Positions 1 to 64,000 of a stretch of 64,000 nucleotides of DNA are shown here, piece after piece. Origin of the DNA: Nocardia mangyaensis (GTDB lineage: Bacteria > Actinomycetota > Actinomycetes > Mycobacteriales > Mycobacteriaceae); the NCBI RefSeq assembly GCF_001886715.1, contig NZ_CP018082.1, forward strand, positions 6,820,001 to 6,884,000. The letters are read 5' to 3'. Each line of letters starts with the position of its first letter. Position 1 is the first letter of the stretch. A program made the translations under genes and the position numbers. The notes beneath the pieces are model-generated. The model saw nothing but the letters and a program-made list of their open reading frames with translations, had not been told where the DNA came from and made no database searches.

Positions 1-330
1 CGCAAGGTCGACTATCACCCGCAGTCGATTCCAGTTCCGTACTACCACTCCAATGTGGATTCCGACGAGATCATGTTCTATTGCGGCGGAGACTACGCGG
101 CGCGCAAGGGTTCCGGGATCGCGCAGGGGTCGGTGTCGGTGCATCCGGGAGGGTACGCGCACGGCCCGCAACCGGGTGCCTACGAACGCAGTGTCGGTGC
201 GGAGTTCTTCGACGAACTGGCGGTGATGGTGGATACCTTCCGGCCGTTGCAGCTCGGCGAGGGGGCGCTGGCCTGTGAAGACCCCGCGTACGCGTGGACG
301 TGGTCGGGCCGTGGGCCGGGCTTCGGATGA
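1..330 (+). CDS. hmgA: Homogentisate 1,2-dioxygenase, C-terminal part (5' end outside window)
   Basis: Reading frame 1 is open from the first base to a TGA at 328-330 and gives the last 109 residues of an iron-dependent ring-cleaving dioxygenase. It opens homogentisate to maleylacetoacetate in tyrosine and phenylalanine breakdown, in the cytosol. The motif YYHSN, the acidic residue in VDSDE about seven residues later and the His in AHGP match the His/Glu/His iron site of the bicupin HGD family. The next gene is fumarylacetoacetase, 37 bp downstream, so this is the usual hmgA-fahA order. Only the start is missing; nothing suggests damage. Confidence 0.9.
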   Translation, partial: RKVDYHPQSIPVPYYHSNVDSDEIMFYCGGDYAARKGSGIAQGSVSVHPGGYAHGPQPGAYERSVGAEFFDELAVMVDTFRPLQLGEGALACEDPAYAWTWSGRGPGFG

Positions 331-367
331 GTTGCCGCGCAGTGCGCTCCGGCAGCGAGCGCAGCCG

Positions 368-1561
368 ATGACCGGCGGCGGGCGGGGCGGGGCGAGTCGA
401 GTCGCGATTCCCGAGGACTCGCTGTTCGGGCCGGAGAACCTGCCGTACGGCGTTTTCGCGCCGGCAGCGGGTGGGTACCGGGTCGGGGCCCGGCTGGGCG
501 ACACCGTGCTCGATCTCGCCGCGCTGCTCGATGATCCGATATTCTTCCGCGCCGACCTCAACGCCCTTCTCGCCACCGGTCCGACCCGGTGGCGCGAGGT
601 CCGCGACCGCGTGCGCGAACTCGCCGAGACCGCGCTACCGGTCCACGCGCAACATCCACTGCACGCGGTGCGTATGAAGCTGCCGATTCGGATCGGTGAC
701 TACGTCGACTTTTACGCCAGCATCGATCACGCCACCAATCTCGGCAGGCTGTTCCGACCGGACACTGAACCGCTGCTGCCGAATTGGCGACACCTGCCGG
801 TGGGATATCACGGCCGGGCCGGCACCGTCGTCGTCTCGGACACTCCGGTGGTCCGGCCGAAGGGACAGCGCCGAACAGATTCCGGTGCAACGGATTTCGG
901 GCCGTCGCGCAGCTTGGACATCGAAGCGGAACTGGGCTTCGTGGTCGGCACGGGTTCGGTTCTCGGCGTGCCGGTGACCGTCGACGAGTTCACCGAGCAC
1001 GTCTTCGGCGTCGGTCTGGTCAACGACTGGTCCGCCCGCGACATCCAAGCCTGGGAGTATCAGCCGCTCGGCCCCTTCCTCGGCAAGTCGTTCACCACCT
1101 CGCTCTCGGCCTGGATCACCCCACTGGACGCGCTCGCCGACGCCCGCGTCCCACTGCCGACCCAGACCCCGGCACCGCTGCCCTACCTGCGCGGTTCCGA
1201 CGACCACGGCCTCGACATCGACCTGACCGTCCGCTGGAACGACGAGGTCGTCGCCCACCCGCCGTACGCGCGCATGTACTGGTCCCCGGCGCAGATGCTC
1301 GCCCATCTCACCGCCAACGGCGCGTCGGTGCGCCCCGGCGACCTCTACGCCTCGGGCACCATCTCGGGACCGGCGCCCGACCAGCGCGGCTCGTTCATCG
1401 AACTGTCCTGGGGCGGAACACAACCGGTCACCGTCGGCGGGGAGATCCGCGCTTTCCTCGCCGACGGCGACCGCGTGCGGATCACCGCCACCGCCCCCGG
1501 TACCGCGGGCCGGCCCATCGGCCTCGGCGAGGTCGGCGGCCTGATCCTGCCCGCCCGCTGA
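368..1561 (+). CDS. fahA: Fumarylacetoacetase
   Basis: Hydrolyses fumarylacetoacetate to fumarate and acetoacetate, the last step of tyrosine catabolism. The 397-residue protein has the family N-terminal domain (IPEDSLFGPENLPYGVF near residues 14-30) and the FAH catalytic domain. Visible active-site elements are DYVDF (Asp114), the His of FYASIDHATN (His121), DIEAELGF (Glu186 and Glu188) and DWSARDIQ. The frame is open upstream to an ATG at 275, inside hmgA. I chose the ATG at 368 because family homology begins a few residues after it and it does not overlap hmgA. It is probably co-transcribed with hmgA. The ribosome site is weak, so the start is the least certain part. Confidence 0.9.
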   Translation: MTGGGRGGASRVAIPEDSLFGPENLPYGVFAPAAGGYRVGARLGDTVLDLAALLDDPIFFRADLNALLATGPTRWREVRDRVRELAETALPVHAQHPLHAVRMKLPIRIGDYVDFYASIDHATNLGRLFRPDTEPLLPNWRHLPVGYHGRAGTVVVSDTPVVRPKGQRRTDSGATDFGPSRSLDIEAELGFVVGTGSVLGVPVTVDEFTEHVFGVGLVNDWSARDIQAWEYQPLGPFLGKSFTTSLSAWITPLDALADARVPLPTQTPAPLPYLRGSDDHGLDIDLTVRWNDEVVAHPPYARMYWSPAQMLAHLTANGASVRPGDLYASGTISGPAPDQRGSFIELSWGGTQPVTVGGEIRAFLADGDRVRITATAPGTAGRPIGLGEVGGLILPAR

Positions 1562-1776
1562 CCCCCTTCACCACAGCCGCCCGCACCGCGCGGGCACTTT
1601 CGGGAATTTCCGGCGATATCGGCGCACAGCTTCCCGATAGTGCACAGCCAGCCGTCCGAATCCACCGACGGGCGGAGATTGTCCGGCCCGTGGCTCCACC
1701 CACAGGCGGTGTCGACCCGCTTTGCCCACAGGCTACGGTGACCTCCGAGGTTTCACCGAGGAGAGAGTCCGCGACG

Positions 1777-4044
1777 ATGTTGACGAGAATCGCCCGCGCC
1801 GCCGTGGGCCGCCCACGCCTGGTGGTCGCGGTCGCGCTGTTGCTGATGGTGCTGTGCGGCGCGATCGGCGCCACCGTGCATTCGCACATGAAGTCGGGCG
1901 GGTTCGTCACCGAGGATCTCGAATCGGTCCAGGCCAGCCTGTATCTGAGCGAGCACTTTCCCGGCAGCGAGCCGAACTACGTCCTCGCGGTCACCGCCGA
2001 GGGCGGCCCCGACTCCCCCGCCGCGCGCGCCGCCGCCGATGCCGTGGTCGCCAAGCTCGACGCCGATCCCGACGTGAGCGGGGTGCAGTCGTACTGGACC
2101 GCTCGGCCCGACCTCAAACAGGCGCTGCGCAGCGAGGACGGGCAGCGGGCGCTGATCCTGGCCAGCATCGAGGGCGATGACGCCGAGCTGCCGGATCGTG
2201 CGGGCAAGCTGAGCGAGGAACTGCAGGTCGAGGACGGGCCGGTCACGATCAAGGCCGGTGGTCTCGCCGCCGCCTTCTCCGATATCAACACTCAGATCAG
2301 CAAGGATCTGATCCTGGCCGAGGCCATCGCCATTCCGATCACCGGACTGCTGCTCGCCCTGGTGTTCGGCAGCGTCGTGGCGGCCGCGCTGCCGGTGGCG
2401 ATCGGCTTGTTCGCCATCGCGGCGGCCCTCGGCATCCTGCGGGTGCTGACCATGGTGACCGATGTGTCGATCTTCGCGCTGAACATGACCACCGCGCTCG
2501 GGCTGGCGCTGGCGATCGACTACAGCCTGTTCATCGTCAGCCGGTACCGGGAGGAACTCGCGGGCGGCGCCACCCCGACGGCGGCGGTGATCCGCTCGAT
2601 CCAGACCGCGGGGCGCACGGTGGTCTACTCGGCGCTGGTGGTGGCGCTGTCGCTGTCGGCCCTGCTGGTGTTCCCGCAGTACTTCTTCAAGTCCTTCGCC
2701 TACGCGGGCATCGCCGTGGTCGCGGCCGCCACCGCCGCGGCGGTGATCGTGCTGCCCGCGCTGCTCATCCTGGTCGGTGACCGGATCAACGCGCTGGACC
2801 TGCGCGCCCCGCTGCGCAAGCTGTTGCGGCGGCCGCCGCCGCGCGAGAAGCTGCCGCAGCAGACGTTCTGGTACCGGCTGGTGACCGCGGTGATGAAGCG
2901 ACCGCTGCCGGTCGCGCTGGCGACCACCGCGTTCCTGCTGCTGCTCGGCTCGCCGTTCCTCGGCGTGCAGTTCGGCTACCCCGACGACCGCTCGCTGCCC
3001 ACCGACGTGGCCAGCCGCTCGGTCGGTGACATCCTGCGCACCGAGTTCGACGCCGACCTCGCCTCGAGCGCGACCATCGTGCTGCCCGAGTTCGACGGTG
3101 CCCCAGCTGAATTGGACGCCTACGCGCGCGAGCTGTCCACCGTGCCAGAGGTGCCCGCCGTGCTCAGCAGCGAGGCGGTGTACAGCGGCGGGCTGCGAGT
3201 GGCCGCCGGAGTCCCCGAGATGTCGGACCCGCAGGCCGGGGCCTATCTCTCTGTCGGCACCCGGCTCGATCCGTACTCCGACGCGGGCCGCGCCCAGCTC
3301 GAAGCGCTGCGCGCTGTTCCCGCGCCCTCGGATGTCCTGGTCACCGGCCCGGCCGCGCTGAACCAGGACTCGGTCACCGCGATCACCGGCAAGCTGCCGC
3401 TGGCCGGTGCGCTCATCGCGGTCGCCACGCTGATTCTGCTGTTCCTGTTCACCGGCAGTGTGGTGCTGCCGGTGAAGGCGCTCGTGCTCAACATGTTGTC
3501 GCTGGCGGCGACCTTCGGCGCGATGGTGTGGATCTTCCAGGAGGGCAACCTGGCAGGGCTGCTCGGCTTCACCGCCACCGGCACGCTCAACCTGGCCATG
3601 CCCATTCTCATGTTCGCGCTGGCCTTCGGCGCCTCGATGGATTACGAGGTGTTCCTGCTCTCGCGCATCCGCGAGGAATGGCTGGCCGGACCCAAGACCA
3701 CCGAGGGCAATACCGAGGCCGTCGCGATGGGCGTGGCGCGCACCGGACGCATCTTCACCGCCGCCGCGCTGCTGATGAGCGTGGTGTTCCTCGGGGTCGC
3801 CACCTCCGGTGTGTCGATGATGAAGCTGTTCGGTCTCGGCTGCGCCTTGGCGGTGATCAGCGACGCGACCGTCATCCGCGGACTGCTCGCACCCGCGCTG
3901 ATGCGCATGATGGGCCGCTGGAACTGGTGGGCACCCAAACCACTGGTGGTGTTGCACAACAGGTTCGGGCTGCACGAGAACGACGATCCGACCCCCGCAC
4001 CAGCAGCTGCCGAGCCGCCACGGCTGGACAAGGCGTCGGTGTAG
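1777..4044 (+). CDS. MMPL/RND-family membrane transporter
   Basis: A 755-residue integral membrane protein of the MMPL (mycobacterial membrane protein large) branch of RND transporters, probably an exporter of a lipid or small molecule. It shows the two-fold layout: an N-terminal helix, a periplasmic loop, five helices, then a second loop and helix block. GLALAIDYSLFIVSRYREE near residues 244-262 and FGASMDYEVFLLSRIREEW near 620 are the paired MMPL signature segments. A GAGAGAG ribosome site lies 10 bp before the ATG at 1777. The frame stays open far upstream over fahA, but that part has no homology. It stands alone, with a terminator-like hairpin just after the stop. The substrate cannot be read from the sequence. 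Confidence 0.88.
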   Translation: MLTRIARAAVGRPRLVVAVALLLMVLCGAIGATVHSHMKSGGFVTEDLESVQASLYLSEHFPGSEPNYVLAVTAEGGPDSPAARAAADAVVAKLDADPDVSGVQSYWTARPDLKQALRSEDGQRALILASIEGDDAELPDRAGKLSEELQVEDGPVTIKAGGLAAAFSDINTQISKDLILAEAIAIPITGLLLALVFGSVVAAALPVAIGLFAIAAALGILRVLTMVTDVSIFALNMTTALGLALAIDYSLFIVSRYREELAGGATPTAAVIRSIQTAGRTVVYSALVVALSLSALLVFPQYFFKSFAYAGIAVVAAATAAAVIVLPALLILVGDRINALDLRAPLRKLLRRPPPREKLPQQTFWYRLVTAVMKRPLPVALATTAFLLLLGSPFLGVQFGYPDDRSLPTDVASRSVGDILRTEFDADLASSATIVLPEFDGAPAELDAYARELSTVPEVPAVLSSEAVYSGGLRVAAGVPEMSDPQAGAYLSVGTRLDPYSDAGRAQLEALRAVPAPSDVLVTGPAALNQDSVTAITGKLPLAGALIAVATLILLFLFTGSVVLPVKALVLNMLSLAATFGAMVWIFQEGNLAGLLGFTATGTLNLAMPILMFALAFGASMDYEVFLLSRIREEWLAGPKTTEGNTEAVAMGVARTGRIFTAAALLMSVVFLGVATSGVSMMKLFGLGCALAVISDATVIRGLLAPALMRMMGRWNWWAPKPLVVLHNRFGLHENDDPTPAPAAAEPPRLDKASV

Positions 4045-4050
4045 CCGTCC

Positions 4051-4076
4051 GCCCGCCCGGTGCTGTCCGGGCGGGC
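4051..4076 (+). terminator. Stem-loop after MMPL gene
   Basis: Two 10-bp arms (GCCCGCCCGG / CCGGGCGGGC) around a 6-nt loop start 7 bp after the MMPL stop codon and end just before the TPP riboswitch. No U-tract follows, as is common in high-GC actinobacteria. It probably separates the transporter transcript from the thiC leader. Confidence 0.6.
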
Positions 4077-4105
4077 AGGTATGGTCGGGCTGGACAATTT
4101 CACAC

Positions 4106-5854
<1,749 letters not shown>

Positions 5855-5864
5855 CAGTCGACAT

Positions 5865-5940
5865 CCTGGACCGTTGATCACCAGGCTCGGGTGGCGGTGG
5901 CCTCTTGGCCGACGCGTGCACCAGAGCCTGGTGATCGAAC
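5865..5940. repeat. Palindromic repeat, copy A
   Basis: Imperfect hairpin between thiC and the decayed hydrolase gene. The 13-bp arms GATCACCAGGCTC (5876-5888) and GAGCCTGGTGATC (5924-5936) are exact, with a 35-nt centre. The left end (CCTGGACCGTTGATCACCA) and part of the loop (GGTGGCG, CTTGGCCGA) match copy B at 8470-8547. The two copies differ at a base pair in the arm (G-C here, C-G there), so pairing is kept. It may serve as the thiC terminator. Confidence 0.7.
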
Positions 5941-6045
5941 GCCCAACTCGGCTTCGGGCTGTTCGGGCGACGATCGACTTTCGTCGGGGGTGGCGGCTCC
6001 GATCGGCGGATTCGGTGGGGAGCGTGGCGACCATAGCTTGGGCTC

Positions 6046-7158
6046 ATGCGAATCAGAGCGATGGTGGTGGCGGGGATGGCCGGGATCGGCCTCGGGACGG
6101 CGGCCACGGGACAGGCCGCGCCGACGCGAGAGATGGTGTCCGCCTCGGTCTTCGATGATTTCCTCGAGCGAGCAGTCGAGTCCACGGGATTGCCCGGGGT
6201 GTCGGCGGTGATCACGCACCGGGGCGAGGTGGTGCACGCGGGTGGGTACGGACGCGACTCGGCGGGGGCGGCGGTGACGGAGCGGACGCCGATGCGGGTG
6301 GCCTCGTTGACCAAGGCATTCACGGCAATGGCGGTGATGATCGCGGTGGAGGACGGGGTGATCGACCTCGACCGGCCGGTCGTCGAACAGCTTCCCGATT
6401 TTCGGACCGGGGATTCGCGCTCGGATCGGATCACCGTGCGGCACCTGCTGAATCAGACTTCTGGGCTGGCCGATTCGACCGTCGACATTCGCGCCACCGA
6501 GTCGGTGGACTCGCTCGAGCAGTACGTCGCGACGCTGCGTACCGCGCGTCTCGCCGCCGAACCCGGGACTCGATGGGCCTACAGCAATGTCAACTACAAC
6601 CTGGCCGCGCGGCTGGTCGAGGTCGTGAGTGGGCGCGAGTTCGGTGACTATCTACGGGAGCGGATCTTCGCGCAACTCGGTATGAGCGAGAGCGCACTCG
6701 GTGACGAAACCCTCCACCCTGCCCAGGGCTTCAATTCACTGTTCGGCCGGTGGATCACGCGGAGGGAACTGCCGGGCCTTCTCGATGCGAGTGGCAGTGC
6801 CGGGGTGATCACCCCCGCTGCCGACAGGGGTCGCTGGCTGATCAGCCAGACCGGCAGCGGTCCGCAGCGGGTGACGGAGGAGAACCTGACCGTCATGCAC
6901 ACGCCGTCGCCGGTGCGTGATTACGGGATGGGGTGGGGGCTCGAACCCGCCGACGCGGCCCGCTGCTGACCCACTCCGGGAACTTGTTCACCTACACCGC
7001 AGCCGCCGCCGTCGACCCCACCAGCGGCTACGGCTTCGCCGTGCTCACCAACAGCGCCGCGCTCCATGACGACACCTACGAAATTCTCAGCGGTCTGGTG
7101 GCGCTGAGCCGAGGCGAGGACCCCGAGATTCCCGGCGGTGGCAGGCAGTGGACCGAGG
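6046..7158 (+). pseudogene. Frameshifted serine hydrolase (class C beta-lactamase fold)
   Basis: The frame from ATG 6046 gives a signal-like N terminus (MVVAGMAGIGLGTAATGQAA) and a penicillin-binding-type serine hydrolase domain. The catalytic SLTK motif is near residue 88 and YSN near 182. The frame stops at 6969 just after GMGWGLEPA. The normal continuation of this family, LLTHSGNLFTYTAA and GYGFAVLTNSAAL, carries on in another frame from about 6960. A single indel near 6950-6960 therefore breaks the gene. Its 3' end then runs in the same frame straight into a histidine kinase core, without the membrane part expected of either protein. A sequencing error could explain the frameshift but not the missing membrane segments. 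Confidence 0.7.
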
Positions 7159-8029
7159 GGGTACTCGCGCTGATCGCCGCGGGCCAGGATCGGGTCGCTC
7201 AGCTCGAACAGGAGCAGGCGTTGATCGCCGAACGGGTCACCCTGCGTGAACGGACCCGCATCGCCGCCGAGATGCACGACTCCCTCGGCCACGAACTGGC
7301 GCTTATCGCCGTGCAGGCCGGGGCTCTCGAACTGTCCCCAGATCTCCCCAGCACGTATCAGGCTGCCGCACAGCGACTTCGCGAATCCGCGGTGATGGCC
7401 ACGGATCGCCTCCGCGGCACCGTCGCGGTACTGCGCGACACCGGATCCGCACCGAACCTGCCTCACGACGAATCGGTCACCGCGCTGGTGGAGCGCGCCG
7501 AGGCCGCGGGGATGGCCGTGTGCCTCAAACGCTCTGAACCGTGGAAACCATTGCCGCCCTTGATCGATCGGGCGATCTATCGCGTGGTCCAGGAGTCACT
7601 CACCAACGCGGCCCGACCTGCCCCTGGTGCACCGATCACGGTCGCGCTCGGCGCGACACCCACCGCGGCCATCGTTACCGTCGCCAATCCGGCGACCCAC
7701 TCCATCGCCGACGACGCCCTGCTCAGGAGCGTGGCGTTCTATCCAGCCGCCACCGACCCAACCGCCCCACGATCCCGGCAGCCGATGAGGCGAGGGCCGT
7801 CGCCCCGACCGGCCCCGGCGACCCACGCCACGACCTCGGCACGGATTGCCGGGCGCCCACGTCGCAGAGCGGTGGCGGCGCACCGAATGCGTGCGACAGC
7901 GCCGCCGGCAGTGGACTGGCGGGGCTGCGCGAACAGGCCCGGCTCGTGGGTGGGAGCTTGTCGGCGGGGGTCGAGGAGGGGGCATTCGTGGTGCGGGCGC
8001 AGTTCCCACTGGAGGAGGTGCAGCGATGA
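7159..8029 (+). pseudogene. Decayed sensor histidine kinase (NarL-type partner)
   Basis: Contains the HisKA_3 dimerisation region with the phospho-acceptor His in AAEMHDSLGHEL (codons near 7265-7300) and the N-box of the ATPase domain (YRVVQESLTNAA, near 7580-7610). After about 7720 this frame loses homology. The glycine-rich G-box GSGLAGLREQARLVGG appears in a different frame and ends at the TGA at 8027-8029. So the gene has at least one frameshift and has lost its N-terminal sensor/membrane domain, and it joins the hydrolase remains directly. The stop overlaps the start of the response regulator (ATGA), as in an intact two-component operon. Unlikely to make a working kinase. Confidence 0.7.
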
Positions 8030-8430
8030 CCATCCGGGTGCTGCTCGCTGACGACGAGGCCATGATCCGCGCGGGGATTCGGGCGATTCTCGGTACCGAT
8101 CCGGGGATCGAGGTCGTCGCCGAGGCGGCGGACGGGCATGCGGCGGTGGAGTCCGCGTTGGCGCATCGGCCCGATGTCGTACTGATGGATGTGCGCATGC
8201 CCCGGTTGGACGGTCTCGCGGCGGCCGCCGAATTGCGTACGGCGGCACCCGAGATCGCGGTGGTCGCCCGCGTTGGCCGAGGATTGTCGAACCAGGACAT
8301 CGCCACCGAACTCTTCCTCGCCGAAGCCACGGTGAAAGCCCACGTCAGCACCATCCTGCGGCGCCTCGCGCTGCGCAATCGAGTCCAAGCCGCCATCCTC
8401 GCCCACGAAGCTGGCCTCTCCGACTCGTAG
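8026..8430 (+). CDS. NarL-family response regulator with internal deletion
   Basis: A 134-residue open frame where about 210-220 are expected. It starts with a normal receiver domain (LLADDEAMIRAG; phospho-acceptor Asp54 in VLMDVRMP). It then jumps from PEIAVV (near residue 79) straight to VGRGLSNQDIATELF, the middle of a LuxR/NarL helix-turn-helix, and ends in the normal recognition part (EATVKAHVSTILRRL). The second half of the receiver with its conserved Thr/Ser and Lys, the linker and the first HTH helix are gone, all in frame. The start overlaps the kinase stop. Probably non-functional as a phospho-switch, though the frame is open. Confidence 0.7.
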   Translation: MTIRVLLADDEAMIRAGIRAILGTDPGIEVVAEAADGHAAVESALAHRPDVVLMDVRMPRLDGLAAAAELRTAAPEIAVVARVGRGLSNQDIATELFLAEATVKAHVSTILRRLALRNRVQAAILAHEAGLSDS

Positions 8431-8469
8431 CGCGCACCGGCGTCGGGTCGCCCGGGTACCAGCCCGACC

Positions 8470-8547
8470 TGGACCGTTGATCACCACGCTCTGGTGGCGC
8501 CGCCACTCGGCCGATACTTACCGCAGAGCGTGGTGATCAACGGTCCA
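8470..8547. repeat. Palindromic repeat, copy B (24-bp perfect arms)
   Basis: The arm at 8470-8493 (TGGACCGTTGATCACCACGC plus TCTG) and the arm at 8524-8547 are exact reverse complements over 24 bp, with a 30-nt loop. It resembles copy A at 5865-5940 in arm and loop sequence. It follows the response regulator stop by 40 bp and could act as its terminator, but the long arms and the second copy point to a dispersed palindromic element. Confidence 0.8.
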
Positions 8548-8623
8548 ACATCCCGCCCATGGGGCCGGGGTCGGTGGGCGGTCCCGTGGTCGGCCTCACC
8601 TCGAGGCGGGTAGCGTCGGCGGG

Positions 8624-9418
8624 GTGGCCGATGCCTTCTATCTCCCCGACCCGGCGGACCCGAATCGGTTCGTCTCCACCGAGCTGACGCGCGGGCCCTG
8701 GTCGCCCGACGCTCAGCACGCGGGACCGCCTTCGGCCCTGCTCGGGCATGTGATCGAGCGGTGCGAGCCGCGCGCGGGGTTCCAGGTCGGGCGGGTCGCG
8801 GTGGAGATACTCGGGCCGGTGCCGTTGGAGCCGTTGACCGCGCAGGCGAAAGTGGTGCGGTCGGGGCGGAGCGTGGAACTGATCGAGGCGACATTGTCGT
8901 CGGAACGCGGGCCCGTGATGCGAGCCAACGCATGGCGGCTCAAGTTGGCCGAGCCCGCGCTGGACCTGCCGATGGAGTTCCTGCCGACCGGTCACCGCTC
9001 GATGCCCACGGGGACCGAACCGGCGATGTTCCCCTCCACCCAGACGATCGGCTTCCACACCGGCATCGAATACTGGTTCCGCACCGGCTCGTTCAGCGAA
9101 CCGGGACCCGCGGTCTGCTGGGTTCGATTGAAGTACCCCATCGTCGCCGGTACGATGCCGAGCCCGCTGGAACGCACCCTGGCGGCCGCCGATTCGGGCA
9201 ACGGCGTGAGCGCGGTCCTCGACTGGTCGAAGTATCTGTTCATCAACACCGACCTGACGGTCACCCTGCACCGTCAGCCGGTCGGCGAATGGGTCTGCCT
9301 GGACGCGGTCACCCACCCCCAGCCGCACGGCATCGGCATGGCCGAATCCGCGCTGTTCGACGAGCAGGGACCGCTCGGCCGCAGCACTCAGACGCTGCTG
9401 CTGGCGCCAAGGGGCTGA
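8624..9418 (+). CDS. Thioesterase-family protein (double hot-dog, TesB-like)
   Basis: A 264-residue cytosolic protein with the two-domain layout of acyl-CoA thioesterase II-like proteins (often annotated thioesterase family protein). The N-terminal half has the hot-dog helix region GPWSPDAQHAGPPSALLGH and the strand AVEILGPVPLEPL; the C-terminal half ends GIGMAESALFDEQGPLGR. The start is a GTG at 8624; no better in-frame start lies nearby. It probably hydrolyses an acyl-CoA, but the substrate is not visible. It stands alone between palindrome B and the oppositely directed ArsR gene. Confidence 0.8.
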   Translation: MADAFYLPDPADPNRFVSTELTRGPWSPDAQHAGPPSALLGHVIERCEPRAGFQVGRVAVEILGPVPLEPLTAQAKVVRSGRSVELIEATLSSERGPVMRANAWRLKLAEPALDLPMEFLPTGHRSMPTGTEPAMFPSTQTIGFHTGIEYWFRTGSFSEPGPAVCWVRLKYPIVAGTMPSPLERTLAAADSGNGVSAVLDWSKYLFINTDLTVTLHRQPVGEWVCLDAVTHPQPHGIGMAESALFDEQGPLGRSTQTLLLAPRG

Positions 9419-9451
9419 ACCGCGTCGCCACGATGGTCGCGACGCGCGGGT

Positions 9452-9781
9452 TCAGCCGTCCAGATGTCTACGCAAAGCGTCCAGTGACCCGTCCCAGTCC
9501 CTGGCCATGGCAGCCAAGAACTGTTGGGCAACCCGCATAGGGCCGGAATCGAGTCGGTAGCGCACGCGCCGCCGCTCCCCCGGCTCACCGATCACCAGGC
9601 CCGCATCCGACAGCAGGACGAGATGTTTCGCGATCGCCTGCCGGGTGATCGGCAGGCGATCGGCGAGATCGGTCGCGGTGGCGGGGCCGGCGGCGGCGAG
9701 TGCGGCGAGCACCGCGCGACGGCTCGGGTCGGCCAGCGCGACGAAGACCCGTTCGGCGGTCGCCTCGAGCTCAGGCCGCAT
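9452..9781 (-). CDS. ArsR-family (winged-helix) regulator
   Basis: A 109-residue DNA-binding protein. Residues 10-80 form the winged helix: VFVALADPSRRAVLAALAAA, then the recognition helix PITRQAIAKHLVLLSDAGLV and the wing EPGERRRVRYRLD. No metal-binding cysteine pair is present, so it is of the non-metal group found next to SRPBCC proteins. The ATG at 9781 overlaps the end of the upstream AHSA1 gene by 11 bp, so the two are translated from one mRNA. It is the likely ligand of the two GCAACC-type operator sites at 10213-10263, giving autoregulation. Confidence 0.9.
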   Translation of the reverse strand: MRPELEATAERVFVALADPSRRAVLAALAAAGPATATDLADRLPITRQAIAKHLVLLSDAGLVIGEPGERRRVRYRLDSGPMRVAQQFLAAMARDWDGSLDALRRHLDG

Positions 9782-10202
9782 CGAGGTATTCGACCAGTTC
9801 ACCCAGTTCACTCTTCCAGCCGTCGGTGTTGCCGCCGTAGGCCACCTGGTATTCGTCCCCGGCCAGCTGGGCGAAGCCGGTCTCCACGACCGTGAGCCGC
9901 GTTCCGGTGTCGACCGGTTCGAGCGTGAACTCCACGTAGGTGCGGCGCGGGTCGTCCTCGGGCAGGCCGTAGATGTGCCAGGTGAACCCGAACACATTCG
10001 GCTCCTCGACGCGCTCCACCCGCATGTTCGCCGTATCCCCGGCATCCCACTTCATCTGCGCCGACCCACCGGGCCGCAGGTCGATGGTGGCCGTGTTGCC
10101 GAACCACGTGCCCAACCCTTCGGCGGTGGTGATCGCCGCCCAGACCTTGGCGGGCGGATGGGCGAGCTCGACGGTGCGCGCGATCTGATCAGGGAATCCC
10201 AT
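9771..10202 (-). CDS. SRPBCC / AHSA1-like protein
   Basis: A 143-residue START-like (Bet v1 fold) protein of the Aha1/CalC group, which binds hydrophobic ligands. Family features are IARTVELAHPPAKVWAAITT at the N terminus, GLGTWFGNT, the strand FGFTWHIYG and the C-terminal helix GWKSELGELVEYL. A GGAGG site 6 bp before the ATG at 10202 fixes the start. It is the first gene of a two-gene operon with the ArsR regulator, a very common actinobacterial pairing. The biological ligand is unknown. Confidence 0.9.
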   Translation of the reverse strand: MGFPDQIARTVELAHPPAKVWAAITTAEGLGTWFGNTATIDLRPGGSAQMKWDAGDTANMRVERVEEPNVFGFTWHIYGLPEDDPRRTYVEFTLEPVDTGTRLTVVETGFAQLAGDEYQVAYGGNTDGWKSELGELVEYLDAA

Positions 10203-10212
10203 GATGCCTCCT

Positions 10213-10263
10213 TGAGTAGCAACCAGTTGGTTGCTACTCAATATATTGCAACCATTGGGTTGC
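10213..10263. promoter_or_regulatory. Paired ArsR-type operators
   Basis: Site 1 (10213-10240) is a perfect inverted repeat with 13-bp arms around GT; its core is GCAACCAGTTGGTTGC. Site 2 (10248-10263) is GCAACCATTGGGTTGC. The two cores differ at only a few central bases. Site 2 sits between the -35 and -10 of the AHSA1-arsR promoter and site 1 lies just downstream of the -10. A bound repressor would block RNA polymerase. Confidence 0.75.
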
Positions 10264-10268
10264 GTCAA
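10240..10268 (-). promoter_or_regulatory. Promoter of AHSA1-arsR operon
   Basis: On the minus strand TTGACG (10268-10263), a 17-bp spacer and TATATT (10245-10240) give a near-consensus sigma-70-type promoter. It lies 38 bp before the AHSA1 start codon. Such a strong match is unusual in high-GC DNA and fits a promoter that is kept off by the operators laid over it. Confidence 0.75.
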
Positions 10269-10320
10269 TAGTGTGCGACAAAGCCCGGCCAGAACCCGGA
10301 GCCCGACCCGCGGCGCGTGT

Positions 10321-10833
10321 TCAGCGCACTGGCAGCACCGCGTCGATGAGGGCGCGCGCGGCCAGTCCCGTGCGTTCCCGATCGCCGGTGATCACCCGGT
10401 CCTGGATGATCCCGCGCAGCCCGGACACGAGCAGGGTCGCCACCACCTCGGCGCGCTCGGCCGGACCGGTGCGGCGCAACGCGGCGGCGAGCTCGGTGAC
10501 GAAGGTGGCGATCGCGGCATTCGCGTAGTCCTGATACGGCGAACCCGGCGCACACGCCGCACCGAGCACCTGCAACAGCACACGCACGCTGTCGCCTTCC
10601 GTGCCAACGGAATTCAGGTCGAAGAAGCCGATCAGCCGCTCGCGCATCTGGCCGGGCTCCGTCACATCGGCGAACAGCGCCGCGAGGTCGGGCCGCTGCG
10701 TGGCCAGCGCCTGGACCAGCAGTTCCTCCTTGGTCTCGAAGTAGTAGATGAGCATCCGGGAGCTGGTGCCGAGCGCGGCCGCCAGCGGGCGCAACGACAG
10801 CTCGGCCAGGCCGTGCGCGGCGATGTAGGCCAC
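10321..10833 (-). CDS. TetR-family regulator (short N terminus)
   Basis: A 170-residue TetR-type repressor with helix-turn-helix [21 protein letters not shown] and the following KEELL helix, then a ligand-binding domain. The GTG at 10833 is the only usual start in frame. The frame continues upstream with the typical TetR lead-in ([16 protein letters not shown]) to about 10870, but no ATG, GTG or TTG lies there before a TAG stop. The protein thus seems about 15 residues short, or starts at an unusual codon such as CTG. The missing part overlaps the beginning of the divergent ketosynthase gene, which it probably regulates. Confidence 0.75.
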
Positions 10834-10858
10834 GACGCCTGCCAGCAGTTCGGCGCGT

Positions 10859-12091
10859 TTGCGATGGTCGAGAGGACGGGCCGTCGTGGTTACCGCCTAC
10901 GCGGCGACCACCGCGCTGGCCGACACCATGGACGAGACCTGGTCCCGGCTGCTGCGCGGCGAGAGCGGCATCCGCGCGCTGCCCGACGAACTCCTCGACG
11001 AACACGATCTGCCGGTCCGCATCGGCGGTGCGCTCACCGCGTCGCCAGATGCCCAGCTGACGCGCGTCGAACAGCGCAGACACTCCTACGTGGAGCGCCT
11101 GGCCCTCGTCCTGGGCAGGCAGGTGTGGCAGGCAGCGGGCGCACCCGATGTGGAAGGCGACCGACTCGCCGTCGCGGTCGGCACCGGACTCGGCGGCGGT
11201 GACGCGCTCATCGACGCCGTCGACGCGATGCGCGCGGGCGGCTACCGCAAGGTCTCGCCGCTGGCCGTCCCGATGGTGATGCCCAACGGCGCCGCCGCGA
11301 CGATCGGGCTCGACATCGGTGCGCAGGCCGGTGTTTTCGCGCCGGTGTCGGCGTGCTCGTCGGGTTCGGAGGCCATCGCGCACGCCTGGCGGTTGATCAG
11401 CACCGGCGAGGCCGATGTAGTGGTGACCGGTGGCGTGGAGGGACACATCCACGCGGTGCCGATCGCGGGATTCGCGATGATGCGGGCGATGAGCACGCGC
11501 AACGACGAACCCACCCGCGCCTCACGGCCGTTCGAGCGCGATCGCGACGGCTTCGTCTTCGGCGAGGCGGGTGCGCTGCTCGTGCTCGAATCCGAACGCC
11601 ATGCCAGGGCGCGCGGCGCCGAGATCCACGCGCGGATCCTCGGCGCGGGCATCACTTCCGACGCCTATCACATCGTCGCCTCCGATCCGGCCGGTGTCGG
11701 GGCCGCCCGTGCGATGCGCAAAGCCGTTCGTACAGCGGGACTTCGGGACAGCGACATCGACCATGTGAACGCGCACGCCACCTCGACGCCGATCGGTGAC
11801 GCCTCCGAGGCCGCCGCCATCACCGGGGTGACACCGGGCGCCTCGGTCTATGCCCCGAAATCGGCGCTCGGACACTCGATCGGCGCGGTCGGCGCGCTCG
11901 AATCGGTGCTCACCGTGCTGAGTCTGCGCGAGCAGATCGTGCCGCCCACCCTGAACTACGACAACGCCGACCCGGCGATCGAGATGGATGTCGTCGCCGG
12001 GTCGGCGCGGCGGCAGCGGATCGACTACGCGCTCAACAATTCCTTCGGCTTCGGCGGCCACAATGTGGCACTGGCCTTCGGCCGGGCCTGA
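10859..12091 (+). CDS. Beta-ketoacyl-ACP synthase (KasA/FabF type)
   Basis: A condensing enzyme of the KAS I/II group that extends acyl-ACP chains with malonyl-ACP. The Cys-His-His triad is visible: [18 protein letters not shown] and [15 protein letters not shown]. The glycine-rich end [15 protein letters not shown] is intact. The TTG at 10859 gives 410 residues and keeps the family N-terminal strand [15 protein letters not shown]; a GTG at 10886 with GAGAGGA upstream is the alternative and would cut into that strand. It is alone and divergent from a TetR gene with almost no spacer. A role in fatty or mycolic acid synthesis is possible but not proved. Confidence 0.85.
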
Positions 12092-12112
12092 CTCGGTCCG
12101 ACCGGGTTCGGA

Positions 12113-12535
12113 TCAGCTCGAGGATTCGCGCGCGCGGCTCGAGATCTGTTGCACAGCCCAGCCGTTGCCGTCGGGATCGCTGAAGAAGACGAAGCCCACA
12201 TTGTCGAGCGGATGCGGCGCTTCGGCGGGGTTCTGGCCCAGTACCTGCACGTCGGTGACCTCGACACCGCGCGCCACCAACTCCGCGTGCGCCTGCTCGA
12301 TGTCGGGCACGACGAGCTGCAGACCCTTCAGCGAGCCGGGCGGCATCTCGGGCACCGCGCCCTTGCCGATCACGATCGAACAGCCGGAGCCGGGCGGGGT
12401 GAGTTGCACGACGCGGATGTCGTCGCCGACCACCGTGTCGTGGTCGACGACGAAGCCGAGACGCTCGGCGTAGAACCGCTTGGCCCGGTCGATATCGGAG
12501 ACCGGGACGATCACGACTTCCAGAGTCCAGTTCAC
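12113..12535 (-). CDS. VOC-family (glyoxalase/bleomycin-resistance fold) protein
   Basis: A 140-residue protein with one pair of beta-alpha-beta-beta-beta modules: VSDIDRAKRFYAERLGFVV in the first, and VPDIEQAHAELVARGVEV with VFFSDPDGNGWAVQQI in the second. These are typical of the vicinal oxygen chelate superfamily, where His/Glu residues bind a metal or the protein simply binds a ligand. Starts with GTG at 12535. It is transcribed towards the ketosynthase gene end. The exact activity cannot be assigned. Confidence 0.85.
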   Translation of the reverse strand: MNWTLEVVIVPVSDIDRAKRFYAERLGFVVDHDTVVGDDIRVVQLTPPGSGCSIVIGKGAVPEMPPGSLKGLQLVVPDIEQAHAELVARGVEVTDVQVLGQNPAEAPHPLDNVGFVFFSDPDGNGWAVQQISSRARESSS

Positions 12536-12554
12536 GCGCCTCAGTCTGCCACGG

Positions 12555-13202
12555 TCAGGCCCGCCGCTCCCAGCGCCAGGCGAATTCGCCCACGGCCGGC
12601 GCCGGTCCGGGCAGCTCGCCCGTGGCGCTCATGCCGTCGACGAGCACGGCGAGCAGGCGTTTGCGCAGTTGCGCGGTGCGTACGGGATCGGGCACGCCGA
12701 CGGCGGCGCACGCGTCGAGCACGAGGGCCAGGTCCAGCGCGGTGAAGTCGGCGCGCAGCCTGCCGGTGGCGTGTGCGCGGCGAATCAGTTCCTCGGCGGC
12801 CTCGCCCGCGTGGATCACCTCCGGCACGAGCGAGTCGTCGGGGGTGAAAGTGCCTGCCAGGTGCACCGCGAGCGAGTGCACATCGGCCTCGACCACTCTT
12901 TCCAGGAACCCGACCAGCCCGCGCCAGCCATCCGAATCCTCCAGCGCCGCATCGGCTTCGGCGTTGTACTGGCGCAGCCCTTCGTAACACAGGGTGCGCA
13001 GCAGCACTTCCTTGCTCGGGTATCGGCGGTAGAGCGCGCTGATCCCGACGCCCGCGCGCTCGGCCACGGCCGCGATCGGCGCGGTCGGATCGTCCAGGAA
13101 CACGGCCCTGGCGGCGTCGAGGATCAGCTCGTTGTTGCGCGCGGCCTGCGCCTTGCGGCCGGACAGGCGGGGCTGATCTGCGGGTTCGGTCTGCTGTGCC
13201 AT
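12555..13202 (-). CDS. TetR-family regulator of the divergent epoxide hydrolase
   Basis: A 215-residue repressor. The N-terminal DNA-binding region reads ELILDAARAVFLDDPTAP followed by VAERAGVGISALYRRYPSKE; the rest is a helical ligand-binding domain. The ATG at 13202 faces the epoxide hydrolase start at 13292. The 89-bp gap holds an inverted repeat based on AACGGA/TCCGTT, which is the usual form of a TetR operator. The regulator therefore most likely controls the hydrolase and itself in response to an epoxide or related compound. Confidence 0.88.
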   Translation of the reverse strand: MAQQTEPADQPRLSGRKAQAARNNELILDAARAVFLDDPTAPIAAVAERAGVGISALYRRYPSKEVLLRTLCYEGLRQYNAEADAALEDSDGWRGLVGFLERVVEADVHSLAVHLAGTFTPDDSLVPEVIHAGEAAEELIRRAHATGRLRADFTALDLALVLDACAAVGVPDPVRTAQLRKRLLAVLVDGMSATGELPGPAPAVGEFAWRWERRA

Positions 13203-13221
13203 GAATATCAGCCTACCACTT

Positions 13222-13275
13222 GAAACGGAATGATCCGTTCTGCTACGGTTGGAACAGAACGAAGCATTCCGTTTC
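13222..13275. promoter_or_regulatory. Operator region between tetR and epoxide hydrolase
   Basis: Contains AACGGA-ATGA-TCCGTT at 13224-13239. The longer arm GAAACGGAATG (13222-13232) is the exact reverse complement of CATTCCGTTTC (13265-13275), so one half-site pairs both near and far. The spacing suggests two binding sites for the divergent TetR protein. The right-hand copy ends 3 bp before the AAAGAGGAG ribosome site of the hydrolase. Confidence 0.65.
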
Positions 13276-13291
13276 CGAAAGAGGAGTCGTC

Positions 13292-14437
13292 ATGACCCAC
13301 ACGGCCACCGTCACCCCGTTCCACATCGAGATCCCCCAGGCCCGCCTCGACGACCTCGCCGACCGCCTGCGCCGTGCGCTGTACCCGCACGAGCTGCCCG
13401 GCGTCGGCGACGCCTACGGCGTCCCGGCCGATCGAGTCCGCACCCTGGCCACCTACTGGCTGGAGGAATTCGACTGGCGTGCACTGGAATCCGAACTCAA
13501 CGCCTACCCGCAGTTCACCACCGAGATCGACGGCGAGACCATCCACTTCCTGCACATCCGCTCCGCGCGCCCCGATGCCACGCCGGTGATCCTCACCCAC
13601 GGCTGGCCGGGCTCGATCCTGGAATTCCTCGACCTCATCGCGCCGCTCACCGACCCGGAATCAGCCGCCGATCCCGCCTTCCACCTGGTCATCCCGTCGC
13701 TGCCCGGTTTCGGCTTCTCCGGACCGACCCGCAGCACCGGCTGGAACCGCTACCGGACCGCTCGCGCCTGGGCCGAGCTGATGGCCCGGCTCGGCTACGA
13801 GCGCTACGGCGCCATCGGCAACGACGCCGGCTCGATGGTGTCGCCGGAGATCGGCCGGATCGCGCCGCAGAACGTGGTCGGCGTGCACGTCACCCAGCTG
13901 TTCTCGTTCCCGTCCGGCGACCCCGCCGAGTTCGAGGGCCTGTCCGAGGCGGACATGGCGGCGCTGCAACATCTGCAGTGGTTCCACGAGAACAAGATGT
14001 CGTTCAACACGCTGCACAGCCAGCAGCCGCAGACCCTGGCCTACGCGCTGGCCGACTCGCCGGTCGGGCTGCTCGGCTGGAACGCTCAGCTGTTCGGCGA
14101 ATCGCTGGACCCGCGTTTCGTCATCGCGAACGTGGCGCTGTACTGGCTCACCGCAACGGCGGGCTCCTCGCTGCGCTTCTACTACGAGGACGCCCACACC
14201 AGCGAGCACCCGAGCGAGCCGACGACCGTACCGACCGGGCTGGCGATGTTCGCGGGCGACTTCCAGTCGATCCGTCGCTTCGCCGAGCGCGATCACCGCA
14301 ATATCGTCAGCTGGAACACCTACGACCCCGGCGCGGCGCAGGGCGACACGAACGGCGCGGCCGGGCACTATGCCGCGCACGAGGCGCCCGAGGTGCTGGT
14401 CGGCGACATTCGCCGATTCTTCGCCGGGCTCGCCTGA
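13292..14437 (+). CDS. Epoxide hydrolase (EHN domain + alpha/beta hydrolase)
   Basis: A 381-residue enzyme with an N-terminal epoxide hydrolase domain (FHIEIPQARLDDLADRLRRA) followed by an alpha/beta hydrolase domain. The oxyanion-hole region is LTHGWPGSILEF and the nucleophile Asp is in IGNDAGS. The late His is probably the one in AAGHYAAHEAP. It adds water to an epoxide, probably in detoxification or in breakdown of aromatic or terpene compounds. The ATG at 13292 is preceded by AAAGAGGAG. The frame is open upstream to 13220, but that part covers the operator. Confidence 0.9.
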   Translation: MTHTATVTPFHIEIPQARLDDLADRLRRALYPHELPGVGDAYGVPADRVRTLATYWLEEFDWRALESELNAYPQFTTEIDGETIHFLHIRSARPDATPVILTHGWPGSILEFLDLIAPLTDPESAADPAFHLVIPSLPGFGFSGPTRSTGWNRYRTARAWAELMARLGYERYGAIGNDAGSMVSPEIGRIAPQNVVGVHVTQLFSFPSGDPAEFEGLSEADMAALQHLQWFHENKMSFNTLHSQQPQTLAYALADSPVGLLGWNAQLFGESLDPRFVIANVALYWLTATAGSSLRFYYEDAHTSEHPSEPTTVPTGLAMFAGDFQSIRRFAERDHRNIVSWNTYDPGAAQGDTNGAAGHYAAHEAPEVLVGDIRRFFAGLA

Positions 14438-14452
14438 GTCGGCTCCGGTGCC

Positions 14453-14487
14453 GCGACCCACGCTCCCCTCATCGGCGCGTGGGTCGC
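14453..14487. terminator. Bidirectional stem-loop between convergent genes
   Basis: Exact 11-bp arms GCGACCCACGC (14453-14463) and GCGTGGGTCGC (14477-14487) around a 13-nt loop. It lies between the convergent epoxide hydrolase and COG0523 GTPase stops and probably ends both transcripts. Confidence 0.7.
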
Positions 14488-14541
14488 AGCCCCTTCGAAT
14501 CATGCACCAGCTCAGTGCGATACGCCCGCCAAAGGAGTCGA

Positions 14542-15690
14542 TCAGTGATGTTCGTGCAACTCGCCCCAGGCTGGGAACGGATCCGGGTAGCTGGTCCACA
14601 CCCCGGCACCCGCGGCGAACTCGGCATCGGTGAGCAGGGCGGCGTCGAGTTCGCGGCGCAGTCCCGCCGCGTCGAGGCGCACGCCGATGAACACGATCTC
14701 CTGGCCGGCGGGAACCTCGAGCGCCGACCACCAGGCACCGGGCTCGAAGGTCAGATTCGGCCCGGCCTGCGACCAGATGGCGGCCAGCTCGGGACGACTG
14801 GCGATCCAGCAGAACCCCTTGCTGCGCAGCATCCCGCGCAAGCGCTCGAGCGCGGCGGCCAGGCGCTGCGGATGGAACGGCCGATCGGCGACGAAGGTCA
14901 GGCTGCTGATGCCGTATTCCTCGGTCTCGGGCGTGTGCCCGCCGGCCAGCTCCTCGGCCCAGCCCTCGGCCTCGGCGGCCACCACCGGGTTGTAGCGCCC
15001 GGTACCGAGCACCTCGCTCAGGTCGACCACGCCTTTCTCGGCGCGCAGGATGTGCGCGCGCGGGTTGAGCCTGCGCACCGTCGCCTCGACGGTGGCCGCG
15101 GCATTGGCGCTCACCAGATCGGTCTTGTTGATCAGCAGCACATCGGCGAACTCCACCTGGTCGACCAGCAGGTCGGCGATAGTGCGCGAATCGCCCTCGC
15201 CCGCTTCGAGATCACGCTCGGCCAGGCCGTCGCCGCGGACCAGTTCGGCCAGGAAGGTCGAGGCGTCGACGACGGTCACCATGGTGTCGAGGCGGGCGAT
15301 CTCGCCGAGGCGGAAGCCATCCTCGAACTCCCAGTCGAAGGTGGCCGCCACCGGCATGGGTTCGGAGATGCCCGTCGACTCGATCACCAACTGGTCGAAC
15401 CGGCCCGCGCGGGCCAGGCGCGCGACGGCCTCGATCAGGTCCTCCCGCAAGGTGCAGCAGATGCAGCCGTTGGTGAGTTCGACCAGCTTCTCCTCGGTGC
15501 GATCGAGATGCCCCTGGCCGGCGATCAGCGCCGCGTCGATGTTGACCTCGCTCATGTCGTTGACGATCACCGCGACCCGGCGCCCGTCGCGGTTGGCGAG
15601 GATGTGGTTGAGCAGGGTGGTCTTACCCGCGCCGAGGAAGCCGGACAGCACGGTGACGGGCAGGGACGTGGAAGGCGGGGTGATGGTCAC
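14542..15690 (-). CDS. COG0523 (CobW/ZigA-type) metal GTPase
   Basis: A 382-residue G3E-family GTPase. It has the Walker A loop [13 protein letters not shown] near residues 16-28, the metal-binding GCICC motif (CxCC) near residue 75, ESTGISEP and the guanine-specificity NKTD. A C-terminal CobW_C domain follows, ending in the His-rich tail ELHEHH. Such proteins insert metal ions into client enzymes; many are made when zinc is short. The GTG at 15690 lies 6 bp from a Zur-like palindrome, which supports a zinc role. It is divergent from thiD. Confidence 0.92.
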
Positions 15691-15696
15691 CCATTA

Positions 15697-15713
15697 ATGA
15701 TAATGGTTTTCAT
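15697..15713. promoter_or_regulatory. Zur-like box upstream of the COG0523 GTPase
   Basis: ATGATAATGGTTTTCAT is a 17-bp imperfect palindrome (6 of 8 pairs match) of the TGAAAATNATTTTCA type recognised by actinobacterial Zur. It lies 6 bp before the GTG of the GTPase gene, where bound repressor would cover the transcription start. It is an AT-rich island in high-GC DNA. Confidence 0.65.
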
Positions 15714-15767
15714 TTGTTGTTGGCGGGTGGGGTCTCGAAATCGGACACACGGTCGTAGGGTTGGGAC

Positions 15768-16616
15768 GTGAAGATGTTGCCGCTGCCCCCCGATGGCCAG
15801 ACCCCCGTTCGCGCGCTCACCATCGCGGGCACCGACTCCGGTGGCGGCGCCGGAATCCAGGCCGACTCCCGGACCATGGCGCTGTGCGGAGTGCACGCCT
15901 GCGTGGCGGTTGCCGCGGTGACGGTGCAGAACACGCTGGGCGTCAGCGGTTTTCACGAGATCCCGCCGAATGTCGTCGCCGATCAGGTGCGCGTGGTCGT
16001 GCGCGATATCGGTATCGGCGCGGCCAAGACCGGCATGCTGGCATCCACCGCCATCATCGAAGCCGTCGCCGGGGTGTGCCGCGAACTCGGTATCGGCCGC
16101 GACGGCGACATCCCGCTGGTCGTCGACCCGGTCGCCGCGTCCATGCACGGCGACCCGCTGCTGCACGCCGAGGCGCTCGACGCGGTCCGCAACACCCTGA
16201 TCCCGCTGGCCACCGTGGTCACCCCGAACCTCGACGAGGTCCGGCTGATCACCGGCATCGAGGTGGTCGACGACGCCACCGCGCGCAAAGCCGCCGAGGC
16301 GCTGCACGCGCTCGGCGCGCAGTGGTCGATCGTCAAGGGCGGGCACCTGCGCGCCTCGGAGTTCAGCACCGACCTGCTCTACGACGGCGACACCTTCCGC
16401 GAGTTCACCGCACCGCGCATCGCCACCGGCAACGATCACGGCGGCGGCGACACCCTGGCCGCGGCCATCGCCAGCGCCCTCGCCAACGGATACCCGGTAC
16501 CCGACGCGGTGGAGTTCGCCAAGGAGTGGACCCACCGCTGCCTGTCCGCCTCCTACGATCTCGGCGCAGGCCACGGGCCCGTGTCACCCCTGTGGCGGTT
16601 GCACGAGGACGCCTAG
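15768..16616 (+). CDS. thiD: Hydroxymethylpyrimidine / phosphomethylpyrimidine kinase ThiD
   Basis: A 282-residue ribokinase-family enzyme that phosphorylates HMP and then HMP-phosphate to give HMP-diphosphate, which ThiE couples to the thiazole. Visible motifs are IAGTDSGGGAGIQAD at the N terminus, VVDPVAASMHG, TPNLDEVRLITG, and the catalytic GGGDTLAAAIASALA, where the Asp is the general base. The start is GTG 15768; an ATG at 15774 is close and equally possible. It has no riboswitch of its own and is divergent from the COG0523 gene. Confidence 0.95.
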   Translation: MKMLPLPPDGQTPVRALTIAGTDSGGGAGIQADSRTMALCGVHACVAVAAVTVQNTLGVSGFHEIPPNVVADQVRVVVRDIGIGAAKTGMLASTAIIEAVAGVCRELGIGRDGDIPLVVDPVAASMHGDPLLHAEALDAVRNTLIPLATVVTPNLDEVRLITGIEVVDDATARKAAEALHALGAQWSIVKGGHLRASEFSTDLLYDGDTFREFTAPRIATGNDHGGGDTLAAAIASALANGYPVPDAVEFAKEWTHRCLSASYDLGAGHGPVSPLWRLHEDA

Positions 16617-16732
16617 CGTGCGTCGGCGAACTTGTCGGTGGCCAGAGCCATACTGAGGTGGTCGCACCCCCCACCGGTCCCAGTGACGTGACCGGCGAGA
16701 ACAACGAAGTTCGTACCGGTCGCGGCAAACCG

Positions 16733-16893
16733 ACCCCGCACATCCCGACCCCGAGGAGGGATCGCCGACGCAGTCGGCGGTTCGCGCCCGTCCCGCCGAT
16801 CAGGCGCCGGTGCGTAGGCGACGAAGGAGCAAGCACCGGTGGCTGATCGGCGGGACCGCCGGGGGCGCGAACTCGAGCGCGCCAGCGCTCCAA
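16733..16893 (+). repeat. Structured dispersed element, copy 1
   Basis: Three hairpins in a row. H1 is CGCCGAC/GTCGGCG (16763-16779). H2 is long, with outer arms TTCGCGCCC/GGGCGCGAA (16781-16789, 16863-16871) and inner 19-nt arms (16795-16813, 16833-16851) around a 19-nt loop containing GACGAAGGAGCAA. H3 is GAGCGC-GCCA-GCGCTC (16875-16890). It lies between the convergent ends of thiD and a TetR gene. Copy 2 is at 20155-20311 in the same orientation, and base changes between the copies occur in pairs that keep the stems. The function is unknown. Confidence 0.85.
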
Positions 16894-17616
16894 CTACACA
16901 GCGAAGGCGTCGCGTAGTGGCTGCGACGGATCGATCGTGATGCCGTTGAAGCGGGCGTGCGCCATGGCCAGTGCCGAGATGCTCTCGGCCAGATAGTCGA
17001 TGAAGCGCTCGACCGGCATCACCGACACCTCGCGCTGATTCGCGCCGAGCCACCAGTCCGTGGCCGAGGCCACCGCACCGAAGATCGAGTAGTTCACCAA
17101 TTCGATCCCGGCCACGTCGATCGATTCCGTCGGCAGCAGGCCGGCGAAGAACTCGGCGGCGCGCCGGGCGGATTGGCGGGCGGCCACGAGCGCCCGTTCG
17201 GTTTCGCGGGCCTGCTGGCTGAAATGGCTGTGCAGCATGAACCGGAAGACGTTCGGATGCTCGGTCACCACGGCCACGTACTCGGCGGCCGCGCGATGCA
17301 CCAGTTCCGCGATCGAGTCGTCGGTCAGGTTCACGCCGCTGAGCATTCGCTCCCACAGGGTGTCGCGTAGCCGGTCGACAATCGCGTTGTAGAGGTCGGT
17401 CTTGTCCTCGAAATGGCGATACAGCTTCGGCTTGGCCGCGCCGGCTTCCTTGGCGATGTCGCCCATGCTGACCTCGGGGCCGAAGCGGTCGAGCGCGCGG
17501 AACGCGGCGTCGACGAATTCGATCCGGACCCGTACCCGGTGCTCACGCCACCGTTCGGTCCGCGCGTCGACGCGACGAACCGGCGACTCCTCTGCCCTCC
17601 GGTACACACGCGCCAC
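16894..17616 (-). CDS. TetR-family regulator, leaderless start
   Basis: A 240-residue TetR protein. The HTH is RFGPEVSMGDIAKEAGAAKP followed by KLYRHFEDKTDLYNAI; the C-terminal domain ends PSQPLRDAFAV. I chose the GTG at 17616. A -10 element TAGTAT (17629-17624) stands exactly 7 bp before it, the usual geometry of a leaderless actinobacterial mRNA, and the longer frame to 17697 is arginine-rich without homology. It faces the methyltransferase gene at 17798. The target genes are unknown. Confidence 0.82.
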   Translation of the reverse strand: MARVYRRAEESPVRRVDARTERWREHRVRVRIEFVDAAFRALDRFGPEVSMGDIAKEAGAAKPKLYRHFEDKTDLYNAIVDRLRDTLWERMLSGVNLTDDSIAELVHRAAAEYVAVVTEHPNVFRFMLHSHFSQQARETERALVAARQSARRAAEFFAGLLPTESIDVAGIELVNYSIFGAVASATDWWLGANQREVSVMPVERFIDYLAESISALAMAHARFNGITIDPSQPLRDAFAV

Positions 17617-17623
17617 GGGCGTA

Positions 17624-17629
17624 ATACTA
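17624..17629 (-). promoter_or_regulatory. -10 element, leaderless tetR transcript
   Basis: TAGTAT on the minus strand, 7 bp before the GTG at 17616, inside the only AT-rich stretch (TTAGTATTAC) of this gap. The spacing means transcription would begin at or next to the start codon. Confidence 0.5.
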
Positions 17630-17797
17630 AGCGGCCCGCGCCGCCGCACCGTGCGCCCTCCTCGGTGCCGGGTCGCCGCAGTCGGCCTGCGACGCACACC
17701 ACAGTTGCCGCAACAGCAACTTTTCTGGCGTCCCGCCAGTGGATCACCGCACTATCGAATCGACCCGATCACCGCGTCGACCAGGGATGGAGCACCC

Positions 17798-18427
17798 ATG
17801 ACCGAGACCGTACCCACCGCCGAACAGTACTGGGAAAACTTCTACCGCGAACGCGAACAGGTCTGGACCGGCAACCCCAATCCCCTGCTCGTCCGCGAGG
17901 TGCACGGCCTGAGTCCGGGGACCGTGCTCGATCTCGGGTGCGGCGAGGGCGCCGACGCGATCTGGCTGGCCGAGCAGGGCTGGCGGGTGACCGCTGTCGA
18001 CGTCTCGGCCACGGCCATGGCCCGCGGCGAGCAGCGCGCGGCGGCGGCCGGGCTGACGATCGCCTGGGAGCGCCACGACCTGCGGGCCACCTTCCCCGCC
18101 GGATCCTTCGACCTGGTCTCCGCGCAGTTCCTGCACTCGCCGGTGGAGCTCCCCGACGAGCGCGCCGGGATTCTGCGCTCGGCCGCGGCCGCCGTCGCAC
18201 CGGGTGGGGTGCTGATCGTCGGCGGGCACGCGGGCTGGCCGAGCTGGGCGGACACGCCCCCGCACGACTACGCCTTCCCGACCGTCGAGCAGGTGCTCGA
18301 GCAGCTCGAGCTCGCGCCTGGTCAATGGCAGGTCGACACCGCCGAGCTCGTCCACAGCGCCTCGACCAGCCCCGACGGCGTCGTCGGCGAGCGGGCCGAC
18401 AGCGTGATCCGCGTGCATCGCACCTGA
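17798..18427 (+). CDS. Class I SAM-dependent methyltransferase
   Basis: A 209-residue protein with the Rossmann methyltransferase motifs: motif I VLDLGCGEGADAIWLA, motif II-like VTAVDVSATAMARGE, DLVSAQFLH and VAPGGVLIVGGHAG. It resembles the small tellurite-resistance-like/YcgJ methyltransferases, which modify small molecules, but the acceptor cannot be told. The ATG at 17798 lies after GGGATGGAG. The frame stays open far upstream over the TetR gene without homology. Confidence 0.88.
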   Translation: MTETVPTAEQYWENFYREREQVWTGNPNPLLVREVHGLSPGTVLDLGCGEGADAIWLAEQGWRVTAVDVSATAMARGEQRAAAAGLTIAWERHDLRATFPAGSFDLVSAQFLHSPVELPDERAGILRSAAAAVAPGGVLIVGGHAGWPSWADTPPHDYAFPTVEQVLEQLELAPGQWQVDTAELVHSASTSPDGVVGERADSVIRVHRT

Positions 18428-18490
18428 GCCCGATCAGGCTGGGGCGAGGGTCCCACGCGGGGCGACCCAGCGGTGGTTGAGGTCGACCAC

Positions 18491-18537
18491 TCAGGCGACC
18501 GTTTCGAAATCGGCGTCGTAGTGGAGCAGGTCGCCAG
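18491..18537 (-). pseudogene. Remnant of a PIN-domain (VapC-like) toxin C terminus
   Basis: On the minus strand, between the TetR stop and a TGA at 18491, the frame reads PGDLLHYDADFETVA. The LLHYDADF(D/E) stretch is the usual last motif of VapC toxins, with the final acidic residues of the PIN active site. Nothing upstream in that frame belongs to a PIN domain because the TetR gene occupies the DNA. It looks like the 3' scrap of a lost toxin gene. Confidence 0.55.
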
Positions 18538-18539
18538 GG

Positions 18540-19154
18540 TCAGCTGGGGTTGTCGAGGGCCGCGTGCAGCGTCGATGCCCACTGGTCGACGATCAATTTG
18601 CGCCGCGCCGAGTCGTCGGTGAGGACGTCGGCGAGGCCGAGGCCGCGGGCCAGGTCGAGGGTGGCCTGGACGAGGTGATGGTTGACCGGGTTCGAGTCGT
18701 CGACCCCGAGCGCTTCGACGGCGCGGCGGTGGGCGATGCGGCCGAAGCGGGCCTCGAGGGGGACGATGCGTTCGCGCAGGGCAGGGTCGGCGGCGGCGTG
18801 GGTCCAGACCTGGAGGGCGGCTTTGAACAGCGGTGAGGTGTAGGACTCGACCAGGCCGGAGACCACGGCGCGGGTGCGGCCCTCCCCCTCGGCGACCCCG
18901 CTGATCGCGGCCGCCTCGGCGGTGGACTGGTCCATGCGGGTGTCGAACATGTACTCGAGCGCGCCGGTGATCAGGTCCTCGCGGGTGGGGAAATGGTGCT
19001 GGGCGGCCCCGCGTGACACCCCGGCCCGTTCGGCGACCACCGACACGGTGGCGGCTGCCCAGCCGGTCTCGGCCAGGCAGTCGATGGTCGCCTCCAGCAG
19101 CCGCTGCCGGGTGGCCCGGCTGCGGTCCTGCTTGGGTTCGTGGGGTGTCGCCAT
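18540..19154 (-). CDS. TetR-family regulator of the acyl-CoA carboxylase operon
   Basis: A 204-residue TetR protein: RLLEATIDCLAETGWAAATV, then VVAERAGVSRGAAQHHFPTR as the HTH, and a ligand-binding domain. It is the last gene of the operon that begins at 28239, 4 bp after the enoyl-CoA hydratase stop. The position and the CAAGCA palindrome at 28273-28288 upstream of the first gene suggest that it represses this operon and senses an acyl-CoA intermediate. That pairing is inference. Confidence 0.88.
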   Translation of the reverse strand: MATPHEPKQDRSRATRQRLLEATIDCLAETGWAAATVSVVAERAGVSRGAAQHHFPTREDLITGALEYMFDTRMDQSTAEAAAISGVAEGEGRTRAVVSGLVESYTSPLFKAALQVWTHAAADPALRERIVPLEARFGRIAHRRAVEALGVDDSNPVNHHLVQATLDLARGLGLADVLTDDSARRKLIVDQWASTLHAALDNPS

Positions 19155-19158
19155 TGCC

Positions 19159-19941
19159 CTATTGTGCCCAGCTGGGCGGGCGCTTCTGGAAGAAGGCCGT
19201 CATACCCTCGATCACCTCGGGGGTGCCGAAGAAGCCCGCCGAGCGCTGCGCGAGCGCCTCGGCCTCGGCGTCGAAGGTGGCCAGCAGGGTCGCGTTGACC
19301 AGCTTCTTGGACTCGGCCAGACCCTGCGGCGAACCCTTGCGCAGTTCGCCGGCAAGGCGTTCGACCTCGGCGGCGGCATCGGCGACCGCCACGGTGACCA
19401 GCCCGATCTCCTGCGCGGTCGCGGCGTCGAACTTCTCGCCGGTGAGGAAGTAGCGCCCGGCCGCGCGCTGGTCAAGGCGCGGCACCAGGGTGAGCGAGAT
19501 CATGAACGGCGCCATCCCGATCCGCACCTCGGTGAGCGCGAAACTGCTGCCCGGCCCGGCCACGACGAGATCGCAGGCACCGATGATGCCCATGCCACCG
19601 GCCCGGACATTGCCGTCGATCTGCGCGATGACCGGCTTGGGCGAGGTGAGGATGCCGCGCAGCACGTCGATCATCACGCGGGTGCGCTCGTCGGCGGCCA
19701 CCGCGGGATCGGCGGTGCTCGCCTCCTTGAGGTCGGCCCCGGCGCAGAAAGTGTCGCCGGTGTGGGTGAGCACGATCCCCCGTACGGTGGGATCGGTTGC
19801 CGCCGCGTCCAATCCGGCCACCAGCTCGCGAACGAGCTTGGACGAGAGCGCATTACGGTTGTGCGGGGAATCAAACGTCAACGTCGCGAATCCATCGACG
19901 ACTTCGTAGCGCACGTACGGCGTATCACCAGAATCACTCAT
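19159..19941 (-). CDS. Enoyl-CoA hydratase/isomerase-family protein
   Basis: A 260-residue crotonase-fold enzyme. The oxyanion-hole segments are HNRNALS and FCAGADLKEAS, and the second is NVRAGGMGIIGACDLVVAG; the Glu of the usual catalytic pair appears in LTEVRIG. It would hydrate the product of the carboxylase (3-methylglutaconyl- or isohexenylglutaconyl-CoA). GAGGAGGATTCG before the ATG at 19941 is a strong ribosome site. This matters because a 399-bp gap with repeats separates it from the preceding acyl-CoA dehydrogenase gene, so it may have its own promoter. Confidence 0.88.
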   Translation of the reverse strand: MSDSGDTPYVRYEVVDGFATLTFDSPHNRNALSSKLVRELVAGLDAAATDPTVRGIVLTHTGDTFCAGADLKEASTADPAVAADERTRVMIDVLRGILTSPKPVIAQIDGNVRAGGMGIIGACDLVVAGPGSSFALTEVRIGMAPFMISLTLVPRLDQRAAGRYFLTGEKFDAATAQEIGLVTVAVADAAAEVERLAGELRKGSPQGLAESKKLVNATLLATFDAEAEALAQRSAGFFGTPEVIEGMTAFFQKRPPSWAQ

Positions 19942-19980
19942 CGAATCCTCCTCGAGCTTCCAAAGAACCAGTCATCAACC

Positions 19981-20154
19981 GCACTCCCGTCACATCGCAC
20001 CCGAGTCCGCCATGCCAGCACTCCCAGCGCACCCGGCACCACCGAAGTCGGCCACCTCCCGCACTCCCAGCGCACCCGGCACCACCGAAGTCGGCCACCT
20101 CCCGCACTCCCAGCACACCCGGCACCACCTGAGTCCGCCATGACCGCACTCCCA
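19981..20154. repeat. 43-bp tandem repeat
   Basis: The unit starts GCACTCCCAGCGCACCCGGC and continues ACCACCGAAGTCGGCCACCT then CCC. Copies at 20018-20060 and 20061-20103 are identical. A diverged copy starts at 20104, a partial one near 20146, and a worn unit precedes the array (19981-20017). There is no spacer variation, so this is not CRISPR. It abuts the structured element. Confidence 0.85.
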
Positions 20155-20311
20155 ACCCCGCACCCGCGACCCCGAGGAGCGGCGGCCACGCAGTGGCCGG
20201 TCGCGGCCGGGTCGCCGGTCAGGCGCCGTTGCGTACGCGACGAAGGAGCAAGCAACGGTGCCTGACCGGCGGCCCTTCGGGGCCGCGACTCGAGCGCGCC
20301 AGCGCTCCAAC
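20155..20311 (+). repeat. Structured dispersed element, copy 2
   Basis: Same layout as copy 1. H1 is CGGCCAC/GTGGCCG (20183-20199). H2 has outer arms GTCGCGGCC/GGCCGCGAC (20200-20208, 20281-20289) and inner 19-nt arms (20214-20232, 20252-20270) with one G-U pair, around loop GTACGCGACGAAGGAGCAA. H3 is GAGCGC-GCCA-GCGCTC (20292-20307). Loop and H3 are almost identical to copy 1 while the stems differ by paired substitutions. Confidence 0.85.
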
Positions 20312-20340
20312 AAACACAACCTCCTTGGACAACCGGACAA

Positions 20341-21501
20341 TCAATACGAACGCGGCAACCCGAGCGAATGCTGCGAAACGAAGTTCAGAATCATCTCGCG
20401 GCTAACTGGCGCGATGCGCATGATGCGCGCCGCCTGCAGCATCGCCGACAACCCCACCTCCTTGGTCAGACCCGACCCGCCGTGGGTCTGGATCGCCTGG
20501 TCGAGGGCCTTGATGCTGGCCTCGGCCGCCGCGTACTTGGCCATGTTGGCGGCCTCGGCGGCACCGAACTCGTCGCCGGAGTCGTAGAGCGTCGCGGCCT
20601 TCTGCATCATCAGCTTCGCCAGTTCCAGCTCGATCTTGATCTGCGCCAGCGGATGCGAAATGCCCTGGTGCGCACCGATCGGCGTCTTCCAGACCGTGCG
20701 CTCCTTGGCGTACTCGACCGCGCGGTCGATGGCGTAGCGGCCCAGGCCGATAGCCATGGCCGAGCCCATGATGCGCTCGGGGTTCAGCCCGGCGAACAGC
20801 TGGGCCAGGGCCGCGTCCTCGGAGCCGACGAGGGCGTCGGCGGGCAGGCGCACATCGTCGAAGAACAGGGTGTACTGGTGGTCGGGCTCGATCACGTCCA
20901 TCTCCTGGACGTTCTTCACCAGGCCAGGCGCGTCGACCGGCACGATGAACAGCGCGGGCTTGAGCTTGCCCGTCTTGTGGTCCTCGGTGCGCGAGACCAC
21001 CAGGATGGCCTCGGCCTGATCGACACCGGAGATGAAGATCTTGCGGCCGTTGAGGATCCAGTCGTCGCCGTCACGACGGGCGGTGGTGGTGATCTGGTGC
21101 GAGTTGGAACCGGCGTCGGGTTCGGTGATGGCGAAGACCATCTTCGACGAGCCGTCGGCCAGCTTGGGCAGCCAGTTCTGTTTCTGCGCGTCGGTGCCGT
21201 ACTTGGTGATGATGGTGCCGCAGATGGCCGGGGAGACCACCATCAGCAGCAGACCGGCGCCCTGCGCCGACAGCTCCTCCTGCACCAGCGCCAGCTCGTA
21301 CATGCCCGCGCCGCCGCCGCCGAATTCCTCGGGCAGGTTCACGCCGAGGAAGCCGAGCTTGCCCGCCTCGTCCCACAGTTCGGTGAGCGGCTCGTTCTTG
21401 CGCGAGAGCGGCAGCACGTAGTCGCGGTAGTTGTACTTGCTCGCCAGCGACGCGACGGCCGCCCGCAGCGCGGTCTGCTCTTCGGTTTCGATGAAGCTCA
21501 T
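20341..21501 (-). CDS. Acyl-CoA dehydrogenase (carboxylase operon, distal)
   Basis: A 386-residue FAD enzyme. Family motifs are MVFAITEPDAGSNSHQI and the GR-type segment QTHGGSGLTKEVGLSAMLQAAR near the C terminus. It would introduce the 2,3-double bond into an acyl-CoA such as isovaleryl- or citronellyl-CoA, passing electrons to ETF. The ATG at 21501 gives the normal length; the frame upstream has no homology. A second dehydrogenase, at 25299, sits in the same operon. The 73-bp gap to the biotin carboxylase gene holds short inverted repeats (GCTTCGC types) only. Confidence 0.9.
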   Translation of the reverse strand: MSFIETEEQTALRAAVASLASKYNYRDYVLPLSRKNEPLTELWDEAGKLGFLGVNLPEEFGGGGAGMYELALVQEELSAQGAGLLLMVVSPAICGTIITKYGTDAQKQNWLPKLADGSSKMVFAITEPDAGSNSHQITTTARRDGDDWILNGRKIFISGVDQAEAILVVSRTEDHKTGKLKPALFIVPVDAPGLVKNVQEMDVIEPDHQYTLFFDDVRLPADALVGSEDAALAQLFAGLNPERIMGSAMAIGLGRYAIDRAVEYAKERTVWKTPIGAHQGISHPLAQIKIELELAKLMMQKAATLYDSGDEFGAAEAANMAKYAAAEASIKALDQAIQTHGGSGLTKEVGLSAMLQAARIMRIAPVSREMILNFVSQHSLGLPRSY

Positions 21502-21574
21502 GCCTCCACCTCGCTGGCGCTCGGCTGCGGCATGCGCTCCGCGCGCTGGCACATGATTCTCTCGCTTCGCTCGT

Positions 21575-23695
21575 TCATGCCTGCTCCTGCTCTTCTTCCT
21601 CGACCACCGCGAGGACGGTTCCGACCTCGACCTGCTGGCCGACGGTCACGTTCAAGGCACTGAGAATGCCGGTGGCGGGCGCGGCGATGGTGTGCTCCAT
21701 CTTCATCGCCTCCAGCCACAGAATGGGTTGGCCCTGCTTCACCTGGTCGCCTTCGGCGGCGCCGAGGCGGATCACGCTGCCGGGCATCGGTGCGAGCAGC
21801 GAACCGGCCGCGACCTGCTCGGACGGGTCGGTGAAGCGCGGCAGCCTGCGCACCGACACCGGGCCGAGCGGAGAGTCCACCGCGACGAGGTCGCCGTAGC
21901 GGGCGATCTCGAACTGCCTGCGCACCGGGCCGCGCTCGCCCGGCACCGCGAGCACGACGCGATCGGGCGCCGCCGAGATCAGCTCGAGGCCGTCGTGGCC
22001 CTCCACCGTCACGCCGGTGCGGGTGTAGCGGTAGCGCACCTCGTGCGTCCCGGAGGTGCGGCTCTCGTAGGACTTGGTTTGCGGCAGCGAGGCCAGATTG
22101 CGCCAGCCGTTGGGCGCCAGGCGGGTGAACCGGCTGGCGGCGTGATTGGCGGCCGAATCGGCCAGTGCCGCGGCCACGATCGAGAGCGCTTCGTCGGCTT
22201 CCGAGGCCAACGGCGCCGAGAGCGCGGCCAGGTCGTGGGTGGCGAAGAAGGCGGTATCGGTGTCACCGGCCAGGAACGCCGGATGCCGCAGCACCCGCAC
22301 GAGCAGGTCGCGGTTGGTGACCAGACCGTGGATCTTGGCCCGCTGCAGCGCGGTGGCGAGCAGATGTGCTGCCTCGGAACGGGTTTCGGCGTAGGAGATC
22401 ACCTTGGCCAGCATCGGGTCGTAGTGCACGCCCACCACCGAATCGTCGACGACGCCGGTGTCCAGGCGCACGCCGGGCTGATCGAGCACGGTGAATTCGG
22501 CTGCGGTGAAGGGAATCTCGAGCTTGTGGACCGGACCGCTCTGTGGCTGCCAGTCCTGCGCGGGATCCTCGGCGTAGAGGCGGACCTCGATCGAGTGGCC
22601 GCGCAGCGCGGGCTGGGTAGCGGGCAGCGGCAGCCCCGAAGCCACCTGCAACTGCAGGCGAACCAGGTCGAGGCCGGTGGTCTGCTCGGTGACCGGATGT
22701 TCCACTTGCAGCCGGGTGTTCATCTCCAGGAAGAAGAACTCGCCCTTCTCGTCTGCCAGGAACTCGACCGTACCCGCACCCTCGTAGCCGATCGCCTCGG
22801 CGGCCAGTCGAGCCGCCTCGAAGAGCCGGTCCCGCATGCTCGGCCCATCGGCGCCGCTCCCGGAGCCTGCGTGGTCACGCTCCGCTACCGCCTCCGGCCC
22901 CTGAGCTCGCAGCGCGTCGACCTTCTCGACCAGCGGCGAGGGCGCCTCTTCGACGACCTTCTGATGGCGCCGCTGGATCGAGCACTCGCGTTCGCCCACG
23001 GCCCAGGTCTTGCCGAAAGTATCGGACATGACCTGCACTTCGATGTGGCGTCCGGTCTCGAGGTAGCGCTCGCAGAACACGGTCGGATCGCCGAAGGCCG
23101 ACTCGGCTTCGCGCTGTGCCGCCGCGATCTGGTCCCGCAGCTCACCGAGCTCGCGCACCACGCGCATACCGCGACCACCACCACCGGCGGAAGCCTTGAT
23201 GAGCACCGGCAGGTGCGCCTCGGTGACCTCGGCCGGATCCAGCTCGGCCAGGACGGGCACACCGGCCGCGTCCATCATCTTCTTGGACTCGACCTTCGAG
23301 CCCATCTGCTCGATGGCCGCGACCGGCGGCCCGATCCACACCAGACCGGCGTCGAGCACCGATCGCGCGAATTCGGCGTTCTCGGAGAGGAATCCGTAGC
23401 CGGGATGAATCGCGTCGGCACCGGCCGCCAGCGCCGCCTCGATGATCAGTTCACCACGCAGATAGGTCTCGGCGGGGGTGTTGCCGGGCAGGCGGATGGC
23501 CGCGTCGGCCTCGGACACGTGCGGTGCAGCGGCGTCGGCGTCGGAGTAGACAGCCGTGGTGCCGATACCCATCCGACGACAGGTGGCGAAAACCCGGCGC
23601 GCGATCTCACCCCGGTTGGCGACGAGAACATTCGTGAGCCCGCCCGTCACCCGGCCGCCGCCCCGCACGGAATCGCTTCGCGATGCTGAAGTCAT
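21575..23695 (-). CDS. Acyl-CoA carboxylase alpha subunit (biotin carboxylase + biotin carrier), with inserted repeat
   Basis: A 706-residue subunit that carboxylates biotin and carries it to the beta subunit. It has the biotin carboxylase domain (NVLVANRGEIARRVF; ATP loop KASAGGGGRGMRVV; EMNTRLQVEHPVTEQ), a middle linker domain and a C-terminal carrier with the biotinyl Lys in LEAMKMEHT. Between PLVEKVDA and RDRLFEAARLAAEAIGYEG the family normally has only a few residues. Here about 24 extra residues including GPEAVAERDHAGSGSGADG are encoded by a repeat also found at 26481. The start at 23695 is 9 bp after the beta-subunit stop; a GTG at 23650 is possible. Substrate: methylcrotonyl- or geranyl-type CoA. 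Confidence 0.9.
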   Translation of the reverse strand: MTSASRSDSVRGGGRVTGGLTNVLVANRGEIARRVFATCRRMGIGTTAVYSDADAAAPHVSEADAAIRLPGNTPAETYLRGELIIEAALAAGADAIHPGYGFLSENAEFARSVLDAGLVWIGPPVAAIEQMGSKVESKKMMDAAGVPVLAELDPAEVTEAHLPVLIKASAGGGGRGMRVVRELGELRDQIAAAQREAESAFGDPTVFCERYLETGRHIEVQVMSDTFGKTWAVGERECSIQRRHQKVVEEAPSPLVEKVDALRAQGPEAVAERDHAGSGSGADGPSMRDRLFEAARLAAEAIGYEGAGTVEFLADEKGEFFFLEMNTRLQVEHPVTEQTTGLDLVRLQLQVASGLPLPATQPALRGHSIEVRLYAEDPAQDWQPQSGPVHKLEIPFTAAEFTVLDQPGVRLDTGVVDDSVVGVHYDPMLAKVISYAETRSEAAHLLATALQRAKIHGLVTNRDLLVRVLRHPAFLAGDTDTAFFATHDLAALSAPLASEADEALSIVAAALADSAANHAASRFTRLAPNGWRNLASLPQTKSYESRTSGTHEVRYRYTRTGVTVEGHDGLELISAAPDRVVLAVPGERGPVRRQFEIARYGDLVAVDSPLGPVSVRRLPRFTDPSEQVAAGSLLAPMPGSVIRLGAAEGDQVKQGQPILWLEAMKMEHTIAAPATGILSALNVTVGQQVEVGTVLAVVEEEEQEQA
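22866..22897. repeat. 32-bp dispersed repeat inside the biotin carboxylase gene
   Basis: CCTGCGTGGTCACGCTCCGC followed by TACCGCCTCCGG, identical to 26481-26512. It contains the palindrome GCGTGGTCACGC. On the coding (minus) strand it is read in frame as PEAVAERDHAG and sits within a segment of about 24 residues (about 22841-22912) that other biotin carboxylases lack. Confidence 0.85.
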
Positions 23696-23703
23696 GTCGC
23701 GCC

Positions 23704-25302
23704 TCACATTCGGAAGACGCCGAAGCCCTCGGCGCCCTGGATCGGTGCGTTGTGAATGGCCGACAAAGCCATCCCCAGCACGGTTCGGGTATCTCGGGGG
23801 TCGATGATGCCGTCGTCGAACAGCCTGCCCGACAAGAACATCGGCATCGCCTCGGCTTCGATCTGCGCTTCCACCATCGCCGCCAGACCGGCCGCCGCCT
23901 CCTCGTCGAAGGGCAGGCCCTTGGCTTCGGCCGCGCCGCGCTGCACGATGGTGAGCACACCACCGAGCTGCGCGCCGCCCATCACGGCGGATTTCGCGCT
24001 CGGCCAGGCGAACAGGAAGCGCGGATTGAACGCCCGTCCGCACATGCCGTAGTGCCCGGCGCCATAGGAGGCGCCCATCAGCAGCGAGATGTGTGGCACC
24101 TTGGAGTTGGCGACCGCGTTGATCATCATCGCGCCGTGCTTGATGATGCCGCCGTGCTCGTACTCCCTGCCGACCATGTAGCCGGTGGTGTTGTGCAGGA
24201 ACAGCAGTGGGGTGTTCTTCTTGTTGGCCAGCTGGATGAACTGGGTGGCCTTCTGCGATTCCTCGGAGAACAGCACGCCGCGTGCGTTGGCCAGGATGCC
24301 GATCGGGAAGCCGTTGATCTCGGCCCACCCGGTGACCAGGCTCGAACCGTAGAGCGGCTTGAACTCATCGAAGTCGGAGCCGTCGACAACGCGGGCGATC
24401 ACCTCGCGCGGGTCGAACGGGATCTTCAGATCCGAGGGCACGATGCCGAGCAGTTCCTCGGGATCGTAGAGCGGCGAGATCACCTCCGCACGCGGCTCGG
24501 GGCCCTGCTTCTTCCAGTTCAGACGGCGCACGATACCGCGACCGAGGCGAATGGCGTCCTGCTCGTCGGCGGCCATGTAGTCGGCCAGACCCGATGTGCG
24601 GGCGTGCATCTCGGCGCCACCGAGAGTCTCGTCGTCGGAGTCCTCGCCGGTGGCCATCTTCACCAGCGGCGGGCCGGCCAGGAAGACCTTCGCGCCCTCC
24701 TTGACCATCACCACGTAGTCGGACATACCGGGGATGTAGGCACCACCGGCGGTCGAGTTGCCGAAAACCAGGGAGATGGTGGGGATTCCGGCGGCCGATG
24801 CCTGGGTCAGGTCGCGGAACATCGCGCCACCAGGAATGAAGACTTCCTTCTGCGTCGGCAGATCAGCGCCGCCGGACTCGACCAGCGAGATCACCGGTAG
24901 CCGGTTCTCCCGCACGATGTCGTTGATCCGCAACGTCTTGCGCAGCGTCCACGGGTTGGAGGTGCCACCACGCACGGTGGGATCCGGCGCGACGATCATG
25001 CACTCGACCCCCTCGACGATTCCGATCCCGGCGATCGTCGACGCGCCGACGTGGAAGTCGCTGCCCCATGCCGCGAGCGGGCACAGCTCCAGGAACGGCG
25101 AGTCCTCGTCCAGCAGCAACTCGATGCGCTCACGCGCGGTCAGCTTGCCGCGCTTGTGATGCCGGGCCACCTTCTCGGGCCCGCCACCGGCGATGGCCTT
25201 GGCGAATTCGTCCTCGATCTCGGCGAGCTTGGTCGACATCGCCTCGGCGGCCGCGCCGTACTCGGGCGAGGCGGTGTCGAGCGCGGAACGGAAGGTCGTC
25301 AC
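23704..25302 (-). CDS. Acyl-CoA carboxylase beta subunit (carboxyltransferase)
   Basis: A 532-residue carboxyltransferase that moves the carboxyl group from biotin to an acyl-CoA. It shows the two crotonase-like halves, with VISLVESGGADLPTQ, FGNSTAGGAYIPGMSDYVV, LLFLHNTTGYMVG and LMGASYGAGHYGMCGRAFNP. The closest well-known families are methylcrotonyl-CoA carboxylase (MccB/LiuB, AccD1) and geranyl-CoA carboxylase (AtuC). The GTG at 25302 overlaps the dehydrogenase stop by four bases (GTGA), which fixes the start and shows translational coupling. Confidence 0.92.
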   Translation of the reverse strand: MTTFRSALDTASPEYGAAAEAMSTKLAEIEDEFAKAIAGGGPEKVARHHKRGKLTARERIELLLDEDSPFLELCPLAAWGSDFHVGASTIAGIGIVEGVECMIVAPDPTVRGGTSNPWTLRKTLRINDIVRENRLPVISLVESGGADLPTQKEVFIPGGAMFRDLTQASAAGIPTISLVFGNSTAGGAYIPGMSDYVVMVKEGAKVFLAGPPLVKMATGEDSDDETLGGAEMHARTSGLADYMAADEQDAIRLGRGIVRRLNWKKQGPEPRAEVISPLYDPEELLGIVPSDLKIPFDPREVIARVVDGSDFDEFKPLYGSSLVTGWAEINGFPIGILANARGVLFSEESQKATQFIQLANKKNTPLLFLHNTTGYMVGREYEHGGIIKHGAMMINAVANSKVPHISLLMGASYGAGHYGMCGRAFNPRFLFAWPSAKSAVMGGAQLGGVLTIVQRGAAEAKGLPFDEEAAAGLAAMVEAQIEAEAMPMFLSGRLFDDGIIDPRDTRTVLGMALSAIHNAPIQGAEGFGVFRM

Positions 25303-26450
25303 GACTGGTACCCCAATACTTTCGACGCCAGCATGGTCAGGATCTCGTTGGTGCCGCCACCGATGCCGATGATGCGGATGTCGCGGTAGATGCGCTCCAC
25401 CTCGGACTCGCGCATGTAGCCCATCCCGCCGTGCAACTGAACGGCCTGGTTGGCCACCCATTCCACGGTTTCGACGGCGGTGTTCTTGGCGAAGCAGACC
25501 TCGGCGATCAGGCCCTGTTCGCCGTTCTCGACGCGCTCGACCAGCGAGCGGGTGTAGACGCGGGCGAGGTCGACGCGCCGGGCCATCTCGGTCAGCGTCA
25601 TCTGGACCGACTGGCGGCTGATCAGCGGACGGCCGAAGGTCTCACGGTTGCGGGTCCACTCGAGGGTGAGGTCGAGGGCGCGCTGGGCCATCGAGTACGC
25701 CTGCACGGCGAGGCCGACCCGCTCGCTGACGAACGCGTTGGCGATCTGGGCGAAGCCGGAGTTCTCGGCGCCGACCAGGTTCGAAACAGGCACCCGCACA
25801 TCGGTGTACGAGAGCTCACCGGTGTCGGAGGCCAGCCAGCCCATCTTCTCGAGCTTGCGGGTCACCTCGAAGCCCGGCGTGTCGGTCGGCACGATGACCA
25901 GCGAGACGCCTGCCGCGCCCGGCCCGCCGGTGCGCACCGCGGTGACGATGAAGTCGGCACGGCAGGCCGAGGTGATGAAGGTCTTGGCGCCGTTGATGAC
26001 GAAGTCGTCGCCATCGCGCACCGCGGAGGTGGTGAGGTGGCCGACATCGGAGCCGCCGCCGGGCTCGGTGATGGCCAGCGAGCCGATCAGGTCACCGGCC
26101 AGGGTCGGCTTGACCCACTTGTCGATCTGGTCTTGGTTGCCCGAGGCGATGATGTGCGGCAACGAGATTCCGCAGGTGAACAGCGAGGCCCACAGGCCGC
26201 CCGAGGCGCCCGCGTAGTGCAATTCCTCACTCAGCACGACACCATCGATCGGCGAACCCCCTTCGCCGCCGGCGAATTCGGGGAACTCGATGCCCAGCAG
26301 GCCGAGTTCGCCCGCCTTCTTGTGCAGTTCACGCGGGATCAGGCCTTCGCGCTCCCAGCTGTCGAGATCGGGCAGGATCTCCCGCTCGACGAACCCGCGC
26401 ACGGTGGCACGCAGCTCTTTTCGCTCCGGTGTTTCCCAAACAGAGGTCAT
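25299..26450 (-). CDS. Acyl-CoA dehydrogenase (carboxylase operon, proximal)
   Basis: A 383-residue FAD-dependent dehydrogenase. Motifs are GSLAITEPGGGSDVGH for the flavin/substrate pocket and AVQLHGGMGYMRESEVERIY with GIGGGTNEILTMLAS at the C terminus. AGGAGACAACAGC before the ATG at 26450 is a good ribosome site. It is the second gene after the AtuA-like protein. With two dehydrogenases, carboxylase, hydratase and AtuA-like protein, the operon fits breakdown of a branched acyl chain by beta-carboxylation. Confidence 0.92.
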   Translation of the reverse strand: MTSVWETPERKELRATVRGFVEREILPDLDSWEREGLIPRELHKKAGELGLLGIEFPEFAGGEGGSPIDGVVLSEELHYAGASGGLWASLFTCGISLPHIIASGNQDQIDKWVKPTLAGDLIGSLAITEPGGGSDVGHLTTSAVRDGDDFVINGAKTFITSACRADFIVTAVRTGGPGAAGVSLVIVPTDTPGFEVTRKLEKMGWLASDTGELSYTDVRVPVSNLVGAENSGFAQIANAFVSERVGLAVQAYSMAQRALDLTLEWTRNRETFGRPLISRQSVQMTLTEMARRVDLARVYTRSLVERVENGEQGLIAEVCFAKNTAVETVEWVANQAVQLHGGMGYMRESEVERIYRDIRIIGIGGGTNEILTMLASKVLGYQS

Positions 26451-26480
26451 GCTGTTGTCTCCTGTCGCGTGCACGGGCGC

Positions 26481-26512
26481 CCTGCGTGGTCACGCTCCGC
26501 TACCGCCTCCGG
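26481..26512. repeat. 32-bp dispersed repeat, intergenic copy
   Basis: Identical over 32 bp to 22866-22897, and 36 of 39 bp when extended to the right. Here it lies in the 73-bp gap between the dehydrogenase start and the AtuA-like stop. It is framed by GGGCGCC (26476-26482) and GGGCGC (26511-26516), which can pair to a hairpin enclosing GCGTGGTCACGC. Confidence 0.85.
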
Positions 26513-26523
26513 GCGCTGACCGT

Positions 26524-28239
26524 TCACGCGAGCAGCTCCGTCGGCAGATCGAGGTGGCGGGAGCGCAGCCATTCGCCGAGCCCCTTGGCCTGCGGGTCGA
26601 AACGCGCCTGGTAGGCGACGCCCTTGCCGAGCAGGCCGGAGATGATGAAGTTGACCGCGCGCAGATTGGGCAGCACGTGGCGGGTGACGGTGAGTTCGGC
26701 CGTCTCGGGCAGCAGTTCCCGCAGCTTCTCGACTGTGAGGGTGTGCACCAACCACCGCCATTGCTGGTCGGTGCGCACCCAGACGCCGATGTTGGCGTCC
26801 CCGCCCTTGTCGCCGCTGCGGGCAAGAGCGATCGAGCCGAGCGGGACTCGGCGGGTCTCGGAAGGCGGCAGGGCCGCGGGCAACTCCGGTTCGGAAACCG
26901 GTTCGAGCACAACGGTTTCCGTGGCGGGCGCGATGTCGAGGCGGGTGCCGTCGGCCAGCACCGCGACGTGGGGCACCTCGTGCGCGTCGACGAAGCCGGG
27001 GGTGAACACGCCGTAGGGCGCACCGTTGCCGGGCAGGGTGGTGAAGCTCGCGCCCGGGTAGCTCGCCAGCGCGAGTTCCACAGCGACACTGGAGAACCCG
27101 CGGCCGACCTTGTTCGGATCGGGATCGCGCACCACACAGCGCAGCAGCGCGCTGGCTTGTTCCTCGGTGTCGGCGTCGGGGCGGTCCAGGCGTGCCAGCG
27201 TCCAGCTGAGTTCGGCGGGCTTGACCGGCAGCCAGGCTTCCAGCTGACGCTGGGCCAGCGCGGCCTTGGCCTCGATGTCGAGACCGGTGAGGATGAACTC
27301 CATCTCGTTGCGGAAACCGCCGAGGGTGTTCAGTGAGACCTTGAGCTGGGGCGGCGGGGCTTCCCCGGTCACGCCGCTGATCAGCACCCGGTCCTTGCCC
27401 TCCTGGCTGACGGTGATGCTGTCGAGCCGGGTGGTGACGTCGGGTCCGGCGTAGCGGGCGCCCTGGATCTCGTACATGAGCTGGGCTTCGACCGTGTCGG
27501 CGGTGACCGCGCCGCCGGTGCCGTCGTGCTTGGTGATGACGCTGGACCCGTCGCGGCGGATCTCGGCGATCGGGAAGCCGGGGCGGCCGATGTCACCGAG
27601 TTCGGTGAAGAAGGCGAAGTTGCCGCCGGTCGCCTGCGTGCTGCACTCGATCACGTGACCGGCGACCACGGCACCGGCGAGCGCGTCGTAATCGGTTCGG
27701 GCCCAGCCGAAGTGGGCCGCGGCCGGGCCGACGATCACCGAGGCGTCGGTGACCCGGCCGGTGACGACGATGTCGGCGCCGGAGTTCAGGCACTCCACGA
27801 TGCCCCAGGCGCCGAGGTAGGCGTTGGCGGTGAGCGGCTGGCCGAGGTCGAGTTCGGCGGCCCGGCCCACCAGGTCGTCGCCCTCGACGTGGGCGATCTT
27901 GGCGTCCAGGCCGAGGTCGGCGGCGACCTTGCGCAGCCGCTCGGCCAGCCCGGCCGGATTCAGGCCCCCGGCGTTGGTGACGATCTGCACGTTCTGCTCG
28001 AGCGCGAGACCGAGACAGTCCTCGATCTGCTTCACGAACGTCTTGGCGTAACCGAGGCTGGGGTCCTTCATCCGGTCGCGGCCCAGGATCAGCATGGTCA
28101 GCTCGGCGAGGTAGTCGCCGGTGAGCACGTCGAGCTGACCACCCTCGAGCATCTCGCGCATGGCGCCGAGGCGATCACCGTAGAACCCGGAGCAGTTGCC
28201 GATCCTGATCAGGTCCGGATCAGCGGAGAGTGCACTCAT
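26524..28239 (-). CDS. Acyclic terpene utilisation AtuA-family protein (DUF1446)
   Basis: A 571-residue protein with an N-terminal AtuA domain (IRIGNCSGFYGDRLGAMREM; VTNAGGLNPAGLA; IVVTGRVTDAS) and the C-terminal part typical of the actinobacterial long form (ALARSGDKGGDANIGVWVR). AtuA proteins are needed for growth on citronellol-type terpenes in Pseudomonas, but their reaction is not known. The ATG at 28239 is preferred over a GTG at 28254. It is the first gene of the operon and has a TetR-like palindrome 34 bp upstream. Its presence favours an Atu-like pathway over plain leucine breakdown, but does not prove it. Confidence 0.85.
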   Translation of the reverse strand: MSALSADPDLIRIGNCSGFYGDRLGAMREMLEGGQLDVLTGDYLAELTMLILGRDRMKDPSLGYAKTFVKQIEDCLGLALEQNVQIVTNAGGLNPAGLAERLRKVAADLGLDAKIAHVEGDDLVGRAAELDLGQPLTANAYLGAWGIVECLNSGADIVVTGRVTDASVIVGPAAAHFGWARTDYDALAGAVVAGHVIECSTQATGGNFAFFTELGDIGRPGFPIAEIRRDGSSVITKHDGTGGAVTADTVEAQLMYEIQGARYAGPDVTTRLDSITVSQEGKDRVLISGVTGEAPPPQLKVSLNTLGGFRNEMEFILTGLDIEAKAALAQRQLEAWLPVKPAELSWTLARLDRPDADTEEQASALLRCVVRDPDPNKVGRGFSSVAVELALASYPGASFTTLPGNGAPYGVFTPGFVDAHEVPHVAVLADGTRLDIAPATETVVLEPVSEPELPAALPPSETRRVPLGSIALARSGDKGGDANIGVWVRTDQQWRWLVHTLTVEKLRELLPETAELTVTRHVLPNLRAVNFIISGLLGKGVAYQARFDPQAKGLGEWLRSRHLDLPTELLA

Positions 28240-28272
28240 GCACCCCAGGATCACATCGGTTCAGAAAAAAAG

Positions 28273-28288
28273 CAAGCATGCGTGCTTG
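28273..28288. promoter_or_regulatory. TetR-type operator of the carboxylase operon
   Basis: CAAGCATGCGTGCTTG has perfect 6-bp arms (CAAGCA/TGCTTG) around TGCG, in an AT-rich stretch just upstream of the first gene of the operon. The TetR gene at the operon end (18540-19154) is the natural candidate to bind it. Confidence 0.65.
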
Positions 28289-28304
28289 TTAATCGCCCTC
28301 GACG

Positions 28305-28874
28305 CTACTGTGACCGCTCGGCCATCGGCCGCAGGCCACACGAGGCGGCGAAGCCCTCCGACTCGATGCCGAGCGCCACGTTGCCACGAGTGGTCATGTT
28401 CGCGAACCCGATCACACTCCCCAGCTCGACCACGGCAGCGGCACCGAGCTGGTCGAGCAGGCGGGCGACCAGCTCGTCGGTCACCGTCAGCGGGGTCTGG
28501 CTCATCGCCTCGGCGAACTCGAGCACGTCCCGCTCGAGCGGTGTGAACACCGCCGACTCGCGCCAGCGCGGGATCTGCTGCGCCTTGTCCATGTCGAGGC
28601 CGTGGTTGTTGGCCATGAAGTAGTTGAAGTCCAGGCACCAGGTGCAGCCGACCAGCGACGCGACCGCCATGTGGGCATACGACTTCAGCGCCTCGTCACA
28701 GCTGTCCCATTTCTGCATCTTGCGACCGAAGCCCATCGAGGTCTTCAAGACCTGCTGGTTGTGCCACATCACGCCCAACGACTCAGGGACCTTGCCGAAC
28801 ATGCGCGCGCTCATCTTCTTCACGACGGCGCCGAACAGGCCGTTGATCTCGGCTGGGGGGATTCGGGGGGTCAT
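28305..28874 (-). CDS. Carboxymuconolactone decarboxylase / AhpD-like protein
   Basis: A 189-residue protein with one CMD domain. The redox-type motif GCTWCLDFNY (CxxC) near residue 76, followed by the FTPLERDVLEFAEAM helix, is typical of AhpD-like alkylhydroperoxidase proteins. It may act as a peroxidase or thiol-redox partner. It is transcribed in the same direction as the carboxylase operon but lies upstream of the operon's palindrome, so it is probably a separate unit. Confidence 0.85.
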   Translation of the reverse strand: MTPRIPPAEINGLFGAVVKKMSARMFGKVPESLGVMWHNQQVLKTSMGFGRKMQKWDSCDEALKSYAHMAVASLVGCTWCLDFNYFMANNHGLDMDKAQQIPRWRESAVFTPLERDVLEFAEAMSQTPLTVTDELVARLLDQLGAAAVVELGSVIGFANMTTRGNVALGIESEGFAASCGLRPMAERSQ

Positions 28875-28996
28875 CGCTGCTCCTAGGAGTCGTGTCGGAT
28901 GGTTTCACCCCTGTAGACACCGGCCACCCGCGATTTGTGACAGATCGCCATGACAGCATGGAGCCCGCCCGCGCCCACAACGAAAGAGAAGCCACC

Positions 28997-29149
28997 ATGT
29001 CGTCCTCGACCGCCGTGATCCTGATGTTCGCCCTCACCGGGTTCCTGCTGGGCGGGGCCTTCACGACCTGGAAGACCAACCGGCAGATGTCGATCGCCCT
29101 GCTCGTCGCCGCCGGGCTCGCCGCCCTCGGTGCGGTGCTCTGGCTGTAG
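28997..29149 (+). CDS. Small two-helix membrane protein
   Basis: A 50-residue protein: SSSTAVILMFALTGFLLGGA is the first hydrophobic helix, AFTTWKTNRQMS the short polar turn, and IALLVAAGLAALGAVLWL the second helix. AAAGAGAAG precedes the ATG at 28997. The frame is open to 28892, but that part is polar and overlaps the divergent promoter of the AhpD-like gene. No function can be assigned. It ends 4 bp before the convergent cyclase stop. Confidence 0.65.
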   Translation: MSSSTAVILMFALTGFLLGGAFTTWKTNRQMSIALLVAAGLAALGAVLWL

Positions 29150-29153
29150 TAGG

Positions 29154-30077
29154 TCAGGTGGTGCTGAGCTTGTAGATCCGAACGTCCTCGGGGACGCCGT
29201 TGAGCGGGGCCGCCCAGAAGTTGCGTTTGTACGGCTTGACGGTGACGCCGAGTTCGGCGAGGGTCTCCGGGCGCAGCGCGGCCAGGGTGGTGCTCGACAG
29301 CATCGTGTTGCCGTTGCCGCCCGCCTCCATCATCCTGGCGGCGATGTTGACGTCCACGCCGAGCCAGTCGCCACCGATCTCGCGCGGGGTGCCGGTGTGC
29401 AGGCCGACCCGCATGCGCGGGCGATAGCCGTCGACCTCCACCTCGGCGAGGTTGCGGCGGGCCGCCAGCGCGGCGCGCACGGCGCGGTCCGGCGAGGAGA
29501 ACACCGCCATCAGGCCGTCGCCCATGCGTTTGACCACCTGACCGCCCCGCTCGGCGATCGGCGGCTCGATGGCCTTGGCGACCTGCCGCAGCAGGGTCAG
29601 CGTGCGCTCGTCGCCCGCCGCGAGCGACCAGCTGGAGAACGCCACCAGATCGGTGAACACGATGGTCACCGGTTCGGACCCGCGCCCGCGCCCGACCCGC
29701 TCCAGCGCCGCCTGCCAGACCTGCAGCGCGCCGAAACCGATCTCCCTGGCCGCGCTGGGCGCGCCACCGGCGATCTTGTCCGCGGCCCTGGCCACCGCGC
29801 GGGCGCCACCGGGGCCCGAGACCGACAGCGGATCGCCGAAAGCGGGGTCACCGGGCAGCTGCTGGCGGGCCTTGCGCAGGGCACCGATCACATCGGCGCG
29901 CCGGTTGGCCGCCTGCAGTTTCGACGAGAGCTGAACCCGCCGACGACCGGGGCGCGGTTCGGCATCATCGGATGCGCGGTCGTCCCGTTCACCAACGATC
30001 GGCTCCAACGGAATCACCACCTCCGCCGCGACGTCGCGTCGCCGCGGATCCCTCCCGCCAGAAGGCGTTTCACTCAC
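29154..30077 (-). CDS. Class III adenylate/guanylate cyclase
   Basis: A 307-residue soluble protein. The N-terminal ~130 residues are a basic, helix-rich region seen in actinobacterial cyclases; the catalytic domain follows. VTIVFTDLVAFSSWS carries the first metal Asp, VVKRMGDGLMAVF the second Asp, and GVDVNIAARMMEAG the transition-state Asn and Arg. It makes cAMP or cGMP from the matching triphosphate. The GTG at 30077 is the start. A CRP-like site at 62038 in this window shows that a cAMP receptor is probably present in the organism. Confidence 0.9.
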   Translation of the reverse strand: MSETPSGGRDPRRRDVAAEVVIPLEPIVGERDDRASDDAEPRPGRRRVQLSSKLQAANRRADVIGALRKARQQLPGDPAFGDPLSVSGPGGARAVARAADKIAGGAPSAAREIGFGALQVWQAALERVGRGRGSEPVTIVFTDLVAFSSWSLAAGDERTLTLLRQVAKAIEPPIAERGGQVVKRMGDGLMAVFSSPDRAVRAALAARRNLAEVEVDGYRPRMRVGLHTGTPREIGGDWLGVDVNIAARMMEAGGNGNTMLSSTTLAALRPETLAELGVTVKPYKRNFWAAPLNGVPEDVRIYKLSTT

Positions 30078-30143
30078 GTCACGAGGGTAGCCGATCCGCC
30101 TCCCCGCGACGCCGGCCAGATTCCGGCGCCTACGAAAAGCAGG

Positions 30144-30177
30144 AGCCTCCGGCGTCCGGGCAGCGGACGCCGGAGGC
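30144..30177 (-). terminator. Strong stem-loop after the ABC operon
   Basis: Exact 14-bp arms GCCTCCGGCGTCCG / CGGACGCCGGAGGC with a 6-nt loop. It lies downstream of the permease stop and upstream of the cyclase gene on the same strand; on the minus strand CTTTTCG follows. The bases between it and the permease also hold a direct repeat, GCAACCCGGGC twice (about 30217-30247). Confidence 0.75.
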
Positions 30178-30253
30178 TTCCGGGCTGTGACCTCCCGACA
30201 AGGTCACGCCCTGGCAACCCGGGCTCTTGCGAGGGCAACCCGGGCAAGTTCGG

Positions 30254-31009
30254 TCAGGCGTCGCGGCGGTTGACCACCACGAGCGCGCCGGCGAACACGA
30301 TCGCCACGAAGGCGGCGAAGTAGATCAGGCTGCCCCACACGCCCCAGTGCCAATTGCCGGAGACGTCGTCGACGGTCATGAACCGGTTCATGTTGGCGAA
30401 CGGCAGGAACGGGGTGACCGCCCGGCCGAAACTGCCGAACGCGCCGAGCAGACCCTCGATGAGCAGCGGCCACAGCACGATCAGCGAGATGGCCGCGGCC
30501 GACTGACGGACCAGTACACCGATACCGATCGCCAGCATCACCCCGAGCAGGGCATAGATCGGAATGCTGTAGATCTCGCGCCAGTTGCCCTCGAGCACCA
30601 GACCAGGGGCCTCGTCACCGACGATCAGCTTGGCCACCACGAAGGCGGCCAGCGCCAGCACACCGGTCAGCAGCGCCGCGTACACGCCGACCAGACCGGC
30701 CTTGGACACGATCACCTTCGACCTATTCGGCACCGCGAGGAAGCTGGCCCGGATCACGCCGAAGCGATATTCGCTGGTCACCGTGAGCGCGGCCATGATC
30801 ATCAGCACCATCACGCCGAATCCGGTCACGCCGGAGGCGGCCAGGCCGGGGGTGAGCGGCGGCGGCCCCTGCCCTGGCTCGGCGTCGATGTTGGTGATCA
30901 ACGCCATCAGTACGGCCAGGCCGATACCGAGCGCGATCACGACCGCCGAGCACCACCAGGGCGAACGGGTCGAGGTGAGCTTGATTCGTTCCGCGGCGAG
31001 CACTCCCAT
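30254..31009 (-). CDS. ABC-2 type transporter permease
   Basis: A 251-residue membrane protein with six likely helices, for example VVIALGIGLAVLMALITNI, VMVLMIMAALTVTSEYRFG (the ABC-2 coupling region with EYRFGVIRASF), LLTGVLALAAFVVAKLIVG and a C-terminal GSLIYFAAFVAIVFAGALVV. It pairs with the ATPase gene, whose stop overlaps this start (TGATG). The cargo is unknown; related pairs export drugs or lipids. Confidence 0.9.
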   Translation of the reverse strand: MGVLAAERIKLTSTRSPWWCSAVVIALGIGLAVLMALITNIDAEPGQGPPPLTPGLAASGVTGFGVMVLMIMAALTVTSEYRFGVIRASFLAVPNRSKVIVSKAGLVGVYAALLTGVLALAAFVVAKLIVGDEAPGLVLEGNWREIYSIPIYALLGVMLAIGIGVLVRQSAAAISLIVLWPLLIEGLLGAFGSFGRAVTPFLPFANMNRFMTVDDVSGNWHWGVWGSLIYFAAFVAIVFAGALVVVNRRDA

Positions 31010-31941
31010 CAGAGCGCACCTCCCATCACCTGGTCGACGCCCGCGCCGTGGTATTCCACCGCGCCGCCGGTCATTCGCATGAACGCCTCCTCGAGGGAGG
31101 CCTGCTGTGGTGCCAGCTCGTAGAGCGTGACGCTGTTGGTTCCCGCCACCTTGCCGACCTCGTCGCTGGTCACGCCCGCCACGATCAGCGCGGCATCGCC
31201 CTCCTCGCGCACGGTCATGCCGTGCGAGGTGAGCAGACTGCGCAGCTGGTCGAGCTGAGGACTGCGGACCCGGACCGACTGCTCGGACGCGCGGTCGATG
31301 AAGTCCTTGGTGGTGGTGTCGGCGATGAGCTGACCCCGGCCGATCACGATCAGGTGCTCGGCGGTCTGGGCCATCTCCGAGAGCAGGTGGCTCGACACGA
31401 GCACCGTGCGTCCCTCACCGGCCAGCCGCTGCATGAAGCGGCGGATCCAGAGGATGCCCTCGGGGTCGAGGCCGTTGACCGGCTCGTCGAACAGCAACAC
31501 CTTCGGGTCACCGAGCAGCGCCCCGGCCAGGCCGAGCCGCTGGGACATGCCGAGGGAGAACCCGCCCGCGTTCTTGCTCGCCACCTCGGAGAGACCGACG
31601 AGTCGCAGCACCTCCTCGACCCGCGATTTCGGCAGGTCGTTGGACGCCGCGAGCCATTCGAGATGGGCGCGCGCCGAACGGTTCGGATGCACCCATTTGG
31701 CATCGAGCAACGCGCCTACCTGGGTGAGCGGTCGCTCGAGCTCGTCATAGCGCTTGCCATCGATCAGCGCCGTGCCCGAGGTGGGCTGATCCAATCCGAG
31801 GATCATCCGCATGGTGGTCGATTTGCCCGCACCGTTGGGGCCGAGGAACCCGGTCACCTGTCCTGGATGGACGGTGAACGAGAGGTCCTGCACCGCGACG
31901 GTCTGGCCGAATTGCTTCGTCAGGCCCTTCAGCTCGATCAT
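31009..31941 (-). CDS. ABC transporter ATP-binding protein
   Basis: A 310-residue ATPase with Walker A GPNGAGKSTT (near residue 36), the signature SLGMSQRLGLA, Walker B KVLLFDEPVNGLD and the switch His in VSSHLLSE. The C-terminal extension of about 90 residues is usual for ABC-2 exporters. The ATG at 31941 gives the standard start IELKGLTKQFG; the frame upstream is unrelated. It is the first gene of a two-gene operon with the permease. Confidence 0.93.
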   Translation of the reverse strand: MIELKGLTKQFGQTVAVQDLSFTVHPGQVTGFLGPNGAGKSTTMRMILGLDQPTSGTALIDGKRYDELERPLTQVGALLDAKWVHPNRSARAHLEWLAASNDLPKSRVEEVLRLVGLSEVASKNAGGFSLGMSQRLGLAGALLGDPKVLLFDEPVNGLDPEGILWIRRFMQRLAGEGRTVLVSSHLLSEMAQTAEHLIVIGRGQLIADTTTKDFIDRASEQSVRVRSPQLDQLRSLLTSHGMTVREEGDAALIVAGVTSDEVGKVAGTNSVTLYELAPQQASLEEAFMRMTGGAVEYHGAGVDQVMGGAL

Positions 31942-32034
31942 GCGTTCCAGCTTGCCGCATGTTCGGTCACGAGCGCGTCGCCGTGAGGTAGCGAGTCGGG
32001 TCATCCTCGAGGATGACCCGACCCCGAGACCGGA

Positions 32035-32994
<960 letters not shown>

Positions 32995-32998
<4 letters not shown>

Positions 32999-34083
32999 CG
33001 GACTCCTCCTGGGGAAGACGACAGCGCGGACGTCGAAAAGCGTTGGGGCGAAGCGGCTTCGGCGTAGTCGGGGACGACGCCGTCGAGCAGCCGCGCGACG
33101 GTGACGGCGGTGAGCGCGAGGGTCAGCATGCCGTTGCGGCCGTGGCCGGTGGCCGCGACGACCCGGTCGTCGAGCGGGCCGAGCAGCGGCAGGTTGTCGG
33201 GGGTGGCTGGTCGTGAGCCCGCGCTCGCCTCGGCCAGTTCGTATTCGCCGATCCCGGGCAGCACGGTCTCGGCGTCGGCGATCAGGTCGCGAACCCCGCC
33301 GACGGTGACCGTGGTGTCGAAACCGGCTTCGTATTGTGTTGCGCCGACGACGATTCCGTCCGCGCGCGGCACCATGTACACCTGCCTGCCGTGCACCCGA
33401 GCCCGGATCACCCGGCTCGGCGGCGCGCTCACGCCCGGCCGGTGGCGCAGCCGGAGGATCTCGCCCTTCACCGGTCGCACCGGCAGCCCCGGCCACAGCT
33501 CGGCGGAACGGGCACCCGCGGCGAGCACGACGCGATCGTGCGGCAGATCATCCAGTGCGACAACAGCTTCGGCGCGAATCTCGACACCCGATGCGACACA
33601 GGCAGCGTCGAGGGCGCGCAGCACCCGCCGGTTGTCGATCGCCGGTTCGGTGGTGGCCAGCAATCCGGCGCGGACGGTGCGGGCCAGCGCCGGTTCCAGC
33701 GCACGCACGCCGGCGCGATCGAGCACCCGCAGATCGTGACCGAACCCGGCCAGCCACTGCGCGACCGTGCGCAGATCGGCGGCATCGGCGCCATCGAGCG
33801 CGACGGTCAGGGTTTCGTCGGCGACGAACACCGACTCGCCCGATATCGCGCGCAACTGTTCGGCGAAGGCGGGCCACTCAGCCAGCGCGGCCGCGCCGAA
33901 GGCGAGCACCCGCTCCTCACCGGGCCAGCCCTCCGACAGCGGCGCGAGCATGCCACCGGCGACGAAGGAAGCGCCGGAACCGGGTGCCGGATCGAACACG
34001 GTGACCGTCCAGCCCGCCTCGGCGGCACGCCACGCGACGGCGAGTCCGACGGCGCCGCCGCCAACGACCGCCAGAGTTCGCAT
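32995..34083 (-). CDS. thiO: Glycine oxidase ThiO
   Basis: A 362-residue FAD enzyme that oxidises glycine to iminoglycine for ThiG. The N-terminal dinucleotide fold is [20 protein letters not shown] and the C-terminal part of the DAO domain reads [19 protein letters not shown] and [15 protein letters not shown]. The start ATG 34083 follows AGGTGG. It leads the thiO-thiS-thiG operon and is divergent from thiE across 79 bp, where no thi-box is visible. Confidence 0.95.
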
Positions 34084-34162
34084 CACGTTCCACCTGTCCT
34101 TTTCCGCCTGTCGACCGCCATGGCGTTCGCGTCTCCACGGTAGCGCGACTACCGTCGACACC

Positions 34163-34870
34163 GTGCAGCCCTCCCATCCGAATCGTTCCGTCCCGCCCCG
34201 GGAGCGCCTGTCGACCGCGCTGCTGTATCTGTGCACCGACGCGCGCCGGGACAAGGGCGATCTGGCCAGGTTCGTCGATGCCGCGCTCGCGGGTGGTGTC
34301 GACATCGTCCAGCTCCGCGACAAGGGTTCGCCCGGCGAGGCCGAGTTCGGTCCGCTCGAGGCGAAGGCCGAGCTCGGCGCGCTGGCCGAGATCAAGGCCG
34401 CGACCCGTCGCCACGGTGCGTTGCTCGCGGTGAACGACCGCGCCGACATCGCGCTGGCCGCGGGCGCCGATGTCCTCCACCTCGGCCAGGGTGATCTGCC
34501 GCCCGCCTACGCGCGGCGCATCCTCGGCCCCGATGTGGTGCTCGGCCGCTCGACCCACAACCGCAACCAGGCGGGCCTGGCCGCGATCGACGGCCACCTC
34601 GACTACTTCTGCACCGGCCCGATCTGGACCACCCCGACCAAGCCGGGCCGTCCGGCGGCCGGGGTCGATCTGGTCCGCTCCACCGCCGACGCCCACCCGA
34701 CGCTGCCCTGGTTCGCCATCGGCGGGATCGACGCCGAACGCCTGCCCGAGGTGCTCGCCGCTGGTGCGCGCCGCGTCGTGGTGGTGCGCGCGATCACCGA
34801 GGCCGCCGACCCGGAGGCCGCTGCGCGCGAGCTCAAAGAGGCGCTACTCGCCGGGGCGGATCCGCGCTGA
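34163..34870 (+). CDS. thiE: Thiamine-phosphate synthase ThiE
   Basis: A 235-residue TIM-barrel enzyme that joins HMP-diphosphate (from ThiD) to thiazole phosphate (from ThiG). Family motifs are [12 protein letters not shown] (substrate diphosphate site), [27 protein letters not shown], and [19 protein letters not shown]. The GTG at 34163 is the best start; the frame upstream overlaps thiO on the other strand. After it, 34871-35070 shows no convincing gene. Confidence 0.96.
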
Positions 34871-35070
34871 CCTCGGTCCGACTCGCTGGGCCGGACAGTC
34901 CAGACCACCTCGGCGCAGGAACAGCTGCCCGGTACGGCGCAGGGCGCGGCTCGGGGCAGTGCGTAACCGGAAGAACGACAGCATGGCGGCGCTGAGCCGC
35001 TTGCCGACGTTGGCCCTGCGGTCGTCGGCCCCAGTTCGGGCATCGATGACAGGTCGATGCAAGACGCTGC

Positions 35071-35712
35071 TCAGGCCAGCAGGTCCGCCCGGCGCACGCT
35101 CAGTCCGTCGTGCCGTTCGGCGTCGACGACCACCTCGGCGCCTGGCCCGTCGGCCAACGTGTGCAGCCAGTAGAACCCCTGGTCGGCGAGGTCGACGGTG
35201 CGTGGCAGCGCCGCGGTCAGCTCCTCGTGATCGGCCTCGATGCGCACGCGCAGCGGCACCGCGCGCAGGCCGACCCACGACAGCGCGAACCCCGGGTGCA
35301 GTGGCAGATCGGCGACCTCGTCCTCGGGCACCCAGGCCAGCTCGCAGCTCTCCCTGTTGGCCACCGTCGCCAGCGGGCGCTCGGCATCGGCCACCACCGT
35401 GGTGTAGGTCCAGCCGCTGGGCGCGGTCATCGTCAGCCGTTGGGCGCGCACGCGCAGGGCGGCCGCGGTGATACCCGCCTCCTCCTCGGCCTCTCTGACC
35501 GCGGCGTGCTCGGCCGTCTCGTGTGAGTCCCTGGCGCCACCGGGCAGCGCCCAGGTACCGCCCTGATGACTCCACAGCGCCCGATGCTGCAACAGCACCG
35601 CCGACCCACCGCTCGGCAGCGGCGCGCGCAGCAGCAGCCCCGCCGCACCGAACCTGCCCCAGTGCCGAACACCGTCCGGGCTCTTCGACCACCCGTCTCC
35701 GTCACCGCGCAT
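35071..35712 (-). CDS. NUDIX hydrolase
   Basis: A 213-residue protein with the full Nudix box GGARDSHETAEHAAVREAEEEAGI-like pattern (GX5EX7REUXEEXGU) near residues 64-86, preceded by HQGGTWALPGGA. A C-terminal extension of about 90 residues follows the Nudix fold. Such enzymes hydrolyse nucleoside diphosphates linked to another group, such as oxidised nucleotides or NDP-sugars. The ATG at 35712 starts the homologous part. It is divergent from glnX. Confidence 0.9.
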   Translation of the reverse strand: MRGDGDGWSKSPDGVRHWGRFGAAGLLLRAPLPSGGSAVLLQHRALWSHQGGTWALPGGARDSHETAEHAAVREAEEEAGITAAALRVRAQRLTMTAPSGWTYTTVVADAERPLATVANRESCELAWVPEDEVADLPLHPGFALSWVGLRAVPLRVRIEADHEELTAALPRTVDLADQGFYWLHTLADGPGAEVVVDAERHDGLSVRRADLLA

Positions 35713-35840
35713 CCAATACTCTTTCCTCCGAGCAGCCGGACAGCAACCGTCTCGGGGGTGTCTGAGGGGCTGCGCCACCGGTAGGACCACAATAAACTCC
35801 GCACCAGTACGAGTGCGCGGAAAGCACGGGGAGGTGAACG

Positions 35841-37313
35841 ATGGGCGAACTGGGAAACCGCGACGCCTCGACCGAGGTGGCCGCCGTGCGTCCGCGCCCG
35901 TCGTCGCAGGCCAGCACGGGTGTTGACGCCACTGATCCGATCGCGGCCAAACCGCTGACCGGGCGTCGTATGCCGTTGCGCCGACCGGCGATCGTCGTGG
36001 ACCGACCACCCGCTCCCGACGTCAAAGCGTTGCGCGCGCAGTTCGCCCCGGCCCGGTTGCGCGGGTTCGCGCAGTCGTCGCCGGGCCGTCTGGTCGCCGC
36101 CGGACTGGTGCTCATCGCGCTGTGTGTGGCCACGGGCGCGGTGACTTCCACGATCGTCAGCGATCGCCAGCAAGCTCTCGGCGTACTGCTCGACGACACC
36201 GAACCCGACGCGCACTCGGCCAACCACCTCTACACGTCGTTGTCCATCGCCGACGCCGCCGCGGGCACCGCCTTCATCGCGGGCGGCCTCGAACCCGCCG
36301 CCGTGCGCGACCGCTACACCCAGGCCATCGGCGAGGCCGCGGCCGAGCTGGTGACCCAAGCGGGCGACACCGCCACCGACCGGGACCCGGCCACCGATCG
36401 GCAGCTGCGCACCGGCATCGCCACCGGCCTGCCGGTCTACACCGGACTGATCGAGACCGCGCGGGCCAACAATCGCAACGGCTACCCGGTCGGCGCGGCC
36501 TATCTCAGCGAAGCCTCGCACCAGATGCAGACCTCCCTGCTGCCGATGGCCGAGGAGCTGGAGAACCACCGGTTCGACGCGGTCACCGCGGCCCAGCACC
36601 GGCACGTGCAACCACCGTGGACCGCGATCGTGTTGCTCGTGCTGGCGCTGGCGGCGCTGATCTGGGTCCAGGTGGAGCTCGCGCGCCGATCGCGGCGGGT
36701 GTTCAACATGGGCCTGCTGCTGGGCACCACCGCGCTGGCGCTGACGCTGCTGTGGACGGTGGCGGCGGGTTCGGTGTCGGCGATATCGATGATCCGCGGT
36801 CGCGACCAGGGCGTCGTCCCCGCGGCCCGGCTGGCCGAGAGCCGGATCCTGGTACAGCAGGCCAGGTCGGCGGAGATGGTGAAGCTGGTGCGCCGCGATG
36901 CCTCCGGCGACTACGACCGCACCTTCGACGTGAACACCACCCGGCTCACCGAACTGCTCGACGGGTACTCCGACAACGCACCGGCTCGCGACCAGGTCGC
37001 CGCGGCGCGTGCGGCGCTCGCCCGCTGGCAGTCGGCGCATCAGCGGATGAACGACACCCTGGACCGCGGCGATTTCGCCGGTGCCGCCGCCGTCGCCACC
37101 GGGCCGGGCGCGGCCGATTCCGCCGCCCAGGTGACCGCGCTCGACCGGGCCCTCGGCGAGGCCGGTGTGGCAACGCGGAACACATTGCGGTCCAAGGTTT
37201 CCCAGGCCATCGACGTTCTCGCCTTCCTCGCTCCCGGCGCCTTCGCGCTGGGCATCGCGGCGGCCGTGTGCGTCGGGCTCGGCCTGTGGCCGCGATTGCG
37301 GGAGTACCGGTGA
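35841..37313 (+). CDS. glnX: GlnX-like membrane sensor protein
   Basis: A 490-residue membrane protein equal in place and layout to M. tuberculosis Rv0412c (GlnX). It has a disordered proline-rich N terminus of about 85 residues, a helix VAAGLVLIALCVATGAV, a long extracytoplasmic helical region, a central helix pair (AIVLLVLALAALIWVQVEL; GLLLGTTALALTLLWTVAAG), a second extracellular region and a last helix near residue 465. In mycobacteria GlnX works with GlnH and PknG to sense aspartate and glutamate. It starts the glnX-glnH-pknG operon; its stop overlaps the glnH start. Confidence 0.88.
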   Translation: MGELGNRDASTEVAAVRPRPSSQASTGVDATDPIAAKPLTGRRMPLRRPAIVVDRPPAPDVKALRAQFAPARLRGFAQSSPGRLVAAGLVLIALCVATGAVTSTIVSDRQQALGVLLDDTEPDAHSANHLYTSLSIADAAAGTAFIAGGLEPAAVRDRYTQAIGEAAAELVTQAGDTATDRDPATDRQLRTGIATGLPVYTGLIETARANNRNGYPVGAAYLSEASHQMQTSLLPMAEELENHRFDAVTAAQHRHVQPPWTAIVLLVLALAALIWVQVELARRSRRVFNMGLLLGTTALALTLLWTVAAGSVSAISMIRGRDQGVVPAARLAESRILVQQARSAEMVKLVRRDASGDYDRTFDVNTTRLTELLDGYSDNAPARDQVAAARAALARWQSAHQRMNDTLDRGDFAGAAAVATGPGAADSAAQVTALDRALGEAGVATRNTLRSKVSQAIDVLAFLAPGAFALGIAAAVCVGLGLWPRLREYR

Positions 37314-38269
37314 GGCGCGGGCGCGTCCTCGCGGCGCTGGTACTGGTGTGCACCGGACTGCTCGGCTGCTCCGACGGCACGACCGAACCCATCGAGCGCG
37401 GCATCTATTCCGAACCGCCCTTGCCCGCCGGGGCGATTCCGATCGGCACCGATACCCCCGTGCCCGTCGCCGGCGACCAGCAGTGCGGCGATCCCACCGC
37501 CAGCTTGCGGCCGAGTACCGCCGGTGGGCCGACCGTCGAGGCGATCCGGGCGCGCGGAAGGCTGATCGTCGGGCTCGACGCGGGCAGCAACCTGTTCAGC
37601 TTCCGTGACCCGCTGACCGGGCGCATCGTCGGCTTCGACGCCGACATCGCCCGCGAGATCGCCCGCGATCTCCTCGGCAATCCCGATCTGATCGAATACC
37701 GCAGTCTGGCTTCGGAAGAGCGCGAGCCCGCGTTGATCAACCGCACCGTCGACCTGATCGCCAAGACCATGACGATCACCTGCGAGCGGCGCGAGCGGGT
37801 CGCGTTCTCGACCGTCTATCTGCGGGCCGATCAGCGGGTGCTGGCGATGAAGAACTCCGGTATCGACGGCCTGGCCGATCTGGCGGGCAAGCGGGTGTGC
37901 GTGGTGCGCGGCACCACCTCGCTCGACCACATCCGCCGTGACCAGCCCGCCGCCACCATCCTGACCGTGCCGACCTGGGCCGATTGCCTGGTGGTGCTGC
38001 AGCAGCGGCAGGTCGACGCGGTGAGCACCGACGACTCGATCCTGGCCGGGCTGGCCGCCCAGGACCCCTACACCGAGGTGGTCGGCGGGTCCATCAGCTC
38101 CGAGCCCTACGGCATCGGCATCCCCAAAGGCGACGATGACCTGGTCCGCTATGTGAACGCCACCCTCGACCGCATCCGCGACGACGGCACCTGGGTCCGC
38201 ATCCACAACCGCTGGCTGTCCACCCTCGATCCGGCACCGACGCCCCCCGCGCCGAAGTACCAGGACTGA
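37310..38269 (+). CDS. glnH: Glutamine/amino-acid-binding lipoprotein GlnH
   Basis: A 319-residue periplasmic-type solute-binding protein. A signal peptide with lipobox (VCTGLLGC, lipidated Cys near residue 17) is followed by the type-3 binding fold: LIVGLDAGSNLFSFRDPLTG, VGFDADIAREIARDLLG, and later VCVVRGTTSLDHI and DGTWVRIHNRWL. In mycobacteria it binds Asp/Glu and passes the signal through GlnX to PknG. The GTG at 37310 overlaps the glnX stop (GTGA). No ABC permease genes are present, which fits a sensing rather than transport role. Confidence 0.93.
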   Translation: MRRGRVLAALVLVCTGLLGCSDGTTEPIERGIYSEPPLPAGAIPIGTDTPVPVAGDQQCGDPTASLRPSTAGGPTVEAIRARGRLIVGLDAGSNLFSFRDPLTGRIVGFDADIAREIARDLLGNPDLIEYRSLASEEREPALINRTVDLIAKTMTITCERRERVAFSTVYLRADQRVLAMKNSGIDGLADLAGKRVCVVRGTTSLDHIRRDQPAATILTVPTWADCLVVLQQRQVDAVSTDDSILAGLAAQDPYTEVVGGSISSEPYGIGIPKGDDDLVRYVNATLDRIRDDGTWVRIHNRWLSTLDPAPTPPAPKYQD

Positions 38270-41035
<2,766 letters not shown>

Positions 41036-41050
41036 ATCTGCGCCGATGAC

Positions 41051-42250
41051 TCAGCTCGCGGTGACCAAGTCGTTCGCGGCCCTGGCGATCGCGAGTTCTT
41101 CGTTGGTCGGGACGACGAGTACCGCGACCCGCGCGCCGTCGGGCGAGATGCGGCGGACGCCGGGAGCTCTGGTCTCGTTGCGCGCCGGATCGATCTCGAT
41201 GCCGAAGCCGCTCAGGCCGGCGAGCGCGTCGGCGCGCACGGCGGCGCTGTTCTCGCCGACACCGGCGGTGAACACGATGTCGTCGACGGCGCCGAGCTCC
41301 ACCAGGTAGGCGCCGAGGTAGCGGCGCAGGCGGTGGATGTAGACGTCGTAGGCCAGCTCGGCCGCCGCGTCACCACCGTCGATGAGCTGCTGCAACTCCC
41401 GGAAATCGTTCACCCCGGACAGCCCCTTGATCCCGGAATCGCGGTTGAGCAGCTGCTCGACCTGCTTCAGGTCCAGTCCGGCGACATGGATGAGGTGCGG
41501 CATGATCCCCGGGTCGAGGTCGCCGGGCCGGGTTCCCATCACCAGACCCTCCAACGGGGTCAGGCCCATGGTGGTGTCGATGGCCACGCCGCCCGCGATG
41601 GCCGAGGCCGAGGCGCCGTTGCCGAGGTGGAAGACGATCTGGTTCAGCTCGCTACTCGGCCGACCGAGGAACTCCGCGGCCTTCTCCGAGACGTACTGGT
41701 GCGAGGTGCCGTGGAATCCGTACTTGCGAATACCGTGCGCAGCAGCGACTTTCGCGTCGATCGCGTAGGTTCGCGCCGCTTCGGGCAGGCTGTGGAAGAA
41801 GCCGGTGTCGAACACCGCCACCTGCGGGATGCCGGGCAGCAGTTCCCGGGTGGACTCGATGCCGATCACATTGGCCGGATTGTGCAGCGGCGCGAGCACA
41901 GACAGCTCGCGGATCGTGCGCACGACGTCGTCGGTGATCAGCGTCGGCTCCCAGAAGACCTCGCCGCCGTGCACCACCCGGTGCCCGACCGCGCCGACAC
42001 CGACCGTGGTCAGGTCCAGGCCGGTCTCGCGGAACATCTCGAACGCTTGCCGCAGCCCGGCCCGGTGATCCGGAATCGGCCCGTCGTGCACGAGTTCGCG
42101 GTCACCGCACTCGTGGGTGATCCGCCCGCCCTGGGTCTCGCCGATCTTCTCGACCAGCCCCGAGGCCAGCACTTCGGCCGTATCAGCGTGCAGCAGTTGG
42201 TATTTGATCGACGAGGAACCGCTGTTCAGAACCAGAACCAGGTCACTCAC
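41051..42250 (-). CDS. ackA: Acetate kinase
   Basis: A 399-residue enzyme that interconverts acetyl phosphate + ADP and acetate + ATP. N-terminal [15 protein letters not shown] binds phosphate; [29 protein letters not shown] and [17 protein letters not shown] are all as in the family. The GTG start overlaps the pta stop by four bases. With pta it forms the acetate overflow/activation pathway. The gene ends 15 bp from the convergent pknG stop, as in M. tuberculosis. Confidence 0.97.
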
Positions 42251-44325
42251 TTCTCATCCCCCTGTGCCTGGATGGCGGTGATCGCCACGGTGTTCACGAT
42301 GTCGGCGACCAGCGCGCCACGAGACAGGTCGTTGACCGGCTTGCGCAGACCCTGCAGCACCGGACCGATCGCCACCGCACCAGCGCTGCGCTGCACCGCC
42401 TTGTAGGTGTTGTTGCCGGTATTGAGGTCGGGGAAGATGAACACCGTCGCGCGCCCGGCGACCAGCGATTCGGGCAGTTTCGCGCTGGCGACCGTGGGCT
42501 CGATCGCCGCGTCGTACTGGATCGGGCCCTCCACCGGAAGCTCCGGCGCGCGCTCGCGCACCAGGTCGGTGGCGGTGCGCACCTTGTCGACATCGGCGCC
42601 GGTGCCCGACGCCCCGGTCGAGTACGACAGCATCGCCACCTTGGGATCGATGCCGAAGCGGGCCGCCGTGCCCGCCGAGGACACCGCGATGTCGGCCAGC
42701 TGCTCCGAACTCGGGTCGGGCACCACCGCGCAGTCGCCGTAGGCGAGCACCCGGTCGGCCAGGCACATCAGGAACACGCTCGACACCGTCGAGACACCCG
42801 GCACGGTCTTGATGATCTCGAACGAGGGCCGGATCGTGTGCGCGGTGGTGTGCGCGGCACCGGAGACCATGCCGTCGGCGATCCCCTTGTAGACCATCAT
42901 GGTGCCGAAATACGAGATGTCGGCCATGGTTTCGCGGGCCCGCTCGAGCGTCATCCCCTTGTGCTTGCGCAGTTCGGTGTACTCGGCGGCGAATTCGTCG
43001 AGGTAGCCGGAGGTGCGCGGGTCGAGCACCTGCGCGGCGCCGATGTCGACGCCGAGTTCGGCCGCCCGCGCTCGCACGGAGGTCTCCTCGCCCAGGATCG
43101 TGAGGTCGGCGATCTTGCGCTGCAGGACCCGGCCCGCCGCGCGCAGGATGCGGTCGTCGTCGCCCTCGGGCAGCACGATGCGCTTGCGGTCGCCGCGGGC
43201 GCGTTCGATCAGCTGGTATTCGAACATCTGCGGGGTCACCACGCTCGACGGCGGCACCTGGATGCGCTTCAGCAACTCCGGCGCGTCGACCCGCTGTTCC
43301 ATCAGCGCGAGCGCGGTGTCGACCTTGAGCGGGCTGCCCGCCCACATCCGGCCGCGGGTGCGGTGCACGGCGCGGGCGGTGTCGTAGGTGCCCAGCTCGG
43401 TGGTGAGGATCGGCAGCTTCGGGTGCAGGCCCTCCATCAGGCGCGCGATGGCCGGGTGCGGGCGGATGCCGCCGTTCATGATGATGCCCGCCAGCGACGG
43501 AAAGCCCGCCGCCTCATGGGCATTGACCATGCCGAGCAGCACGTCGGAGCGGTCGCCCGGCGCGATGACGACGACGCCGTCGGACAGGCGCTCGAGAATG
43601 TGCTCGGCGGTCATCCCGCCGACCATGATCTTCAACGCCTCGCGCTGGAGCAGTTCCGGATCGCCGCTGTAGATCTCACCGTCGATGGCCTCGCACAGCT
43701 CACCCATGGTCGGCGCCATCAGCAGCGGCACCTCGGGCAGCGTCCACGACGGCACGTCGAACGCGCCGAGGGCGGACCCGATCTCGTCGAGCTCGTCGGG
43801 CGCGCAGCGGTTGGCGACCACCGCGACCAGGTGCGCGTGCTCGGCCCCGAGTTCGGTGGCACACAGTTCCACCAGTTGTTTGACCTCGGCGGGTGCGCGG
43901 TCGGCGCCGCGCACCACGAGTAACACCGGGGCGCCGAGATTCGCCGCGATGCGGGCGTTGTAGCGCAGCTCGCTCGGGCTCCCGACGTCGGTGTAGTCGC
44001 TGCCGACGATCACCACCGCGTCACAGGCCTTGGCCACGTCGTGGAAGCGCATCACGATATCGCTGATCGCGGCGTCGGGGTCGCGGTGCACGTCCTCGTA
44101 GGTGACACCGAGTGCCTGCTCGTAGCTGATGTCGGCGGTGCTGTGCTCGAGCAGAAGCTCGAGGATGTAATCGGGTTTCCCGGCAGAACGGGTGATCGGG
44201 CGGAACACGCCAACCCGTGCTGTGGTCGCGCACAGCATCTGTACGACACCGAGTGCCACCGTAGATTTTCCGGTGTCCCCTTCCGGCGACGCGATGTACA
44301 CGGTGGACGGTGCTTGTTCGACCAT
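42247..44325 (-). CDS. pta: Phosphate acetyltransferase
   Basis: A 692-residue enzyme of the long (type II) Pta class that makes acetyl phosphate from acetyl-CoA. The N-terminal P-loop-like domain starts [20 protein letters not shown]; the DRTGG regulatory domain is in the middle; the catalytic PTA domain begins around residue 370 ([20 protein letters not shown]) and ends with [20 protein letters not shown]. The ATG at 44325 is the first of the pta-ackA operon. Confidence 0.97.
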
Positions 44326-44399
44326 GCCCGCGAGCTTAGTGAATCGACGGCGATTCAGGGGTTCGGAGTGGCGCGATCGATCGCGTTATAGTCCGGCCC

Positions 44400-44906
44400 A
44401 TGACACCGCAGTTCCCAGACCGGCAGTGGGGCTCACGCACCAATCCGCTCTCGCGCGCAGCCAACCGTTTCGCCGCCACCAAGCCGGGTTCCTGGCTGAT
44501 CCGCACGGCGACCCCGCTCGACCGCGCCCTGCTGGAACGCACCGACGCCAAGTACACCGTGCTCGGCCCGATCGGCGCCCCGGTCATCCTGCTCACCACC
44601 ACCGGCCGCAAATCGGGCGTGCCCCGCACCCAGCCCCTCCTCTACGTCCACGACGGCGACACCCTCTACGTGGTCGGCTCCAACTTCGGCCAGGAACACC
44701 ACCCCGCCTGGACCGCCAACCTCCTCGCCGACCCCGCAGCCACCGTAGCCATCGCCGGCGAACGCATCCCCGTCACCGCCACCCTGGTCCCTGACGCCGA
44801 CAAGGAAGCCATCTTCACCCGCTTCATCGAGATCACCGGCGCCTACGCCGCCTACCGCGACCGCACCACCCGCAACCTCCGCGTCTTCGCCCTGAAGCGG
44901 GCATAA
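44400..44906 (+). CDS. Deazaflavin (F420)-dependent nitroreductase-family protein
   Basis: A 168-residue split-barrel protein of the Ddn/FDOR family. The typical pattern is seen in LTTTGRKSGVPRTQPLLYVH, then LYVVGSNFGQEHHPAWTANL and the phosphate-binding C-terminal part. These proteins use reduced F420 to reduce quinones or nitro compounds. The nearby fgd gene (45603) makes reduced F420, so the two may work together. It sits between pta and a toxin-antitoxin pair, on the opposite strand. Confidence 0.88.
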   Translation: MTPQFPDRQWGSRTNPLSRAANRFAATKPGSWLIRTATPLDRALLERTDAKYTVLGPIGAPVILLTTTGRKSGVPRTQPLLYVHDGDTLYVVGSNFGQEHHPAWTANLLADPAATVAIAGERIPVTATLVPDADKEAIFTRFIEITGAYAAYRDRTTRNLRVFALKRA

Positions 44907-44912
44907 CCGAGG

Positions 44913-45311
44913 TCAGCGGACCGGGTCGTAGACCGCGAATCCGAGATGGCCGGCGACAGTGGCCATCGTCTTGTCGTGGGTGACCACCGTGAGGTCTTCC
45001 AGCCCGCTGCGCAGGGCCGAGGCCAGGTGGATGGCATCGAGGGTCTTGACGTGCGAGGTGATCGCTTCGGCTTCGTTGAGTACGGCGTGATCGACGGGGA
45101 CGACATCGATGTAGTCGATGATCTGGCTACGGTCGAGGACCGGTAGCCCCTCCCTGCGCAGCACTCGTGTGATCTCGGTACGCAGCAACCGCGAGGACAA
45201 GATCCGACTCTCGCGGTCGGCGGTGGTTTCGTCGAACCACCGGGCAGCATCGACGGAGTGCCCCAGCATGATTCGGATGGCGACCGAGGTGTCGAGGTAG
45301 TAGGCCCTCAC
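44913..45311 (-). CDS. vapC: PIN-domain toxin (VapC type)
   Basis: A 132-residue ribonuclease toxin. The PIN acidic residues are visible in YYLDTSVAI (first Asp), LLRTEITRVL (Glu), KTLDAIHLASAL (Asp) and VTHDKTMA (last Asp). The GTG at 45311 overlaps the antitoxin stop by four bases (GTGA); a GTG at 45314 is in frame too. It forms a toxin-antitoxin operon with the next entry and is not part of the conserved fgd-pta-ackA block. Confidence 0.9.
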   Translation of the reverse strand: MRAYYLDTSVAIRIMLGHSVDAARWFDETTADRESRILSSRLLRTEITRVLRREGLPVLDRSQIIDYIDVVPVDHAVLNEAEAITSHVKTLDAIHLASALRSGLEDLTVVTHDKTMATVAGHLGFAVYDPVR

Positions 45312-45559
45312 CACTCGCCCTTCTCGGACTCGAGCAGCTCGTCGATGGACTCGGCCGTCCGGAGTTCATGCCGAGCGATGGCAGTCGTGCGCGCTCCACC
45401 CTCGACCGCTCGCTGGATGATCTGCGTCGACGTGACCGCCGGCACGATGTAGCCCACCCGATGATTGTGCCGGGTGAGCTCGTAGACCTCACCCGACTCG
45501 ACGTCAGCAACCATGGCAGAGGGGTTCTGGCGCAGCTCACCAACACTGATCGACTTCAT
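45308..45559 (-). CDS. Phd/YefM-type antitoxin
   Basis: An 83-residue antitoxin. The Phd/YefM DNA-binding fold is clear: MKSISVGELRQNPSAMVADV, then GEVYELTRHNHRVGYIVPA; the C-terminal 30 residues bind the toxin. I chose the ATG at 45559 because homology starts there; the longer frame to 45577 adds only six residues. It should bind its own promoter, perhaps at the direct repeat at 45579-45597. Confidence 0.88.
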   Translation of the reverse strand: MKSISVGELRQNPSAMVADVESGEVYELTRHNHRVGYIVPAVTSTQIIQRAVEGGARTTAIARHELRTAESIDELLESEKGEW

Positions 45560-45578
45560 ACAGCCAGCATACGCCATG

Positions 45579-45597
45579 AATGTCTACCAATGTCTAC
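45579..45597. promoter_or_regulatory. Direct repeat before the toxin-antitoxin operon
   Basis: AATGTCTAC-C-AATGTCTAC: two exact 9-bp copies one base apart, 20 bp upstream of the antitoxin start and 6 bp from the fgd stop. Its position suits an antitoxin binding site. Confidence 0.5.
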
Positions 45598-45602
45598 ACT
45601 GC

Positions 45603-46613
45603 TCAGCCCAGGGCGCGCAAGCGGGGAGCCAGGTCGCGCTTGAACAGGTCGAGGAAGCGGAGCTGGTCCTGGCCGGGGGCGTGGAAGACCAGATGGTTGA
45701 GGCCGGCGTCGAGGTAGGGCTTGATCTGGGCGACGGCCTCGTCGGGGTCGCTGGCCACGATCCAGCGCTTGGCGACCTGTTCGATCGGCAGGGCGTCGGC
45801 GGCGGCTTCCATCTCGATCGGGTCGGTGATGTCGTGCTTCTGCTGCGGCGTCAGCGAGAGGGGGGCCCAGAAACGCGTGTTCTGCAGGGCCAGTTCGGGA
45901 TCGGTGTCGTAGGAGATCTTGATCTCGATCATCTTGTCGATCCCGGCGACATCGCGTTCGACCTTGGCAGCGCCCTCGGCGACGGCGGGCATCAGCTTCT
46001 CGGTGTAGAGGTCCATCCCCTTGCCCGAGGTGCAGATGAAACCATCGCCCGCGCGACCGGCGTAGCGGGCCACCACTGGGCCGCCGGCGGCGATGTAGAC
46101 GGGGATGCCGCCCTTGGGCACGTCGTAGATGGAGGCGCCGACGGTGTGGTAGTACTCGCCGTCGAAATCGACGCGGTCGCCGGTCCACAGTTCACGCATG
46201 AGCCGCACCGCCTCGCGCAGGCGGGCGAAGCGCTCCTTGAAGTCGGGCCATTCACCCTTGTAGCCGGTGGCGATCTCGTTGAGCGCCTCACCGGTACCGA
46301 CACCCAGCATCACCCGGCCCGGGTACAGGCAGCCCATGGTGGCGAAGGACTGCGCGATCACCGCCGGGTTGTAGCGGAAGGTGGGGGTGAGCACGGAGGT
46401 GCCGAGCTGGATGCGCTCGGTGCGCTCGCCGACGGCGGCCAGCCAGGCCAGCGAGAACGGGGCGTGGCCGCCGTTGTGTCGCCACGGCTGGAAGTGGTCG
46501 CTCACCGTCGCGCTGTCGAGGCCGTGCTGTTCGGCCGCCACGGCCAGCTCGACGAGTTCGCGCGGTCCGAACTGTTCCGCCGATGCCTTGTACCCGAGCT
46601 TGAGCTCAACCAT
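45603..46613 (-). CDS. fgd: F420-dependent glucose-6-phosphate dehydrogenase
   Basis: A 336-residue TIM-barrel (luciferase-like) enzyme that oxidises glucose-6-phosphate and reduces coenzyme F420. The start [20 protein letters not shown] and later [33 protein letters not shown] and [10 protein letters not shown] are those of Fgd1; the length is the same. The ATG at 46613 is where homology begins. In M. tuberculosis fgd1 is directly next to pta-ackA; here the nitroreductase and toxin-antitoxin genes lie between. Confidence 0.95.
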
Positions 46614-46754
46614 TCCAGCCACTCCTGTCGTCTGCTTCCTCGCGCGGCGTCTCGCCACTCGACACTAGCCAACACGTCGGCCCCTGTCCGTCATCCATGC
46701 ATCCCACTGACCGGTCGGCTTTTCGTGGCCTCGCTTTTAGCGGATGATTAGCTG

Positions 46755-47555
46755 GTGACCGCCAAAGATGAGCAGATCTTGTCGTACCTGACCGACATGG
46801 ACGGCGTGCTGGTGCACGAGGATCAGCTGATCCCGGGCGCCGACGAGTTCCTCGCCGAACTGCGCGCCAACGAGATCCCGTTCCTGGTCCTGACCAACAA
46901 CTCGATCCGCACCCCGCGCGACCTCCAGGCCCGCCTGCGCCACACCGGCCTCGACATCCCCGAGGAATCCATCTGGACCTCCGCGCTGGCCACCGCGACC
47001 TTCCTCGACGACCAGCGCCCGGGCGGCACCGCCTACGTCGTCGGCGAATCCGGGCTCACCACCGCCCTGCACGAGATCGGCTACGTGCTCACCGACAGCA
47101 ATCCCGACTATGTCGTCCTCGGCGAGACCCGCACCTATTCCTTCGAAGCGATCACCACCGCTATCCGCCTGGTCGACCGCGGCGCCAAGTTCATCGCCAC
47201 CAACCCCGACGCCACCGGCCCCTCCCGCGACGGTGTTTTGCCCGCCACCGGCTCGGTCGCCGCCCTGATCACCAGGGCCACCGGCAAAGAGCCCTACTAC
47301 GTCGGCAAACCCAACCCGCTCATGATGCGTTCGGCCCTGCGCCGCATCGGCGCGCACTCGCAGTCCACCCTGATGATCGGTGACCGCATGGACACCGACG
47401 TCATCGCGGGCCTCGAAGCGGGCCTGCGCACCATCCTGGTCACCTCCGGCATCTCCACCAAGTCCTCGGTGGAGACCTACCCCTTCCGCCCCACCCTCGT
47501 CGTCGACTCGGTCGCCGACCTCATCGGCCGCACCCGCCACCCCTTCACCGCCTGA
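46755..47555 (+). CDS. HAD-IIA family phosphatase (NagD-like)
   Basis: A 266-residue haloacid dehalogenase-type hydrolase. Motif I is LTDMDGVLVHED (nucleophile Asp and acid Asp), motif II LTNNSIRTPRDL, the Lys is in YVGKPNPLMM, and motif IV is MIGDRMDTDVIAGLEAG. The NagD-type cap lies between motifs II and III. It removes phosphate from a small molecule, probably a nucleotide or sugar phosphate. Starts with GTG at 46755. Confidence 0.92.
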   Translation: MTAKDEQILSYLTDMDGVLVHEDQLIPGADEFLAELRANEIPFLVLTNNSIRTPRDLQARLRHTGLDIPEESIWTSALATATFLDDQRPGGTAYVVGESGLTTALHEIGYVLTDSNPDYVVLGETRTYSFEAITTAIRLVDRGAKFIATNPDATGPSRDGVLPATGSVAALITRATGKEPYYVGKPNPLMMRSALRRIGAHSQSTLMIGDRMDTDVIAGLEAGLRTILVTSGISTKSSVETYPFRPTLVVDSVADLIGRTRHPFTA

Positions 47556-47635
47556 GGACGAGCAGCCAGAGATCCGGATAAAACTACGGAGTTCTCCGAC
47601 AGAGCCGCCGCCGACGCACCCGGAACCGGCCCCGC

Positions 47636-47962
47636 TCAGTATCCGGCGCGCGGTTCGAAGCCGGGATCGGGCAACGCTGGCGGTGCGGCCGACTGCACCG
47701 GGGCCTGCTGCTGCGGCACACTCCGCGGTGGCGGATCCGGTACACCCGCGGGAGCCATGGCATCACTGCCCGGCAGTACGACTTCCGGCGTGGCCGTGAC
47801 GGTCGAGGGAGCCTGCTCCGGGGTCGCCGTCGCGCTGACCGCTGGACTCGTGGTGCCTGCGGGTGATCCCGCGGGTGCCTGATCAGGACTCCCACCGCAG
47901 CCGGCCAGCACCAGGACGGCCGCACCGAGCGTGACCGCGGACCAGCGATTTCGATATCTCAT
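47636..47962 (-). CDS. Small proline-rich lipoprotein
   Basis: A 108-residue secreted protein. The signal peptide is RYRNRWSAVTLGAAVLVLAG with lipobox LAGC (Cys near residue 22), followed by a low-complexity Pro/Ala/Thr/Gln region with no recognised domain. ATG 47962 is the natural signal-peptide start. It probably sits on the outer face of the membrane. Function unknown; no operon partner. Confidence 0.7.
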   Translation of the reverse strand: MRYRNRWSAVTLGAAVLVLAGCGGSPDQAPAGSPAGTTSPAVSATATPEQAPSTVTATPEVVLPGSDAMAPAGVPDPPPRSVPQQQAPVQSAAPPALPDPGFEPRAGY

Positions 47963-48101
47963 GACGGACACGGCGTCAGCGTAGTCGCGTGTCCGAGCGG
48001 CCGCCGTCATGCGTTCGACCGACACCACCACCACTGTCGCAGCGCAATACTGAACTGTCTTGCAACTGAACTGTCCTGTGCCATAAAGCGATTGGGTAAC
48101 C

Positions 48102-49010
48102 ATGAGATTCCGCCGCGCATGTTCCTCGGCTACCGCAGCGTGGACCGCGATGATGCTGGCCGCCGTGCCGATGGCGGCGACAGCGGCGGCCGCACCCCCG
48201 GTTGGCGCGACGGTAGTCGTCCTAGGGGATTCGTTCACCGCGACCGCACCTGTCCTCGGGCACGCCGACGACGGGTGCACCCGTTCGCCGTCCTCATGGC
48301 CGAATCAGCTCGCGCACGACACCGGTCTGGCCGGGTCCCCGCAGTTCGTAGACGTGTCCTGCAATGGCGGCACGATCGATACCGGGAACGGCTGGACTCT
48401 GGTTCACCAAGCACGTAAGGCGTCCGCGCAGGGGGCTTTCGGTTCGGACACCCGCGTTGTGCTGATTCAGGTGGGGCTGAACGACGTGTGGGGGGCCTCC
48501 ACCGGGACGGCATTCCCATCCACGGACTGCCTGCTCAACATTGTCGCCGGATGCGGCTTCGATGCCACCGAGCAACATCGCCTGCCCGACTATCGCGCCG
48601 TCAGCGGGGCGCGGTACGCAGACCGGGTGCGCAATGTCATCACCTTTGTCCGGCACTACGCAGCGGACGCGCGAGTAGCTCTCGTCGGCTACCCAGAGGT
48701 GTTCCCGTCCGGCCAGCCGACCGCCTGCATGGACCTGGCCGGTATCGGCCGGATCGTACAGCCACGCGCGGAAGGTTACATCGCCTATCTCGACCGGATC
48801 CAAGTAGCGCAGCGGGACGCGGCCCATCTGCTCGGGATCGAGTTCGTCGATGTCCGGGCGATCACAGCGGGACACGGAAGTTGCACGAACCAGCCATGGG
48901 TCAGCGGACTCGACGGAGCGACCTCGTTGTTCGACGGTGCTCCCATCCATCCGAACACCCAGGGCAACGGCGCCGTCGCAACGCAGGTACGCGAACGGTT
49001 CGGGTTCTGA
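48102..49010 (+). CDS. Secreted SGNH/GDSL hydrolase
   Basis: A 302-residue esterase-like enzyme with a cleavable signal peptide (ATAAWTAMMLAAVPMAATAA). SGNH blocks are VVVLGDSFTA (Ser), the Gly in DVSCNGGT, GLNDVW (Asn) and the final Asp-x-x-His (DGAPIHPNTQGN). Several cysteines (CTRSPSSW, CNGG, CLLN, CGF, CMDL, CTNQPW) probably form disulfides outside the cell. The acyltransferase gene starts 5 bp after its stop, so the two are likely an acyl-transfer pair. Confidence 0.88.
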   Translation: MRFRRACSSATAAWTAMMLAAVPMAATAAAAPPVGATVVVLGDSFTATAPVLGHADDGCTRSPSSWPNQLAHDTGLAGSPQFVDVSCNGGTIDTGNGWTLVHQARKASAQGAFGSDTRVVLIQVGLNDVWGASTGTAFPSTDCLLNIVAGCGFDATEQHRLPDYRAVSGARYADRVRNVITFVRHYAADARVALVGYPEVFPSGQPTACMDLAGIGRIVQPRAEGYIAYLDRIQVAQRDAAHLLGIEFVDVRAITAGHGSCTNQPWVSGLDGATSLFDGAPIHPNTQGNGAVATQVRERFGF

Positions 49011-49015
49011 ACGCG

Positions 49016-50248
49016 GTGCCTACCACGAAGCTGCCCGCGCTCACCGGTGCACGATGGTGGGCGGCCGTCACGGTTTTCGTCCTGCATGCGCTGGTGTTTC
49101 TGCCGATCTATCCGTTCCAGAAATCCGAACTGTTCCGCGTCATCCATGATCTCGTGCCGATGCAGCAGGGCGCGGCGGGCGTGACCTTCTTCTTCGTTCT
49201 GTCCGGTTTCGTGATCTGCTGGTCGTTCCGGCGTGGGATGTCCGTGCGAGGCTACTACCTGCGTCGATTGCTCAAGATCTATCCCACCCATCTGATCGCC
49301 GCCCTCGTGCTGATTCTCGTGGTAGCCGTCCCGTTGACCCGGCCGGTGGTGTGGTTGCCGAATCTGGCGCTTTTGCACACCTGGGTGCCGAATTGGACCA
49401 CGCTGGGTGGGCTCAACGTGCCGTCTTGGTCGTTGTGCGCGGAATTGCTTTTCTACCTGAGCTTTCCGCTAGCGCTGCCGCTCCTCGCCCGGATCCCTCG
49501 CCATCGACTGTGGTGGGCAATGGCCGGTCTGGTCATCGCCATCCTGTTGCTGCACACCGGATTCCACCTGTGGACCGAAGGCCCCAAGGACACTGCCAAC
49601 GTTTTCGCCGTCCGGCTGTTGCCAGGGGAGGTTTCGCCCGAATTCGAAATACACGTCTCGCCACAGTGGTTCGCGCAGTCCGACATCCCCATCCCGACGT
49701 CGTACTGGCTCAGCTACCTGTTCCCGCTGTCCCGGCTCCCCGAGTTCTACGTCGGCGTGCTCGCGGCTCGAATGGTTGCCGAACGGGTATGGCGCGATAC
49801 GCGGCTGGTCACACCACTGGCAGCGCTGGCGCTCTGCTATGCCGCGACATGGTTCGTGCCGGTCAACTACAAGATGTCGGCTCTGCTGGTCGCCCCGATG
49901 GCCGCCGTGGTGGCGACCCTGGCCACCCGTGATCTCGCGGGGATCAACGGCATCAACAACACCCGGCCGATGATCTGGCTCGGCGACATCTCCTTCGCGT
50001 TCTACATGATCCAGTACCCGGTGATGGTGATCGTCACCCGGCTGTTCATCGGCGGCCGACAGTACTCGATCGGCGGCTGGGCGCTGTGGACCTCTGTCAG
50101 CCTCGCCGCCTCGATCCTCGCCGCGGCCGCCATCTACCACGGCATAGACAAACCGATCATGCGCCGCTTCGCGCATCGCTCACCACGGGTCCGGCAGACC
50201 GCGCCGCCGCTAGCTCATTCCGCGATCAAAGCGCGAACCAAGCCGTAG
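49016..50248 (+). CDS. Membrane acyltransferase (acyltransferase family 3, OafA-like)
   Basis: A 410-residue protein with about ten membrane helices. Family marks are GAAGVTFFFVLSGFVICWSF, RGYYLRRLLKIYPTH and WSLCAELLFYLSFPLAL (catalytic-type Glu). In OafA proteins the AT3 domain is often fused to a C-terminal SGNH domain; here the SGNH partner is a separate gene just upstream. It would acylate a cell-surface sugar or lipid. The GTG at 49016 is chosen. The 3' end overlaps the convergent serine hydrolase gene by 34 bp. Confidence 0.88.
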   Translation: MPTTKLPALTGARWWAAVTVFVLHALVFLPIYPFQKSELFRVIHDLVPMQQGAAGVTFFFVLSGFVICWSFRRGMSVRGYYLRRLLKIYPTHLIAALVLILVVAVPLTRPVVWLPNLALLHTWVPNWTTLGGLNVPSWSLCAELLFYLSFPLALPLLARIPRHRLWWAMAGLVIAILLLHTGFHLWTEGPKDTANVFAVRLLPGEVSPEFEIHVSPQWFAQSDIPIPTSYWLSYLFPLSRLPEFYVGVLAARMVAERVWRDTRLVTPLAALALCYAATWFVPVNYKMSALLVAPMAAVVATLATRDLAGINGINNTRPMIWLGDISFAFYMIQYPVMVIVTRLFIGGRQYSIGGWALWTSVSLAASILAAAAIYHGIDKPIMRRFAHRSPRVRQTAPPLAHSAIKARTKP

Positions 50249-51462
50249 GCGATCTCGTTCGCCGGGCGTCCGCCCGCGGGCCCATCACGTAACGTGCAGA
50301 GCACCACGATCGTGATGCCGGTGTCGGGGTCGTACCCCATAAAGGTCTGGAAGCCGGGTATGGCACCGTCGTGGCCGAGCATCGGGCCGAACGACTCGAG
50401 ACCGAGTCCGTAGCGGATACCGGCGGGGTCACGCCGGTCCAGCGGGGCCGCGCTGGTGAGCCGTTCCCGCTGTAGCTCAGGACCTATCAGCTCGTCACTA
50501 CCGACCAGTGCGCGGACGTAGGTCGCGAGGTCTTGCGCGGTCGAGATCACGCCGCCCGCCGCACCGATCCAGGATGGGTCGAGGTTCGTCACATCGGTAG
50601 GCGCCAGGTCGCCTGTGCGAGCTGCTGCGACTTGGGCGGAAGGCAGAACCACCGAGCTGAGCGCCGAGGTGTTGGTCCCGTAGAGGTAGCCGCGCGGCGA
50701 CGGCGAGGGAAGCGTGGCCTCGCCCGGTTCAGGATAGGACGTCTTGGTCAAGTCGAGCGGGCGGAAGATCCGATGTGTCAGCAGCGATCCGATGTCCTGC
50801 CCGGTGACCTGTTCGAGCACGGCAGCCAGCAGAATGGTATTCGTGTTCGAATACCGGAACTCCGTGCCCGGTGCGGAGTATGGCTCCGAGGCGAATCCGA
50901 TTCGCAGGAGAGCCTCCGGTTTCCATACGCGGCCGGGATCGTCGTCCATGATCGCGGCGAACGACGGATTCTCGTTGTAGCTGAACAGGCCACTGCGCAT
51001 GTTCAGCAGGTCGGCGATTGTGATGTCGTCGCCGTTCGGAACGCCCGCACGATAGCGCGACACCGATTCGTCGAGTGCCAGCCTGCCCTCTCCGACCAAT
51101 TGCAGCGCGACCGTGCCCACCATGGTCTTGGTGGTCGAGCCGACGCGAAAGAAGTCCTCCACCAGCACCGGATCGTTTTGCCCGAGTATGCGACTACCGA
51201 ATGCCCGCTGCCAGTACGCATCCGGCGTCCGCACGTAAACCACCGCCCCGGGGACGAGTAGCGCGTCGAGGATCTCGCGCACTATCGGTTCCGCGAGTCG
51301 ACCGAGTGCCACGGATAGCTCCGCGGGGGTCCGGTCGATCGCGGTCGGATCGACGGAGGGTCGCTCGGATACGGTGCCGCCACCGGAGACGAGAGCCGAG
51401 CACAAGATGGCGACAGCGCCCAACCGCGTCCATCGTCGGGGCATGTCGCGAAAGAAGGTCAT
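50215..51462 (-). CDS. Secreted serine hydrolase (class C beta-lactamase / DD-peptidase fold)
   Basis: A 415-residue protein with an N-terminal signal segment (TRLGAVAILCSALVSGGGTV). The hydrolase domain has the SxxK serine motif STTK (in VGSTTKTMVG), the Tyr motif YSN (EFRYSNTNTI) and the late HDG triad (LGHDGAIPGF), so all three catalytic motifs are present. It acts on peptidoglycan or on small esters outside the cell. The ATG at 51462 overlaps the kinase stop by four bases, so it is the last gene of the TIR/triad operon. It is intact, unlike the related gene at 6046. Confidence 0.88.
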   Translation of the reverse strand: MTFFRDMPRRWTRLGAVAILCSALVSGGGTVSERPSVDPTAIDRTPAELSVALGRLAEPIVREILDALLVPGAVVYVRTPDAYWQRAFGSRILGQNDPVLVEDFFRVGSTTKTMVGTVALQLVGEGRLALDESVSRYRAGVPNGDDITIADLLNMRSGLFSYNENPSFAAIMDDDPGRVWKPEALLRIGFASEPYSAPGTEFRYSNTNTILLAAVLEQVTGQDIGSLLTHRIFRPLDLTKTSYPEPGEATLPSPSPRGYLYGTNTSALSSVVLPSAQVAAARTGDLAPTDVTNLDPSWIGAAGGVISTAQDLATYVRALVGSDELIGPELQRERLTSAAPLDRRDPAGIRYGLGLESFGPMLGHDGAIPGFQTFMGYDPDTGITIVVLCTLRDGPAGGRPANEIAYGLVRALIAE

Positions 51463-53486
51463 GTTCCCCGGTTCCCGATGACGGACAAGGTCCCGCCGTT
51501 GAAGTTCGATACGTAGATCTCGCCCGCGACCGGACCCACCGCGACTCCATGCGGACGGGCACCGACACGAACGGTCCCGGTGACCACACGGGTGCCGACA
51601 TCGATAAGAGATACGGAATTGGCCGACCGCGCGTCGTCGAGTCCGTGATTGGTGACGTACACCGTCCGGCTCGCACGGTCCACCGCAATACCGACGGGGC
51701 CGATGCCGACGCCCAGGGTCGCGGTGACGGCGCGCGCCCGTGTGTCGATCACCGACACCGTCCCGTCCGCATGGTTGGTCACGTAGGCGGTGTCGGTGTC
51801 TGTGTCGACCACCACACCCCACGGCTGATTGCCGACCCTGATCGTGGTCACCACCGAAAGTGTGCCGGTGTCCACTACCGCAACCCGGCGATCGGGCGCC
51901 TCGGGCGGTCCCGCGATCGCCACGAAGGCGCTGCCGGTGCCCGGGTCGAGGGCAATGCCGTAGGGATGGCTACCGACCGGAACTGTCGCAAATACGTCCC
52001 TGGCGCGCAGGTTCACAACAGACATCGTGCCCGCGTCGAAGTTCGTCACATAGGCAGTGCGCCCGGCCTGGTCGACGGCGATCCCGTAAGGTCCAGCACC
52101 GACTGCGATCCGGTCGACGACGGCCCGGCCACGCGTCTCGATGACTGAGACCGATCCGTTCCCCGCGTTGGTGACATAAGCCAGACCTGCTGTCGAATCC
52201 ACGGCTATCGCAGTGGGTTTCGCGAAGTCCGGCGAGGTGATCGACATGGTTGCACCGGTCTCGATGTCATACACCGACACCGAGTTGGACAGACTGTTGG
52301 TAGCGAACACACTCCCGGTCGCCGCGTCGACGGCCACTCCCCACGGCTGCGCGCCGACCGGGATCGTCATACTCACCGTGTTCGGAGCGATTCGGGAGGC
52401 CGTCCCGCGAACCGGGGGCGACTCGCCGTCCCCGGATGTCGTGCTCATCAGCAGTCCCGCGACGACGACCACAGCAGCGACAGCACCGATCACTTTGAAG
52501 CGCAGCGGGATTCGCTGCCACCAGGGGCGTTGACCCTGAACCGGTGGCTGCACCCAGGCCGGCGTCGGTGCGGCCGAGCCGGTGGCACGACGCGCTGGTG
52601 CCACCCGTGCGTGGGTACCCGCGCCTGCCGCGGCGTCGTCGAGCACCTGGATCCAGTCCGCCGGTTCGGGTCGTTGTCCGGCCGGAGCGGACACGGCGGA
52701 CCGGACGAGCTGCCGGACCGTGCCTGGCACACCCGCTGGTAGCTTGCTCGGGTCCCGAGTGGCCTGATCGCCGGCCAGGAGGCGCAGTGCCAGGAGACCG
52801 AACTTGTAGGCGTCGGACTGCGAGGTTGCCAATTCCTCACCGGGATAGCCTGTCACAACTTCCCAATCAGGTGTTTCGACCTGGTCGGTGACGGATCGGG
52901 AGCGCAACCGCATGGCGTCGCAGTCGATGAAGTACACCTGCCGCCGTGGTCGCAGCGAGAACAGGAGATTCTTCGGTGACATGTCGCCGACCGCGATGTC
53001 GTGGCGATGCAGCATGGCCAGCGCCGCCGCGGCATCGGAGAGCAGCTCGTAACGGTACCGATCCGACAGTGGGATCCCGCGCTTGGCCAGGAAGACGTCG
53101 TCGTTGAGGAGGTGCTGAAACTCCGCGGTCTTGCGCTGTACCGACGAGGTCATCATCATGTCGATGAAGAATTCGCCCGGAATGGACGGCATCACGAAAC
53201 CGACCACGGTGGTCGAGTGATCTTCCTCGACCAACCTGCACGGCCAAGCCGCCCGATTCAGCAGTTCCATGCCATCGACACCCGGCAGCGACTCCAAGTA
53301 GGAGGGCATGTCCTCGAGCACATCGACCCGGACGCTGGGCAGCACCGGGGATTTGTACTCCTTGAATACCATTGCCCGCGCGTGCGGCATCTGTGCACGC
53401 GGGGCGAGATAGACCACGCCTTGGCCACCCGACGCCAACTTCGTCGTCACTCCCAGGCGACCCCGTTTCAACCGCTGCTGTGCCAC
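51459..53486 (-). CDS. Membrane protein kinase with C-terminal YVTN beta-propeller
   Basis: A 675-residue protein. Residues 1-310: a divergent kinase domain with glycine loop ASGGQGVVY, Lys42 in VFKEYK, catalytic loop VGDMSPKNLLF (Asp168, Asn173), and DCD in place of DFG (residues 188-190). Then a Pro/Ala linker, one helix (VIGAVAAVVVVAGLLM, about 330-350), and an outside part of about 310 residues built of seven or so repeats of the AYVTNxxxGTVSVID type, ending each time in PxGIAVD. The GTG at 53486, with GGAG 7 bp before it, fixes the start, 10 bp after the phosphatase stop. It probably senses something outside and phosphorylates partners inside. Middle gene of the operon. Confidence 0.9.
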   Translation of the reverse strand: MAQQRLKRGRLGVTTKLASGGQGVVYLAPRAQMPHARAMVFKEYKSPVLPSVRVDVLEDMPSYLESLPGVDGMELLNRAAWPCRLVEEDHSTTVVGFVMPSIPGEFFIDMMMTSSVQRKTAEFQHLLNDDVFLAKRGIPLSDRYRYELLSDAAAALAMLHRHDIAVGDMSPKNLLFSLRPRRQVYFIDCDAMRLRSRSVTDQVETPDWEVVTGYPGEELATSQSDAYKFGLLALRLLAGDQATRDPSKLPAGVPGTVRQLVRSAVSAPAGQRPEPADWIQVLDDAAAGAGTHARVAPARRATGSAAPTPAWVQPPVQGQRPWWQRIPLRFKVIGAVAAVVVVAGLLMSTTSGDGESPPVRGTASRIAPNTVSMTIPVGAQPWGVAVDAATGSVFATNSLSNSVSVYDIETGATMSITSPDFAKPTAIAVDSTAGLAYVTNAGNGSVSVIETRGRAVVDRIAVGAGPYGIAVDQAGRTAYVTNFDAGTMSVVNLRARDVFATVPVGSHPYGIALDPGTGSAFVAIAGPPEAPDRRVAVVDTGTLSVVTTIRVGNQPWGVVVDTDTDTAYVTNHADGTVSVIDTRARAVTATLGVGIGPVGIAVDRASRTVYVTNHGLDDARSANSVSLIDVGTRVVTGTVRVGARPHGVAVGPVAGEIYVSNFNGGTLSVIGNRGT

Positions 53487-53496
53487 CGCGGCTCCG

Positions 53497-54489
53497 TCAG
53501 CTTCTCCGCGGCCAGATGGCCACCAAGGTGCGATCGTCGTCGAACGTCTCCCGGGAGAAGTCCAAGGCGTGCGCGAATTCGAGCTGCGAGGGCACCCGAT
53601 CACCCATCAGCGCCGCGAACAACGCCCCTACGCCGCCCTCGCCGCCGCCGAGCGGATCTCCGAATCCGTCGGTACCGACCAGCAACACCTGTCCGGGCTC
53701 GACGATGACTGGAACCGGTGTCACGGTATTGGGCACCCGGGGCAGGCCGACCACGGCCGACGAGGACAGGCCCGAGGCCGACGCCTGCTTGCCGCCGAGC
53801 ACCGGGACGAACTTCCCGTCGGCCAGCAGCCAAGCACCGGAATCACCGACTCCGGCGACGACGGCGGACAGACCGCCTTCAGGAATCGGCGTGCACACCA
53901 CGCAGGTCAACGTCGTGGCCAGCATCTGCTCCGCCTGCTCGGCATCGGCTTGGGGTAGAGACAGCACGGTGGCGGCTTGCTGGGTCAACGTCCACGCAGC
54001 ACTCTTGAACAGAGTGTCCCAACCGCCGTCATCGAGCGGCTCCGGGGGCTCGTCGAGCCACTGGGTGGCATAGCGGACCACCGTGGAGGACCCGATGTGG
54101 GAGTACCTGGCCGACGACACCCCGTCGGCCACAGCGACTGTCAGCCGATTGCGCTCCGCGTCGACGGCGATGGCGAAGTCGTCCTGGCGCGGCGCTCCGC
54201 CGTAGCGGTGCAGGTATCCGCGCACCGAGGCCGCCCGGACCGTGAACGCGCCGCTGGACCAACCGTCGACCACGGTGTCGGCTCGGTAAGGCACCTTGCC
54301 GAACTCCCGGTCCACAGCTTTGGGTTCGAACACCGGTGTCGGCGTGCCGACCACGATCGGCTCACCGGGCTGCCGACCGGTAGCCGTCGACTCGAGTTCG
54401 GCCGAGTCGTCACCCAACACGGAAGCCGGCGATGACGCGTTCTCGACATCGTGTTCGGCGTTCTTGTCCCGCCGGGTCGTCCAACGCAT
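53497..54489 (-). CDS. PP2C-family serine/threonine phosphatase
   Basis: A 330-residue phosphatase. After a polar N terminus of ~75 residues come the metal-binding motifs: RQDDFAIAV (Asp103/104), VAVADGVSS (Asp122-Gly123), VGDSGAWL, GTDGFGDPLG and the last Asp in FDDDRTLVAI. It should remove phosphates put on by the neighbouring kinase. The ATG at 54489 shares bases with the VWA stop (TGATG). VWA, PP2C and kinase genes in a row match the TerY-type triad known from bacteria. Confidence 0.92.
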   Translation of the reverse strand: MRWTTRRDKNAEHDVENASSPASVLGDDSAELESTATGRQPGEPIVVGTPTPVFEPKAVDREFGKVPYRADTVVDGWSSGAFTVRAASVRGYLHRYGGAPRQDDFAIAVDAERNRLTVAVADGVSSARYSHIGSSTVVRYATQWLDEPPEPLDDGGWDTLFKSAAWTLTQQAATVLSLPQADAEQAEQMLATTLTCVVCTPIPEGGLSAVVAGVGDSGAWLLADGKFVPVLGGKQASASGLSSSAVVGLPRVPNTVTPVPVIVEPGQVLLVGTDGFGDPLGGGEGGVGALFAALMGDRVPSQLEFAHALDFSRETFDDDRTLVAIWPRRS

Positions 54490-55160
54490 CAGACGGTGTC
54501 CACATCGAGGCAGAGGAAATCAGCGGGCTTCTCCACCTGCAACGACGCCTGCCCGGTCGCCAGCGCGGTGCCCGAGTTGATCACCGACTGAGTGAGCGCG
54601 GTCACGAACTTCGAGATCGCGCTGCCGGTATCGGTTCCCGCCGCCGTGATGAACGCGTATTGCGTGTTGGTCGCGACCCGGCGAATCACGTCGGCATCGG
54701 CCTGTCCGATGCCGAAGGCCAAGATGTTCGGGCGCGCCGCGAAACTCATCAATTGCGTGTGTGCCGACTCCCAGCCGTCGCCGGGATTGGGCGCACCGTC
54801 GGTCAGGAAGAAGACCGCGGGGCGATTCACCAGATACCCCTCGGACTTCAACGCCTTGATGTCGCTCGGAATTCGCTTGCTGAGTTCCGCGAACGCCGCC
54901 GCGAACGACGTCGAACCGCGGGCGCGCAGTTGCGGCACATCATCGACTCGCCGCAGATCGCTCGGCTCCAGATAGCAGATTGCGTCGTCGGAGAATCCGA
55001 TGACACAGAACCGGACCTTCGCGGCGGCCATCGATTCACCCTGAAGGGTGTCGAACAAGGTGACCAGCCCCGTGTTGAGGTCTGCCACGTCGTTCACCAT
55101 CGAATACGATTCGTCCGCAACGAAATAGACCGGCAGTACGGTTGCCTTCGGTTCGTTCAT
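54489..55160 (-). CDS. VWA-domain protein (TerY-like)
   Basis: A 223-residue von Willebrand A domain protein with a complete metal site: DESYS (Asp16-x-Ser18-x-Ser20), the Thr/Ser region RGSTSFAAAF, and FFLTDGAPNPGD. It is almost only the VWA fold, as in TerY. Such proteins bind partners through a metal ion and probably organise the kinase and phosphatase. ATG 55160 begins the homologous region; the longer frame to 55220 is arginine-rich. The short C-terminal tail (SLQVEKPADFLCLDVDTV) is not typical of VWA. Confidence 0.92.
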   Translation of the reverse strand: MNEPKATVLPVYFVADESYSMVNDVADLNTGLVTLFDTLQGESMAAAKVRFCVIGFSDDAICYLEPSDLRRVDDVPQLRARGSTSFAAAFAELSKRIPSDIKALKSEGYLVNRPAVFFLTDGAPNPGDGWESAHTQLMSFAARPNILAFGIGQADADVIRRVATNTQYAFITAAGTDTGSAISKFVTALTQSVINSGTALATGQASLQVEKPADFLCLDVDTV

Positions 55161-55261
55161 CCAGCTCACACTCCATCGTTCCCATTTCGCCCGAGCACAT
55201 CGAACGCTACAGTCCAACAACGGCTTTCACTGTCATTCAATCGACTGACAGCGGACGAGAA

Positions 55262-55546
55262 CTACAGGTCATCGATGCCGATGAGAGCGTCTTGCAGAGC
55301 GCGGACGACAAGCGCGGCCTTGGTCGGCGCGGGTCTCCCGACCGCCGCGTACTTGTCTCTGATCCGGGCCAGATGCGTATTGACCGTACCCGGCGAGATA
55401 TACAGACGCTGGCCGACTTCCACCTTCGAATCCGAGGCCAGCCAAGCCAGCAGTACCTCGATCTCGCGACTGCTCAGCGCCGGCCGCCCAGGTACCACAC
55501 TCGGGGTGGTTCGCAGCTCGTCCTCGTGATCGAACGTGATGCTCAT
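55262..55546 (-). CDS. Receiverless LuxR-type HTH regulator
   Basis: A 94-residue protein made of little more than a LuxR/NarL DNA-binding domain: ALSSREIEVLLAWLASDSKV, then LYISPGTVNTHLARIRDKY as the recognition part. There is no receiver domain, so it is not a normal response regulator; it may be phosphorylated by the kinase or act as a simple switch. AAGGAATC before the ATG at 55546 is the ribosome site. The frame upstream to 55897 covers the membrane protein gene and has no homology. Confidence 0.85.
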   Translation of the reverse strand: MSITFDHEDELRTTPSVVPGRPALSSREIEVLLAWLASDSKVEVGQRLYISPGTVNTHLARIRDKYAAVGRPAPTKAALVVRALQDALIGIDDL

Positions 55547-55578
55547 GCACAGATTCCTTCGGGAAGAAAAACTCACGT

Positions 55579-55923
55579 CTATTTCCACCGTCCGAGCAGG
55601 TCTCGGATACATCTTCGCGCCAGGATGAAGGTGGCCGCGAGCAGTAGCAGACTGGTCGCCGAACGAAACTGGTCGCCGCCGTCGCCGGGCACCGAGGTGT
55701 AAACAGCCTGGGCGTACCAGAAGAATACGATGTCGACCAGGATCAAGGCTGCCAGTACGTACCACAAGCGCACCCGACGAACCGCCTGCTGCTGGACGAT
55801 GTTGACGGTCTGGTATCCGTTCTGATTGGAAACAACCGTGCCACCGCGCTTCGCGATGTTCAGTTGATTCTGCCCCAAGACATTTCTGTTCGACCAAGGG
55901 AAGAGGCGCACGTCAGCTCCCAT
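55579..55923 (-). CDS. Small two-helix membrane protein with NQNG motif
   Basis: A 114-residue protein. The N-terminal ~45 residues are polar and include RGGTVVSNQNGYQTVNIVQQ, which matches the tail of the TIR protein encoded just upstream. Two helices follow: LWYVLAALILVDIVFFWYA and ATSLLLLAATFILARR, joined by the short loop VYTSVPGDGGDQFRS. It ends in a basic cytoplasmic tail. Its start overlaps the TIR stop by 11 bp. No named family is recognised. A likely role is a membrane anchor for the TIR protein, through the shared motif; this is inference. Confidence 0.8.
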   Translation of the reverse strand: MGADVRLFPWSNRNVLGQNQLNIAKRGGTVVSNQNGYQTVNIVQQQAVRRVRLWYVLAALILVDIVFFWYAQAVYTSVPGDGGDQFRSATSLLLLAATFILARRCIRDLLGRWK

Positions 55924-56497
55924 GTGGATTGTTCAACGTGACATTCTGGGTTCCGTTCTGGTTCGCGACCACGATTCCGCGGCCGGTCGGAGAATTGTGC
56001 TGCGTCGCCGTCGGCTGCGGGGCCGGCGACGAACCCGGCGTCGCAGCGCCGGGCGCGAGCCGCCGGATGAGCCCATCGATGTCGTTTTCGAGCGTTTGGT
56101 GCCGGATGCACCAGCCCTGCGACAGCGCCAGGCCTCGGATGTCATCCGGAAGGCTGTCCGGAACTGGTAGCAGCGTGTCGTCCAGGAGCACCGGGACGAC
56201 CGGAATGCCGCGGTCGAACGCGATACGCAGTTCCATGCGCACCCAGTCACGCTCGTTGTCGATGCACCGTACCCCTCGTTTGTCACGGGCATCGAGCCAA
56301 TGTCGGCCGATCACCGACACCACAACGTCGCTCTCGTCGAGCGCGGCGCGGATGCGGCGGGCGTACAGCGCACCCAGCGCCAGCGAGTCCTGATCACGAA
56401 AGACATGCACCCGCCCGAAATGGCGGGCCATCTGTTTCGAGATCTGACCTACGGCATATACGCTGTCAATGGTCCGATAGTTCAGGAATATTTTCAT
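55913..56497 (-). CDS. TIR-domain protein with NQNG tail
   Basis: A 194-residue protein. Residues 1-135 form a TIR domain: IFLNYRTIDSVYAVGQI (strand A and box 1), HVFRDQDSLALGALYARR, DVVVSVIGRHWL and a late WVRMEL segment in which Glu89 is at the place of the catalytic Glu of NAD-cleaving TIRs. A Pro/Ala/Thr linker follows and then a tail with GRGIVVANQNGTQNVTLNNP. It is the first gene of a seven-gene operon; an 18-bp palindrome lies 27 bp upstream of the ATG. TIR proteins of this size often act as NAD-degrading or signal-making enzymes in bacterial immunity, but the activity here is not shown. Confidence 0.88.
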   Translation of the reverse strand: MKIFLNYRTIDSVYAVGQISKQMARHFGRVHVFRDQDSLALGALYARRIRAALDESDVVVSVIGRHWLDARDKRGVRCIDNERDWVRMELRIAFDRGIPVVPVLLDDTLLPVPDSLPDDIRGLALSQGWCIRHQTLENDIDGLIRRLAPGAATPGSSPAPQPTATQHNSPTGRGIVVANQNGTQNVTLNNPHGS

Positions 56498-56523
56498 CTA
56501 ACGGGCAACTCCTCGGGATGGCA

Positions 56524-56541
56524 TATTTCCGTACGGAAATA
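56524..56541. promoter_or_regulatory. 18-bp perfect palindrome upstream of the TIR gene
   Basis: TATTTCCGTACGGAAATA is its own reverse complement. It ends 27 bp before the TIR start codon (56497), where a repressor would cover the promoter or transcription start. An additional half-site AATTCCG (56541-56547) adjoins it. The XRE protein at 56915 or the LuxR protein at 55262 are the candidate binders. Confidence 0.7.
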
Positions 56542-56872
56542 ATTCCGCACACGACCGAGCCTCGATCCGCCGATCGAAACTAAACAGGCGACCAGTTCGA
56601 TACCCTCTCCCGAAGTTGGTCCGCTCCCGGCCCATTCTGCACCCGTTGCCAGAATTTTGCCGACCGAACATGAGTACCGACTTCACCACCATCCATTCAA
56701 TTGCATCCCTACTGGTCCGTATATTGATTCGCATGCCGAACGAAACTATTTGCACTTCTGCGCACTGAATCCGGAGACAGAATCGGCGGATTTCTGGGGT
56801 GTTGCGGATCCAGGGTCGCTTACCGCCGAAGCCCGCTTTCAGCATCCGGCAGTCGGTGGTCGCTCGGAACCA

Positions 56873-56907
56873 GTTGTCCGTTGCCGGGTCGGCCGACAAC
56901 GGACAAC
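56873..56907 (-). terminator. Hairpin after the XRE regulator gene
   Basis: Exact 11-bp arms GTTGTCCGTTG (56873-56883) and CAACGGACAAC (56897-56907), 13-nt loop, 8 bp beyond the XRE stop on the minus strand. There is no clear U-tract. It separates the regulator transcript from the TIR operon. Confidence 0.6.
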
Positions 56908-56914
56908 ACACTGC

Positions 56915-58168
56915 TCAGCGCTTCGTCAATGCCGCCATCAGGGCAGACTGGATGTCATGCGACCCGCGGTGTCCACGGAAACGAGTGATCGTGCGCGCAA
57001 AGTCGCGCAGATCGGTGCGGATAGTCGCCGAATCGACCGAGCACACGACATCGAGCAGCGGCCCGATGAGCTCGCTTGCCCGATCCGGATCGCCCAGCGC
57101 GGCATGGACAAGCGCGCGACGGGTGCCGAATCGCGCATGATCGCGGTTCGACGGCAGCGGCCGCGACATCGCCCGCTCGAAGAGCGCGGCAGCCGCGGCG
57201 AGGTTGCCAAGGTCGTACTGGCACCATGCCTCGATGAGGAGTGGGCGACCATGCAGAGCCGAGGGACCGAGGTGCGCCCCTCCTTCGAGGCGATACGCCT
57301 GTTCATACAGGCCGGCGGCCGTCTCCAGGGCGCGCATCGCACCGGTGTGGTCCAGGCCGATCGCGTACCCCTGCGCGGCGCCGAGTGCGGCCAGCCAGCG
57401 GATACGGGGATGGATGGTGCCGTCGTTCAGTACTTTCTCGGTGGGTCCGGTCGTCGCGGAGGAGTCGCCGCGGTAAAGACTTACCACCGCTCGGCGGACA
57501 AGTGCGTAGCTGGTCATGTCATCGTCGCCCGCAGCCGATGACAGCGCGACCGCATGATCGGTCCACCACAGCGATCCTCGGTCGTCACCGCCCTCCTGCG
57601 CCATCCATCCAGCGAACTCGGCGGTGCGGGCGGCGTGCCGCAGCAAGTGACGCTGATCTCGGCCCGCACTCTGCCCAGCGGCGGAGATCGCGACGTGCGC
57701 CTGGGTGATCGCCATCGGCAGCACCAAGCTGGGGCTGCTAGTGCGGCCGAGTCGTTTCGTCTCCTCGAACAACGCGGCCAGCCCGGGCAGGGTATCCGCG
57801 GACGGCGCGGCGGACCGCGGCAGTTCGGTCACCGTGGGCGTGCCGACTTCGCCGACCTCGAATGCCCCGGAGCCGTCGGACCGCAGGTGGAGATTCCATT
57901 GCAGGTACACGTTCTCGCGAGCAAGGAGGCCGGGACCGGAATCGCGCTCCGGCCGGGAAAACTCCGCAGCCAGCGCGTGCAGCTCACCCCCAGCGGACAG
58001 GACCGCATCGCACTTGCGCGACAGTTGCACGGAGGGAGTCTTGTGCCCGTTCTCGATCTTGCTCAGATGGCTCCGGCTGTAATGCACGAGCGCGGCCAAC
58101 TGGCCGAGGGTCAACCCCTGCCGGAGCCGCCGTCGACGCAGCTCGCCACCGAATTCAGCTCGTGTCAT
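56915..58168 (-). CDS. XRE-family HTH regulator with helical-repeat C terminus
   Basis: A 417-residue protein. Residues 1-65 form a Cro/C1-type HTH (LRQGLTLGQLAALVHYSRSH then LSKIENGHKTPS). The remainder is an alpha-helical, TPR-like region (for example LLRHAARTAEFAGWMAQEGG, AMRALETAAGLYEQAYRLEG, LAAAAALFERAMSR). This is the layout of actinobacterial regulators that sit next to small effector or membrane genes. ATG 58168 follows GGGGAAGATC and starts the domain; the frame upstream is unrelated. It is on the same strand as the TIR operon but has its own hairpin end. Confidence 0.88.
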   Translation of the reverse strand: MTRAEFGGELRRRRLRQGLTLGQLAALVHYSRSHLSKIENGHKTPSVQLSRKCDAVLSAGGELHALAAEFSRPERDSGPGLLARENVYLQWNLHLRSDGSGAFEVGEVGTPTVTELPRSAAPSADTLPGLAALFEETKRLGRTSSPSLVLPMAITQAHVAISAAGQSAGRDQRHLLRHAARTAEFAGWMAQEGGDDRGSLWWTDHAVALSSAAGDDDMTSYALVRRAVVSLYRGDSSATTGPTEKVLNDGTIHPRIRWLAALGAAQGYAIGLDHTGAMRALETAAGLYEQAYRLEGGAHLGPSALHGRPLLIEAWCQYDLGNLAAAAALFERAMSRPLPSNRDHARFGTRRALVHAALGDPDRASELIGPLLDVVCSVDSATIRTDLRDFARTITRFRGHRGSHDIQSALMAALTKR

Positions 58169-58387
58169 GATCTTCCCCAGAACCGCCGTCTCCGGCCGCT
58201 GAACTCCCTGCACGACAACACCATCAGCTCGGACCGCGCCGCCCGGCCATACCGAGAGCGCCGCCGTCAGCAACCCTTCGGTTTCCGCGAGTGTACCGCC
58301 GAATCCTGGCCGCGGCATTGGAGACCCCCACGGATGCGGCGCTGGCGCTCGACTGAATATCCCTGTGCAAGAAAGTGATCGACCAGA

Positions 58388-58819
58388 ATGAATACTGACT
58401 ACCGAATCAAGCATCTCGAGATGCTGCAATCGATCATCGCGCGACTGAGTCAGCAGTCCTTCACCGTGCGCGGGTGGTCGGTGACCCTCGTTTCAGTGAT
58501 CTTCGCACTGCTCAGCGCTCAGTCCCAGCACCGATCGGAGTTGATCCTGCTGGCCCTGGCGCCGACGTGGATCTTCTGGGGCCTCGACGGGTACTACCTG
58601 AACCTGGAACGCCGCTACCGGCGCCTGTTCGCCTCGGTGGCGCAACAGCTGCATACACCATCGGACTCCGGGCTACTCCCGTTCGATATGGTCACCGACT
58701 CCACCCACCCGCTGCGCGACCTCGTTCGAGGGGCCACTGCCCCGAGCGTCGCGGCCATCCCCGTAGTTCTCACGGCATTGATACTCGGTTACTGGACGTT
58801 CCTCGTCGTCACGGGTTGA
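58388..58819 (+). CDS. Three-helix membrane protein, divergent from the XRE regulator
   Basis: A 143-residue membrane protein. After a helical N terminus (LEMLQSIIARLSQQSF) come the first helix (RGWSVTLVSVIFALLSAQ), the second (LILLALAPTWIFWGLDGYYL), a polar segment starting NLERRYRRLF, and a third helix near the end (AIPVVLTALILGYWTFLVV). From memory, small membrane proteins with the 'GW-VTL ... W-LDGYYL--ER' pattern occur beside TIR or other defence-type genes; I cannot confirm this here. It faces away from the XRE gene across 219 bp. Its end overlaps the convergent MarR gene by 31 bp. Confidence 0.8.
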   Translation: MNTDYRIKHLEMLQSIIARLSQQSFTVRGWSVTLVSVIFALLSAQSQHRSELILLALAPTWIFWGLDGYYLNLERRYRRLFASVAQQLHTPSDSGLLPFDMVTDSTHPLRDLVRGATAPSVAAIPVVLTALILGYWTFLVVTG

Positions 58820-59298
58820 CCGACAGCCTCCTCGGCTCGCCTGGCCTGCAGCTCGTCCTCGGCGATGAGGGCTTCCAGGGCTGCGGACAAGCGGGTCAGC
58901 GTTGCTACGGTGGCGGCGAATTCGGTGGGGCCGAGGGTATCGGCGAGGCGACGGGCCATGGCGGCGTGCTGGGGGTTGATGCGGCGGATGGCGGCGTCGC
59001 CGTCCGCGGTCATCGCGACCAGTTTGGCCCGTTTGTGCGCGGGGTTGGGGCGGTATTCGCACAGGCCCTTGTCGACCAGGAGATCGGCGATCCGCTGAAC
59101 GCTCTGCCGGGTGATACCCATCGCGCGGGCGATCCCGGCGACCGGTTGCGGTTGCTCCTGGATGGCGGCTATCACCTGCCACCAGGCGACCGAGATGCCG
59201 ACGGGCGAGGACAGGCCGTCACCGATGGTGAGAAACTGGCCGTTGAGCCGGAAGACGGTGAGGGCGGCGGCGTCGAGCAGGTCCTGTTCTTCGTTCAA
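58789..59298 (-). CDS. MarR-family regulator
   Basis: A 169-residue winged-helix protein. The DNA-binding part is IARAMGITRQSVQRIADLLV with the wing YRPNPAHKRAKLVAMTADG. The TTG at 59298 overlaps the DJ-1-like gene stop by four bases (TTGA), which gives the usual N terminus (NEEQDLLDAAALTVFRLNGQ). It is co-transcribed with that gene and probably binds the two TGACA-N6-TGTCA boxes in front of the operon, repressing it until an inducer arrives. Confidence 0.88.
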   Translation of the reverse strand: MNEEQDLLDAAALTVFRLNGQFLTIGDGLSSPVGISVAWWQVIAAIQEQPQPVAGIARAMGITRQSVQRIADLLVDKGLCEYRPNPAHKRAKLVAMTADGDAAIRRINPQHAAMARRLADTLGPTEFAATVATLTRLSAALEALIAEDELQARRAEEAVGQPVTTRNVQ

Positions 59299-59927
59299 GC
59301 CCCTTGGCTCCCTGCGTATTCGGCGAGGGCGGCGTATCCGGCCGGGTCCTTCAGGGCGAACAGTTGGTACCAGGCCCCCAGGACGTGCGGCTCGTAGAGA
59401 TCGAGGCGAGCGAAGATCTCTCGGGCGAATTCGAAGGGGGACATGGAATCCGCGGTGATCACGTCGCGATCGGTGACGGCAGGGGCCTCCACGTAGTGCT
59501 CCGCGCCCGAATATCCGCTGTAGACCAGGAATTCCGCCGCGTTGCTGGTGTGCGCACGGTCGTCGAGCAGCCCTTCCCTGGCGAGTCCGAAGGTGGCGCC
59601 GCAGATCGCGGCGACCGGCACACCGGCCTCGACGAACTGCCTCGCCTTGTGCGCGAAGGGAATCAGATCGTCGCCTTCCCACAGGTCGGCGCCGGGCAGG
59701 ATGAGCATCGCGGAATCCGCCGGGTCGATCTCGGACAGGGCCAGATCGGGCGTCACCTTCATGCGGCCGATCGTGGTGATCGGCTCGGCGCTCAGGCCCA
59801 CGTGTCGCACCTCGAAGCGGCCGGGTTCGCGCTGGAAGTCGGGGTTGGCGATGTGCGCGGTGGCCGCGCCCACCTCCCAATCGGCGAGCGTGTCGTAGAC
59901 GGCTACGTGGACTGTCTTCTTCATCAT
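59295..59927 (-). CDS. DJ-1/PfpI-family protein
   Basis: A 210-residue protein of the class I glutamine amidotransferase-like superfamily. The nucleophile elbow is AAICGATFGLAR (Cys near residue 111), with the acidic residue earlier in LPGADLWEGDD; it ends in a C-terminal helical part. Members are stress chaperones, glyoxalases, hydrolases or isonitrile hydratases; the exact type is unclear. The ATG at 59927 lies directly against the first MarR box. The next gene is the MarR regulator, so the pair is self-controlled. Confidence 0.88.
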   Translation of the reverse strand: MMKKTVHVAVYDTLADWEVGAATAHIANPDFQREPGRFEVRHVGLSAEPITTIGRMKVTPDLALSEIDPADSAMLILPGADLWEGDDLIPFAHKARQFVEAGVPVAAICGATFGLAREGLLDDRAHTSNAAEFLVYSGYSGAEHYVEAPAVTDRDVITADSMSPFEFAREIFARLDLYEPHVLGAWYQLFALKDPAGYAALAEYAGSQGA

Positions 59928-59962
59928 GACAACATGCTGTCATAGTTGACAACATGCTGTCA
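59927..59962. promoter_or_regulatory. Two MarR-type boxes, 20 bp apart
   Basis: TGACAACATGCTGTCA occurs twice, at 59927-59942 and 59947-59962. Each is a TGACA/TGTCA inverted repeat. The start-to-start distance is exactly 20 bp, two helix turns, so two dimers could bind on one face. The first box touches the start codon of the DJ-1-like gene. Confidence 0.8.
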
Positions 59963-60044
59963 ATAAAGTTTTTGCTACCCGGCCGCATCCCGACATCCGT
60001 ACGCTGAGTCCATTCGGTGTGCGACACAAGGAGGTTCCGCCGCG

Positions 60045-60260
60045 ATGACCGATCCGGTGCACGGCCTGACGGGCACCATCACCTCGCCGATCCGGGCCGC
60101 GGGTGCGCTGGGCGAGGTGCTCGTCGCGATTCGCGGGGGCACGGAACTCTACATCGCGCGTGCCGACGAGCCGATCGCGGCCGGGACCACCGTGCTGATC
60201 GTGGCGGTCAACCCGGGCCGGATCGTCGATGTCGTCGTCTGGATTCCGCTCACACCGTAA
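60045..60260 (+). CDS. Small OB-fold (NfeD-like) protein
   Basis: A 71-residue protein almost entirely of beta-strands (LTGTITSPIRAAGALGEVLV, TELYIARADEPIAAGTTVLI, VAVNPGRIVDVVVWIPL). This matches the soluble OB-fold domain of NfeD proteins, without the membrane helices of longer forms. NfeD proteins usually work with SPFH/flotillin proteins, and the flotillin-like gene follows 37 bp downstream. ATG 60045 is the start. Confidence 0.75.
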   Translation: MTDPVHGLTGTITSPIRAAGALGEVLVAIRGGTELYIARADEPIAAGTTVLIVAVNPGRIVDVVVWIPLTP

Positions 60261-60297
60261 CCACCGCAAGAGAACTGAAGACGAGGGAGGGGCTCAC

Positions 60298-61395
60298 ATG
60301 CTGGGCTATCACGTGCCGGATCCCGACGAGGCGATGCTGGTCAGCGGCGCCAAGAGCAAGGACAACACGCCGTTCAAGGTGATCATCGGTCGCGGCACCT
60401 GGGTGATTCCGTTCTTCCGCAAGGTCAGCTACCTGTCGCTGGCCATGTTCGAGTCCGAGATCCAGGAACGTTGCGTCACCAAGCAGGCGATCCAGCTCGA
60501 CGTGCGCGCGGTGATCGCGTTCAAGGTCGCCAACGACACCCAATCGATCGTCAATGCGGCACAACGGTTCCTGTCCGAGCAGGAACGTGAGATGTCGGTC
60601 CTGACGGGCCGGATCTTCTCCGGCCACCTGCGCTCGATCGTCGGCTCGATGACGGTCGAGGAGATCATCCGCGAGCGGCAGAAGCTGGCCGACGAGGTGC
60701 TGGTGGCCTCGAAGGTGGAGATGGGCAATATCGGCCTGTGGGTCGACTCCTTCCAGATCCAGTCCATCGACGACGGCAACCTCGGCTACATCAATGCCCT
60801 TGCCGCACCGCACAATGCGGCCGTACAACGCGACGCGCAGATCGCCCAGGCCCAGGCGGCCCAGCGTTCCGCCGAAGCCGAGCAGGAGTCACTGCGTCGG
60901 CAAGCCGAGTACGAGCGGGAGACCTCCCTGCTGCAGGCGCAGTACCAGCGCGACATCGACAAGGCCAATGCCGAAGCGGCACAGGCCGGTCCGCTCGCCG
61001 ACGCCATCGCCCGTCAGGAAGTCCTCACCGCGCAGGCCGAGCAGGCCCGCAAGAACGCCGACCTGCGCGAACAGGAACTCCAGGCCGAAGTGGTGAAACC
61101 CGCGCAGGCCGAAGCGGAGCGCGTCCGCATTCTCGCCGAGGCCGAAGCCGCCCGCACCCGCATCCAGGCCGATGCCGCCGCCTCCAACAACCGCATCGCC
61201 CTCGACCAGCTCCTGATCGAACAGCTCCCCGAAATCGTCAAGCAGGCCTCCACCGGCCTGGCGAACGCCAACCTCACCGTCCTCAACGGACCGGACGGCG
61301 TCGGCGAACTCGTCAACGGAATGGTCGGCCAGGGGTTGACCGTCTTCAACTCCCTGCAGAAGGCGCTGTCGAACGGTGAGGTCGACAAGGTCTGA
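60298..61395 (+). CDS. SPFH/flotillin-family protein
   Basis: A 365-residue protein: the SPFH domain covers about residues 20-175 (RGTWVIPFFRKVSYLSLAMF; LTGRIFSGHLRSIVGSMTVE; ERQKLADEVLVAS). A long Ala/Glu-rich coiled coil follows (about 190-310, many QAEAE-type heptads) and then a Gly-containing tail. Flotillins gather into ordered membrane areas. GAGGGAGGGG before the ATG at 60298 is a strong ribosome site. There is no N-terminal membrane helix, so anchoring may depend on the SPFH domain or a partner. Confidence 0.9.
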   Translation: MLGYHVPDPDEAMLVSGAKSKDNTPFKVIIGRGTWVIPFFRKVSYLSLAMFESEIQERCVTKQAIQLDVRAVIAFKVANDTQSIVNAAQRFLSEQEREMSVLTGRIFSGHLRSIVGSMTVEEIIRERQKLADEVLVASKVEMGNIGLWVDSFQIQSIDDGNLGYINALAAPHNAAVQRDAQIAQAQAAQRSAEAEQESLRRQAEYERETSLLQAQYQRDIDKANAEAAQAGPLADAIARQEVLTAQAEQARKNADLREQELQAEVVKPAQAEAERVRILAEAEAARTRIQADAAASNNRIALDQLLIEQLPEIVKQASTGLANANLTVLNGPDGVGELVNGMVGQGLTVFNSLQKALSNGEVDKV

Positions 61396-61419
61396 GCACG
61401 CCCTACCGGCCGTGCTCGG

Positions 61420-61953
61420 CTATTCGAGGATGACCAGGCCCGGCCGGTAGGTCCGCATCGCGTTCAGTACCTGCTCGAGCGGTGCGCCCAGCGTGGACCC
61501 CGCCAAGTTCGCCTGGCCGTACCCGAGCCTCCGGTTGGCCTTGGCCATCAACCGCAGCCATCGGGAACTTCGGGCGTAGAACGCATCCGGATCATGCAAG
61601 CCGAGCTGGAGGAAGCGGGCGTGGGAGAACGCTGACGTGCGCACGGTCTGAATGCGCGCGTGCGTGACCTCATCCCATCCGATCCGGCCGTATTGCCGGT
61701 GGACCAGACCGTCGTCGGTCAACACCAGTTCCGGCTTGCGCAGGATCAGGCGGGCTGCCAGGAATACGCCGGCGCAGGTGAAGAACGGAACGCCCAGCAC
61801 ACTCGCGACGAGCGGAAACAGCGGAGCGTCACCGGACAGCACAACCCAGATGCCGCCCGCGACGAGAGCGGCCGCTCCCGCGATCATCCCCACCAGGTAC
61901 AGCACCGACGGGTAGTAGTACGTGGCCGGTCGCGGCACTCCCCCAGAACTCAT
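61420..61953 (-). CDS. Two-helix membrane protein with PH-like domain
   Basis: A 177-residue protein. The helices are SVLYLVGMIAGAAALVAGGI and ASVLGVPFFTCAGVFLAARL, near residues 16-36 and 50-70. The C-terminal part (LVLTDDGLVHRQYGRIGWDE, then ARIQTVRTSAFSH) looks like the small PH-like strands of STM3941-type proteins. Function unknown. It is convergent with the flotillin gene 24 bp away and may simply be a neighbour. Confidence 0.75.
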   Translation of the reverse strand: MSSGGVPRPATYYYPSVLYLVGMIAGAAALVAGGIWVVLSGDAPLFPLVASVLGVPFFTCAGVFLAARLILRKPELVLTDDGLVHRQYGRIGWDEVTHARIQTVRTSAFSHARFLQLGLHDPDAFYARSSRWLRLMAKANRRLGYGQANLAGSTLGAPLEQVLNAMRTYRPGLVILE

Positions 61954-62037
61954 GCCCGCAGTGTAATTCTCCGCTCACCCCACCCGCAGCCCATGACTGC
62001 TGGGGGGTGAACCACCCCTTTCCGGGGGTGCCCGGCG

Positions 62038-62053
62038 TGTGATGCCGATCACT
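62038..62053. promoter_or_regulatory. CRP/GlxR-type cAMP receptor site
   Basis: TGTGATGCCGATCACT fits the consensus TGTGA-N6-TCACA at 9 of 10 positions. It lies 58 bp before the GTG of the MHS transporter, so it would regulate uptake of a carbon source. It is preceded by the hairpin-rich stretch GGGGGGTGAACCACCCC near 62000. Confidence 0.6.
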
Positions 62054-62110
62054 ACCCTTCCAACATCCTGGCGGACAGTTCGAGTGCCGCTACGAGCTTG
62101 GAGGAAAACG

Positions 62111-63445
62111 GTGACTCTCACGAGTAAGGCTGGGCCGCCGCCGGAGCGAGCGGCCGAGAAGCCGACCAGCGTACGCAAAGTCGCGATTGCCAGTTGTATC
62201 GGCACGACCATCGAGTTCTACGACTTCTTCATCTACGGCACCGCGGCCGCGCTGGTGTTTCCCACCGTGTTCTTCCCGGCGCTGGGAGCGACTGCCGGGA
62301 CGGTCGCGTCGTTCGCGACCTTCGCCGTCGCCTTCATCGCTCGGCCTGCCGGTTCGATGCTGTTCGGTCATTTCGGCGATCGGATCGGGCGGAAGAAGAC
62401 GCTCATCTCGACGTTGCTGCTGATGGGCTTGTCCACCTTGCTCATCGGACTGCTGCCCGGCGCGAGCACGATCGGTGTCGCGGCGCCGATACTCCTTGTG
62501 CTGCTGCGGTTCTGCCAGGGCTTCGCCGTCGGCGGCGAGTGGGCGGGCGCCACGCTGCTCACCGCCGAGTACGCACCACCGGGCCAACGCGGGAAATACG
62601 CGCTCTTCCCACAGATCGGGCCCGCGATCGCCTTCTTGTTGTCGTGCGGGACCTTCTTGATCACCGGCGCCGTCCTCGGCGACACCGACAGCGCGTTCCT
62701 CGACTACGGGTGGCGAATTCCGTTCATCTTCTCGATCGTGCTCGTCGCGATCGGCCTCTACATGCGCCTCGCCATCGAGGAGACTCCGGTGTTCCGCGCA
62801 CAGCAGAAGCAGGAGCAGACCGACGAGTCGACGTCACCGAAGCGGTTGCCGTTCCTGGACGCCTGGCAGGAACAGCGCAAGGAGATCCTGCTCGCGGCGG
62901 GTTCGATCGCGATGCTGTTCGCGATGTTCTACATGGGTACCGCGTACCTCACCAGTTACGGAACCAAGACACTCGGACACGACCGGCCCTTCGTCCTGCT
63001 GGTCGGCGTCGGTTCCGCCGTGGTCTTCGGGGCGACGACGGTCGTATCAGCCCTCTACTCCGACCGGATCGGGCGGCGCGTGGTGATCATGACGTCGTGT
63101 GCCGCGGCCATCGTCTGGTCGCTCGCGCTGTTCCCGCTGATCGACACCGGCTCGCCCGTGGCCTTCGCGATCGGGGTGGCGATCACGCTCGCCATCTTCG
63201 GCATCGCCTACGGCCCTTGCGGCGCACTGCTTCCCGAGCTGTTCCACACCCGGTACCGCTACACGGGCGCCGGTCTGGGCTACAACCTGGCCGGGGTGCT
63301 GGGTGGCGCGATTCCGCCGCTGATCGCCACACCGCTCGCCGCGGCATACGGCAGCATCGCGATCGGTGTGATGCTCGCGGTCCTCGGCGTCGTCAGCCTG
63401 ATCTGCACGTGGGCTCTGGCCGAAACGAAAGACGCTGTGCTGTAA
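62111..63445 (+). CDS. MHS-family MFS transporter (metabolite:H+ symporter)
   Basis: A 444-residue permease with 12 likely helices. The family pattern is SCIGTTIEFYDFFIYGTAAA in helix 1 and the MFS loop GHFGDRIGRKKTL between helices 2 and 3, repeated as SDRIGRRVVI in the second half. LLRFCQGFAVGGEWAGA is typical of the MHS (KgtP/ProP/ShiA-like) group, which take up organic acids or osmolytes with protons. GAGGAAAACG before the GTG at 62111 sets the start. A stem-loop ends the unit. The substrate is unknown. Confidence 0.9.
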   Translation: MTLTSKAGPPPERAAEKPTSVRKVAIASCIGTTIEFYDFFIYGTAAALVFPTVFFPALGATAGTVASFATFAVAFIARPAGSMLFGHFGDRIGRKKTLISTLLLMGLSTLLIGLLPGASTIGVAAPILLVLLRFCQGFAVGGEWAGATLLTAEYAPPGQRGKYALFPQIGPAIAFLLSCGTFLITGAVLGDTDSAFLDYGWRIPFIFSIVLVAIGLYMRLAIEETPVFRAQQKQEQTDESTSPKRLPFLDAWQEQRKEILLAAGSIAMLFAMFYMGTAYLTSYGTKTLGHDRPFVLLVGVGSAVVFGATTVVSALYSDRIGRRVVIMTSCAAAIVWSLALFPLIDTGSPVAFAIGVAITLAIFGIAYGPCGALLPELFHTRYRYTGAGLGYNLAGVLGGAIPPLIATPLAAAYGSIAIGVMLAVLGVVSLICTWALAETKDAVL

Positions 63446-63457
63446 GCGAAGACAGGT

Positions 63458-63491
63458 CAGGGGCGGTTGCCGGGTCAGGCAACCGCCCCTG
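63458..63491. terminator. Bidirectional terminator between the MHS gene and metZ
   Basis: Exact 14-bp arms CAGGGGCGGTTGCC / GGCAACCGCCCCTG, 6-nt loop. It lies between the two convergent stop codons (63445 and 63495), where it can end both transcripts. Confidence 0.85.
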
Positions 63492-63494
63492 GCG

Positions 63495-64000
63495 CTAACT
63501 CAGTGCGTGGTCGAGATCGCCGAGGAGGTCTTCGAGGTCCTCGAGGCCGACGGAGATGCGAACCACGCCGTCGCTCAGGCCGATCGAGGCGCGGCCGTCC
63601 GGACCCATCGCCCGGTGGGTGGTGGTGGCGGGGTGGGTGATGAGGGTCTTCGCGTCACCGAGGTTGTTGGAGATGTCGATGATGCGCAGCCGGTTCAGCA
63701 CCTCGAAGGCGCGCTTCTTGCCGTCAGCGCCCGCGAGTTCGAAGGTGACGACGGTGCCGCCGCCCGACATCTGCTCGATGGCCAGGGCATGCTGCGGATG
63801 TGATTCCAGGAAGGGGTATTTCACCCAGTTCACCGACTTGTTGGTCGCCAGGAACTCGGCGACCTTCAGTGCGGAATCGGTGGACTGGCGCACCCGCAGC
63901 GGCATGGTTTCCAGGCCCTTGAGCAGGGTCCAGGCGTTGAAGGGACTCAGGGCGGGACCGGTGTGGCGCATCAGGGTTTTGACGGGGCCGTCGATGTAGT
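63495..64000 (-). CDS. metZ: O-succinylhomoserine sulfhydrylase MetZ, C-terminal part
   Basis: The minus-strand frame is open from the window edge to a stop at 63495 and gives the last 168 residues of a Cys/Met-metabolism PLP enzyme. Marks are GPALSPFNAWTLLKGLETMP, VTFELAGADGKKRAFEVLNR, NLGDAKTLITHPATTTHRAM and VRISVGLEDLEDLLGDLDHA. It makes homocysteine from O-succinylhomoserine and sulfide. The PLP lysine is beyond the edge. Assignment to MetZ rather than cystathionine gamma-synthase or MetY rests on similarity of this tail only. Confidence 0.85.
   Translation of the reverse strand, partial: YIDGPVKTLMRHTGPALSPFNAWTLLKGLETMPLRVRQSTDSALKVAEFLATNKSVNWVKYPFLESHPQHALAIEQMSGGGTVVTFELAGADGKKRAFEVLNRLRIIDISNNLGDAKTLITHPATTTHRAMGPDGRASIGLSDGVVRISVGLEDLEDLLGDLDHALS

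Follow-up and report, generated by a model that had tools for sequence, protein, structure and literature searches.

The window analysed here, a 64,000-nucleotide stretch of Nocardia mangyaensis (contig NZ_CP018082.1, positions 6,820,001 to 6,884,000), contains a run of seven minus-strand genes in the order TIR, MEM, LuxR, VWA, PP2C, kinase-propeller and serine hydrolase. Gaps between them are short (TIR/MEM 1 bp, MEM/LuxR 32 bp, LuxR/VWA 101 bp, PP2C/kinase 10 bp) or replaced by overlaps (VWA/PP2C 1 bp, kinase/hydrolase 4 bp), and 417 bp separate the end of an XRE regulator gene from the TIR start. All nine genes of the preliminary description, namely these seven, the XRE regulator and a three-helix membrane protein (TM3), were found where it had placed them. 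Its layout of overlaps and short gaps also stood. The limits it gave the unit were too narrow: the conserved island reaches left to 47636. This island spans 47636-58834 and adds a GDSL hydrolase and an acyltransferase; DNA homology to the relative G322 (locus L029) ends at these two positions, and the G322 sequence continues past both. The features are as follows.

47636..48280, minus strand: Pro-rich lipoprotein-like open reading frame at the left edge of the conserved island; no Pfam family, real start probably internal
48102..49010, plus strand: GDSL/SGNH hydrolase (PF13472, 2.4e-15) with a hydrophobic N-terminus; outside the range first described
48989..50248, plus strand: membrane acyltransferase (Acyl_transf_3, PF01757, 9.6e-34), its 3' end overlapping that of the serine hydrolase; outside the range first described
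50215..51462, minus strand: serine hydrolase, beta-lactamase/PBP4-like, 415 aa (PF00144, 5e-55), with a hydrophobic N-terminus
51459..53486, minus strand: protein kinase, transmembrane stretch and YVTN beta-propeller, 675 aa (TIGR02276, 8.4e-50, 166.5 against 27.85 bits)
53497..54489, minus strand: PP2C phosphatase, 330 aa (PP2C_2, 2e-18)
54489..55160, minus strand: stand-alone VWA protein, 223 aa (VWA_2, 1.8e-5; 25.7 bits, just under the cut-off of 27)
55262..55546, minus strand: small LuxR-type DNA-binding protein, 94 aa (GerE, 7.5e-9), of a common Nocardia family
55579..55911, minus strand: MEM, small membrane protein, 110 aa, with an N-terminal motif and two hydrophobic stretches, directly behind the TIR stop
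55913..56497, minus strand: SARM1-like TIR protein, 194 aa, with the TIR domain at residues 3-126, a linker, and a C-terminal motif at residues 165-189
56915..58168, minus strand: XRE/NsdA-family regulator with a TPR-like region, 417 aa (NF053720, 100.6 bits, cut-off 75)
58388..58819, plus strand: TM3, membrane protein, 143 aa (PADLOC family PDC-M50A, 1.3e-30); homology to L029 stops at 58834

The TIR_2 (PF13676), GerE, PP2C_2, NHL, Beta-lactamase and HTH_31 matches were above the curated Pfam cut-offs. For eight genes (TIR, MEM, LuxR, VWA, PP2C, kinase, hydrolase and TM3) dN/dS against G322 was 0.11-0.22. C-termini like that of the Pro-rich frame were also found beside SGNH genes in L083 and L162. 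Below, module A denotes TIR and MEM, usually with TM3 and the XRE regulator, and module B the propeller-kinase, PP2C and VWA with the envelope enzymes.

The TIR protein matched TIR_2 with 37.5 bits against a cut-off of 28 (E 3.9e-9). Its closest relatives among solved chains (PDB) were tir-1/SARM1 (8.5e-7), with DWVRxE aligned on DWVHKE of tir-1; placing this protein among known TIR families had been proposed as a check, and SARM1/tir-1 came out nearest. Residue E89 was invariant in all eight loci carrying TIR and MEM and aligned with the glutamate of DWVHKE. That glutamate is catalytic in SARM1, a protein of nerve-cell death. By these alignments TIR resembles SARM1 and has kept the glutamate. 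None of the PADLOC models matched TIR or MEM at E 0.1, no NCBIfam model matched either above its own cut-off, and the resemblance of TIR to ThcB4 was weak (12.9 bits against a cut-off of 220). The TIR search gave matches in 12 of 150 genomes, and seven places with 33-42% identity were excluded from the orthologues. A phage origin of TIR was considered and rejected, with 0 matches at E 1e-4 among 50,697 phage records.

MEM adjoins TIR in 8/8 loci. In all eight MEMs the first hydrophobic stretch is preceded by 5-7 K/R, with one more in the loop and 2-4 at the end, and because of this distribution the N-terminal motif is predicted to be cytosolic; several MEMs have one weak stretch of the two (1.06-1.57). 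Five weak MEM matches lay outside TIR loci (E 0.001-0.008), and the gene lists at two of them (G144 and G006) contained nothing of the system. Besides, TM3 was present in 5 of 8 TIR loci, and a TIR gene was the immediate neighbour of its relatives in 8 of 10 plasmid records. This supports the view that TM3 belongs to the TIR set, as had been proposed for the three-helix protein. The XRE regulator was found in 6 of 8 TIR loci.

We found that TIR and MEM have in common a motif of about 25 residues, located at the C-terminus of TIR and the N-terminus of MEM in all eight loci. In the window it has two copies, both of which are among the 13 sequences that make up the profile used to score them:

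55931..56005, minus strand: amyloid-signalling-like motif at the TIR C-terminus (TQHNSPTGRGIVVANQNGTQNVTLN), profile E 1.3e-10
55798..55869, minus strand: the same motif at the MEM N-terminus (NQLNIAKRGGTVVSNQNGYQTVNI), profile E 3.9e-11

The gene first described as an NQNG membrane protein is MEM, and what had been missed is that the NQNG stretch occurs at the TIR C-terminus as well. Local scores of the TIR/MEM motif pairs at the eight loci were 46-85, versus means of 23-27 for shuffled sequences; for the window 1 of 2000 shuffles reached the pair score, and at none of the other seven loci did any of 2000 shuffles reach it. The mean motif score was 72.8 within and 59.6 between loci, and mean identity was 0.48 in the motif versus 0.24 in the TIR linker. 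The window's pair was the weakest of the eight, and its MEM was not the best match of its TIR across loci. When the 7.3-Mb genome of N. mangyaensis was searched with the motif profile, only the TIR and MEM sites fell below E 0.1, and no NLR carrying the motif was found at this threshold. The third-best match in this genome had E 0.455; weak matches were also seen class-wide in G167, G424 and G749 and within the genus in G309 and G310.

The motif resembles those through which immune receptors trigger cell death by amyloid-like templating. A substantial minority chance must be given to the alternative that it is a short homotypic docking element without amyloid character, tethering TIR to the membrane; this reading otherwise overlaps the others. 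It is favored by the short Asn/Gln/Gly-rich nature of the segment. Pfam reported no RHIM, HET-s, sigma or PP model for TIR or MEM, although HMMER may miss a motif so short. The single published BASS3 peptide tested had no score with the motif profile, the sigma peptide scored weakly (2 of 200 shuffles were equally high), and the best match of the motif to solved chains was at E 0.67. However, the same motif in another actinomycete family is found on a PNP effector and on an adjoining NLR-like protein. In G765 it lies at the C-terminus of the PNP effector and at the N-termini of two neighboring NLR-like proteins with a P-loop (their Pfam matches are under cut-off), and in G782 on a PNP protein (1e-28) and an AAA-like neighbor. 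Of the 10 genomes matched in that order, 7 had neighboring genes that each carried the motif below E 0.01 (local set), 2 had a pair whose second motif was weak, and 1 had no pair. At a third place in G765 (C1:6941228) none of the listed genes carried the motif. Placement at the effector C-terminus and the NLR-like N-terminus is the layout by which bacterial amyloid signalling sequences were defined, according to PMC7889193, and counts against a mere docking element.

In the TIR-MEM pair, MEM occupies the position of the receptor, as the NLR-like proteins do in the PNP pairs. This bears on a further alternative, which we consider quite unlikely, that the killing is done by MEM, as an effector that forms a pore-like structure or damages membranes, while TIR produces the signal or serves as adaptor, in the manner of TIR-SLATT pairs. 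The two hydrophobic stretches of MEM would suit such a role. According to PMC7159879, GAP1-type systems combine nucleotide-signal enzymes with two-TM SLATT effectors, and the bacterial BELL partner is likewise reported to be a membrane protein. But Pfam reported neither a SLATT nor a BELL model for MEM, and the MEM motif is N-terminal, whereas the effector motifs in the G765/G782 pairs are C-terminal.

Evidence on module B came from its domains and gene content. The kinase domain was weak in Pfam (0.0042, under cut-off) and matched the MAD6 kinase model at 3.5e-8, far under the cut-off of that model; the catalytic residues (GGQG, [FY]KEY, GDxSPKN and DCD) were kept in 7 aligned kinases (the G421 copy is not in the alignment). 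A single TM stretch between kinase and propeller was placed by hydropathy at about residues 326-351. The serine hydrolase, which is presumably exported, was found in the VWA block of all seven carriers that have the block, and so were the acyltransferase and the GDSL/SGNH hydrolase (7/7 each). These last two envelope-type genes, left out of the preliminary description, strengthen the theme of propeller kinase and envelope that it had put forward.

Across Nocardia, a close VWA relative was present in 7 of 8 TIR-MEM carriers versus 1 of 140 non-carriers (Fisher 2.4e-10, in a test that ignores descent; VWA matches of 43-44% identity in G405, G415 and G362 and the second one of G421 are excluded from the 1 of 140). 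Counting distant VWA matches gave 4 of 140 non-carriers (Fisher 9.6e-9, again ignoring descent). The close VWA heads the same six-gene block in 7 of the 7 carriers that have it, and in three of these (G289, G277 and G388) the block is on another contig; G382 carries module A but lacks a close VWA. On an rpoB tree of 26 of 30 genomes (G346, G237, G362 and G212 were excluded, having no usable gene, and G341 is partial), the TIR-MEM carriers were scattered, with 7 changes for 7 rows. The coupling of TIR and the triad that had been suggested is supported because the co-occurrence persists on separate contigs, and for the same reason a triad lying beside a random TIR was rejected. The preliminary description was to be refuted if homologues of TIR, the membrane protein and LuxR did not stand next to the triad in other genomes, and it withstands this test: TIR-MEM-LuxR directly precedes the triad in the window and L029, and in L030 and L031 the two share a strand, three or more additional genes separating LuxR from VWA. 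Against it, in the other four of the eight loci the triad does not adjoin TIR-MEM, which is joined there to a GAP1-N2/GrpE-Hsp70 system.

It is rather unlikely, in our estimate, that TIR-MEM (with TM3) is a self-contained two-protein effector carried by several conflict islands of unrelated kinds, and that the VWA-PP2C-kinase and GAP1-N2/Hsp70 blocks are separate systems that share hot spots with it and send no signal to it. This reading is consistent with the GrpE-Hsp70-GAP1-N2 genes that follow TIR-MEM in half of the eight loci. Of 30 genomes searched for GAP1-N2, four have it, and these are the four with the Hsp70-type TIR-MEM loci; G388 has a second copy elsewhere. The genome of the window has no GAP1-N2, so that its locus was rejected as a complete GAP1-N2 system. 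LuxR also fits a shared hot spot: in five relatives without a TIR orthologue it is alone at the site where, in G346 and G341, it has modules on both sides. Against separate systems stands the co-occurrence of close VWA with TIR-MEM, which holds even for blocks on other contigs and in carriers scattered over the tree. LuxR itself, earlier taken as a specific member, did not prove to be one, and is weak evidence because it is common in the genus: relatives at E 1e-12 occurred in 65 of 148 genus genomes, 57 of which are not TIR-MEM carriers. With such a count, and with its solitary copies in the five relatives, it was dropped as a diagnostic member. Nor does it track the triad, since in G382 a LuxR relative lies 12 kb from the GAP1-N2 gene although the genome has no close VWA.

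We give about an even chance to the interpretation that this is a mobile Nocardia conflict island of two modules, in which a membrane-nucleated TIR signalosome would be gated by an envelope-sensing phospho-relay. First, the extracellular propeller and the envelope enzymes would report envelope injury or entry. Second, kinase and phosphatase, with VWA as a docking protein, would set the state of module A, a direction of control that we propose by analogy. Third, MEM motifs concentrated at the membrane would nucleate the TIR motifs. Finally, the clustered TIR domains would cleave NAD+ and the cell would die or go dormant, presumably in defense. A more specific version is tentative and somewhat unlikely: a prion-like, membrane-templated TIR signalosome in which nucleation falls to a two-TM protein in place of the NLR, and in which amyloid assembly and NAD+ loss are licensed by an outward-facing propeller-kinase relay rather than by a receptor inside the cell. 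To our knowledge, the actinobacterial VWA-PP2C-kinase relay is known only from gene neighborhoods, and its co-occurrence with TIR-MEM, even at separate loci, offers a testable function for it. TIR-MEM is also a minimal two-gene system for testing amyloid-templated switch-on of a bacterial TIR.

Compared with known systems, the locus has several partial likenesses. With Thoeris and other TIR defense systems it has in common a TIR effector and the weak ThcB4 resemblance, but it differs in the lack of PADLOC and NCBIfam matches noted above and of any ThsA-like neighbor seen. The PADLOC candidate PDC-M50A is matched by TM3, and its plasmid relatives are mostly beside TIR genes, but no PADLOC model matched TIR or MEM; other PDC-M50 models gave no match among the nine proteins. 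SARM1/tir-1, an NAD+ hydrolase, is the closest solved TIR. In the animal protein TRIF, a RHIM amyloid motif lies C-terminal to the TIR, and the likeness here is one of layout only (TIR and C-terminal motif), with no RHIM match reported by Pfam. If the mechanism is true, a membrane-templated TIR signalosome would be the bacterial counterpart to TIR/RHIM signalling of the TRIF type, with envelope sensing as its driver. Bacterial amyloid signalling has been described with NLR receptors. In the GTPase-centric GAP1-N2 conflict systems (Kaur et al. 2020, PMC7159879) one theme combines HSP70/GrpE with GAP1-N2, and a third, actinobacterial theme consists of a kinase with TM, PP2C and a stand-alone VWA; the word "amyloid" is absent from the main text of that paper. 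The preliminary description, which knew of no named system with the full gene set, had missed that the triad and its Hsp70 alternative are described themes of this class. HSP70/GrpE and GAP1-N2 lie beside TIR-MEM in half of the eight loci, and the window contains the kinase-PP2C-VWA set, but its genome is without GAP1-N2 and has the propeller kinase, hydrolases and acyltransferase. The last comparison is with BASS1-10, the NLR-based amyloid signalosomes known from multicellular bacteria (Dyrka et al. 2020, as relayed in PMC7889193, PMC8086366 and PMC9815663), to which TIR is reported as a less frequently linked domain in PMC7889193. Adjacent genes with the motif at the effector C-terminus and the partner N-terminus, the arrangement described there, were found in 8/8 TIR-MEM loci. 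However, the N-terminal partner is here no NLR/STAND NTPase but the 110-aa two-TM MEM, and TIR-MEM is tied to the VWA-PP2C-kinase block. In this island the motif pair is apparently without an NLR-type receptor and is linked to a surface-sensing kinase. A receptor-free TIR-MEM pair would show the templating motif to be a portable connector usable by other sensors.

We found that the TIR protein and MEM, the 110-aa protein with two transmembrane stretches that is encoded 1 bp behind the TIR stop, share a motif of about 25 residues, Q-x-N-x-A...V-x-x-N-x-x-G-x-Q-x-[VI]. It is located at the C-terminal end of TIR (...GRGIVVANQNGTQNVTL...) and at the N-terminal start of MEM (...RGGTVVSNQNGYQTVNI...). 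Any TIR match was present in 12 of 150 genomes of the genus and orthologues bearing the motif tail in eight, and MEM directly followed TIR in all eight loci. When the TIR tail was aligned locally with the MEM head, scores were 46-85 at these loci, compared with shuffled means of 23-27; the real score was reached by 1 of 2000 shuffles for the window and by 0 of 2000 for each of the other seven. Mean identity was 0.48 in the motif versus 0.24 in the TIR linker. In the window's own genome, the TIR and MEM sites were the only places below E 0.1 in a motif profile search. In 148 genomes of the genus, the profile recovered the eight TIR-MEM pairs and two weak matches (0.07); G388 and G379 additionally held another carrier, an MLAVDIE-region protein that is cyclase-like by eye alone and whose G388 copy had no Pfam match. 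One published BASS3 peptide (a bacterial amyloid signalling motif) gave no score with the profile, and a fungal sigma peptide scored weakly. At two Nocardia loci (L085:5892-11771 and L086:7409-13610), a motif-bearing MLAVDIE-type protein was observed beside a membrane protein of ~600 aa, together with a CRP-like-looking regulator and an HSP70-like protein; L086 had three motif-bearing ORFs, one of them weak, and the L085 copy of the MLAVDIE-type protein had no Pfam match.

As described in PMC7889193, bacterial amyloid signalling sequences were discovered via adjacent genes whose products share a motif, placed at the C-terminus of the effector and at the N-terminus of the NLR, and TIR is one of their less frequent partner domains (related literature: PMC8086366, PMC9815663, PMC7885112, PMC12261475 and PMC8195603). 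Among 394 genomes of the class, five matched our motif profile at E 0.05, including the window's genome, and G765, from another family, was the one strong outsider. There, a PNP_UDP_1 protein (4e-29) with the motif at its end overlaps a 1421-residue protein, in which the motif (residues 21-40) precedes a P-loop (below cut-off for both AAA_16, 6e-6, and NACHT, 7e-4). A divergent second protein, 1184 residues long, carries the motif at residues 25-46 together with a region resembling nSTAND_NTPase5 (1e-6, below cut-off). The PNP effector and both NLR-like proteins of this locus (L096:5111-15281) thus bear the motif, and the locus looks like a two-receptor, one-effector signalosome. The motif shared by TIR and MEM is used elsewhere in NLR-like/effector pairs. 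In the order of G765, motif matches at E 0.001 were found in 10 of 293 genomes, and all ten loci were inspected. The PNP/NLR-like layout occurred in G765 and G782; in G782 PNP was clear (1e-28) and its neighbor merely AAA-like (0.0012, under cut-off). Seven loci had an MLAVDIE/LLACDIA-type protein beside a small protein (137-143 residues in the cases with a clear start), both with the motif at the C-terminus; in two of them (G795 and G823) the motif of the larger protein was weak (0.15 and 1; E-values for motif pairs at the ten loci refer to a small searched ORF set). The remaining one, G942, was a lone short reading frame. The small protein was helical-looking (L113, L114, L116-L120), and several of these loci had a third motif ORF of ~71 aa nearby. 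Pfam assigned no family to the one pair examined (L113).

With a profile of the eight TIRs, tir-1 and SARM1 were the nearest solved chains (8.5e-7), and the invariant DWVRxE aligned on DWVHKE, whose glutamate we take to be catalytic in SARM1. The TIR is SARM1-like and looks intact. In the eight MEMs, K/R counts (5-7 before the first hydrophobic stretch, 1 in the loop, 2-4 at the end) suggest that both ends should be cytosolic; in several, one of the two hydrophobic stretches was weak. Besides, the three-helix membrane protein TM3 (58388..58819, plus strand) belongs to the PADLOC PDC-M50A family (1.3e-30) and is a TIR-associated membrane protein: its relatives on ten plasmid records had a TIR-annotated immediate neighbor in eight, all except H2 and H9 (H5 and H6 are near-duplicates). 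A TIR-like stretch (37% identity) was also seen inside a 1443-residue open frame in G289 (L034:5268-9599), on a contig other than that of the island.

The window (G000:C1:6820001-6884000, in a 7.3-Mb genome on a single contig) contains all nine genes of the preliminary description, at the positions reported there. The spacing from TIR to the hydrolase is compatible with one transcription unit, although the 101-bp gap between LuxR and VWA could accommodate a promoter. The nearest relative found, G322 (locus L029), showed 77-80% DNA similarity to the window over 47636-58834, except for 56615-56839, before TIR. Similarity ended at both edges, yet L029 runs on for 1.3 and 6.7 kb, and the unit therefore also includes a GDSL hydrolase, an Acyl_transf_3 protein and a lipoprotein-like ORF. 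Between the window and G322, dN/dS was 0.11-0.22 for eight genes. A PIN-domain and Phd/YefM antitoxin-like pair (44913-45577, minus strand) lies 2 kb off the island's left edge.

Module combinations at the eight TIR-MEM loci
Window and G322: TM3-XRE-TIR-MEM-LuxR-VWA-PP2C-kinase-hydrolase-acyltransferase-GDSL
G346 and G341: window-type set, interrupted between LuxR and VWA by three or more additional genes that include a second VWA protein
G289: TM3-XRE-TIR-MEM-LuxR, then GrpE-Hsp70-large protein-GAP1-N2
G382 (with XRE), G277 and G388: TIR-MEM, directly followed by the GrpE-Hsp70-GAP1-N2 set

The proposed operon of TIR, MEM and LuxR beside the VWA-PP2C-kinase triad was contiguous in the window and G322 and interrupted by at least three genes in G346 and G341, but this adjacency was missing from the other four loci. 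GAP1-N2, a component of GTPase-centric conflict systems, was found in 4 of 30 genomes examined (G289, G382, G277 and G388, the last with a second copy), and a search of the window's own genome found none. For GAP1-N2 systems, Kaur et al. 2020 (PMC7159879) present HSP70/GrpE genes and kinase-PP2C-VWA genes as alternative themes. G174, a sister genome of G289, had a decayed-looking island copy with XRE, TIR, LuxR and GrpE stretches (L035:8046-10528), and the profile search gave no motif match in this genome.

The TIR-MEM module and the VWA block are statistically coupled. A close VWA (at least 63% identity) occurred in 8 of 148 genomes of the genus, 7 of 8 TIR-MEM carriers versus 1 of 140 others, and 4 of 140 non-carriers had a VWA when all matches at E 1e-30 were counted (Fisher's test, which ignores descent, 2.4e-10 and 9.6e-9, respectively). 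G382 was the exception, with TIR-MEM and no close VWA. In G289, G277 and G388, VWA and TIR-MEM were on different contigs, with the G289 VWA near a contig end. VWA, PP2C, kinase, hydrolase, acyltransferase and GDSL genes occurred together in all seven carriers having VWA; the three envelope genes were all absent from the 19.5 kb examined in G421, the single genome with a close VWA but no TIR-MEM. In a 26-genome rpoB tree, seven TIR carriers required seven changes, six of them forced by well-supported branches, and carriers are therefore scattered; TIR presence in G277 and G388 may be a single event. Two long rpoB genes were observed in at least 4 of 30 Nocardia genomes (G322, as L133/L151, G398, G415 and G258).

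LuxR relatives were more widespread (65 of 148 genomes), and their sites were inspected in six genomes without a TIR orthologue. In five (G398, G383, G321, G313 and G364), LuxR is flanked by an ORF of 130-188 residues and an MFS-like gene. The sixth genome, G323 (L169:7541-9491), has LuxR directly after an XRE relative, without TIR-MEM. G346 and G341 keep homology (85-90%) to both flanks of the five sites, with XRE-TM3 before TIR-MEM, TIR-MEM directly before LuxR and the VWA block 3' of LuxR. In G346, the DNA 39-310 bp upstream of the TIR start was 75-77% similar to the LuxR upstream region at four of the five empty sites, and the fifth was matched from the G341 copy only (74%). TIR-MEM therefore came between the upstream region and the LuxR gene. 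When the window was compared with the five empty sites, LuxR alone matched, so its island is at a different site.

In the mechanism we propose, MEM would nucleate TIR through templating, and TIR clustering would turn on NAD+ cleavage. The relay, whose kinase combines conserved catalytic residues with a propeller located beyond a TM stretch, would gate this switching after an envelope signal, and the end result would be death or arrest, plausibly against phages. Among the literature matches listed (titles and abstract openings of the open literature, with subscription journals mostly outside), there was no TIR/two-TM pair with a common amyloid-like motif. The ingredients are known; what is new relative to these matches is the membrane protein in the place of the NLR, and a coupling to the kinase block.
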